Below, piece by piece: positions 1-40,158 of a stretch of 40,158 nt of DNA. The notes beneath the pieces are model-generated. The model had not been told where the DNA came from and did not search any database. It saw only the letters and a list, made by a program, of their open reading frames with translations. This stretch comes from Gammaproteobacteria bacterium (GTDB lineage Bacteria; Pseudomonadota; Gammaproteobacteria; Steroidobacterales; Steroidobacteraceae), in contig RFOD01000020.1 of assembly GCA_009926865.1 (NCBI GenBank), positions 1 through 40,158 of the forward strand, in the 5' to 3' direction. Position numbers and translations under genes: made by a program. The first letter of the stretch is position 1. Every line of letters begins with the position of its first letter.

Positions 1-557
1 CTCAAGCGCCATGCTGGCCGATAAGGGAGTGCCAGCAAAGTCATACAGGGAAATTGAAAGAACGAGGTCACCCCGGGGATGTTGAGACCGAAATAACACA
101 GACCCAATGCGAATGCTGAGTACACAAAGATTTGTCGAAGCGCGACAAACCAATCGCCCGACAACATCTCAACCGCATTGCGCTCGGTATAAAAAATGTT
201 CCACCAGGCGACCTCAGGTCGCGCCAATAAAACTAACCAAACCAAGGCGCCCGCTAAGGTCACGATCGAAGCAAAACCCAGCAAAGTGCGAGCATGCACC
301 TTGAGCATCTCCAAAACGTCGCCGAGTCGAATGGATCCGCTGCGATCCAACTGCGCGGCGATCAGCGTGCAAGCTAATAAGGAGCTGACCGCAAGCACCC
401 CACCGAAAATGGGCGTGCGATGCACCATGAACATCCATAAGCACATCAAGAGGGATAAGGCGAGCCAAAACCCCGCACCCCGCCAAAGTAATTCGAGCGA
501 CTGACGCATCCAACGCCCGAGCGCCGATAACCCAACGACACTCGGCTCAATCCTCAT
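1..557 (-). CDS. Integral membrane protein of unknown function (5' part, runs off the window)
   Basis: Reading the minus strand from the ATG at 555-557 gives about 185 codons with no stop up to the window edge, so the C-terminus is missing. The protein starts MRIEPSVVGLSALGRW and shows several hydrophobic segments: roughly residues 28-45, 50-66, 94-110 and 139-160, with another beginning near the edge. This is the pattern of a multi-pass inner-membrane protein. The gene starts 12 nt after the parA stop on the same strand and is probably cotranscribed with parA. I see no ParB feature such as a helix-turn-helix or CTP-binding motif, although parB is the usual next gene. The alternation of hydrophobic segments faintly recalls the BPSS1780-type membrane proteins, but that is only an impression. 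Function unknown. Confidence 0.75.
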   Translation of the reverse strand, partial: MRIEPSVVGLSALGRWMRQSLELLWRGAGFWLALSLLMCLWMFMVHRTPIFGGVLAVSSLLACTLIAAQLDRSGSIRLGDVLEMLKVHARTLLGFASIVTLAGALVWLVLLARPEVAWWNIFYTERNAVEMLSGDWFVALRQIFVYSAFALGLCYFGLNIPGVTSFFQFPCMTLLALPYRPAWRL

Positions 558-569
558 ACTGCCACAGCC

Positions 570-1346
570 TCATGCCGCAACAGACTGACGACTTAACATC
601 TCTCCAGCCAATGCCAAATATGCCAAGGCCCCACGAGATTCTTTGTCGTACAGCAGCGCCGGTTTGCCAAAAGACGGCGCCTCTGCCAAACGAACATTAC
701 GCGGTACGAGCGTACGGAACACCTTGTCACCAAAATATTCGGTCAACTGTGCACTGACTTCATTAGCAAGATTATTACGCGGATCAAACATCGTACGTAA
801 TACGCCCTCAATTTCTAGCTGCGGATTGACGGCATCGCGGATCTGTTCAATAGTCGAGAGTAAGGCCGTCAATCCCTCGAGCGCGTAGTACTCGCATTGC
901 ATCGGCACGAGTACGCTATCAGCAGCCACTAACGCATTGACAGTCAACATATTCAAAGAGGGCGGACAGTCAATGAAAATGAAGTCGTATTCATCACGGA
1001 TAGGCGTCAATGCACGCCTTAATTTTTGCTCTCGGCCCACTGACTGCGACAACAGCTGCACTTCGGCTGCGGTCAGGTCCTGATTGGCAGGCAATAAACT
1101 CATCGCTGGCGCCTCAAGACGGATCAAGGCCTCGTCAATGGTGCAATGACCGAGCAGGACATCGGCGATCCCGCGCTGCAGCGCGTTTTTTTCGACTCCA
1201 CAGCCCATCGTGGCGTTGCCTTGCGGATCCAGATCAATCAGCAGCACACGACGGCGTGTCGCGGACAGCGAGGCGGCAAGATTGACAGCGGTGGTGGTCT
1301 TACCGACGCCTCCTTTCTGGTTGGCGACGGCGATGATACGGCTCAT
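570..1346 (-). CDS. parA: ParA/Soj chromosome-partitioning ATPase
   Basis: A 258-residue ParA-family (MinD/ParA superfamily) ATPase that binds DNA non-specifically and works with ParB-parS complexes to move replication origins. The deviant Walker A motif KGGVGKTT lies at residues 11-18, the Walker A' segment LLIDLDPQGN has its aspartate at residue 40, and a switch segment FIFIDCPPSLN follows near residue 125. The length is typical of chromosomal Soj, which lacks the N-terminal HTH extension of many plasmid ParAs. It begins 19 nt after rsmG, the classic rsmG-parA pairing. The next gene is a membrane protein and not parB, which is odd. The family call is very secure; the chromosomal role is inferred from length and context. 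Confidence 0.95.
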   Translation of the reverse strand: MSRIIAVANQKGGVGKTTTAVNLAASLSATRRRVLLIDLDPQGNATMGCGVEKNALQRGIADVLLGHCTIDEALIRLEAPAMSLLPANQDLTAAEVQLLSQSVGREQKLRRALTPIRDEYDFIFIDCPPSLNMLTVNALVAADSVLVPMQCEYYALEGLTALLSTIEQIRDAVNPQLEIEGVLRTMFDPRNNLANEVSAQLTEYFGDKVFRTLVPRNVRLAEAPSFGKPALLYDKESRGALAYLALAGEMLSRQSVAA

Positions 1347-1365
1347 AGCTTTCAGTCTAGCCCAG

Positions 1366-1995
1366 TCAGTGCGGTGGACGCAGCACGAGCAAATGCCGCG
1401 ATTCCTGCAAACCGGGTACGTGTAGATCGTGATCCGCCTCGACTGACCAACCTGCGGGGAGCTCGGCGGCAGATTCGGTGCTGCGTCGGCCTTTCATCGC
1501 GAGCACACGCGTCTCGGGACCGCAAAGGGCTTCCACACGCGAAATCAGCTCTGTGAGTGGCGCAAACGCGCGGGCTAGCACGCAATCCACCCCGTCGGTG
1601 CGGTAATCCTCGGCCCGGGCGTGCACCGCGGACACCTGTTGTAAGCCCAAGCTACGCACCATATGCGCCACAAATCGAATCTTTTTGCCGTTGGAATCGA
1701 GTAGCACAAACTGTCGCTCAGGCTGTGCAATCGCGAGCGGTAATCCAGGAAACCCCGCCCCTGTTCCCACATCAAGGCAGCGCTGACCTCGCAGATACGG
1801 CGCGATGGATAGGCTGTCGAGTAAATGATGGGTCAGCATTTCTTCGCGCGCATGGATCGCGGTCAGGTTGTAAGTCTGACTCCATCGGGATAACTCATCG
1901 AGCAAACGCAGCAAGGCTTGAACTTGCGCCGGCTGCAACGTCACCCCCATCTCAGAGGCCCCTGCGTACAGCCGAGCCGCCTCGGTGTCATTCAT
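1366..1995 (-). CDS. rsmG: 16S rRNA (guanine(527)-N7)-methyltransferase RsmG
   Basis: A 209-residue RsmG (GidB) that methylates N7 of G527 in 16S rRNA using S-adenosylmethionine. It carries the family motif NLTAI at residues 43-47 and the SAM-binding glycine loop GTGAGFPG at 77-84, followed by the acidic strand FVLLDSNGKK near residue 100. The length matches E. coli RsmG (207). The ATG at 1993-1995 sits only 7 nt after the stop of the acuI-like gene, so rsmG is probably cotranscribed with that metabolic gene; mnmG, the usual upstream partner, is absent here. parA follows after 19 nt. Confidence 0.96.
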   Translation of the reverse strand: MNDTEAARLYAGASEMGVTLQPAQVQALLRLLDELSRWSQTYNLTAIHAREEMLTHHLLDSLSIAPYLRGQRCLDVGTGAGFPGLPLAIAQPERQFVLLDSNGKKIRFVAHMVRSLGLQQVSAVHARAEDYRTDGVDCVLARAFAPLTELISRVEALCGPETRVLAMKGRRSTESAAELPAGWSVEADHDLHVPGLQESRHLLVLRPPH

Positions 1996-2002
1996 TTTCG
2001 GG

Positions 2003-2992
2003 TCAACCTATCCGGACCACTGTTCGACCGGTTACCCGCCCTTCCAAATACGCCGCAAAGGCTCGCGGTAAAGCTTCGAATTCGATGGCCTCACTCACGA
2101 TGGCGTCTAAATGCTGTGGCTTGAGATCGCTTGCGATGCGCTGCCAAATCGCCAAACGAGGCTCGCGCAAAGTCGCCGAAGAATTGATCCCCAAAAGATT
2201 GATGCCGCGCAAAATGAACGGCATCACCGAAGTATTCAATTGCGCGCCACCGGCTAACCCGATGCTGGCAATGTTGCCCCAATTGTCGACGGTACGCGTC
2301 AACCACGTCAGCATCTCGCCACCCACATTGTCGATCGCACCGCCAAACTGAGCGCGCTCGAGTGGGCGCTTGCCTAAATCAATCTCTTCGCGCAACCAAA
2401 TCTTTGACGCTCCGAGAGAGCGCAAATAATCCATGCTGGATGCTTTCCCGGTCACGGCTATGACCTCATAGCCACGGCTCGAGAGCATGTCGATCGCGAC
2501 GCTACCCACACCCCCTGTCGCCCCGGTGACCACGATCGGCCCCTTCGCCGGCGTCTGACCGTTGTGCTCCATACGATGAATGGCAAGAGCTGCGGTAAAC
2601 CCCGCTGTGCCCAAAGCCATTGCCTTAAAGGTATCCAGCCCATCCGGCATTGGAATGACGGAGTCGGCGCGCACGCGTGCGTACTCGGCATAACCACCGT
2701 CATACAGTTCAGACAAGCCACAACCCGTGACTAATACCGAGTCGCCGGCTTGGTAGCGCGTGTCGGTGGAGCTTTCCACCACACCCGCTAAATCCACACC
2801 GCCCACCAAAGGAAACTTTCGAAGAATCTTACCGGCGCCCGTCGCCGCCAAGGCATCTTTGTAGTTGATGTCAGAATACTGAACCCGAATCACCACTTCG
2901 CCAGCACTCAGGTCGTCCAGCGTCAATGATTCGAATTGTGCTCTGATCTGCCCATCAACTTCGTGGATACGATAGGCCTTGAATGCTGTCAT
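2003..2992 (-). CDS. acuI: AcuI/YhdH-type NADPH-dependent acryloyl-CoA reductase (MDR family quinone oxidoreductase)
   Basis: A zinc-independent medium-chain dehydrogenase/reductase of the YhdH/YhfP/AcuI subgroup, whose characterised members reduce acryloyl-CoA to propionyl-CoA with NADPH. Signature stretches are SDINYKDALA near residue 40, PLVGGVDLAGVV near 60 and the cofactor loop VVTGATGGVG near 150. The start MTAFKAYRI at 2992 matches the usual N-terminus of the family. An in-frame GTG at 3022 would add ten residues that do not look conserved. The gene lies 57 nt after the hydrolase gene and 7 nt before rsmG. Substrate assignment rests on the family; a general quinone or enoyl reductase role is possible. 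Confidence 0.85.
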   Translation of the reverse strand: MTAFKAYRIHEVDGQIRAQFESLTLDDLSAGEVVIRVQYSDINYKDALAATGAGKILRKFPLVGGVDLAGVVESSTDTRYQAGDSVLVTGCGLSELYDGGYAEYARVRADSVIPMPDGLDTFKAMALGTAGFTAALAIHRMEHNGQTPAKGPIVVTGATGGVGSVAIDMLSSRGYEVIAVTGKASSMDYLRSLGASKIWLREEIDLGKRPLERAQFGGAIDNVGGEMLTWLTRTVDNWGNIASIGLAGGAQLNTSVMPFILRGINLLGINSSATLREPRLAIWQRIASDLKPQHLDAIVSEAIEFEALPRAFAAYLEGRVTGRTVVRIG

Positions 2993-3049
2993 GGTGGTGA
3001 TGCCGCGCTCAACTGGAAGCACGCATGATAACTGCCGAACCCGCTGGCG

Positions 3050-3997
3050 TCAGGTCCGTGCTCGAGCCAACCAGGCAAGTAACCCATCGGTATTGAGATC
3101 AAGATCCAGCTCGAGCACTTCATCCACTACGGCTTCGGGTAAGGTACAACCATGACGGGCAAGCTCGCCTCGTAACACGTCGTGTATCCCTTCGCGCACT
3201 AAACGTCGCGCCTCGCCATCGGGCTGTCCGCTCTGCTCGCGTGCCAAATGGGCAAAATCGTTGATCATGCGGATCAAACTTTCCGCAATGCGAGATAAGT
3301 CCGTGATCCGACCGTAATGCGTCAAGTAAGCCGCTACAGGCTCAAGCCCCATGATGCGCTGAATGGAATCAATGAGTTGATCCGGGTCAAACTGTGTCGG
3401 CGTGGTGGTCGGAAAGGCAAATGCACGACCATCCACATCAAATTCGCGATAAGACAAACCAAAAGTATCCCCGGTAAATACCCCTCGCGATTGCTCATCA
3501 AAGAATACATGATGATGCATCGCGTGGCCCGGGGTGTGTAGTACCTGAAAATTACGCCCGGCCAACGCTATGTTCTCTCCTTCCGAGGTCGCGTGCACAC
3601 GCGCTGCATCGATCGGTAAAATCTCGCCGTAGAGTTTTTCATAGACAGCATCGCCATAGACGGCTCGCGATGCCGCGATGAGCTTGGCTGGATCGATCAT
3701 ATGGGGCGCGCCACGTGGATGTAATACGGCGCGCGCGTTCGGCAAGGCCTGCATCAACTGACCCGCGCCCCCCGCATGATCCAGGTGAACATGGGTAATC
3801 AAAAGCCAGTCCACCGCCTCGCGCGCGACGCCCAGCGCTTCCAAAGCCGAGAGGATACGCGGCACCGAATGTGAGGTACCGCAATCAACGATTGCAGCGC
3901 GGCCTTGCTCAATGATGATATGCGACGCATCAAAATTTGGGCGCAAATAGTGATTATCTACTGCATGAATCGCGTGCTCGTAATGGATGATGCTCAT
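3050..3997 (-). CDS. Metallo-beta-lactamase-fold hydrolase
   Basis: A 315-residue MBL-fold protein with the zinc-binding motif HVHLDH at residues 69-74 (H69, H71, D73, H74), the aspartate of IVDCGT at about 38, the histidine of HTPGHAMHH near 157 and GVFTGDTFGLSYREF near 175. The C-terminal third has the helical extension common in glyoxalase-II-like and lactonase-like members. The substrate cannot be read from the sequence; thioester or lactone hydrolysis would suit the neighbouring CoA-type reductase and lyase. Its ATG overlaps the stop of the upstream lyase gene by 4 nt (ATGA), which implies translational coupling and a shared pathway. Confidence 0.85.
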   Translation of the reverse strand: MSIIHYEHAIHAVDNHYLRPNFDASHIIIEQGRAAIVDCGTSHSVPRILSALEALGVAREAVDWLLITHVHLDHAGGAGQLMQALPNARAVLHPRGAPHMIDPAKLIAASRAVYGDAVYEKLYGEILPIDAARVHATSEGENIALAGRNFQVLHTPGHAMHHHVFFDEQSRGVFTGDTFGLSYREFDVDGRAFAFPTTTPTQFDPDQLIDSIQRIMGLEPVAAYLTHYGRITDLSRIAESLIRMINDFAHLAREQSGQPDGEARRLVREGIHDVLRGELARHGCTLPEAVVDEVLELDLDLNTDGLLAWLARART

Positions 3998-4887
3998 GAC
4001 GACGCTTTATCCTCGCGTTTCTCCAATACGTCTTTCCACCTCTCCTCGAACTGCCACACCGCACCGAAACCCACCATTTTACAAAACTCATCAAAGCTAA
4101 ATAGCGATGGTCCGTCGCCTAGGCTGGTGCCATTTTCTTTGAGATTAAGCATAGCATGCTCCATTGCATAGCTCGCAGACAACGCTGCCATCGCTGGCCA
4201 GATCGCTAGACGATAGCCAAGCGCTTTCAATTCATTGACCGACCTAATTGGCGTCTTGCCACCATCCGACATATTGGCGATGAGCGGCGCGCGAATCAGG
4301 CTGCAAGCCTCGCGCATTTCCTCTTCGCTTTGTAGCGACTCGACGAACACCACATCCGCACCGGCCTCTGCATAGGCCTGTCCACGTCTGACCGCCTCGT
4401 CAAATCCGAGACCGGTCCGCGCATCGGTCCGCGCGATAATTAGAAAATCATCTGTACTACGCGAATCTACCGCCACACGCACTTTCGCAACCATGTCCTC
4501 AATTGGGACGACTCGGCGATAGGGCGTGTGACCGCATTTCTTGGGGAATTCCTGATCTTCAATTTGGATCGCTGAGACGCCCGCCCGCTCGTAGCCGCGC
4601 ACCGTATGCTGCACATTCAATAAGCCACCGAAGCCTGTATCGGCATCAGCAATGACGGGCGCCGTTGACTTTTCCACGACTCGAGAGACGCGATCGAGCA
4701 TATCGGTGTAGGTGGCGAGGCCTGCATCGGGGATCCCCAAATACGAGGCAGTCAACCAAAAACCCGAGGCGTAAACGGCATCAAACCCTACCCGCTGCGC
4801 CAACATCGTGGACATCATGTCGAAGACGCCGGGAGCCAGGATGAACTCTCCGGCGTTGAGTTTTTGTTTGAGTCTGGGATCAGCCAT
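3994..4887 (-). CDS. Isocitrate lyase/PEP mutase superfamily enzyme (2-methylisocitrate-lyase-like)
   Basis: A 297-residue TIM-barrel enzyme of the isocitrate lyase/PEP mutase superfamily. Visible marks are the magnesium-binding ADADTGFGG (D81, D83), the IEDQ segment with E110 and the KKCGH loop with C118, the cysteine found in the C-C bond lyases (isocitrate, methylisocitrate and dimethylmalate lyases). The loop continues HTPYRRV, unlike the HRPNK of PrpB, so PrpB is not a safe name. The most likely reaction is retro-aldol cleavage of a 2-hydroxy dicarboxylate; oxaloacetate decarboxylase-type activity is the main alternative. It is the first gene of the minus-strand run and lies 59 bp from the divergent S9 peptidase, so its promoter should be in that gap. 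Confidence 0.85.
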   Translation of the reverse strand: MADPRLKQKLNAGEFILAPGVFDMMSTMLAQRVGFDAVYASGFWLTASYLGIPDAGLATYTDMLDRVSRVVEKSTAPVIADADTGFGGLLNVQHTVRGYERAGVSAIQIEDQEFPKKCGHTPYRRVVPIEDMVAKVRVAVDSRSTDDFLIIARTDARTGLGFDEAVRRGQAYAEAGADVVFVESLQSEEEMREACSLIRAPLIANMSDGGKTPIRSVNELKALGYRLAIWPAMAALSASYAMEHAMLNLKENGTSLGDGPSLFSFDEFCKMVGFGAVWQFEERWKDVLEKREDKASS

Positions 4888-4946
4888 AAGATCAGACAGC
4901 CTTTCGGGGTTGGAGCCAAAGTGGTGACTGCGGCAACATAGCAGAC

Positions 4947-6980
4947 ATGACTACGACCTGTATCCACCCGCGCTATGCGGGCAAAACGCCCGTCCGCTGG
5001 GCCATCGTCGCCGTTTTACTGAGCTTGCTCGGTCAATTGAGCACATCTTCGATTAGCCATGCACAACGGCGTGAACAAGGGCCTTTGATTTTCGATCAAA
5101 TACCCCCTGTTCCTGTACGCATTCAACAACAGCTGGCACCGTGGCTAGAGGTGCGATCCGCATCGTTCCAGGATTTTCTACCGGGTGGCGGTATCCTCAT
5201 CAGCACCCGCTTCGGCAACGTGTCACAACTACATCGGGTCGCGGCACCGCTTGCCGCACGGGAACAGTTGACCTTTGGCACAGAGCCAGTGGCTGCGGCA
5301 CGCACGAGTGCGAGCGGGATCATTTTTTCTCGTGACGACGGGGGCAATGAACAGGCCCAACTGTGGCAAACACCCAGGCAGGGCGGCGCCGAACAATTGC
5401 TGACCGACGGTCGTTCGCGCCACGGGAGCGCACAGATATCTTTTGACGGTAAACAAATCGCCTTCTTTAGCAACGCTCGAAACGGCCGCGACCAAGATAT
5501 CTATGTACGCGACATCGATGGCGGTACAGCGCGCTTACTCGTCGCCGGACAAGGACAAACTTGGCAACCACTCGACTGGTCCCGCGATGGGCGGCAATTG
5601 TTGCTCCGTAATTTTATCTCCGTCACCGAATCCGAGCTTCACATTGTCGATGTCACCCGTGGTCAGTTACGCAGATTGACGCTCGGCAAAGAGAGTCAAA
5701 ATAATACGTCGCTCGCGATTGGTGCTGCGGGCTTCTCAGCGGATGACCAAGGAATATGGTTAGTATCGGATCTCGGCGGCGAATTTCGTCACTTACATTA
5801 TTTTTCTTTGCTAGATGAAAGACTACGTACACTGACTACGGATCTCACCTGGGATGTGGAAGACCTCGCAATCGATCGTAATGGGCGCTACCTAGCTTAC
5901 GTCGTCAATAATGACGGATTCGACGAGCTTTATATCCGTGATCTCGGCGCAGCCCAAGATCTGTTGGTGAGAGGCCTACCTAAGGGCTTGATTTCTAACT
6001 TGCGCTTCGATGCGCAGGGCAAAAGATTAGGGCTGGCGCTTGAGTCTGCGACCCAAACACGGGATGTTTGGACGCTCACGCTACAGGAATCAACGCCGCA
6101 GAGCCCGGCGTTTGCCGAAGCGCAGCGCTGGACCCGCAGCGAGATCGGTGTCCTCGGCAGTCGCCTTTTGAGCGAGCCTGTCATTGTGCGTTATCCCACT
6201 TGGGATCGTGTTCGACTCAAAAGTCGCGAAATTCCAGCACTCGTCTACACACCCACCACCCCGCCGCGTTCGGGGCAGAGCCGCTATCCCGTCATCGTTG
6301 ATATTCACGGTGGCCCTGAGTCGCAAGCTAGACCCAGCTTTAGCACCTTCACGCAGTATCTCGTCAATGAATTAGGCTATGTCGTGATCCGCCCGAATGT
6401 CCGCGGATCAACGGGCTACGGTCGACAATACACTTTGCTCGATAACGGCAAGCTACGTGAGGATGCGGTCCGCGATATTGGCTCGTTGTTGGTATGGATC
6501 GCCGCTCAATCCAACTTGAATCCCGAGCAGGTCGTTATCATGGGAGGCTCCTATGGCGGGTACATGACTTTGGCAACGCTCGCTGCCTATGGTGATCGAC
6601 TACGCGGCGGGATAAATGTCGTTGGCATCAGCAACTTTGTGACGTTCCTTGAAAGCACTGCTGACTATCGCCGCGACTTGCGGCGAGTGGAATACGGAGA
6701 TGAACGCGACCCGCAAATCCGCGCCTTCTTGCAACGTATTTCACCACTCAATCGAGCACAGATGATCCGTCGACCTTTATTGGTGGTACAGGGCTTGAAC
6801 GACCCACGAGTACCCGCCTCTGAGAGCGAACAACTCGTCGCCCGAGCGCGCAGCCAAGGCAACGAAGTCTGGTATCTCGCTGCGCGTGACGAAGGTCACG
6901 GCTTTCGCAAAAAAGCCAACCAGGAAGCGTATTTACAAACCGTCGTCGCTTTTCTGGAGCGACTACAGACTACGCGCTGA
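4947..6980 (+). CDS. Secreted S9 family peptidase (acylaminoacyl/dipeptidyl peptidase type)
   Basis: A 677-residue serine peptidase of the prolyl oligopeptidase family. An N-terminal signal peptide (hydrophobic residues about 18-33, likely cleaved after SHA near residue 40) sends it out of the cytoplasm. Residues about 60-390 look like the beta-propeller, with WD40/TolB-like repeats such as QISFDGKQIAFFSN and LDWSRDGRQLLLR. The C-terminal alpha/beta-hydrolase domain has the nucleophile in GGSYGGY (S535), the acid in GLNDPRVP (D619) and the base in DEGHGF (H651). The triad is complete. It would trim oligopeptides in the periplasm, which fits the downstream POT and OPT peptide importers. It is divergent from the lyase gene and convergent with the cytochrome c gene, 20 bp away. 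Confidence 0.93.
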   Translation: MTTTCIHPRYAGKTPVRWAIVAVLLSLLGQLSTSSISHAQRREQGPLIFDQIPPVPVRIQQQLAPWLEVRSASFQDFLPGGGILISTRFGNVSQLHRVAAPLAAREQLTFGTEPVAAARTSASGIIFSRDDGGNEQAQLWQTPRQGGAEQLLTDGRSRHGSAQISFDGKQIAFFSNARNGRDQDIYVRDIDGGTARLLVAGQGQTWQPLDWSRDGRQLLLRNFISVTESELHIVDVTRGQLRRLTLGKESQNNTSLAIGAAGFSADDQGIWLVSDLGGEFRHLHYFSLLDERLRTLTTDLTWDVEDLAIDRNGRYLAYVVNNDGFDELYIRDLGAAQDLLVRGLPKGLISNLRFDAQGKRLGLALESATQTRDVWTLTLQESTPQSPAFAEAQRWTRSEIGVLGSRLLSEPVIVRYPTWDRVRLKSREIPALVYTPTTPPRSGQSRYPVIVDIHGGPESQARPSFSTFTQYLVNELGYVVIRPNVRGSTGYGRQYTLLDNGKLREDAVRDIGSLLVWIAAQSNLNPEQVVIMGGSYGGYMTLATLAAYGDRLRGGINVVGISNFVTFLESTADYRRDLRRVEYGDERDPQIRAFLQRISPLNRAQMIRRPLLVVQGLNDPRVPASESEQLVARARSQGNEVWYLAARDEGHGFRKKANQEAYLQTVVAFLERLQTTR

Positions 6981-7000
6981 AGGTTTCCGCCTAAGACGAC

Positions 7001-7627
7001 TCAGCGACGCGCCGTCGTAGTTACGCTTTTCTTTGAGGTCTCGAGTCCTGGTCGTCGGCTCGAATAATAGGCCGCCAGTTGTTTGATGTCCTCAGCGGAT
7101 AATTGCGCGGCAAACCCAGCCATGATGGCATTGCGTCGGCCGCCCTTTTTGTAATCCGTCAGCGCGCGCTCCAAATAATCAGCATGCTGACCGGCTAGGT
7201 TCGGATATTCCGGCGTGATGCCGATACCATCGGTACCGTGACATGCCACGCAGGTTTGCGCCGCAGGAGGCAGATCTGCCGCAGGAGCTGCGTTCGCCGC
7301 TACACCCAGGGGGGGTCCCGCCAAAAACGCAGACATATCCGCCAAATCCTGATCAGACCAAGATGAGGCGTTGGCGTGCATGGTCGCGTGGCTACGCTCA
7401 CCACCGCGATAGGCCTGCAATGCCATGGTCAGATACTCAGGATGCTGGCCACGCAGCTTAGGAACGCGGTACATGGGCTGCGCATTCTTATAGTTTGGAA
7501 TGCCGTGACAACCGAGGCAGGTATACGCGAGCTTGGCGCCGCGCTCAGCGTCTCCCGCCGCCTGCGCCACTGACGACGGAACCATCCATGCTGCCAGCAA
7601 GGACAAAGCCAGTAGGAACTTGGACAC
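7001..7627 (-). CDS. Diheme cytochrome c (cytochrome c4-like)
   Basis: About 208 residues: a signal peptide (VSKFLLALSLLAAW..., cleaved near VAQA) then two c-type domains, each with a CxxCH heme site, TCLGCHG and TCVACHG. Later methionine-containing segments (ATMHA, AIMAGF) could supply the axial ligands. The two-domain layout matches periplasmic cytochrome c4, an electron donor to terminal oxidases. I chose a GTG start at 7625-7627: it directly precedes the signal peptide, has a G-rich ribosome site just upstream, and avoids overlap with the divergent dtd gene. The longer frame to 7777 would bury the signal peptide behind 50 unlikely residues. The GTG at 7628-7630 is an equally possible start. 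Confidence 0.9.
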   Translation of the reverse strand: MSKFLLALSLLAAWMVPSSVAQAAGDAERGAKLAYTCLGCHGIPNYKNAQPMYRVPKLRGQHPEYLTMALQAYRGGERSHATMHANASSWSDQDLADMSAFLAGPPLGVAANAAPAADLPPAAQTCVACHGTDGIGITPEYPNLAGQHADYLERALTDYKKGGRRNAIMAGFAAQLSAEDIKQLAAYYSSRRPGLETSKKSVTTTARR

Positions 7628-7711
7628 CACAACCCCCGAGAACCACAAGTGCTTGAAACCGGGCGGGATGTTAAGGTCTTGGCCGCCGAATTGCCACTCT
7701 GAGCCCAACCG

Positions 7712-8170
7712 ATGATTGCTCTGCTGCAACGAGTTTCCAGCGCCAGCGTGCACGTGTCTGGGCAATTGCTTGCGCAAATTGACCGGGGCCTGCTGGTGCT
7801 CGTGGGTGTGGAGCCATGGGATGATGAGGCCACCGCTGCGCGGTTACTCGAGCGGCTGCTCGCCTATCGTGTCTTTGCCGATCGCGAAGGTCGTATGAAT
7901 AGGAGTCTCGCGGACATTGAGGGAGGACTGTTATTAGTCCCGCAGTTCACGCTGGCGGCCGACACCCGCAAGGGAAATCGCCCCGGTTTCAGTACCGCGG
8001 CCGCACCGGCACAGGCCGAAGCCTTGTTCGACTCACTCTACCAACAGGCGCTGAAGGCCTACCCAGCCGCCCAAAGAGGTCGCTTTGGGGCGGATATGCA
8101 GGTGGCGCTTGTGAACGATGGCCCGGTCACATTCTGGTTACAGGTTCCGACAACGCCCGCCCAGTCCTGA
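7712..8170 (+). CDS. dtd: D-aminoacyl-tRNA deacylase
   Basis: A 152-residue Dtd that hydrolyses D-amino acids from mischarged tRNAs in the cytoplasm, preventing D-residue incorporation. It begins [13 protein letters not shown] and contains the conserved [18 protein letters not shown] segment (the SQFTL region, with proline in place of serine) and the C-terminal VNDGPVTF, the NxGPxT motif that forms the active site across the dimer. Length is standard (E. coli 145). It is followed after 116 nt by tatA, far enough to allow a separate promoter. Confidence 0.96.
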
Positions 8171-8286
8171 TCTCTTCGGGGTGCGACCGGCCGCTACGCA
8201 CTGAACTTTCCCTGCTGGAAAAACTCTTTTGTCCTATCATCATCGCATTGTGTTGCCTGCCGTCGGGCTCACCCGCAGAGGTCTTT

Positions 8287-8523
8287 ATGGGAATAGGAAT
8301 GCGCGAACTGATCATCATCCTACTGGTGGTGCTGCTGGTGTTCGGCGCGAAAAAGTTGCGAACCATCGGTTCGGATCTTGGTGCTGCCGTTCGCGGCTTC
8401 AAGAAAGGTTTGGATGAAGGCGATACCGAAGAAAGCCTGAAACAAATCAAGCAGGACCAGGCCGATGCCGACTTCAATGAAACCAAGTCGAGCGACAGCA
8501 AGTCCGGCAGCCGTAACGGCTAA
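8287..8523 (+). CDS. tatA: Sec-independent protein translocase subunit TatA
   Basis: A 78-residue TatA: a short N-terminus (MGIGMREL), one transmembrane helix ([16 protein letters not shown]), the FGAKKLR hinge, an amphipathic helix ([12 protein letters not shown]) and an acidic, polar tail. TatA multimers form the conduit for folded twin-arginine substrates. The ATG at 8287 is preceded by AGAGG at suitable spacing; the longer in-frame extension to 8248 has no conserved residues. It is the first gene of tatABC, 20 nt ahead of tatB. The 116 nt gap upstream holds a TATCAT hexamer at 8235-8240 but no clear -35. Confidence 0.95.
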
Positions 8524-8543
8524 CTTTCTCCCGCCACAGACAG

Positions 8544-8942
8544 ATGTTTGAAGTTGGCTTCAGCGAACTGTTGCTGATTATGGGCCTCGCACTGTTAGTG
8601 CTGGGCCCAGAGAAGCTACCGAAGGTCGTCACAGAAATCGGGCGCTGGATGGGGCGAGCCCGCGCCATGGCTCGTCAGTTCAAAGATCAGCTAGAATTGG
8701 AAGCGGCCGAATCCTCGCGGCGTAAGGCTTCGCCCACCACGGCAGCAAGCGAGTCGCCCGTCACCGCCAATGATTCTCATAAAAACGACGCTCATAAAGA
8801 TGGCGACCCGCCAGCCGATAGCGCACCGACGACGTCTGAAACGATATCTGAAGAGACTCCGTCGGTGAGCGCCGAACCGCGAGACACCCAGCCCGTATCC
8901 GTCAATGAAACGGCCAGAGACGATGAGCGCCGATCCCCCTGA
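8544..8942 (+). CDS. tatB: Sec-independent protein translocase subunit TatB
   Basis: A 132-residue TatB. It begins MFEVGFSELLLIMGLALLVL with the conserved FSELL and the GPEKLP hinge, followed by the amphipathic region ARAMARQFKDQLELE that distinguishes TatB from TatA. The C-terminal half (residues about 60-132) is low-complexity, rich in Ser, Thr, Glu and Asp and probably disordered. With TatC it forms the twin-arginine signal receptor. Its 3' end overlaps the tatC start by about 20 nt in another frame, which suggests coupled translation. Confidence 0.95.
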   Translation: MFEVGFSELLLIMGLALLVLGPEKLPKVVTEIGRWMGRARAMARQFKDQLELEAAESSRRKASPTTAASESPVTANDSHKNDAHKDGDPPADSAPTTSETISEETPSVSAEPRDTQPVSVNETARDDERRSP

Positions 8943-9687
8943 GCAACTCGCTGAAGGCACGCTGATTTCGCACTTACTTGAGTTGCGAGATCGCGTGTTA
9001 CGCGCGTTTTTGGCAGTGGTTCTATGTTTCCTGCCGCTCGCGTTCTTTGCCAATGACGTGTTCACGTTCGTCGCGCAACCCTTGATTGCAAAGTTACCCG
9101 AAGGTTCCTCGTTGATTGCGACCAGCGTGGTGTCGCCATTTATGACTCCCTTTAAGCTCGCATTTTTTGCGGGCTTGTTCATTGCAATGCCGTATGTGCT
9201 CTATCAGTCGTGGGCATTTGTAGCGCCGGGTCTTTACCGCCACGAAAAGCGCTTTGCCGTACCGTTACTACTATCGTCCATCGTGCTCTTCTACGTCGGG
9301 ATCGTATTTGCGTACTTTGTGGTATTCCCGGTGATGTTTGAGTTTTTCAGTGGCACCACCCCGGCGGGGGTACGGATGATGACGGATATCGCTGCATACA
9401 TGGACTTCGTGCTGACCATGTTTCTTTGTTTTGGCTTGGCGTTCGAAGTCCCCGTCATTGTCGTCCTTTTGGTACTCACCCGAATTCTGACGGTTGAAAA
9501 ATTAGCGGCCGCCCGAGGCTTTGTCCTGATCGGTATCTTCGTCGTCGCAGCATTACTGACACCCCCGGATGCCATTTCACAAACCATCATGGCGGTGCCC
9601 ATGTACGCGCTTTACGAAGGCGGGCTGCTGATGTCGCGCTTGCTGGTGAGGATGCGACGCGACCAAGCGGAAGAAGCCCAAGCCTGA
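8923..9687 (+). CDS. tatC: Sec-independent protein translocase subunit TatC
   Basis: About 254 residues with six predicted membrane helices. It contains the N-terminal LISHLLELRDRVLRA segment (conserved E and LR used for binding twin-arginine signals), the VVSPFMTPFKLAFFAG loop and helix, FVAPGLYRHEKR, and the late FEVPV segment (AFEVPVIVVLL). I placed the start at the ATG at 8923 (MSADPPEQ), which has a purine-rich stretch just upstream; an ATG at 8905 is the alternative and would lengthen the overlap with tatB to 38 nt. tatC closes the operon; a weak hairpin follows at 9709-9728. Confidence 0.95.
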   Translation: MSADPPEQLAEGTLISHLLELRDRVLRAFLAVVLCFLPLAFFANDVFTFVAQPLIAKLPEGSSLIATSVVSPFMTPFKLAFFAGLFIAMPYVLYQSWAFVAPGLYRHEKRFAVPLLLSSIVLFYVGIVFAYFVVFPVMFEFFSGTTPAGVRMMTDIAAYMDFVLTMFLCFGLAFEVPVIVVLLVLTRILTVEKLAAARGFVLIGIFVVAALLTPPDAISQTIMAVPMYALYEGGLLMSRLLVRMRRDQAEEAQA

Positions 9688-9708
9688 CAGGAATAAAATT
9701 TATTTTTA

Positions 9709-9728
9709 ACGTCAGCTTCATCTGGCGT
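9709..9728 (+). terminator. Weak hairpin after tatC
   Basis: ACGTCAG at 9709-9715 pairs with CTGGCGT at 9722-9728 (one G-T pair, 6-nt loop) and is followed by TTCTT before the ribosome site of the POT gene. It could reduce read-through from tatABC into the transporter genes. The stem is short and the T-run is interrupted, so this is tentative. Confidence 0.3.
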
Positions 9729-9750
9729 TTCTTGGGGGAGATATAAGAAT

Positions 9751-11226
9751 ATGACTGGAACTAGTAAAGAATTTTTAGGACATCCACGCGGCTTAGCCAC
9801 GCTGTTTTTCACTGAAATGTGGGAGCGTTTCAGTTACTACGGTATGCGCGCCTTGTTGGTGCTTTTTTTGGTCGATACCATCGCAAACGGTGGCTTGGGT
9901 TTTGACGATAAGACCGCGACCGCGATTTACGGCCTGTACACAGCAGCCGTCTACATCGTCGCGCTCCCAGGCGGCTGGATCGCTGATCGGCTGATTGGTG
10001 CACAGCGTGCCGTCCTTTACGGTGGCATCCTGATTGCGCTCGGCAGTATCGGGCTGTGGCTCTCAAGTAGCGCTAGCGGCTTTTACTTAGGCTTACTAAT
10101 CATCATCGTCGGTGTCGGCCTGCTGAAGCCCAATATTTCGGCGCTCGTTGCCGAACTGTATCCAGATGGAGGCGGCCGACGCGATGCAGGCTTCACCATT
10201 TTTTATATGGGCATCAACGTTGGTGCATTTATCGGTCCGCTCATCACCGCTTGGCTCGCAGTCGCATTTGGTTGGCGCGTCGGCTTTCTTGCTGCTGGCA
10301 TCGGTATGCTGTTAGGGGTCGCCCAATTTGTCGTCACGCGGCATCACTTGGGCGGCGCAGGGGCGCGACCTCACGTCCCAGACGGAACCGATTCAAGCGT
10401 CGCTTGGCGTAATCTTTGGTTAGGGTCAGCGCTGACTGCGATACTCGTAGCACTGCCTTTCTTGGGTTGGGTACAAATTTCACCTATCGAACTGCAAAGC
10501 TATGGGATCGTCGTCATTATCGGTATGGCAGCGCTCTACTTTCTCTATCTCTTGCTATTTGCAGGGCTTAATGAGGTAGAGAAAAAGCGAGTACTCGTAT
10601 TGATCGTGCTCTTTTTCGCGTGTGCGCTCTTTTGGTCGGGCTTCGAGCAAGCTGGCTCGTCCTTAAACTTGTTCGCCGATCGGTACACGAACCGTGTCAT
10701 CAATGACTTCACGATTCCAGCGGGCTGGTTTCAATCGTTGAACGCGGTTTTCATCGTCATTTTTGCGCCGGTCTTTTCGGCGCTTTGGGTGCAGCTCGCG
10801 CAGCGCAACATGGATCCGTCAACACCCGTGAAATTTGCGCTTGGCTTATTAGGTATGGCACTCGGGTTTTTGGTGATGGTCGGTGCAGCGAGCGTTGTAG
10901 CGGACGGCATGTCAGCGGCGGTGTACTGGCTGGTGTTGACCTATCTGCTACACACCTTCGGTGAGCTGTGTCTATCACCCGTCGGTTTGTCCTCCGTGAC
11001 CAAGCTCGTTCCACAGCGCTTTGTGGGACAGAGTCTAGGCATTTGGTTTTTGGCGGCCTCACTCGGCAATTTGGTCGCCGGCGCGATCGCCGGCGAATTC
11101 GATGCCGATAATGTTGCCGCCATGCCTGCGCAATATTTGAGCATCTTTTGGTTTGGTGCAATTTCGGCCGTCGTTTTGCTCCTCTTTAGCCCCATCGTCA
11201 AAAAATGGATGGGCGGAGTCAAATGA
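9751..11226 (+). CDS. Proton-dependent oligopeptide transporter (POT/PTR2 family, MFS)
   Basis: A 491-residue POT-family proton/peptide symporter of the inner membrane. The first helix carries the family signature FFTEMWERFSYYGMRALL (residues about 19-36, with the ExxER proton-coupling motif), then GGWIADRLIGAQRAVLYGG, the MFS loop, and FTIFYMGINVGAFIGPLI, the PTR2 signature, around residue 150. The hydrophobicity suggests 12-14 helices. A strong GGGGGAG ribosome site precedes the ATG. Its stop overlaps the OPT gene start (ATGA), so two unrelated peptide transporter types are translated in tandem. Likely substrates are di- and tripeptides. Confidence 0.95.
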   Translation: MTGTSKEFLGHPRGLATLFFTEMWERFSYYGMRALLVLFLVDTIANGGLGFDDKTATAIYGLYTAAVYIVALPGGWIADRLIGAQRAVLYGGILIALGSIGLWLSSSASGFYLGLLIIIVGVGLLKPNISALVAELYPDGGGRRDAGFTIFYMGINVGAFIGPLITAWLAVAFGWRVGFLAAGIGMLLGVAQFVVTRHHLGGAGARPHVPDGTDSSVAWRNLWLGSALTAILVALPFLGWVQISPIELQSYGIVVIIGMAALYFLYLLLFAGLNEVEKKRVLVLIVLFFACALFWSGFEQAGSSLNLFADRYTNRVINDFTIPAGWFQSLNAVFIVIFAPVFSALWVQLAQRNMDPSTPVKFALGLLGMALGFLVMVGAASVVADGMSAAVYWLVLTYLLHTFGELCLSPVGLSSVTKLVPQRFVGQSLGIWFLAASLGNLVAGAIAGEFDADNVAAMPAQYLSIFWFGAISAVVLLLFSPIVKKWMGGVK

Positions 11227-13013
11227 CTTCGAGTTCGCAGTCAAGCAGCTCCCTTCAAAACCAACCCGGCCCGCAGCTCACCCTGCGGGCCGTTACGTTA
11301 GCGATCGTGCTGGCGATGATTTTGGCGGCTGCCAATACCTATCTGGGTCTCTTTGCAGGGATGACCATTGCCTCGGCGATACCGGCAGCGGTCGTGTCGA
11401 TGGCGGTGCTAAAACTACTCGGCGGGGGAGGCATCCTTGAAAACAACATCGTACAAACCGGCGCCTCAGCAGGTTCGTCGATCGCATCGGGTGTCATTTT
11501 TACTCTACCCGCTTTAGTGATATTAGGTTTTTGGCAGAACTTCCAATACGCCTGGGTGCTGACGATCGCTGGTCTCGGCGGTATTTTAGGCGTGCTGTTT
11601 TCGGTGCCGCTGAGGCGCGCACTGATTGTGGAGCAAAAATTACCGTTTCCAGAAGGGCAAGCCGCTGCCGAAGTCCTGAAAGCCGGAGAGAACCCGGGCC
11701 AAGGTATTCGCATCTTGGGTACCGGTGCGCTTGGTGGTGCATTCGTGAAGCTAGCGGGCGGCAGCGGCCTAAGATTGATTCCCGATACGGCAGCAAGTGC
11801 TGGTTTCTTTGGGCCTTACCTTGGCTTTGTGGGGACAAACCTGTCGCCAGCGCTACTCAGCGTCGGCTATATCGTCGGGCTTAATGTGGGGGTGGTGGCA
11901 CTGGTCGGCGCCATGATCTCTTGGAACATTGCTATCCCTTATTACGTTGCCAATCTGCTCGCGCAGGATCCGCAAATGCTCAGTCTGGCGGCCGAGCTTG
12001 ATGCCGAAGAATTAGCCGGACTCATCTGGTCGAAACAAATTCGTTACTTGGGTGTCGGAGCGATGCTGGTGGGTGGCGTATGGGCACTCATTTCATTGCG
12101 TCACTCCTTGCTATCAGGAGTACGCAGTGGTCTGGCGGCCGCGCGTGCCGGTGCTGGACAAGCGGCGCCTGCCCATACCGAGCAGGATCTGCCAATGAAA
12201 GGCGTGCTGATCAGTATGGTGTTATTCACCTTGCCGCTCTGGGCGCTGTATCAAACGATCGTCGGAACACTCGATGTCAGTCTACCGATGACCTTGATCA
12301 TGATTGTCACCGGCTTTTTATTTTGCTCGGTGTCCGCCTACATGGCGGGCTTGGTCGGTTCGTCCAACAACCCCGTCTCGGGTATCACGATCGCCACGAT
12401 TTTGTTTTCGGCTGTCGTGCTTCTCATCTTAATGGGACCGGAGAGCGATATCGGCCCTGTCGCCGCCATCATGATCGGGGCCGTGGTGTGCTGCGCAGCC
12501 TGTATCGCTGGCGACAACCTGCAAGATCTCAAATGCGGGTATCTCGTCGGCGCGACACCTTGGCGACAACAGGTGATGTTAGCCGTAGGCGCCGCCAGTA
12601 GCGCGTTGGTGATGGGCCCTGTACTGAATCTACTCGCCGAGGCCTACGGAATCGGCGTACCAACCGAAGAATTACCCAACCCCTTGTTGGCGCCTCAAGC
12701 AACGCTGATGGCTTCGGTGGCAGAGGGTATGTTTGGCGGACAATTGCCGTGGGACATGATTGGCGTGGGTGCCCTAATTGGCGTCGGTATCATCGTGGTC
12801 GATGAGTGGCTCAAGGCCCATGAATTTCAGTTTCGCGCTCCTGTGCTCGCCGTGGCGGTTGGTATTTACCTACCGATCGAGCTCATGACACCCATCTTCC
12901 TGGGTGGCCTGATTGGCTGGTTGGCCGAACGAGCGCTAAACCAAAGAAAAGTGGGAGCGAGCTCACGAGAAGATTGTGAGCAGTGGCCAAGCAGAGGTGT
13001 TAGCGCTACCTAG
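11223..13013 (+). CDS. OPT family oligopeptide transporter, C-terminus apparently frameshifted
   Basis: About 596 residues of an OPT-family membrane transporter. N-terminal features include LRAVTLAIVLAMILAAANTY, GLFAGMTIASAIPAAVVSMA and the EQKLPFPEGQAAAEVL segment typical of bacterial OPT proteins; SSNNPVSGITIATIL and AGDNLQDLKCGYLVG follow later. The ATG at 11223 overlaps the POT stop by 4 nt and has a GGAG ribosome site. After GGLIGWLAERALNQRK the frame turns polar (SREDCEQWPSRGVSAT) and stops. A different frame carries what looks like the normal hydrophobic tail (see the remnant at 12940-13101), so the last transmembrane segments are missing here. Whether the truncated protein works is unknown. 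Confidence 0.88.
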   Translation: MTSSSQSSSSLQNQPGPQLTLRAVTLAIVLAMILAAANTYLGLFAGMTIASAIPAAVVSMAVLKLLGGGGILENNIVQTGASAGSSIASGVIFTLPALVILGFWQNFQYAWVLTIAGLGGILGVLFSVPLRRALIVEQKLPFPEGQAAAEVLKAGENPGQGIRILGTGALGGAFVKLAGGSGLRLIPDTAASAGFFGPYLGFVGTNLSPALLSVGYIVGLNVGVVALVGAMISWNIAIPYYVANLLAQDPQMLSLAAELDAEELAGLIWSKQIRYLGVGAMLVGGVWALISLRHSLLSGVRSGLAAARAGAGQAAPAHTEQDLPMKGVLISMVLFTLPLWALYQTIVGTLDVSLPMTLIMIVTGFLFCSVSAYMAGLVGSSNNPVSGITIATILFSAVVLLILMGPESDIGPVAAIMIGAVVCCAACIAGDNLQDLKCGYLVGATPWRQQVMLAVGAASSALVMGPVLNLLAEAYGIGVPTEELPNPLLAPQATLMASVAEGMFGGQLPWDMIGVGALIGVGIIVVDEWLKAHEFQFRAPVLAVAVGIYLPIELMTPIFLGGLIGWLAERALNQRKVGASSREDCEQWPSRGVSAT

Positions 13014-13101
13014 CGCGCTGCACTTTGGGGAATGGCTCGGCTTATGTGTGCTCAGCGTACTGGCGCTGGCCTTGTATCGAACGGCTGTACGCAAAGCTTG
13101 A
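12940..13101 (+). pseudogene. Out-of-frame remnant of the OPT transporter C-terminus
   Basis: In the frame two bases back (equivalently one ahead) from the OPT reading frame, a stretch open from 12940 reads KWERAHEKI, then AEVLALPSALHFGEW, then LGLCVLSVLALALYRTAV, and ends at TGA 13099-13101. The hydrophobic helix with terminal LYR-A resembles the last helix of OPT transporters, while the OPT frame itself becomes polar at this point. The joined frames would still be short of roughly one helix compared with my recollection of the family, so a small deletion as well as a frameshift is likely. The stop overlaps a TTG that could start the next gene. A 6-bp inverted repeat (GCTCAC/GTGAGC, 12961-12981) lies in the junction. 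Confidence 0.5.
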
Positions 13102-14069
13102 CCACAGAGGATCCGCATTATCGAGCGAAGCTAGTATTTAGCTTCGCGACGATCTACCTAGTTTGGGGCTCAACCTATTTGACGACTAAACTGGGTGTGG
13201 CCGAGCTGCCGCCGTTTTTGTTTGGTGCCGTACGTTTTATCAGCGGTGGGCTGCTGCTGTACGCCATCGCCTGGTGGCTCGCCGCGCGTGAACAGCGACC
13301 CCGCCCTAGGCCCTTGGCCCATGACTGGCGCAATCTCGCACTGGTTGGCTGCTTTGCCGTGTTGGTCTCAAATGGGGGCAATATTTGGGGCCTGCAATAC
13401 GTGCCGTCCAATCAAGCCGCTCTGCTCAATGTCTCCGCCGCCTTCTGGATTCCGCTATTCGGTCTCTTTGGTCGTCGAGCGCAAGCCGTGCCGATACGAG
13501 TCGCACTCGGTTTAGGAGTCGGTTTCTTCGGTACCGTCCTCGTCGCGTGGTCGGGTGAAGACTCGGCCGCCGCGCAGCTGGGACATGATCTTGGAGCGTG
13601 GCCGGTACTCGCCGTATTACTCGGCTGCGTCGGCTGGTCTGCCGCTACGTTCTACATGCGTAATGTGGAAACTGGCCTCGACGTCATGGCCTTTACCGGA
13701 CTGCAAATGCTACTGGGAGGACTGATGATGCTGGTACCCGCCTTGCTTCTTGGCGAACCGGCGCGCTGGCACTGGAGCCCCGTTGGATTCGCCTCGCTGA
13801 TCTATATGACTCTATTCAGCTCCTGCCTTGCTTACACCGCCTACGCTTGGCTATCGGTGCATGTCGCACCCGCACAAGTTGGAACTTATGGGTTTGTAAA
13901 TCCTGCGATCGCCGTCTTACTCGGTTGGTGGATATTGGATGAGGCTTTAAGCCCCATGCAGATGATCGGCACCGCGATCATCTTTGCCGCCATGCTCTGG
14001 ATCAACTGGCCGGGCAGCGCCCGACGAGCGGCTCCTTCCGCAGAGCCTCAAAATCCAGTGGATCGGTAA
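13032..14069 (+). CDS. EamA/DMT family transporter
   Basis: An inner-membrane drug/metabolite transporter with two EamA repeats and about ten helices. It starts its first repeat with FSFATIYLVWGSTYLTTKLGV and its second with LAVLLGCVGWSAATFYMRN; the late LAYTAYAWLSVHVAPAQV and GFVNPAIAVLLGWWILDE are the typical end of the second repeat. Substrate unknown; related proteins export amino acids or metabolites. The start is uncertain. ATGs lie at 13032 and 13044, but that region looks better as OPT tail in another frame, and TTG 13098 (MTTEDPHYRAK) would place the first helix nearer the N-terminus. The 3' end overlaps the convergent gene by 68 nt. Confidence 0.85.
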   Translation: MARLMCAQRTGAGLVSNGCTQSLTTEDPHYRAKLVFSFATIYLVWGSTYLTTKLGVAELPPFLFGAVRFISGGLLLYAIAWWLAAREQRPRPRPLAHDWRNLALVGCFAVLVSNGGNIWGLQYVPSNQAALLNVSAAFWIPLFGLFGRRAQAVPIRVALGLGVGFFGTVLVAWSGEDSAAAQLGHDLGAWPVLAVLLGCVGWSAATFYMRNVETGLDVMAFTGLQMLLGGLMMLVPALLLGEPARWHWSPVGFASLIYMTLFSSCLAYTAYAWLSVHVAPAQVGTYGFVNPAIAVLLGWWILDEALSPMQMIGTAIIFAAMLWINWPGSARRAAPSAEPQNPVDR

Positions 14070-14805
14070 GCCGACGCTCAGCCGCTGGAAAATCGATACG
14101 CGCCACAACGTTGCGACTCTCTAAATCGCGAACGTTCGTCACCCCTGCATAACGCATCAACGCTCGGTCGCGCTGTCGATAAGACACCTCAATATTAGGC
14201 AAAAACCATCCGAGCACCCCTGATAAATTTAGCTGAATGATGCTAGCGGGCTCATTATCGATCTTTATCTCGCCAATTTTTTTGATCTTGAAACTCAAGT
14301 AATCGAGTCGACTTGGCACCAAAAACGAAAAACGCAGGCTATCGCCCGCCTCAAGCTTGGACCAGTTTTGTCGAACTAACTCGTCAAAACCCGCATCAGC
14401 CACTAACCCTTTGTCGAGCTTAAGCATCGCGCTACGTTGCGGCGCATCGATCGCATCGCGCAAAAATACATTTTTCCTTGATCCCTCGCGACGCAGTCCC
14501 TCAAGATATCCGAGCCGAGCATCCTCAAACTGAAACTCTGGCGCCAAACGCCCCGCTGCATAATTCAGCGTTTTGCGAGCGAAGGCAGGGCCTTGGTTGC
14601 TGCATCGATAAAGCACCACTCGGCGCTCGTCGGTCGCGCCCAAGCGATTGACATAATGATTTTCGACATACAGCAATGAATTTGTTTCTGGATCGCGAGC
14701 GTAGCCCGTGAAAACTCCGTCTTGAGCCATCACGTCGATGGCACTCACCAGTATGACTATGGTGAGCGAAAAAACTTTCCAACGCGTCATGGCAGACAAC
14801 TTCAT
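14002..14805 (-). CDS. Exported protein of unknown function
   Basis: A 267-residue protein with a signal peptide (WKVFSLTIVILVSAIDVMA, likely cleaved after VMA before QDG). The mature part is a soluble mixed sequence without obvious catalytic motif. It includes GYARDPETNSLLYVENHYV near the start, a lysine/isoleucine-rich strand FKIKKIGEIKI near 175, and SGVLGWFLPNIEVSYRQRDRALMRYAGVTNVRD near 195-230. The last stretch resembles periplasmic proteins that build beta-sheet scaffolds, but I do not recognise the family. It is convergent with the EamA gene and shares 68 nt of its 3' end with it on the opposite strand. It lies 22 nt after the holin-like gene and may be in one unit with it. Confidence 0.75.
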   Translation of the reverse strand: MKLSAMTRWKVFSLTIVILVSAIDVMAQDGVFTGYARDPETNSLLYVENHYVNRLGATDERRVVLYRCSNQGPAFARKTLNYAAGRLAPEFQFEDARLGYLEGLRREGSRKNVFLRDAIDAPQRSAMLKLDKGLVADAGFDELVRQNWSKLEAGDSLRFSFLVPSRLDYLSFKIKKIGEIKIDNEPASIIQLNLSGVLGWFLPNIEVSYRQRDRALMRYAGVTNVRDLESRNVVARIDFPAAERRLTDPLDFEALRKEPLVGRCPAS

Positions 14806-14827
14806 GGCAGGTAGGGCCGACTCAAAC

Positions 14828-15196
14828 TCAGTAATTGTTTAACCGCGCCAAACCTCGCGGGCCAATAAACCACGACCCTAGCCAACCGGTCACACCTACG
14901 ATCACTGCACCCCAGAACGCATCCCAGAAACCCGTGATATCAAAACCCGGCACGAGCGCCGCCACTAAAGCGATCATGCCTGCATTGACGACCAACAAAA
15001 AAAACCCCAGGGTCACCACACTAATCGGTAGAGTCAGGATCACCACCACAGGCCGCACGAACGCATTGATAATGCCGAGTACCGCCGCGGCCACCAACAA
15101 AGTGAAAGAGTTGTCGATCACAAATCCATCGATCCATGCCGTCGCCAGCCATAAACCAAAAGCCGCGATGACCGCACGCAAGAAAAATCCCGTCAT
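14828..15196 (-). CDS. Phage-holin-family (YvlD-like) small membrane protein
   Basis: A 122-residue protein with four hydrophobic helices, starting MTGFFLRAVIAAFGLWLATA. It has the family pattern LGIINAFVRPVVVILTLPISVVTLGFFLLVVNA in the middle and a C-terminal amphipathic end. This is the YvlD/phage holin superfamily IV type found chromosomally in many bacteria; despite the name there is no phage context here and the function is unknown. The ATG at 15196 has a GAGGAT ribosome site 5-6 nt upstream; the frame to 15262 would overlap the protease gene and add unrelated residues. It follows directly after the S41 protease gene (10 nt gap). Confidence 0.85.
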   Translation of the reverse strand: MTGFFLRAVIAAFGLWLATAWIDGFVIDNSFTLLVAAAVLGIINAFVRPVVVILTLPISVVTLGFFLLVVNAGMIALVAALVPGFDITGFWDAFWGAVIVGVTGWLGSWFIGPRGLARLNNY

Positions 15197-15206
15197 AACG
15201 CTATCC

Positions 15207-16511
15207 TCAACCGGAGGTCGTTTGGGCCGCCGCCGTTCGTGTTCGTTTGGACCGGCTACCACGCTGAAGTTCCCCCATCGCTACCTGTATCGCAGGGTCT
15301 AGCTGTAATGACGCATCAACTCTCTCAGCCTGCTCAACGAAGATATCCGGCTCAATGCCCGCCGCCTGGATTTGGCGCCCCGATGGAGTCGCATAACGCG
15401 AAGTCGTGAGCTTAAGTGCACGACCATCTGTGAGTGGGATCACACTTTGCACTGAACCTTTCCCATAGCTACGCGCTCCCACCAATATGGCACGGGAATG
15501 ATCCTGTAGAGCACCTGCCAAAATTTCGGCCGCGGAGGCCGAGTTACCATTGATCAACACCATGAGTGGAACACCCTGTAGGATATCCCCCGGTTCGGCA
15601 CGCATTTCAAAGATTGACTCGCTTGCGCGACCCTGGGCTGAAACGATAACGCCCTGCTCGAGTAGTGCATCCGCGACCGAAGTGGCGGCTTCGAGCACAC
15701 CACCCGGGTTATCTCGAAGATCTAAGACTACCCCACTCAAGGGATTGACTCGACGCTTAAGTGTTGCCACTCCATCCAAAAAATCAGTGGGAGTGGTGTC
15801 ACTGAAAGAATGGATTCGCACGTATCCAATGGAATCTCCCAGTGCTTCAGTACTGACACTTTTGACATCGACTTGAGTTCGCTCGAGAGCGAGCTCAACA
15901 AGCTCACCGCCCTGAGCTCGACGTATGGTCATGCCCACTAAGGTTCCCATCGGGCCGCGCATTTGAGCGACGGCCGAAGCCGCGTCAGCGGCAACAGGCT
16001 CATTGTCGATACTCAAAATTTCATCGTCTGGCCGTAAGCCAGCGCGTTCGGCAGGTGAATTGGCAAGGATTTTTAATATTTTGATCCGACCGTTATTCGC
16101 GGTGACTTCAATTCCGACGCCGGGATAATGCCCAGCGACATTACGCAACACCGACTCATGCTCCCGCGCATCCAAATACGCGGAATGCTTATCAAGAGAG
16201 CCGATAAGACTACGCAAGCTACGCTCTAGCCACTCTTGTGACGATAGCTCATCAACATATTCGCGACGAACCTTGGCGATGACTTCAGCCAGGTGCAATG
16301 CCATCTCTTGCTCGGAGGCGGTTGCAGATACGATCGCCGGTGCTTGAGTAATGGGTGGTAACGCCCCTGACTCGATAGCCGACATGTCTTCAGCGATCGA
16401 CGAAACACTCTCGTGCTCTGGATCAAAGAATCGGTCTGCTAAATGTGCAACAGCGGCGCCAGTCGCGAGTCCGAGCACGGCAGTCACCAGCAATGATACT
16501 TTAGGCGTCAT
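15207..16511 (-). CDS. ctpA: S41 family carboxyl-terminal processing protease (CtpA/Prc type)
   Basis: A 434-residue periplasmic protease with an N-terminal signal or anchor helix (LLVTAVLGLATGAAVAHLA). A PDZ domain spans about 125-205 (GVGIEVTANNGRIKI, ILANSPAERAGLRPDDEI). The S41 catalytic domain follows, with the nucleophile in NSASAAEI (S326) and the general base in YGKGSVQ (K351); the 25-residue spacing equals that of E. coli Prc. CtpA-type proteases cut near C-termini and in related bacteria degrade peptidoglycan hydrolases. Lying 62 nt downstream of envC on the same strand, it fits a role in controlling cell-wall cleavage. Start at ATG 16511, without a clear ribosome site. Confidence 0.94.
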   Translation of the reverse strand: MTPKVSLLVTAVLGLATGAAVAHLADRFFDPEHESVSSIAEDMSAIESGALPPITQAPAIVSATASEQEMALHLAEVIAKVRREYVDELSSQEWLERSLRSLIGSLDKHSAYLDAREHESVLRNVAGHYPGVGIEVTANNGRIKILKILANSPAERAGLRPDDEILSIDNEPVAADAASAVAQMRGPMGTLVGMTIRRAQGGELVELALERTQVDVKSVSTEALGDSIGYVRIHSFSDTTPTDFLDGVATLKRRVNPLSGVVLDLRDNPGGVLEAATSVADALLEQGVIVSAQGRASESIFEMRAEPGDILQGVPLMVLINGNSASAAEILAGALQDHSRAILVGARSYGKGSVQSVIPLTDGRALKLTTSRYATPSGRQIQAAGIEPDIFVEQAERVDASLQLDPAIQVAMGELQRGSRSKRTRTAAAQTTSG

Positions 16512-16573
16512 CGATGATTAGTGTACACGCTGATTAAACCCTCAAAAGATATCTGCATCAGGAGGCAGTCCTA

Positions 16574-17743
16574 TCACGGAGCCCGGCTACGAAACCACGG
16601 CGCTGGGTCAACCGGCTTACCCCCCCGGCGAATCTCGAGGTAAAGCTCAGGACGTGATCGTCCACCGGTGTCGCCGACTGCCGAGAGAGTGTCGCCCGCA
16701 TTAACGACATCGCCGACATTTCGAAACACCTGTTCATTGTGGCCGTAGAGACTAAGAAAACCGCCGCCATGGTCCACAATCACCAATAGACCCATCCCAG
16801 CCAACCAGTCGGCATACACCACCCGGCCGCGATAAATCGATCTCACCGGTGTGCCTCGTTCGGCTGCGATCAGTGCGCCCTGCCACTTGACGCTACCGGC
16901 ACGCGTTGAGCCATAGCCGGCAATGAGCTTGCCGGTGACGGGCCAGACCAACTTGCCGCGCATCTGTGCGAAGGGGCTTTTACTGTCGCTCGGGAACGCT
17001 CGGCTCGCCCGTCGTAATTCGCGAAGCAATTTTTCGAGCGCCGCCTGCTCGGTCTGTAAGCGCTTCAGACGGTTCTCGCGGGCCTTACTTTCTTGCTCAA
17101 GCTTGGCGATGACCTCGCTTCGCTGCTGACGGGCGGTATCGAGTCGCGCCAGCTCTCCCGACTGCTCGCGTTCCAAACCTTCTATCCGTTCAGCCTCGAT
17201 CGCGAGTTTTCGATCCAGCGATTCGATATCCGCCATGATGCGCTCGATGTCGGCCACTTGATCCGCTTGCGCGCGTCCGACATAGCCGAAATAGGCGAAT
17301 AAACGGCCCGCCAAACCCGGGTCATCCTGACCGAGGAAAATCTTCAGTGCATGGTCGCGACCTTGGCGATGCGCCGCCCGCAACTGTTCAGCCAAAGCCT
17401 CACGCTCTGCACTGAGCTGCTGGCGCCTTCGTTCACGCTCGGTCGCGAGGTTGGCGCGTTCCCGCTCGCGCTGACGACGTTCATCGCGTAGCCGGCCGAG
17501 CTCGCGCCGGACCGCTACCGTCGATTTTTCGGTGTTCCGAAGCTCTTTGGTCAAGCGATCGCGCTCAGCGGCATCTTCAGCCATACGCGCGGTGACTTTG
17601 GCGATTTCGCCACGTAACTCGCGCAGCTCGGCCGCAGTTTTATCGGCATTTTGTGCCGAGACATCGGGCGCCACGAGCAACACCCCGCCCAAGACCCAAC
17701 AGGTCAGGGCTAGCCCCGCGCGCTTCAGTGGAAGGGTCCTCAT
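16574..17743 (-). CDS. envC: Murein hydrolase activator EnvC
   Basis: About 389 residues: signal peptide (LALTCWVLGGVLLVA, cleaved near VSAQ), a long coiled coil (about 35-255, many Glu/Arg/Leu heptads) and a C-terminal LytM (M23) domain beginning near KLVWPVTGKLIAGYGS. The LytM domain is degenerate: the first metal-site region reads SVKWQGALIAA without the H and D ligands and the usual HxH is absent, as in E. coli EnvC, which activates amidases AmiA and AmiB without cutting murein itself. It should act in the periplasm at the division septum. Start at ATG 17743 (MRTLPLKRAGLA); the longer frame to 17833 would overlap the divergent rhodanese gene. A TACAAT hexamer at 17753-17758 on the minus strand may be its -10 box. 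Confidence 0.93.
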   Translation of the reverse strand: MRTLPLKRAGLALTCWVLGGVLLVAPDVSAQNADKTAAELRELRGEIAKVTARMAEDAAERDRLTKELRNTEKSTVAVRRELGRLRDERRQRERERANLATERERRRQQLSAEREALAEQLRAAHRQGRDHALKIFLGQDDPGLAGRLFAYFGYVGRAQADQVADIERIMADIESLDRKLAIEAERIEGLEREQSGELARLDTARQQRSEVIAKLEQESKARENRLKRLQTEQAALEKLLRELRRASRAFPSDSKSPFAQMRGKLVWPVTGKLIAGYGSTRAGSVKWQGALIAAERGTPVRSIYRGRVVYADWLAGMGLLVIVDHGGGFLSLYGHNEQVFRNVGDVVNAGDTLSAVGDTGGRSRPELYLEIRRGGKPVDPAPWFRSRAP

Positions 17744-17791
17744 CGCGCACACATTGTAATCGCCTTGGCCATCATCGCGGCGGCAAGCGGA

Positions 17792-17797
17792 TATAAT
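17792..17797 (+). promoter_or_regulatory. Perfect -10 box 7 nt before the rhodanese ATG
   Basis: TATAAT lies at 17792-17797 and the start codon begins at 17805. A sigma-70 start would fall 6-8 nt after the hexamer, that is at or within 1-2 nt of the ATG, so the message would be leaderless or nearly so. I see no good -35 at 17 bp (TTGGCC at 17765-17770 is 21 bp away). The gap is only 61 bp and is shared with the divergent envC. Confidence 0.45.
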
Positions 17798-17804
17798 CTC
17801 GCCT

Positions 17805-18278
17805 ATGGAAAATCTGTCGGAGTACATCGTCAATCATCCGTGGCTGTCCAGCCTCACCGTGCTGGCTGCCGTGTTGGTGGCGGTCTTCGAAATCCGCAGT
17901 CGGCGCGATTCGGTCGGTGCGATTTCTGCGCAAGATCTGATTCGATTGCAAAATCAGGGCGCTCTGCTCATCGACTTACGCCAGCCCGCCGTATTCGAGC
18001 AAGGCCACATCAGTGGCGCACGCCGGATGGATTCCTCAGACATGCTGACCGCCGGTGAGCACCTTAAGAAATACAAGGAAAAGTCTCTGGTGGTGTATTG
18101 CGAATCGGGCTCAACGGGCGCTGCAGCCGTGCGCGTGTTGGCAGGCCAGGGCTTTACGCGCGCATTTAACCTACGCGGCGGCCTGGCAACCTGGCGTAGT
18201 GAAAATCTGCCGTTAGTGCAGGGAGAGGACAAAGCCAAAGGTCAAGATGGCAAGCGACAGAAAGGCGCGCGGGCATGA
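17805..18278 (+). CDS. Membrane-anchored rhodanese-like sulfurtransferase (YibN type)
   Basis: A 157-residue protein with one N-terminal membrane helix (residues about 13-29) and a single rhodanese domain. LLIDLRQPAVFEQGHISGA (55-72) is the family's first motif, and the active-site loop VYCESGSTG has the sulfur-carrying cysteine at 99. A basic tail ends the protein. The same N-terminal layout is seen in YibN. It would transfer sulfane sulfur or reduce thiols at the cytoplasmic face of the membrane. It overlaps grxC by 4 nt (ATGA) and heads the rhodanese-grxC-secB-gpsA block. No ribosome site is visible; see the -10 box immediately upstream. Confidence 0.92.
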   Translation: MENLSEYIVNHPWLSSLTVLAAVLVAVFEIRSRRDSVGAISAQDLIRLQNQGALLIDLRQPAVFEQGHISGARRMDSSDMLTAGEHLKKYKEKSLVVYCESGSTGAAAVRVLAGQGFTRAFNLRGGLATWRSENLPLVQGEDKAKGQDGKRQKGARA

Positions 18279-18577
18279 CGACTGCAGCAGCAGCGGCGGC
18301 GAGCGCCGCCTCGACGGTGGTGATGTATGCCACGGCATGGTGTCCGTATTGCGAGCGAGCGCGGCAGCTCCTGGATCGCAAACAAGTTAGCTTTCAGGAA
18401 ATCGACGTCGATCGCTCGCCAGAGCTTCGCGCCGAAATGATGACGCGTAGCGGCCGGCGTACGGTGCCGCAAATTTTCATCGGCGAGGTACACATCGGCG
18501 GATGTGACGATTTGTACGCGCTCGATACGGCCGGCGGCCTTGATCCGCTACTCAAAGAAATCCACACAGGAAAATGA
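18275..18577 (+). CDS. grxC: Glutaredoxin 3
   Basis: A 100-residue class I dithiol glutaredoxin that reduces disulfides using glutathione. The active site CPYC is at residues 23-26. The cis-proline segment RTVPQIFIGEVHIGGCDDL follows near residue 62 and gives the glutathione-binding TVP and GG(C)D motifs. It has an unusual alanine-rich N-terminal extension of about 12 residues (six alanines in a row) before the first strand VVMYATAW. Coupled to the rhodanese gene by an ATGA overlap and 3 nt before secB. Confidence 0.95.
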   Translation: MTTAAAAAASAASTVVMYATAWCPYCERARQLLDRKQVSFQEIDVDRSPELRAEMMTRSGRRTVPQIFIGEVHIGGCDDLYALDTAGGLDPLLKEIHTGK

Positions 18578-18580
18578 ACC

Positions 18581-19093
18581 ATGGCTGACCCGACTCCGCA
18601 AACTGATGGCGCTGCCGAACAAAACTCCACTGCACCGGAGTTTTCGCTACAAAATGTCTATCTCAAAGATTGCTCATTCGAAGCGCCCAAAGGGCCGCGT
18701 ATCGAAGGGGCATGGAACCCGCAGATCAATTTAGATCTGAATACGGCCTCGGAAGTGATCGGGCCGGATTTCCGCGAGATCGTTCTGACGGTCAGTGTGG
18801 GCGCTAAAATTGGCGAAACCACAGCCTTCCTCGTCGAAGTTAAACAAGCCGGTGTATTTGGCGTCCGTAACCTCACAGAAGCCGACTACAAGCGTGCGGT
18901 CGCGAGCGTCGCGCCGACCGTGCTTTTCCCGTACGCACGTGCCGTCATTGCTCAGCTTGTCTCGCAAGGCGGCTTCCCGCAGATGTTGCTGCCACCCGTT
19001 AATTTTGAGGCTCTCTACGCTCGCCAAATGGCTGAATCGCAGCAACAAGGCGAGGCGGCGGCCAACGCGGCAGCGCCGTCTCTTAATAGCTGA
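18581..19093 (+). CDS. secB: Protein-export chaperone SecB
   Basis: A 170-residue SecB, the tetrameric cytoplasmic chaperone that keeps preproteins unfolded and delivers them to SecA. It has FSLQNVYLKDCSFEAP at the start of the fold, the WNPQINLDLNTAS strand, the VKQAGVFGVRNLTE region and the late LFPYARAVIAQLVSQGGFPQMLLPPVNFEALYA, which is the strongly conserved C-terminal signature. An alanine/glutamine-rich tail follows. The stop shares one base with the gpsA start (TGATG), so translation is probably coupled. Confidence 0.97.
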   Translation: MADPTPQTDGAAEQNSTAPEFSLQNVYLKDCSFEAPKGPRIEGAWNPQINLDLNTASEVIGPDFREIVLTVSVGAKIGETTAFLVEVKQAGVFGVRNLTEADYKRAVASVAPTVLFPYARAVIAQLVSQGGFPQMLLPPVNFEALYARQMAESQQQGEAAANAAAPSLNS

Positions 19094-20103
19094 TGACAGA
19101 TGCGCCTACAGAACTCTGCGTGTTGGGCGCAGGGTCCTGGGGTACGGCTCTAGCAGTTCAGTTTGCGCGCGCTGGGCACCCGACGCGCCTGTGGGGGCAC
19201 ATCGCTGCCGAACAGCGGGCCATGGCAGCCGCTCGCTGCAATGAGCTCTTTTTGCCTGGGGTCACCTTCCCCTCGGCGCTCACCGTGCATGAAGATTTGG
19301 CGACTGCTGTACGTGGAGTCAATGATTTACTGCTTGCAGTGCCGAGCCACGCACTACGCGAAGTGCTTAGCCGGATCGAGCCGTTACTGGAAACAGACGC
19401 ACGGCTCGCTTGGGCGACCAAAGGTTTTGAGCTCGACACCGGTTTACTCCCCCACCAAGTTGCCCGTGCTGTGCTCGGCGGTGAACGTGCGATGGCGGTT
19501 CTCTCAGGACCAACCTTTGCCAAAGAAGTGGGTGCGGGGTTGCCCACGGCGATGACCGTCGCCTCGCCAAACGCAGACTTCGCCAATGATTTAGCCCTAC
19601 GGATCTCTTCCGATAATTTTCGTGCCTATACCTCCAGCGATATCGTCGGCGTAGAAGTCGGCGGCGCCACCAAAAATGTCCTGGCGGTCGGCGCAGGGCT
19701 CGCTGATGGGCTCGGCTTTGGCGCTAATACGCGGGTCGCTTTGATCACTCGTGGGCTCGCTGAAATGACTCGTTTAGGTATCGCGCTCGGCGCGCAACGC
19801 GAAACCTTTATGGGCTTGGCGGGTCTGGGTGATTTGGTACTCACGTGTACCGATGATCAGTCACGTAATCGTCGGTTTGGCAAATTGTTAGCCAAAGGCA
19901 CCGATGTTACCCAAGCACTCAAAGAAATTGGGCAGGTCGTTGAGGGGTATATGGCCGCTAAAGCGGTTTACCGAGTGGCGCAACACCAGCAAGTTGAAAT
20001 GCCTATCTGCGAAGGCATCTATCAGATGCTGCACGAAAACCTACCACCTCAAGAGGTGGTGCGCGGCCTTATGTCGCGGCCGATCCGGCCGGAGTTTGAC
20101 TGA
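19093..20103 (+). CDS. gpsA: NAD(P)-dependent glycerol-3-phosphate dehydrogenase
   Basis: A 336-residue GpsA that converts dihydroxyacetone phosphate to sn-glycerol-3-phosphate, the backbone for phospholipids. It has the nucleotide-binding LGAGSWGTALAVQFA at residues about 10-24, LLAVPSHALREVL near 78, and LAWATKGFE near 112. VLSGPTFAKEVGAGLPTA near 138 and the catalytic-lysine segment VEVGGATKNVLAVGAGLADGL near 190 follow, then GLGDLVLTCTDDQSRNRR near 245. The family assignment is certain. It is the last plus-strand gene of the block and its 3' end overlaps the convergent trmL by 35 nt. Confidence 0.97.
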   Translation: MTDAPTELCVLGAGSWGTALAVQFARAGHPTRLWGHIAAEQRAMAAARCNELFLPGVTFPSALTVHEDLATAVRGVNDLLLAVPSHALREVLSRIEPLLETDARLAWATKGFELDTGLLPHQVARAVLGGERAMAVLSGPTFAKEVGAGLPTAMTVASPNADFANDLALRISSDNFRAYTSSDIVGVEVGGATKNVLAVGAGLADGLGFGANTRVALITRGLAEMTRLGIALGAQRETFMGLAGLGDLVLTCTDDQSRNRRFGKLLAKGTDVTQALKEIGQVVEGYMAAKAVYRVAQHQQVEMPICEGIYQMLHENLPPQEVVRGLMSRPIRPEFD

Positions 20104-20566
20104 CACCCTGCCCGAATCCCATTTGCCGCCAGGCTTCATACACCACGACGGCCACCGAATTCGACAAATTGAGGCTGCGATTACCCGCCAACATGGGAAT
20201 CGATAACTGCTGCGTAGCGCCACCAATTTCTTCGATCACCGCCGCAGGTAATCCGCGGGTTTCACTGCCAAATAGCAAGACATCGTCGGCCTGATAAACC
20301 ACTGACCCATAGTGCTGGGTCCCACCCGTCTCGATCGCAAACCAACGGTGATGACTCAAAGCGCGCCGACACTCGGCAAAATCTGGGTATACGGTCACCG
20401 CCGCCATCCAGTGATAATCCAAACCCGCGCGACGCAAGGAGCGCTTATCCAAATCAAAACCAAGCGGCTCGATCAGGTGCAACGTAACTCCCGTATTGGC
20501 ACATAAACGAATGATGTTGCCGGTATTAGGCGGAATCTCCGGCTCGTGCAATACCACATGAAACAT
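20069..20566 (-). CDS. trmL: tRNA (cytidine(34)-2'-O)-methyltransferase TrmL
   Basis: A 165-residue SPOUT methyltransferase that 2'-O-methylates the wobble nucleotide C34/cmnm5U34 of tRNA-Leu. It begins MFHVVLHEPEIPPNTGNIIR, the TrmL signature, and has the SAM-knot segments LLFGSETRGLP near 110 and LSIPMLAGNRSLNLSNSVAVVVYEA near 125-150. The start at ATG 20566 matches the family; the longer frame to 20635 adds 23 unconserved residues. It is convergent with gpsA and divergent from the pyrD-like gene, whose ATG is 72 nt away. Confidence 0.95.
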   Translation of the reverse strand: MFHVVLHEPEIPPNTGNIIRLCANTGVTLHLIEPLGFDLDKRSLRRAGLDYHWMAAVTVYPDFAECRRALSHHRWFAIETGGTQHYGSVVYQADDVLLFGSETRGLPAAVIEEIGGATQQLSIPMLAGNRSLNLSNSVAVVVYEAWRQMGFGQGVSQTPAGSAAT

Positions 20567-20637
20567 GCGCGCATGGTAGAGCGCTTTGCCAGCGCAATCG
20601 AGAACTCCCAGCAAATCTCGATCTATAATCGCCATAC

Positions 20638-21618
20638 ATGAGCGCGCCTACTGTGTCCGACCGCCCTGGCATCGCACCCGAATCCGCGGGTACCCGTCTG
20701 CGCTATCGCTTTTTAGGAATGAATTTCGCGTCACCTATCGTCCTGCTTTCAGGCTGCGTGGGCTTTGGCGAGGAATACACCCGGATTGAGGGTTTCTCGA
20801 ACGCAGATTGCGGCGCCATTGTGCTCAAGGGCACCACACTTTCACCCCGTCTCGGGAACAAGCCGCACCGTGTTTATGAAACACCCATGGGTATGCTCAA
20901 TGCTATTGGTTTACAAAACCCGGGCGCTTCGCATGTCGTCGAACAGATCCTGCCCGCACTGGATTTCACTGAAAGCCATTTCATTGCAAATGTTTCAGGA
21001 TCCACGATCGAAGAATATGTCGAGGTGACTCGGATCTTTGATGACTCTCCCATTGATGCGATAGAGATCAATATCTCCTGCCCAAACGTGAAAGAAGGGG
21101 GCGTCGCCTTTGGAAACTACCCTGATATGTCGGCTCGAGTGGTGGCTGCCTGTCGCGCTGTAACGCGTAAACCGCTCATTACCAAATTATCCCCAAATCA
21201 AACCGATATCAAAGAAAACGCTAGATTGTGTATTGAGGCGGGTAGCGATGGGCTAGCGGTCATCAATACCGTCATGGGGATGGCGATCGATATCCATCAA
21301 CGACGTCCTATCATTGGTAATGTGCAGGGTGGACTCTCTGGGCCGGCGATCAAGCCCATTGCCTTGCTCAAAGTGCATCAGGTTTACGATGTTGCGCGTC
21401 GCCACAACGTACCCATCATCGGCCAGGGCGGTATCGTCACGGCAGAGGACGCTATCGAGTTTCTCATCGCCGGTGCAAGCGCCATTGGCGTGGGTACCTC
21501 GCTGTTTTATGACCCGATGAGCTGCAAAAAGATCAACGCAGGGATTGAGCAGTACCTGACTCAGCACGGTCTATCAAATATCAGCGAACTTGTGGGAACG
21601 CTGCAACTTAATAATTGA
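20638..21618 (+). CDS. pyrD: Dihydroorotate dehydrogenase, class 1B-like (PyrD)
   Basis: A 326-residue class 1 type dihydroorotate dehydrogenase, a cytosolic FMN enzyme for the fourth step of pyrimidine synthesis. It contains SPIVLLSGCVGFGEEY near residue 32, the loop NAIGLQNPGASH near 90, and the active-site INISCPNVKEGG with C148, a cysteine base being diagnostic of class 1 (class 2 uses serine). NVQGGLSGPAIKPIALLKV and IIGQGGIVTAEDAIEFLIAGASAIGVGTSLFYDP (the phosphate-binding FMN site) follow. It lacks the membrane-anchoring N-terminal helix of class 2 enzymes. Class 1B needs the iron-sulfur/FAD partner PyrK, not found in this window. The 3' end overlaps malQ by 11 nt. A related pyrimidine-degrading dehydrogenase (PreA-like) is less likely. 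Confidence 0.85.
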   Translation: MSAPTVSDRPGIAPESAGTRLRYRFLGMNFASPIVLLSGCVGFGEEYTRIEGFSNADCGAIVLKGTTLSPRLGNKPHRVYETPMGMLNAIGLQNPGASHVVEQILPALDFTESHFIANVSGSTIEEYVEVTRIFDDSPIDAIEINISCPNVKEGGVAFGNYPDMSARVVAACRAVTRKPLITKLSPNQTDIKENARLCIEAGSDGLAVINTVMGMAIDIHQRRPIIGNVQGGLSGPAIKPIALLKVHQVYDVARRHNVPIIGQGGIVTAEDAIEFLIAGASAIGVGTSLFYDPMSCKKINAGIEQYLTQHGLSNISELVGTLQLNN

Positions 21619-23116
21619 GTGGTGTGCCATCACGTCGATAGAGTCGACAAAGCGCTGCGAGGCGCTCAGCAGGCTCCGGCCCGAACTGCTCCCACGTAAA
21701 GCGCCACCGCCAGCAATGATCACCATGTCCGGGCACATTCATGCGATGGCTCGCATCTAGCCCGAGCACATCCTGTAGCGGATAAATCGCCGTATCAGCC
21801 ACACTTGCGCAAGCGAGACGAATCAAGCTCCAGTGAATCTCTTGGGGCTTTGCCCCCAGATAGTCACACACTCGACTTTGTTCCGCCGGGTCCAAGCTCT
21901 GCCACCAACCCACCGAGGTGTTGTTATCGTGCGTGCCGGTATACACGACGAGGTCTGAATGGTGATTATGCGGCAGGTACAAATTGCCACTGTCACCCCC
22001 AAAGGCGAATTGCAGCACCGCCATGCCCGGCAAATCAAAACGCCGCCTCAAACTCACGACATCGGGCGTAATAATCCCGAGATCCTCAGCGATGATCGGT
22101 AATGGTCCCAGCGCGCTTGCCAGCGCATCGAATAAGGCCGCACCCGGACCAAGTACCCACTCTCCTTTGAGCGCGGTCGCTTCATGCACTGGAATTCGCC
22201 AATGCGCAGCAAAGCCCCGAAAATGATCGATTCGCAACATATCGAACAATTGAAGACTACTGCGTACACGCTCAATCCACCATTGATAGCCCTCTTGCGC
22301 ATGGGTGCTCCAGCGGTAGAGGGGATTCCCCCAGCGCTGCCCGGTCGCACTAAAGTAATCAGGTGGAACACCGGCGACCGCCTCCGGTTTACCGGCTGCG
22401 TCTAATTCAAATAAATGTCGTTGCGCCCATACATCTGCACTTTGCAAGGCGACAAAAATAGGTGCATCGCCGATGACCTGTATCCCCTTTTCATTGGCAT
22501 AGCGACGAATCGATTGCCATTGCCGATAGAAATTCCATTGCCAAAATTTTTGTGCATCGATCGCGCTTTTAAAATGTCGGCGCGCGTCGGTGAGCGCTTG
22601 GGGCGTCCGCTGCGCAAGTCCATCTGGCCACTGCTGCCAACTGCGCGCTCCGTACGCTGTCTGCAAAGCCATGTATAGCGCGTAGTCCTCGAGCCAATGC
22701 ACTTGTTGCTCACAAAAATGCTGAAACTCCCCGCGTTCTCTAGCGCGCGCTTTGGCAAAAAAGCCTGCGGCGGCAGCGGCTAGACGCTGCTCACGCCAGG
22801 GCAGTACTTTTTCAAAGTGAATCGTCTTCGAGTCAAAACCAGCATCTGCCGGTAACTCATCGCGACTCAACCAGCCATGCTCGGCAAGCTCGTGTAAGTC
22901 GATCAACAAAGGATTACCGGCAAACGCCGAAGGGCTCATGTAAGGCGAGTATCCCGCACCGATATTCCCCAAAGGTAATACTTGCCAGAGCTTTTGACCC
23001 GCTGTCGCCAACCAATCAATGAAATGATAGCAGCTCGCTCCGAGATCCCCGCTTCCATGTGGGCCCGGTAAACTCGTGGGGTGCAACAAAATACCGCTCG
23101 CGCGTGGAAATTTCAT
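21608..23116 (-). CDS. malQ: 4-alpha-glucanotransferase
   Basis: A 502-residue GH77 amylomaltase that moves alpha-1,4-glucan segments between chains. It begins with RASGILLHPTSLPGPHGSGDLG and has the family sequences QVLPLGNIGAGYSPYMSPSAFAGNPLLIDL and IQVIGDAPIFVALQSADVW. The region MLRIDHFRGFAAHWRIP contains the nucleophile, PIIAEDLGIITPDV the acid/base, and VVYTGTHDNNTSVGWW the third catalytic aspartate. Length equals the short, plant/bacterial type without an N-terminal extension. It ends the glgP-glgB-glgX-malQ unit, with an ATGA overlap with glgX. It would process short glucans left by GlgP and GlgX. Confidence 0.96.
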   Translation of the reverse strand: MKFPRASGILLHPTSLPGPHGSGDLGASCYHFIDWLATAGQKLWQVLPLGNIGAGYSPYMSPSAFAGNPLLIDLHELAEHGWLSRDELPADAGFDSKTIHFEKVLPWREQRLAAAAAGFFAKARARERGEFQHFCEQQVHWLEDYALYMALQTAYGARSWQQWPDGLAQRTPQALTDARRHFKSAIDAQKFWQWNFYRQWQSIRRYANEKGIQVIGDAPIFVALQSADVWAQRHLFELDAAGKPEAVAGVPPDYFSATGQRWGNPLYRWSTHAQEGYQWWIERVRSSLQLFDMLRIDHFRGFAAHWRIPVHEATALKGEWVLGPGAALFDALASALGPLPIIAEDLGIITPDVVSLRRRFDLPGMAVLQFAFGGDSGNLYLPHNHHSDLVVYTGTHDNNTSVGWWQSLDPAEQSRVCDYLGAKPQEIHWSLIRLACASVADTAIYPLQDVLGLDASHRMNVPGHGDHCWRWRFTWEQFGPEPAERLAALCRLYRRDGTPLNY

Positions 23117-25194
23117 GACGGGAATCCATCACGCTTTCGACACAGCAACATCACGGCGTGACCTGGCAAATTGAGCGTGTTCGTCAACGATAAAGCGTCT
23201 CCGTGTCGATCGGATAACGCCCCACCCTTGTCATCGGTGCTATCTAGTAATAGTTGCCAATGGCCTGCAGGCAAAGAAAAGGGGCGTCTCGCCGCCTCGC
23301 CATTGACCAGTAGGAGCAAGGTCTCACCGGATCCCGTTTCATTGAGCAGGGCACCCAGACAACGATCTTCGGAGTGTTGCCACGCCTCACCTTCCAGGCG
23401 TTCGCCACTTGCAGACAACCAATCTAAATCGTGCTTGGCGTGTTCGCCTCTCACGCCCTGATACCAGTGATTGATAAACGGTTGGTACCGACGCCGAAGG
23501 GCGACCACATGTGAAGTAAAAGTAATCATCGCGGTGTCTGCGGCCGACCAGTCTAGCCAGCTCAGCGCATTATCCTGACAATACGCGTTGTTGTTACCGC
23601 GTTGAGTGTGGCCGAGCTCGCTCCCAGCCGCCAACATAGGGGTCCCTTGAGCTAGTAAACACGTGGCGAGCAGTGCCCGCTGCATACGCTGTCGAGCCAC
23701 GACGACTTCAAGATAGTCTGTCTCTCCCTCGACACCAAAATTACAGCTGAAATTCGCCGAATGCCCGTCACGGTTGTGCTCACCATTTAATTCATTGTGA
23801 CGCTGCTCATAGGTCACAAGATCTCGTAACGTGAAACCGTCATGCGAGCTCAGATAGGATACCGACTCGCTGGGCAAGCGATGCCCGCGCTGAAAAATAT
23901 CGGCCGAGGCGCATAGACGCTGAGCAAATTCACCGCGCGTCATATGGCCACAAAGCCAAAATCGTCGCATGGCATCACGGAATCGATCATTCCACTCCAA
24001 CCACCCCGCGGGAAAAGCGCCAAGCTGATACCCGTTAGCGCCCACATCCCACGGCTCGGCAATCAGTAACACGCTTGATAAAACGGGGTCTTGGGATATT
24101 GCCTGAAAAAAAGCGTGCCGAGACTCAAAACCATGATCCCCGCGAGCAAGGATAGGCGCAAGATCAAATCGAAATCCATCAACTCCCATTTCTTTGATCC
24201 AAAACCGAAGCACGTCCATGACAAACTGCAACACTCGGGGCTGGCGAGTATCGAGCGTATTACCGCAACCACTATCATTGACATACCGATCAGGCCAGTC
24301 GTGATCAAGTCGATACCAGCTCGCATTGTCGAGCCCCCGCCAGGAAAGTGTCGGCCCAGTGTGATCGGACTCGCAGGTATGATTTAAAACGATATCGAGG
24401 ATGACTTCGATGTTTGCTTGATGCAGAGCATCGACCATCGCTCGAAATTCATCTCGTACCGCACGTGCGTTATGTAGGTCATGGGGTGGCTTCCCGATCG
24501 CCTGCGCACGCTTGCTGGCGAGTCGTGGATCCGGGCAGAAAAACCCGAGCGTGTTGTAACCCCAATAATTGACAAGGCCCCGTTCAGAGAGGGCTCGCTC
24601 GCTCAAGACTTGTTGTACCGGTAACAAAGAAACGGTGGTCACGCCCAATTGCTTGAGATGACTGAGAGCGGCAGGCTGCGCCAGGGCGGCATAGCTACCG
24701 CGCAAGTCCGCCTCAATCGCCGTCATCTGCTGACTGAAGCCCTTTACGTGTAATTCATAGAGGATCCGAGATTCGCTCGGGATACGTGGCCGACGCGATG
24801 CATCGGGTGGTGGCTCAGAGGCAATGACACGCGCCTTTAAAGCCGGTGGCTCCGCTGAGCGCCATGAAAACTCGCCAACGATTTCTCGAGCATAGGGATC
24901 AAGCAATAAGCGCTCTGAGTCGAACCGATGTCCCTCGTGGGGTGCGTAAGGGCCCGATGCACGATAGGCGTATACCAACCCCGGTTGTGCGTTGGGCAAG
25001 AATCCGTGCCAAATGTTGGCAGTACGCCCGGGTAGGGGCTCCGACCACAGTAGCTCCTCGCCACGGTAATCGAACACACAGAGATCGATGGCATCCGCGT
25101 GCGCAGAGAAGACCGCGAAATTTACACCCTCGGCGCTGACGTTGGCGCCAAGTGGGTAGCCTGAGCCACGCTGTAAACGTTGAGCTTGGCTCAT
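23113..25194 (-). CDS. glgX: Glycogen debranching enzyme GlgX
   Basis: A 693-residue GH13 isoamylase-type enzyme that hydrolyses alpha-1,6 branches of phosphorylase-limit glycogen. An N-terminal CBM48 domain (GYPLGANVSAEGVNFAVFSAHA) precedes the catalytic barrel. The barrel contains GVDGFRFDLAPI with the nucleophile D344, LIAEPWDVG with the acid/base E380, and YLSSHDGFTLRDLV with D452. WGYNTLGFFCPDPR is also typical of the family. All three catalytic residues are present. It overlaps glgB and malQ by 4 nt each (ATGA), indicating tight co-translation. Confidence 0.96.
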   Translation of the reverse strand: MSQAQRLQRGSGYPLGANVSAEGVNFAVFSAHADAIDLCVFDYRGEELLWSEPLPGRTANIWHGFLPNAQPGLVYAYRASGPYAPHEGHRFDSERLLLDPYAREIVGEFSWRSAEPPALKARVIASEPPPDASRRPRIPSESRILYELHVKGFSQQMTAIEADLRGSYAALAQPAALSHLKQLGVTTVSLLPVQQVLSERALSERGLVNYWGYNTLGFFCPDPRLASKRAQAIGKPPHDLHNARAVRDEFRAMVDALHQANIEVILDIVLNHTCESDHTGPTLSWRGLDNASWYRLDHDWPDRYVNDSGCGNTLDTRQPRVLQFVMDVLRFWIKEMGVDGFRFDLAPILARGDHGFESRHAFFQAISQDPVLSSVLLIAEPWDVGANGYQLGAFPAGWLEWNDRFRDAMRRFWLCGHMTRGEFAQRLCASADIFQRGHRLPSESVSYLSSHDGFTLRDLVTYEQRHNELNGEHNRDGHSANFSCNFGVEGETDYLEVVVARQRMQRALLATCLLAQGTPMLAAGSELGHTQRGNNNAYCQDNALSWLDWSAADTAMITFTSHVVALRRRYQPFINHWYQGVRGEHAKHDLDWLSASGERLEGEAWQHSEDRCLGALLNETGSGETLLLLVNGEAARRPFSLPAGHWQLLLDSTDDKGGALSDRHGDALSLTNTLNLPGHAVMLLCRKRDGFPS

Positions 25195-27359
25195 AGATAT
25201 TCAAAGAAAACGGTTGCCAGCGGCGGAAGACGTAAGCACAGCGAGTAGTCTCGTCCGTGCCAACCGATCGCCTCGGTGGTGACCTCGACAAAGGGGTTAC
25301 CGACGTCGCTCCCCGCGTAATGGCGCGAATCCGTGTTTAAGCACTCTCGGTAACGACCGGGTCTTGAGACCCCCACCCGATACGCTTCATGAACCATTGG
25401 CGTGAAATTACAAACTACCAATACCTCACGATCGGGGTTACGCGCACGACGCAAAAAGCAAATCACAGAGTGATCGTGATCGGAGTGATCAATCCACTCA
25501 AAGCCATCCGGCTCGCTGTCTAATTGGTGCAAAGCCGGCATGGCTCGATACAGTCGGTTGAGGTCTTTAACGAGACGCTGTACACCGGCGTGATCAGGCT
25601 GATCCAAAAGCGCCCAATCTAGTTCGCAATCATGGTCCCATTCTCGTTCCTGGCCGAACTCGCAGCCCATGAAGAGAAGCTTCTTCCCGGGATGGGCATA
25701 CATAAAGCCGAGATAAGCTCGAAGATTGGCGAACCGTTGCCACCGGTCGCCCGGCATCTTACCGAGTAAGGATCCCTTGCCATGCACCACTTCATCATGC
25801 GAAATCGGTAATACAAAGTTTTCGCTGAAGGCATAGCACAAACCAAAGGTCAGCTCGTTTTGGTGATGTCGGCGATAAAGGGGATCACGCGAGATATAAC
25901 GAAGCGTGTCATTCATCCAGCCCATGTTCCACTTGTAGTGAAACCCCAGCCCGCCTGCATGGGTCGGTCGCGAGACTCCCTGCCATGCGGTGGACTCTTC
26001 GGCGATCGTCACTGCAGCGGCACGCTCTTGACCAATGATTTCGTTTAAACGCTGCAGGAAGTGTACAGCCTCTAAATTTTCCCGACCGCCGTGAACATTG
26101 GGTACCCAATCGCCCTCTCGACGGCTGTAATCTCGATACAGCATCGAGGCCACGGCATCGACGCGCAAGCCGTCAAAGCCATAACGTTCAAGCCAATAGA
26201 GCGCACTCCCGATCAAGAAATTTTTGACCTCTGCTCGGCCGAAGTTATAGATCAAGGTGTTCCAATCGCGGTGTAGCCCCTCGCGTGGATCAGCATGCTC
26301 ATAAAGGGCACTGCCATCAAACCGTCCTAAGCCATGCGAATCGCTTGGAAAGTGGGCGGGAACCCAGTCAAGCAAGACTCCTATTCCCGCCTGATGACAG
26401 CGGTTAACAAATTCCCGTAGTGCCGCCGCATCACCAAACCGCGCGGTTGGAGCGTACATACCGGTCGGCTGATAGCCCCACGACGCATCCAAGGGATGCT
26501 CTGTGACTGGCATCAGTTCGATATGTGTGAAGCCAAGCTCCTGCACATACGGGATGAGCTGATCGCCAAGCGCCTGCCACGACAAAAATGGCGACTCGCC
26601 CCATTGGCGACGCCAAGACCCCGGATGAACTTCATAAATACTGACGGGCGCATGGCGAGAGTTCGCCGCATGGCGATCGACAGATAACGCCACAGGGGGC
26701 GGTAAATCGGCCACGATGCTAGCGGTGGCGGGCCGTAATTCGCTACGAAAGGCATAGGGGTCGGCTTTTTGACTCCAGACCCGACCGGATGCGCCTAACA
26801 CGTCGTATTTGTAGCGTGCATCGATCGTGACGTGTGGCAGAAAAAGCTCAAATAAACCGGCGCTGTGCAAACGCCGCATTGGGTGACGGCGCGCATCCCA
26901 ATAATTGAAATCCCCGACTACGCTGACACGCAAGGCTTCAGGCGCCCAAACAATAAACCGTACCCCGTCGACACCTTCAATAGTTTGCCGATGTGCACCC
27001 AATATTTCGTAGGGACGCAAATGGGTCCCCTCGCGTAGTAGCCAGACATCTACTTCGCCGAGCGTACTATCAAAGCGGTAGGGGTCTTCTATTGTCTCCT
27101 GATGCCCATTGTCCCACTCGACCTGAAATACATATTTAGCCGGCAAGGGAGCGGCTAATAAGCCCTCAAAGAATCCTTGCTCATGAACGCGGGTGAGTGG
27201 CACAGACTGATCCCCAAGCCGCGCGTGGACAGTGCGTGCATTGGGCATGAACGCCCGTAGCCAGCGCCCTCCGCTGCCGTCAAAGTGAGGACCTAAAATA
27301 GCGAATGGATCGGCGTGATGGCCCTCGCAGATAGCCGCGATATCCTCAGCCGATCGCAT
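25191..27359 (-). CDS. glgB: 1,4-alpha-glucan branching enzyme GlgB
   Basis: A 722-residue GH13 branching enzyme close in length to E. coli GlgB (728). It has an N-terminal beta-sandwich domain, the CBM48 module beginning near EGVDGVRFIVWAPEALRVSVVGDFNYWD, and the barrel with YGFDGLRVDAVASMLYRDYSR (nucleophile D401), TIAEESTAW (acid/base E454) and PISHDEVVHGK (D522). GCEFGQEREW and the C-terminal sheet complete it. It introduces alpha-1,6 branches into glycogen. It starts 1 nt after the glgP stop and overlaps glgX by 4 nt. Confidence 0.97.
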   Translation of the reverse strand: MRSAEDIAAICEGHHADPFAILGPHFDGSGGRWLRAFMPNARTVHARLGDQSVPLTRVHEQGFFEGLLAAPLPAKYVFQVEWDNGHQETIEDPYRFDSTLGEVDVWLLREGTHLRPYEILGAHRQTIEGVDGVRFIVWAPEALRVSVVGDFNYWDARRHPMRRLHSAGLFELFLPHVTIDARYKYDVLGASGRVWSQKADPYAFRSELRPATASIVADLPPPVALSVDRHAANSRHAPVSIYEVHPGSWRRQWGESPFLSWQALGDQLIPYVQELGFTHIELMPVTEHPLDASWGYQPTGMYAPTARFGDAAALREFVNRCHQAGIGVLLDWVPAHFPSDSHGLGRFDGSALYEHADPREGLHRDWNTLIYNFGRAEVKNFLIGSALYWLERYGFDGLRVDAVASMLYRDYSRREGDWVPNVHGGRENLEAVHFLQRLNEIIGQERAAAVTIAEESTAWQGVSRPTHAGGLGFHYKWNMGWMNDTLRYISRDPLYRRHHQNELTFGLCYAFSENFVLPISHDEVVHGKGSLLGKMPGDRWQRFANLRAYLGFMYAHPGKKLLFMGCEFGQEREWDHDCELDWALLDQPDHAGVQRLVKDLNRLYRAMPALHQLDSEPDGFEWIDHSDHDHSVICFLRRARNPDREVLVVCNFTPMVHEAYRVGVSRPGRYRECLNTDSRHYAGSDVGNPFVEVTTEAIGWHGRDYSLCLRLPPLATVFFEYL

Positions 27360-27360
27360 G

Positions 27361-29757
27361 TCAGTATCGAGGCGACACGTGCCAGATGCGATCGGCGTAT
27401 TCGCGGATCGTGCGATCTGAGGAGAAGGCTCCCATCCCGGCTACGTTAAGTAAGGCCGACTGCCGCCACGCCGATGTGTCACGAAAGTGCTCATCAACCC
27501 GATGCTGTGCAGCGACGTAGGCCTGGAAGTCTGCCAATAAGAGATAATGGTCACCGCCCCAAAGTAAGGCATTGACGACTCCGCGATGACGCTGCGGATC
27601 AGACAGCGAAAAGCGCCCGCTCGCGATGGCATCGAGTACCTCTCGCAACGCCGTGTCGCTGGCATACAAACGCATGGGGTCATAGCCCTCGCGTCGTAAT
27701 GCTGCCACCTCCGGCGCGCGTAAGCCAAACGTAAAAATATGTTCGCTACCGACGTGTTCAGCAATTTCGATATTGGCGCCATCCTCAGTACCGATGGTCA
27801 ACGCCCCGTTGAGCGCGAGTTTCATGTTGCCCGTACCCGAGGCTTCGGTGCCGGCGGTCGAAATTTGTTCTGATAAATCTGCAGCAGGAATAATCAACTC
27901 AGCGACCGATACGCTGTAGTTGGGAACGAACAAGACTTGTAATCGCCCCTCGGCTCGAGGATCTGTGTTGATGACGGCGGCTACATCATGAATCAAACGA
28001 ATGATATCTTTGGCCATCTCATAAGAAGAAGCCGCCTTGCCGGCAAAGAATACCGTCCGGGGCACCCAGTCACCGTCCGGGTGTTCGCAGATCCGTTGAT
28101 AACGAGCGATGACATGTAAAAGATTCAGTAACTGGCGCTTGTATTCGTGGATTCGCTTGACTTGCACATCAAATAAACTGCTCGGATTTACCATGATACC
28201 GAGCTCGCGGCCTATCCAATTGGCGAGTCGCTCCTTGTTGTGAAGTTTGATGTCGCTAAAACGCTGCTGGACATCAGGATCATCCGCCTTTACGCGTAAG
28301 GTACTAATCGCATCCAAATTTTTTCGCCATTGTCGGCCTAACTGATCATCTAGCAATCCAGACAGCCCAGTATTTGCCTGCTGCAACCATCGCCGTGGTG
28401 TGATGCCGTTAGTCACGTTCGTGAAGCGCTCGGGCCATAGCGCAGCGAAATCCGCAAAAATGGTTTGCAACAGGAGATTGGAATGTAAGGCAGAGACGCC
28501 GTTGATTTTGTGGCTACCCACGATACACAAATGCGCCATGCGTACGCGTCGCTCGCCTTGCTCGTCGATCAATGACAGGCGTGCTAAGAAATCCAAATCT
28601 CCAGGTCGCACGTCAGCCGCGTGATCCAGAAGCTGCTGATTGATCTGGTAAATGATTTGCAAGTGTCGCGGCAGCACATGCTGCACAAGATCGACTGGCC
28701 AGGTCTCCAGCGCTTCGGGCATCAAAGTATGGTTGGTATACGAAAAGACTTGGCCACAGATCCGCCAAGCGACCTCCCAGTCGAAACAATGCTCGTCACA
28801 GAGCAAGCGCATCAGCTCTGGGATCGCGATAGCCGGATGCGTGTCGTTCAGGTGGATCGCAACATGCTCGGCGAGCGTATCTAAGCGGCCGTGCTCGCGT
28901 AGATGGCGGACCAGAATATCCTGTAGCGAAGCGGAGACGAAGAAATACTCCTGCCGTAAACGCAATTCGCGCCCAGCGGGGGTACTGTCGTTGGGGTACA
29001 GGACCCAGGAAATGTTTTCGTACTCGTTCTTAACGATCGCGGCCCGTGCGTAGTCACCACTATTGAAGGCATAGAGGTCAATCCGATCAGGAGCGGCTGC
29101 GCGCCAAAGTCGAAGCCGACTCACTGTCTCGACGCCTTGCCCCGGAATGATGAGATCGAATGCCTGCGCCCGAACCTCGCCCGCCGGCATCCAGCGCGAT
29201 TGCCCCTCATCTGTCTCCACTCGACCACCGAAAGACACCTGATAGTCAATTTCAGGCCGTGGGAATTCCCAGGGATTGCCCTCACTCAGCCACGGGTCGG
29301 GGTATTCGAGCTGCATTCCATCACGGATCGCTTGCGCAAACATGCCGTGCTCATAGCGAATCCCGTAACCCATGGAAGGAATCCCGAGGGTTGCCAGTGA
29401 ATCCAAAAAGCAGGCAGCCAAACGGCCGAGTCCGCCATTACCGAGACCCGGGTCCGGCTCTTGTTCCATGATGTCTTCGAGTGCGAGCGCGTGCTGCTGT
29501 AGCGCCTCGCGCGCACTCGGCGCCAGATCTAGCGCGTGTAGGGCATTACCGAGACTACGTCCGATCAAAAACTCCATCGACAAGTAATAAACTCGCCGCA
29601 CCTTTTCGGTGCAAAGCTCGCGCTCGCCAGCGAGTTGGCGTAGCGATAGCTGCTCGCGCGCCGCCTTGGCCGCAGCCCACCAAGCATCACGCGCACTGGC
29701 ATCAGCTGGCTCGACCCCCACTTCTGTACGCAGAATTCGCTCAATCTCGCTATTCAC
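27361..29757 (-). CDS. glgP: Glycogen/starch phosphorylase
   Basis: About 798 residues of a GT35 phosphorylase that releases glucose-1-phosphate from glycogen ends. YYLSMEFLIGRSLGNAL (near residue 55), EPDPGLGNGGLGRLAACFLDSLATL and VKRIHEYKRQLLNLLHV are family hallmarks. The pyridoxal-phosphate lysine is in EASGTGNMKLALNGALTIGT (K646). I chose a GTG start at 29755-29757 (reading MNSEIERIL) because GAGAGG lies just upstream; the longer frame begins with TTG at 29802. It is the first gene of the minus-strand glycogen unit, and glgC lies divergently about 175 bp away. Confidence 0.95.
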   Translation of the reverse strand: MNSEIERILRTEVGVEPADASARDAWWAAAKAAREQLSLRQLAGERELCTEKVRRVYYLSMEFLIGRSLGNALHALDLAPSAREALQQHALALEDIMEQEPDPGLGNGGLGRLAACFLDSLATLGIPSMGYGIRYEHGMFAQAIRDGMQLEYPDPWLSEGNPWEFPRPEIDYQVSFGGRVETDEGQSRWMPAGEVRAQAFDLIIPGQGVETVSRLRLWRAAAPDRIDLYAFNSGDYARAAIVKNEYENISWVLYPNDSTPAGRELRLRQEYFFVSASLQDILVRHLREHGRLDTLAEHVAIHLNDTHPAIAIPELMRLLCDEHCFDWEVAWRICGQVFSYTNHTLMPEALETWPVDLVQHVLPRHLQIIYQINQQLLDHAADVRPGDLDFLARLSLIDEQGERRVRMAHLCIVGSHKINGVSALHSNLLLQTIFADFAALWPERFTNVTNGITPRRWLQQANTGLSGLLDDQLGRQWRKNLDAISTLRVKADDPDVQQRFSDIKLHNKERLANWIGRELGIMVNPSSLFDVQVKRIHEYKRQLLNLLHVIARYQRICEHPDGDWVPRTVFFAGKAASSYEMAKDIIRLIHDVAAVINTDPRAEGRLQVLFVPNYSVSVAELIIPAADLSEQISTAGTEASGTGNMKLALNGALTIGTEDGANIEIAEHVGSEHIFTFGLRAPEVAALRREGYDPMRLYASDTALREVLDAIASGRFSLSDPQRHRGVVNALLWGGDHYLLLADFQAYVAAQHRVDEHFRDTSAWRQSALLNVAGMGAFSSDRTIREYADRIWHVSPRY

Positions 29758-29932
29758 TATCCTCTCACCCTTCACCGCAGCTGGCCGTATTTTCACGATC
29801 AAGAGGCGTCAAAAAAACGCCACAAAGATTCTTGCGCAGCGATCGCGATGAAAGATACTTTTCCGGTCGCTCGCTACGTTTATGATACCGAGGCTAGTCC
29901 CCCTTCGAAACGTTTACCTCGGGAGGTGACGT
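29758..29932. promoter_or_regulatory. Divergent control region between glgP and glgC
   Basis: This 175-bp gap should hold the promoters of both halves of the glycogen cluster. On the plus strand I see TTGCGC (from 29834) about 16 nt before GATACT, a mediocre sigma-70 pair, and a TATGAT hexamer near 29880-29885 with no clear -35. A short inverted repeat, GGCGT/ACGCC around an A-rich loop, lies at about 29805-29822. Just before glgC is a strong GGGAGGTGA ribosome site (29921-29929). No known regulator site is recognised. Confidence 0.4.
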
Positions 29933-31201
29933 GTGCTTCCGCACGAACTTGCTGTCAGTCTAGATCTGCCAAAACGGGCCATGGCGCTCGTGCTTGCCGG
30001 TGGTCGTGGCAGTCGCCTGCTTAATCTGACAGATCGGCGGGCTAAGCCTGCAGTGTATTTCGGCGGTAAATTTCGGATCATCGATTTCGCCTTATCCAAT
30101 TGCCTTAATTCTGGGATTCGCCGGATCGGCGTGCTGACGCAGTACAAAAGCCATAGTTTGATGCGACACATTCAGCGAGGCTGGGGCTTTCTGCGCGGCG
30201 AGCTCAATGAATTTGTCGACGTCATGCCGGCACAGCAACGCCTGAACGAGTCCAACTGGTATCAGGGCACCGCTGATGCGGTGCATCAAAGCCAGGACAT
30301 CATCGCCAGCTACCGACCGAAGTACTTGGTGATTCTCGCTGGCGATCACATCTATAAAATGAACTATGCATTAGCGCTAGCAGAGCATGCTGCACACGGC
30401 AAACCGTGTTCGGTCGCTTGCATAGAAGTTCCCCGACTCGATGCGCGTGGGTTCGGTGTCATGGCTGTGAACGAAGACAATCTAATCACCGCGTTCGAGG
30501 AAAAACCCCTAGATCCGCCGTGCCTGCCAGACAACCCTGACCGGGCGCTTGCCAGTATGGGTGTTTATATCTTTGATACGGACTATTTATTTAACGAATT
30601 ATCCTGCGATGCGGGTAATCCGGAATCTAGTCATGATTTCGGTAAAGATATCATTCCGCGTATCGTGGCACGCGGTGAAGCGATGGCCCATCGGTTTGAA
30701 CAAAGCGCGGTCGGCACACGTCTGGGCGAAGCGCCCTATTGGCGCGATGTTGGGACGATCGACGCCTACTGGGACGCCAACATTGATCTCACGGCGACCG
30801 ACCCATTGCTGAACTTATATGACGAACGATGGCCGATTTGGACTTATCAGCCACAACTACCGCCCGCCAAATTTGTGCATAACACTGAGGATCGTCGTGG
30901 TTTGGCTTTAGAATCTTTGGTCTCGGGAGGCTGTATTGTCTCCGGGCACGTCGAACGCTCCCTGATGTTTTCGGGCGTGCGAGTGCATTCGCATGCTGAG
31001 GTCCACTGGAGCGTCTTATTGCCCAACGTGCAGGTGGGCCGTGGTGCGAAAATCCGCCGAGCCATCATTGATCGCGGCTGCGTGATTCCAGATGGGATGG
31101 TGATCGGCGAAGACCCCGAACAGGACGGCGAGCGTTTCCTATGCACGGAGACTGGCATAACGCTCGTCACCCGGCAGATGATAGCTCGACTTACGGCATA
31201 A
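29933..31201 (+). CDS. glgC: Glucose-1-phosphate adenylyltransferase
   Basis: A 422-residue ADP-glucose pyrophosphorylase, the committed step of bacterial glycogen synthesis. The nucleotide-binding [29 protein letters not shown] is at about residues 20-48. [14 protein letters not shown] near 108, [11 protein letters not shown] near 135, FEEKPLDPP near 185 and [12 protein letters not shown] near 235 follow. The C-terminal third is the left-handed beta-helix ([21 protein letters not shown]). The start is GTG at 29933 with a strong GGGAGGTGA ribosome site. glgA follows after 7 nt. N-terminal residues [10 protein letters not shown] resemble the allosteric-site region, so fructose-1,6-bisphosphate-type regulation is plausible. 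Confidence 0.96.
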
Positions 31202-31208
31202 TTATCTC

Positions 31209-32653
31209 GTGCCTAAAAGCCGTTCTCTACGTGTGCTGCATGTGGCAGCCGAAATATATCCGTGGCTCAAAACCGGCGGGCTTGCTGATGTGGTCGCTGC
31301 GCTGCCCGTCGCGCAAGCGAACGCAGGCGCGGAGGTGCGACTCTTATTACCGGCGATGCCGGCGATCGCGGAGGCCGTAGTCGGTAAGCGCGCCATTTTT
31401 GACTGTGGCCCCTTTATGGGGGCAGGAAAAATCCGTGTCTGCCGCGGCCGGATGCGCGATAGCAACCTGTCGGTATATTTGCTGGAGGCGCCTTATCTAT
31501 ACACGAGGCCGGGTGGTCCGTATCAGGCCCCGAGTGGCCAAGACTGGCCCGACAACTTGCAAAGATTTGCGTTACTCAGCTGGGTCGCAGCACACCTAGC
31601 CGCCGGTGAAATTGATCCCAAATGGCAACCCGATATTACGCATGCTCATGACTGGCACGCGGGGCTCACGCCCGCCTACATGTCTCGCCATCCGCTTGAA
31701 AAAGCCAAGAGCGTGTTCACCATTCACAACCTCGCCTATCAGGGACGTTTTGCTGGAGTCAACCTGAGCGAGCTCGCGCTGCCGCAGGCTTGGATGGCTC
31801 CTGGCGCCGCACTCGAGTTTCACGGCGATCTGTCGTTTATGAAAGCGGGCCTCACTCTCGCTGACCATATCACCACGGTGAGCCCAAACTACGCCAAAGA
31901 AATCATGACGAACGAATTTGGTGCTGGGCTGGACGGCGTGATCCGAGCGCGTGAGTCATCCCTAACCGGTATCCTAAATGGCGTGGACTATTCCTTGTGG
32001 GACCCCGGTACGGATCCCCGACTTATCGAAAACTTTGACTCTCAGCAATTTGACGGTAAAGCGCACTGCAAAGCACAGTTGCAAGAGCTGAATGGGCTCA
32101 CAACGGATTCTGCGATTCCGGTATTTGGGGTCGTCAGTCGTATGACCCAGCAGAAAGGTCTGGACCTATTGCTACGCACCATGGATGCGCTACTGCAAAA
32201 AGGAGCGCAGCTTGTCCTACTTGGGAGTGGCGATCGAGATTTGGAACAAGCATTCACGCACTGGGCCGAGCAGCATCCGCGCGCGGTCGGCGTGCGCCTA
32301 GGCTATGACGAAGATTATGCACATCGCTTGATCGCTGGTGCCGATGCGCTGATTCGCGGTTTGAGCCCTGCGGCCTGACCCAGCTTTATGCGATGCGTTA
32401 CGGCACCTTACCCGTGGTTCGCGCGGTCGGCGGACTCGCTGATACGGTCAATGAAGAAACCGGTTTTTGTTTTCGTGGGGGCGATACCGAACTCGCAGAC
32501 GTGCTGGCCCGCACACTCGCTTGCTATCGGCAACCGTCTCGCTGGCAAAAGAAAAAGCAGGCTGCGATGAGTCGCGATTTCAGTTGGTCAGTCGCCGCAA
32601 CAGAGTATCTGCAGCTTTACAGCGAACTTCGCCACCCGCGCAGCGAAGCCTGA
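31209..32653 (+). pseudogene. glgA: Glycogen synthase GlgA, frameshifted
   Basis: A GT5 ADP-glucose:glycogen glucosyltransferase split into two frames. Part one (GTG 31209 to TGA 32378, 389 residues) has the N-terminal KTGGLADV motif (residues 21-28, ADP-glucose site), ITHAHDWHAGL near 147, VFTIHNLAYQG near 172 and FGVVSRMTQQKGLDLL near 302. It reads correctly to GADALI, where the family expects PSRFEPCGLTQLY. Here ATT (32352-32354) is followed by CGCGG and then TTT GAG in another frame. The family needs nine nucleotides for PSR but only five are present. From 32360 the other frame reads FEPCGLTQLYAMRYGTLPVV and on to a normal end at 32653. The catalytic glutamate region and C-terminal domain are therefore out of frame. 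It is a pseudogene if the sequence is right. Confidence 0.9.
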
Positions 32654-32684
32654 CCTGGCATCGCCCATTTATCTAGCGCGTTAT

Positions 32685-34118
32685 CTAAGCGGCGGCGTCC
32701 GTGTCTTGCTCGGCGTCATCCATGTTTAATTCTTTGAGTTTTCGAGTTAAGGTATTTCGACCCCAACCCAATAACTTAGCGGCATCCTGTCGGTGGCCGT
32801 TGGTGTGGCGCAAGGCGACCCGAATCAAGGTACGCTCGAACTCAGGCAAAGCGGATTCCAAAAGTGCTGCTGCGTCTGGGCGTAACGCCTCGGACTGGGC
32901 CCAACGCGCCAATGATGCCGACCAAGTTAGGGCGTCATCGGTTAAAAGCGCCGGCGCGGCCGCCACCTCTGCGGGTAAATCTTCAAGGCAGATTTCTTTG
33001 CCGGGTGCGAGCGCCGATAAACGCCGACATAGATTCACCAGCTCGCGGACATTGCCAGGCCAATGATAGGCCTCCAGCGACTGTCTCGCTGTGGATGATA
33101 GGGTTTTGGTGTCCACCCCCAACTCTCGCCCGGCAAACGTCAAATAATGATCCAATAAGTCACTGACGTCCTCACGGCGAGCTCGTAAAGGCGGTAGCTC
33201 AATCCGAATGACATTCAGCCGATGATATAAATCCTCGCGGAACTCACCCTGGGACACCCGTTGCTCAAGGTTTTGGTGAGTCGCTGCGATCACACGTACA
33301 TCCACTCGAATGGGCATTTGCCCACCGACGCGATAAAACTCACCCTCTGCCAGAACACGCAATAAGCGCGTTTGCAAGCCGGTCGGCATATCGCCGATCT
33401 CATCCAAAAACAAAGTTCCGCCGTCAGCCTGCTCGAAGCGACCCTTGCGTAAGGCATCCGCACCGGTGAATGCACCCTTCTCGTGGCCAAATAATTCGGA
33501 TTCCAATAGTTCCGATGGTATAGCCGAGGTGTTCAGAGCAATGAAAGGCTTAGAGCTTCGCGGGCTGTGTTCATGCAAAGCCCGCGCGACTAATTCTTTG
33601 CCGGTACCAGACTCTCCGGTAATGAGCGCAGTGACTGATGAGCGCGATAGTCGGCCAATTGCGCGAAATACATTTTGCATAGCAGGCGCGCGACCCAATA
33701 ACTCGGTACCGTCCACAGTAGTACCGAGTTCGGACCCCGGGGCACGAGCATTACTGGCGGCTCGTTTAACGAGTTCAACCACTTGATCAACATCAAAGGG
33801 TTTCGACAAATATTCGAATGCGCCTTGCTCGTAAGCCGAGACCGCATTACCCAGGTCGGAATAGGCGGTCATGACAATCATCGGCAAGCTCGGGTAATCG
33901 ACACGCAAGCGAGCGATCAAATCGAGCCCCGATTCGCCTGGCATCCGAATATCTGTCATCAAGACATCAGGCGTTTCCTGGCGTAAGGCCTCAAGAACCC
34001 GCTCGGCCGATTCAAACGATCGTGGTAGCAAGCCACCGGCTCGTAGCGCACGCTCCAACACCCAACGGATGGAGGCGTCATCATCCACCAACCAGACTCG
34101 TAACGACGAAGATGTCAT
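32685..34118 (-). CDS. glnG: Nitrogen regulation response regulator NtrC
   Basis: A 477-residue sigma-54-dependent activator. The receiver domain (1-120) has the acidic pocket VDDD (D12-D14), the phosphorylation site D56 in MTDIRMP and K105 in SKPF. The AAA+ domain has Walker A GESGTGKE (168-175), the sigma-54-contact loop GAFTGA (215-220), Walker B GGTLFLDE (233-240) and an arginine-containing REDLYHRLNVI segment. The C-terminal Fis-type helix-turn-helix is NGHRQDAAKLLGWGRNTLTRKLKEL. It binds enhancers and activates glnA and other nitrogen genes. It overlaps ntrB by 4 nt (ATGA) and is convergent with glgA (31 nt gap). Confidence 0.96.
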   Translation of the reverse strand: MTSSSLRVWLVDDDASIRWVLERALRAGGLLPRSFESAERVLEALRQETPDVLMTDIRMPGESGLDLIARLRVDYPSLPMIVMTAYSDLGNAVSAYEQGAFEYLSKPFDVDQVVELVKRAASNARAPGSELGTTVDGTELLGRAPAMQNVFRAIGRLSRSSVTALITGESGTGKELVARALHEHSPRSSKPFIALNTSAIPSELLESELFGHEKGAFTGADALRKGRFEQADGGTLFLDEIGDMPTGLQTRLLRVLAEGEFYRVGGQMPIRVDVRVIAATHQNLEQRVSQGEFREDLYHRLNVIRIELPPLRARREDVSDLLDHYLTFAGRELGVDTKTLSSTARQSLEAYHWPGNVRELVNLCRRLSALAPGKEICLEDLPAEVAAAPALLTDDALTWSASLARWAQSEALRPDAAALLESALPEFERTLIRVALRHTNGHRQDAAKLLGWGRNTLTRKLKELNMDDAEQDTDAAA

Positions 34119-35221
34119 CGGCCACTCTCCATGGCAGGTTGTTCTAGCGGCATCAAAATCGCGAATACGGTTCGGCCAGGCTCACTTTCAAATTCAATTT
34201 GGCCGCCGTTGCGCGTCACGAGCTCCTGCGACACCGCAAGACCTAAGCCGCTGCCCTCAGGTCGAGCGGTCACGAGAGGATAAAACAGTGTGGCCCGAAT
34301 GGAATCCGGTACGCCCGGACCATCATCGACCACCTCGATCCGAGCCACCAATCGATGTCTTACTAGCCCGATATGCGCATGGGTTTGAGTCCGTGTGCGC
34401 AAGACGATCCGCCCTCGCGAGCCTACCGCTTGTAAGGCGTTACGCGCGAGATTGAGTAAGGCTTGGACGATTTGGTCCCGATCAAAGAAACCCTCCGGCA
34501 AGCTTGGATCATAGTCGCGCTCAATCTCTACCTCGCGAGACGCTTCCGCGATCAATAATGACCGAACGTGCTCACATGGCTCATGCACATTCGTCAACGC
34601 TTTGCGCGGCGGACCCGCCGGGTTCGACATGCTATCGACCAAGGTGGTCAATCGGTCGGCTTCTTTGATGATAATCCCAGTGTATTCTCGCAGCGACGGG
34701 TCAGTCAGTTCCCGCGATAGCAACTGTGCGGCGCCGCGCATACCACCTAAGGGGTTTTTGATTTCATGGGCGAGTTGCCGCGTCATCATGCGACTACCCT
34801 CAAGACGTGCGCGAAGCTCTTGATCACGCGTCAGTCGGGTGCGTGGTGCCGCATCCACCCACTCGAGTAATAAACGCTGCTCGCCGGCCGGAGATAACAA
34901 CGGTGTTACGGTGGCATCAACCCACTGGGCTTCGCGAGGTGAGGCCCAGGTACGTACCGCGAGCTCACATTCTTGGCAGACCTCACCCGTGACTAAGGCG
35001 CGCTGCAGTACATCCTCAAAGAGTTGGCCATCGACCATGAGATCCATGAGTCGACGACCGCGCGCTTGATTAACACCGACTGCCATCAGCCCCTGCGCTG
35101 CGACATTGGCTTGCAATACACACAGGTTTTTATCGAGCAGAATGACGCCCGTCGTCAAGGCATCGAGCAACTCCAAAGGCTCGAGCGGAGACACCACAGG
35201 ATCAATTCGTTCAACCGCCAT
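34115..35221 (-). CDS. glnL: Nitrogen regulation sensor histidine kinase NtrB
   Basis: A 368-residue cytoplasmic two-component kinase/phosphatase controlled by PII. It has an N-terminal PAS domain (about 10-125, LLDALTTGVILLDKNLCVLQANVAAQ) and the dimerisation/phosphoacceptor helix QLAHEIKNPLGGMRGAAQLL with H152. The ATPase domain has an N-box (LLNLARNALQAV), a G1 box (VVDDGPGVP) and a G2 box (PEGSGLGLAVSQELV). No membrane segment is present, as expected. I chose ATG 35221 because AGGGGGT sits at good spacing, whereas GTG 35227 is too close to it. It shares the operon with glnA (94 nt upstream, with a hairpin in the gap) and ntrC. Confidence 0.95.
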   Translation of the reverse strand: MAVERIDPVVSPLEPLELLDALTTGVILLDKNLCVLQANVAAQGLMAVGVNQARGRRLMDLMVDGQLFEDVLQRALVTGEVCQECELAVRTWASPREAQWVDATVTPLLSPAGEQRLLLEWVDAAPRTRLTRDQELRARLEGSRMMTRQLAHEIKNPLGGMRGAAQLLSRELTDPSLREYTGIIIKEADRLTTLVDSMSNPAGPPRKALTNVHEPCEHVRSLLIAEASREVEIERDYDPSLPEGFFDRDQIVQALLNLARNALQAVGSRGRIVLRTRTQTHAHIGLVRHRLVARIEVVDDGPGVPDSIRATLFYPLVTARPEGSGLGLAVSQELVTRNGGQIEFESEPGRTVFAILMPLEQPAMESGR

Positions 35222-35241
35222 GCGCACCCCCTAGGGTCGCA

Positions 35242-35272
35242 ACGGGCTGGTGACGCACGGCCACCAGCCCGT
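35242..35272 (-). terminator. 11-bp perfect hairpin between glnA and ntrB
   Basis: ACGGGCTGGTG and CACCAGCCCGT form a perfect 11-bp stem with a 9-nt loop in the RNA. The 5' arm lies about 44 nt after the glnA stop, and the stem ends 20 nt before the ntrB start. It is followed by TTGCGACC and lacks a T-run, so it is not a standard terminator. It could act as a partial terminator, a Rho-blocking 3' end, or a processing or stability element lowering ntrBC expression relative to glnA. Enteric glnA-glnL gaps also contain a terminator. Confidence 0.55.
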
Positions 35273-35315
35273 CGAGAGCATCAAAGAAACGCATCGACCC
35301 GGTTGATCATGGGTC

Positions 35316-36725
35316 TTACACGCTGTAGTACATATCGAGTTCTGCCGGATGCGTTGACATCCGCAAACGCGTGACGTCCTGCATCTTTAGCGCAATGTAC
35401 GCATCAATCACATCATCAGAGAATACACCGCCGCGGGTTAAGAACTCGCGGTCGCGATCCAAAGCTTCCAAGGCCATATCGAGTGAATGACACACGGTCG
35501 GGATGCTCTTGGCTTCTTCTGGCGGCAGATCGTACAAATCTTTGTCCGCCGGATCGCCCGGATGGATCTTGTTTTGAATCCCATCGAGCCCCGCCATCAT
35601 CATCGCTGTGAAGGCAAAGTAAGGGTTGGCGGTGGAGTCCGGGAAGCGCACTTCGATACGACGCGCCTTGGGGTTAGCAACCCAAGGAATACGAATCGAC
35701 GCTGAGCGATTACGCGCTGAATAAGCGAGCATCACAGGTGCTTCGAACCCTGGGACCAAACGCTTGTAGCTGTTGGTGGAAGCATTAGTAAACGCATTGA
35801 TCGCTTTGGCGTGCTTGATGATGCCGCCGATGTAATAGAGCGCGAGCTCGGACAAACCGCCGTACTTATCGCCCGCAAACAGCGCCTTACCATCTTTTTG
35901 CAATGACTGGTGGACGTGCATACCTGAGCCGTTATCACCCACCAAAGGTTTCGGCATAAAGGTCGCCGTCTTACCATAGCCGGCTGCCACATTGTGGACG
36001 GCGTACTTCAAAATTTGGACTTGGTCAGCCTTCGCGACTAAGCCGCCAGCGCCAATGCCGATTTCGCCCTGACCACCGGTGGCCACTTCGTGGTGATGCA
36101 CTTCGACGACTAGGCCGAGCTCTTCGCAAGCCGCACACATGGCATTACGAATATCCTGATACGCATCGACTGGAGGCACCGGGAAGTAGCCACCCTTGAC
36201 GCCTGGACGATGGCCCATGTTGCCTTCAGCGAAAGCGGTATTGGTATTCCAAGCACCTTGTACGGAGTCGATTTCATAGGACGCCGTGTGCATTTCGTTT
36301 TTCCAGCGCACGTTGTCAAAGATGAAAAATTCGTTTTCCGGACCGAACATCGCTCCATCGGCAATACCGGTGCTCTTGAGATAGGCCTCGGCACGCTTGG
36401 CGATAGAACGCGGATCGCGCTCGTAGCCTTGCATGGTCGCAGGCTCAATGATGTCACAGCGGATGGTGACGGTCGGATCGTCAATAAACGGATCCAGCAC
36501 CGCGGTCGCGGCTTCGGGCATCAAAATCATGTCCGATTCATTGATACCCTTCCAACCGGCGATGGACGAGCCGTCAAACATCTTGCCGTCGCTAAACAAT
36601 CCTTCGTCGACCGTTCGTGCGGGGATGGTGACGTGCTGTTCTTTGCCACGGGTATCCGTGAAGCGCAGATCAGCCCACTTCACTTCCTTGTCCTGAATCA
36701 TCTTAATGACATCACTGGGGGTCAT
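35316..36725 (-). CDS. glnA: Type I glutamine synthetase
   Basis: A 469-residue class I-beta glutamine synthetase, the same length as E. coli GlnA, which makes glutamine from glutamate, ammonia and ATP. It shows [17 protein letters not shown] near residue 50, [10 protein letters not shown] near 130, [17 protein letters not shown] near 205, the ATP/glutamate site [16 protein letters not shown] near 265 and [10 protein letters not shown] near 345. The adenylylation tyrosine is Y398 in [10 protein letters not shown], so activity is probably controlled by GlnE. The start at ATG 36725 has GGAG at 5-nt spacing; the longer frame to 36764 is disfavoured. Transcription is probably driven by the sigma-54/NtrC elements described separately. 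Confidence 0.97.
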
Positions 36726-36769
36726 GGTCGCTCCGTTACGAGTCAGCGGTTTAAAAAGCACCAATTCGA

Positions 36770-36785
36770 TGCATTAATCATGCCG
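36770..36785 (-). promoter_or_regulatory. Sigma-54 type promoter of glnA
   Basis: The minus strand reads CGGCATGATTAATGCA at 36785-36770. It has the invariant GG and GC separated by exactly 10 nt and matches the consensus at GGCA (-24) and TGCA (-12). The transcription start would be near 36759, giving a leader of about 34 nt before the glnA ATG. A second, poorer GG-N10-GC arrangement lies at about 36808-36825. Two NtrC-like palindromes upstream support this reading. Confidence 0.7.
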
Positions 36786-36786
36786 T

Positions 36787-36809
36787 TGCACTGATTTATT
36801 GACTGTGCA
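36787..36809. promoter_or_regulatory. Inverted TGCAC/GTGCA half-sites near the glnA promoter
   Basis: TGCAC at 36787-36791 and GTGCA at 36805-36809 are inverted half-sites of the NtrC type but 13 nt apart, where NtrC palindromes have 7. They lie just upstream of the -24 element, about 30-50 bp before the inferred start. They could be weak governor-like NtrC contacts, as described for the enteric glnA promoter, or chance. Confidence 0.3.
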
Positions 36810-36850
36810 GAGATTTAGCCCACCAAGGTAGGCGCTACAAGACAAAAGTA

Positions 36851-36867
36851 TGCACTATATTAGGGCG
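36851..36867. promoter_or_regulatory. NtrC-like enhancer site 2
   Basis: TGCACT-ATATT-AGGGCG at 36851-36867 matches TGCACY-N5-RGTGCA at 10 of 12 positions. Its centre is about 100 bp upstream of the inferred sigma-54 start and 41 bp (near four helical turns) from site 1, so both would face the same side of the DNA. Confidence 0.55.
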
Positions 36868-36891
36868 ATTTAGCTAGACTTTAGGTGGTTT

Positions 36892-36908
36892 CGCACTATT
36901 TAAGTGCA
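36892..36908. promoter_or_regulatory. NtrC-like enhancer site 1, over the stop codon of the next gene
   Basis: CGCACT-ATTTA-AGTGCA at 36892-36908 matches the NtrC consensus TGCACY-N5-RGTGCA at 11 of 12 positions. Its centre is about 141 bp upstream of the inferred glnA start, very like the -140 site of enteric glnA. It includes the stop codon (36896-36898) and final codons of the gene ending at 36896. Confidence 0.65.
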
Positions 36909-37915
36909 ATCGAGCGCTGTCTAGCAAAATCCCAAAACAGTAAGTCCAGCCCCACGCTGATACCGATATCCCGCTCCCAGCCGCTCCTAGTCTCAAGGCG
37001 CCGTGTTGAACGCCAAAAAGGGCGTACGGAAATGAACAACCAATCGGACTGCAGCGGTTGTTTATAGAACAGTGCGAGCTCGCGCTCGAGCATCCGAGCC
37101 CCTTCTCCCCCCAGACTGAGTTCGAACCCCCAACCGTCAACAATGTCTCGACTTCCCACTCGCGTCAGCGGTCGTCCCGCGTACAGCACCTCACGGGTCT
37201 GAGCCACCACCCAAGACTGACCCCACAGAAATCGTGAATCACGCGGTAGCCCCAATATCGAACTGGAAGACCGCCACAAGAAACCCCCGTCCCAGTGATC
37301 AATCACCAAGGCGGAGCTCGCCCCGAATCCTTGCTCAGAATCGATGAATACTTTGGCGAAGGGATGGATCCACCAAGAGCCCTGACGAAGCTCACGGCCC
37401 CAACGCACGGCTGCAAACGCCACCGGCGGCGTATCCAGCTTGATACCGAGCTCCAGATCCGCGTCCTGAAAAGCTGGTAGTCGAAGGCCGGCACGCCACT
37501 CCTTCGCCGTATCACTCAAGGTCTCCGACACATCGTCCGTGGTTAAAAACACCCGCAATCGACGCTCGAGTTGGGGTAATTGCAGATCGATATCAAAACG
37601 CGCCGCACTACTGAGGGCCGATCCGGAGGCGAAATCGCCGACGGATAGGTCAAGCTCTAAACGAAATGGGGAGCGAGATTCATCGGTTGCACGGGATCCG
37701 TCACCCGCGTTTGGTGTGACACCCTCCGAAGCGAGTGCGCCATCCAAATCCTGTAGTTGACGCTGCACCCACGCATAGACTTGATCGTGCCAACGATCGG
37801 CCTGCTGGCGCCACGGCGCATCGACAGGCTTGGGTGCCACGGGCTCAGCCTTAGCGATCGCAGCCAGGGTCGCCACGACAAGCAGCCCCACACACAGGGC
37901 GGGTGATGACAACAT
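36896..37915 (-). CDS. Exported protein of unknown function, possibly an outer-membrane beta-barrel
   Basis: A 339-residue protein with a signal peptide ([18 protein letters not shown], cleaved before EPV). A linker rich in Gln, Ala and Asp (about 25-80) follows, then alternating amphipathic stretches such as [36 protein letters not shown] and [21 protein letters not shown]. The later [14 protein letters not shown] end and aromatic turns suggest beta-strands of a small outer-membrane barrel. I recognise no catalytic motif or family. The protein lies between glnA and the divergent glyQ on the glnA strand; its stop codon is inside the NtrC enhancer site. Confidence 0.8.
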
Positions 37916-37987
37916 GGGCCGAGCCTAGCATGTGACCCGCTATACTTGAGTGCCGGCTCTGCCGCAGTTTGCAATGTTGATGAGCGC

Positions 37988-38914
37988 ATGCCACCCACCT
38001 TTCAAGAATTGATTTTTGCTTTGCAGAAGTACTGGTCGGACCAGGGCTGCGTCATCTTGCAACCTTATGACATGGAGATGGGTGCAGGGACCTTCCACAC
38101 GGCGACCTTCCTGCGCTCGATTGGTCCGGAGCCGTGGAACGCTGCCTACGTGCAGCCATCACGACGCCCGACGGACGGCCGCTTTGGAGATAACCCGTTT
38201 CGTCTGCAACGCTACTACCAATTCCAAGTGGTATTGAAGCCCTCACCGCTCGATATCATTGATCGCTATATCGGCTCGCTGAAAATGTTGGGCTTTGATC
38301 CATTGGTGCACGACATTCGCTTGGTCGAAGACAACTGGGAATCGCCCACCTTAGGCGCCTGGGGTCTTGGCTGGGAGATTTGGTTGAACGGCATGGAAGT
38401 CACGCAGTTCACCTATTTTCAACAAGTCGGTGGACTAGATTGTCGGCCTGTCACGGGCGAGATTACTTATGGTCTCGAACGCCTTGCGATGTATTTGCAG
38501 GGTGTCGATAGCGTCTATGACATCGTGTGGACGAGAGGCCCGAACGGCCCGGTGACCTATCGTGATGTCTATCACCAAAATGAATTTGAGCAATCACACT
38601 ATAACTTTGAGCACGCGGACGTAGAGGTCTTGTTTCGTCACTTTGATGATTACGAGGCTGCCTGTCAGCGCCTGCTGCAAGCCAAACTCGCACTACCTGC
38701 TTACGAGCAGGTGTTGAAAGCCTCGCATACCTTCAATTTATTGGACGCGAGACGCGCGATTTCCGTCACTGAGCGTCAACGCTTCATATTACGCGTACGT
38801 ACACTGGCTCGCGGAGTTGCCCAAGCGTATTTTGAATCCCGAGAGTCGTTGGGTTTCCCCATGCTGTCGAATCGACACGACTCGTCCGACTCCTCGCTCG
38901 TGGTGACGCCATGA
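37988..38914 (+). CDS. glyQ: Glycine-tRNA ligase alpha subunit
   Basis: A 308-residue alpha subunit of the heterotetrameric bacterial glycyl-tRNA synthetase. It has [33 protein letters not shown] near the N-terminus, [38 protein letters not shown] (class II motif 2 region) and [38 protein letters not shown] is the motif 3 region. The ATG at 37988 ([10 protein letters not shown]) matches the family; the longer frame begins with TTG. A TATACT hexamer at 37941-37946 may be a -10 box. It overlaps glyS by 4 nt (ATGA). Confidence 0.97.
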
Positions 38915-40158
38915 GCTCCATCATGCGCGAAGATTTTTTATTTGAACTCGGCACCGAAGAGCTACCTCCCCTCGCGCTGCCAGCGCTGGAAAATGCTTTA
39001 CGTGACGCCGTACAAGAAGGGCTACAATCAGCGGGTATCGGTTATGAGCGGATTCGCTCCTTCGCCACACCGCGACGGCTCGCTCTAATAATCGATGCGC
39101 TCGCTCTACAACAAACGGATCAAATCCTCAAGCGCAAAGGCCCGCCGGTGAAAGCGGCTTTTGATGCTGACGGTCAACCGACCCGCGCGGCGACCGCTTT
39201 TGCGGACAGTTGCGGGGTCAGCGTCGAAGCCCTGAGCCGCACTCAAGAAGGTAAAGGCGAATTTCTATTCTTTGAGGGCACCAAACTAGGCGCCGCCACT
39301 TCAGCCTTGCTGCCCGATATTCTGCAGTCGGCTATTGACGCCCTGCCCATCCCCAAGCGCATGCGCTGGGGCAGTAGCGAAGCGCAATTTGTGCGGCCTG
39401 TGCACTGGCTGGTGATGCGTCATGGCGATCGCTGTATTGAGAGCCAAATCCTTGATACTCAAGCGGGTCTCTGCACGCGCGGTCATCGTTTTCACGCGCC
39501 GGGTGAGATCGAACTCTCATCTGTGCAAGATTACCCAACGACGTTGCATGAAAGAGGCCGTGTGATCGCCGATTTCGCAACCCGTCGGGCAGTCATCGAG
39601 CAGCAAGTGACAACTCTCGCCGAATCTTTGGGGGGTCGTGCGCTGATGGATGACGCACTCCTTGATGAGGTGACGGCGCTGGTCGAGTGGCCCGTGGCTA
39701 TCGCGGGTGAATTCGATGCGAAATTTTTGGAGCTACCGCGAGAGGTGCTGATCAGTACATTACAAGCGCATCAGCGGTACTTTGCGCTTGAAGCGAACGT
39801 CACAGAGAGCTCGCAGCCGACGCTGTTAAACCGCTTCATCACCATCAGCAACATCGACAGCCGAGAGCCCGAGCGCGTACGCGAGGGTAATGAGCGCGTC
39901 GTGAGACCGCGGCTTGCTGACGCCGCATTTTTCCAAGCCCAAGATCGACGTCATCCGCTTGCACACGCATCTGCGGGATTGGATCAAGTGACTTTTCAGG
40001 CACAACTCGGCTCCATCGGCGATAAAGTGCGTCGCGTAGAAAGCCTGGCAAAAGAAATCGCCATGGCGACCGGTGCCGATGTCGCGCACACCAAACGCGC
40101 GGCAGAGCTATGTAAGTGCGATCTACTGTCCGCCATGGTGGGCGAATTCCCCGAGCTG
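38911..40158 (+). CDS. glyS: Glycine-tRNA ligase beta subunit (5' part, runs off the window)
   Basis: The frame from ATG 38911 stays open for exactly 416 codons to the window edge; the full protein is about 690 residues, so the C-terminal anticodon-binding part is missing. It begins [20 protein letters not shown], the typical GlyS N-terminus, and continues with [46 protein letters not shown] and [16 protein letters not shown]. The open part ends with [17 protein letters not shown] and [21 protein letters not shown], then MVGEFPEL. It overlaps glyQ by 4 nt. An ATG at 38923 is an alternative start. Confidence 0.97.

Follow-up and report, generated by a model that had tools for sequence, protein, structure and literature searches.

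A frameshifted glgA within an otherwise intact glycogen gene set of a Steroidobacteraceae draft genome: recent deletion or assembly error

The glycogen synthases of the GT5 type (GlgA) are described by the family profile TIGR02095 and by the solved structures 2qzs, whose chain A we take to be E. coli GlgA, and 1rzu, presumably the GT5 glycogen synthase of Agrobacterium. For Glu377 of E. coli GlgA, an ionic interaction with phosphate is listed in the part of the source drawn on here, the first column of its table being taken as E. coli GlgA (PMC6210743). The second relevant class of described systems is that of frameshift pseudogenes, and Cooley and Wright (2024) report that a putative pseudogene is in many cases an assembly error (PMC11017572). 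The glgA gene described below is interrupted at the start of the most conserved motif of the enzyme, and this break is really present in the sequence as given.

The stretch of DNA that was analyzed (the window) is an entire contig (C15) of 40,158 bases. It belongs to a draft genome of 103 contigs and 2.32 Mb, which is 96.87% complete and 2.65% contaminated and some of whose contigs measure about 1 kb. Four genes of the glycogen locus, malQ, glgX, glgB and glgP, lie on the minus strand, whereas glgC and glgA occupy the plus strand; next comes a convergent gene whose sequence we take to be that of ntrC. According to their family profiles, GlgC, GlgB, GlgP, GlgX and MalQ are all full length (Table 1), in agreement with the first-pass annotation, which had regarded the other glycogen genes as intact. 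Of the 13 relatives' loci searched, 7 show the order glgC-glgA-(convergent) ntrC, and because this gene order recurs, the contig is considered to be without a gross mis-join.

Table 1. Features of the glycogen locus and of the interrupted glgA gene, in coordinates of the window.
Feature	Coordinates	Strand	Evidence
malQ, 4-alpha-glucanotransferase, full length	21608..23116	-	NF011080, 728.3 bits, profile 1-495 of 496
glgX, debranching enzyme, full length	23113..25194	-	TIGR02100, 830.9 bits, profile 2-686 of 688
glgB, branching enzyme, full length	25191..27359	-	TIGR01515, 935.5 bits, profile 1-605 of 607
glgP, glycogen phosphorylase, full length	27361..29802	-	TIGR02093, 1112.9 bits, profile 5-804 of 804
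glgC, ADP-glucose pyrophosphorylase, full length	29933..31201	+	TIGR02091, 491.8 bits, profile 2-363 of 364
glgA N-terminal piece (GT5 starch-synthase domain and part of second domain), GTG start	31209..32354	+	TIGR02095 profile 2-373, NF001899, PF08323
Break: Ile codon 32352-32354, five nt 32355-32359, other-frame Phe codon 32360-32362	32352..32362	+	
Out-of-frame tail of glgA N piece, TGA 32376-32378	32355..32378	+	Family matches stop by residue 383
glgA C-terminal piece, -1 frame (SRFEPCG... to TGA 32651-32653)	32354..32653	+	TIGR02095 profile 376-477; normal codon usage

The initial description of a GlgA frame that is intact up to GADALI, with the correct sequence continuing to the C-terminus in another frame, holds in both parts. 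The N-terminal frame is open from 31209, and GlgA homology within it ends at the Ile of GADALI (32352-32354), which corresponds to profile position 373. Homology restarts in the -1 frame at a Ser (32354-32356; profile position 376), from where the GlgA sequence reads SRFEPCGLTQLYAMRYG... down to its TGA at 32651-32653. Since the frame of the C piece is open from 32309, positions 32309 to 32378 are open in both frames. At the break, two distinct TIGR02095 matches meet, one covering profile positions 2-373 (392 bits, E = 1.5e-117) and the other 373-477 (119 bits, E = 2.5e-34), both far beyond chance, and the N piece contains the PF08323 starch-synthase catalytic domain (242.4 bits). The GlgA profile as a whole is spread over two frames, the first of which is closed by the TGA at 32376-32378. 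Translation of the N frame yields a product of 389 residues that stops shortly past GADALI, so that SRFEPCG, with the position of E. coli Glu377, and everything downstream are missing from it; a translated product with an intact PSRFEPCG-type motif and the Glu377 position is absent.

The size of the gap differs from the original estimate of a four-nucleotide deletion, which counted five nucleotides in place of the nine encoding PSR. In all 40 aligned copies from relatives, four residues (ending P-S-x) lie between the matching Ile and the F/Y/H/Q of xEPxG, so that 12 nucleotides are expected where five (32355-32359) are present, and glgA is seven nucleotides short, at the cost of two residues and the frame. 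The TIGR02095 profile and the solved chain 2qzs_A, on which residue 371 matches the end of the N piece and residue 374 the start of the C piece, give the same count. Comparison with relatives, proposed earlier as a way to recognize missing bases, revealed a loss, although of seven rather than four bases. The Pro-Ser of the motif is kept in 40/40 copies; in the window, two residues are missing at this place. These 40 copies, picked for a long locus, represent 38 sequences from 36 genomes plus two from further records; fragments and extra copies were left out (e.g. G005, G012, G027, G036, G037, G038, G042, G052, G053, G056 and the second G043 copy).

On balance we lean, at slightly better than an even chance, towards a very recent loss-of-function deletion of glgA. 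The gene would be an ordinary GT5 glycogen synthase with a recent inactivating deletion of seven nucleotides where its most conserved motif begins, and this deletion would reside in the DNA of the cell and not just in the assembly. If so, the cell would be without glucan elongation from ADP-glucose by the GlgA route. The demonstrated elements of this reading are the break, its size, the lack of decay and the failure of the searches of the assembly to reveal a second copy. The age of the break can be judged from the C piece, which is free of stops. Its mean identity minus that of the N piece is -0.035, within the range of -0.109 to -0.008 seen for 12 other intact sequences. Its codon usage in the -1 frame comes to 0.090 per codon, compared with 0.049-0.127 for 16 other genes of the window and with -0.013 and 0.024 for the wrong frames of the same piece. 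Judged by these measures, the C piece appears undecayed, which, together with the intact companion genes, fits a recent inactivation. In addition, base-calling errors less typically take the form of a clean loss of seven bases without any N.

A true deletion has to be weighed against the behavior of the pathway in the genus. Three genomes of the same genus (G002, G016 and G018), which are only 81-86% complete, have no glgA (E <= 1e-20) and no glgC or glgB (E <= 1e-30), while in G008 (87% complete) the glgB match alone is absent. The joint absence of the three genes suggests that the pathway was lost as a set in G002, G016 and G018, and pathway loss, where seen, thus mostly affects the whole set. 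A lone broken glgA is unusual in this light and counts against a true deletion. Taken together with the undecayed C piece and the full-length companion genes, this pattern implies that the deletion is either very young or not real. Also counted against a true deletion are the distance of the nearest N piece of glgA among the 24 genus genomes (61% identical) and the breaks in the same motif region elsewhere that are described below. No second genome of the species, and no close relative, was found among these 24 genomes.

The alternative that survives best, with a probability that we place somewhat short of even, is that the glgA of the organism is intact and the contig is wrong at this position, for instance due to low coverage or a strain mixture at a conserved stretch. 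The undecayed C piece and the intact companion genes fit this explanation as well, as does a draft assembly of 103 contigs, some of about 1 kb, and assembly errors account for many putative pseudogenes according to the study cited above (PMC11017572). Across the family, 190 of 217 genomes contain a glgA match (E <= 1e-20). In 12 of the 190, the source genome (G000) included, the best match is weaker than 1e-130. For 10 of the other 11, the break coincides with a contig end or an N run (G005, G012, G030, G071, G090, G092, G106, G116, G122 and G123), and the eleventh (G187) has one open frame matched in two stretches. The best matches of the remaining 178 genomes have E-values of about 1e-137 or better, from which full length is inferred for part of them. 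Among the family matches listed, the source genome is the only one with an internal break of glgA, which favors an error in the contig. Furthermore, a manual count placed the break within profile positions 378-410 in 4 of 14 genomes with a fragmentary glgA (G021, G071, G089 and G122), a clustering with a binomial P of 0.013 when calculated post hoc with one break per genome. This hints that the conserved motif stretch tangles metagenome assembly.

The breaks within profile positions 378-410 were located at contig ends or N runs in L100 (G122), L032 (G021), G089:C136/C289 and G071:C46/C367, the contig-end position of the cut being presumed for G021:C324 and G089:C289.

Three observations speak against an assembly error: the surrounding gene order is shared with 7 of the 13 relatives' loci, the window is free of N with no second copy found, and no other broken gene was detected among 66 loci covered to at least 90%. 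The latter result stems from a frameshift survey in which a sample of 343,120 bases of the assembly plus the window was compared with the ORFs of relatives. At a coverage of 90% or more of the relative's ORF, 66 loci matched, none of them glgA and 10 of them in the window; at 70% or more, there were 87 loci besides glgA (11 in the window). The true number of genes is somewhat lower, as at least one counted window locus (18149-18553, minus strand) is an opposite-strand shadow. Rampant frameshifts in the assembly were not seen in this sample, in which, one loosely flagged place in L114 aside, glgA alone stood broken. Two flagged places in the sample are opposite-strand shadows of intact genes, and the flagged window positions 30766-31191 reflect, in our reading, a relative's ORF that extends upstream across the glgC-glgA junction. 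With looser settings, the survey additionally pointed to places in L108, L114 and L116; those in L108 are suggested to be neighboring separate genes or shadows, and some of them, as well as L114 6020-6548, disappeared at a stricter E-value.

Recent inactivation and assembly error, two of the three explanations offered in the first-pass annotation, consequently survive; the third, the existence of another glgA, is unsupported. A search of the 96.87% complete assembly with the TIGR02095 profile returned no other match above the family cut-off, and a DNA search of the assembly, in which 12 of 20 first-look candidates were scored, returned one glgA match only. Likewise, a 2.8-kb stretch around the junction has a single match in the assembly. 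A protein encoded on contig C93 was considered as a second GlgA and rejected, as it scores 37.1 bits to GlgA and 77.7 bits to GlgM and its translation looks like that of a GT4-type glycosyltransferase. The alternative GlgE/GlgM pathway could not be recognized in the genome either: the GlgE N/S domain (PF11896) has no match, with a positive control in Corynebacterium glutamicum, and the best TIGR02149 (GlgM) match, again C93, reaches 77.7 bits against a cut-off of 302.4.

If the deletion is a true one, it may be asked what would remain of the pathway. One scenario, which appears quite unlikely, is a lineage that has just lost its sole glycogen synthase and has kept ADP-glucose synthesis, branching, debranching, phosphorylase and amylomaltase, with MalQ and GlgB producing any glucan from maltodextrins that are imported or recycled. 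It is similarly improbable, and slightly more so, that the broken glgA is tolerated because another enzyme makes glucan, either one encoded by a second glgA in the 3% of the genome that the assembly lacks or MalQ, working with GlgB on maltodextrins. MalQ and GlgB are intact in the source genome, two of the 24 genus genomes (G004 and G008) have two glgA copies, and PMC10395257, in the part considered here, is cited in support; against this stand the lack of a second glgA match in the assembly, the missing GlgE match and the low GlgM-type score. With about 3% of the genome missing and two glgA copies in 2/24 genus genomes, a second copy may have been missed, but this is unlikely.

The two glgA copies of G004 (L012 and L087) and of G008 (L007 and L088) are distinct, with one copy about 60% identical to the N piece of the window and one of a second type (47%). 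In G004, a glgC lies beside each glgA copy. In G008, glgC was found beside the second glgA only, and the contig of the first copy ends close by.

That programmed or fortuitous -1 frameshifting joins both frames into a working enzyme is highly improbable and programmed frameshifting is rejected, for although the overlap of the frames would permit such a shift in principle, as had been pointed out, positions 32300-32380 hold no in-frame X XXY YYZ heptamer (the best site agrees at 3/6 letters after the slip), which confirms the earlier remark that a standard slippery site is lacking, any -1 product would still be short by two residues, not one as previously stated, where Pro-Ser is conserved in 40/40 relatives' copies, and the split-frame arrangement, which in relatives might have encoded one active protein, occurs in 0/40 of them. 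Re-initiation at the C-frame ATG at 32393, just past the TGA at 32376-32378, is likewise rejected, since its product would begin after SRFEPCG and neither piece would hold the motif. The allele is therefore judged to be inactive, as far as can be predicted from sequence.

If the break is real, the source genome represents one natural glgA knock-out within an otherwise intact glycogen gene set; if it is an artefact, it serves as a reminder that a one-gene frameshift in a draft genome does not equal pathway loss. The significance of the finding is little in either case. In comparison with the GT5 GlgA enzymes (TIGR02095; 2qzs, 1rzu), the two pieces match nearly the whole length of the family, in order, on one strand and beside glgC. 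The window gene differs from these enzymes in that it is not one open frame; two residues are gone where SRFEPCG begins, and the reading frame switches there. With frameshift pseudogenes, whether true or assembly-made, it shares one small out-of-frame deletion in a gene that is otherwise normal (PMC11017572). Homology continues past the break, the copies of 40/40 relatives read through it, and no feature sets the window glgA apart from this class. Whether true or artefactual, the frameshift is an ordinary one in an ordinary gene, and no new mechanism is needed to explain it.
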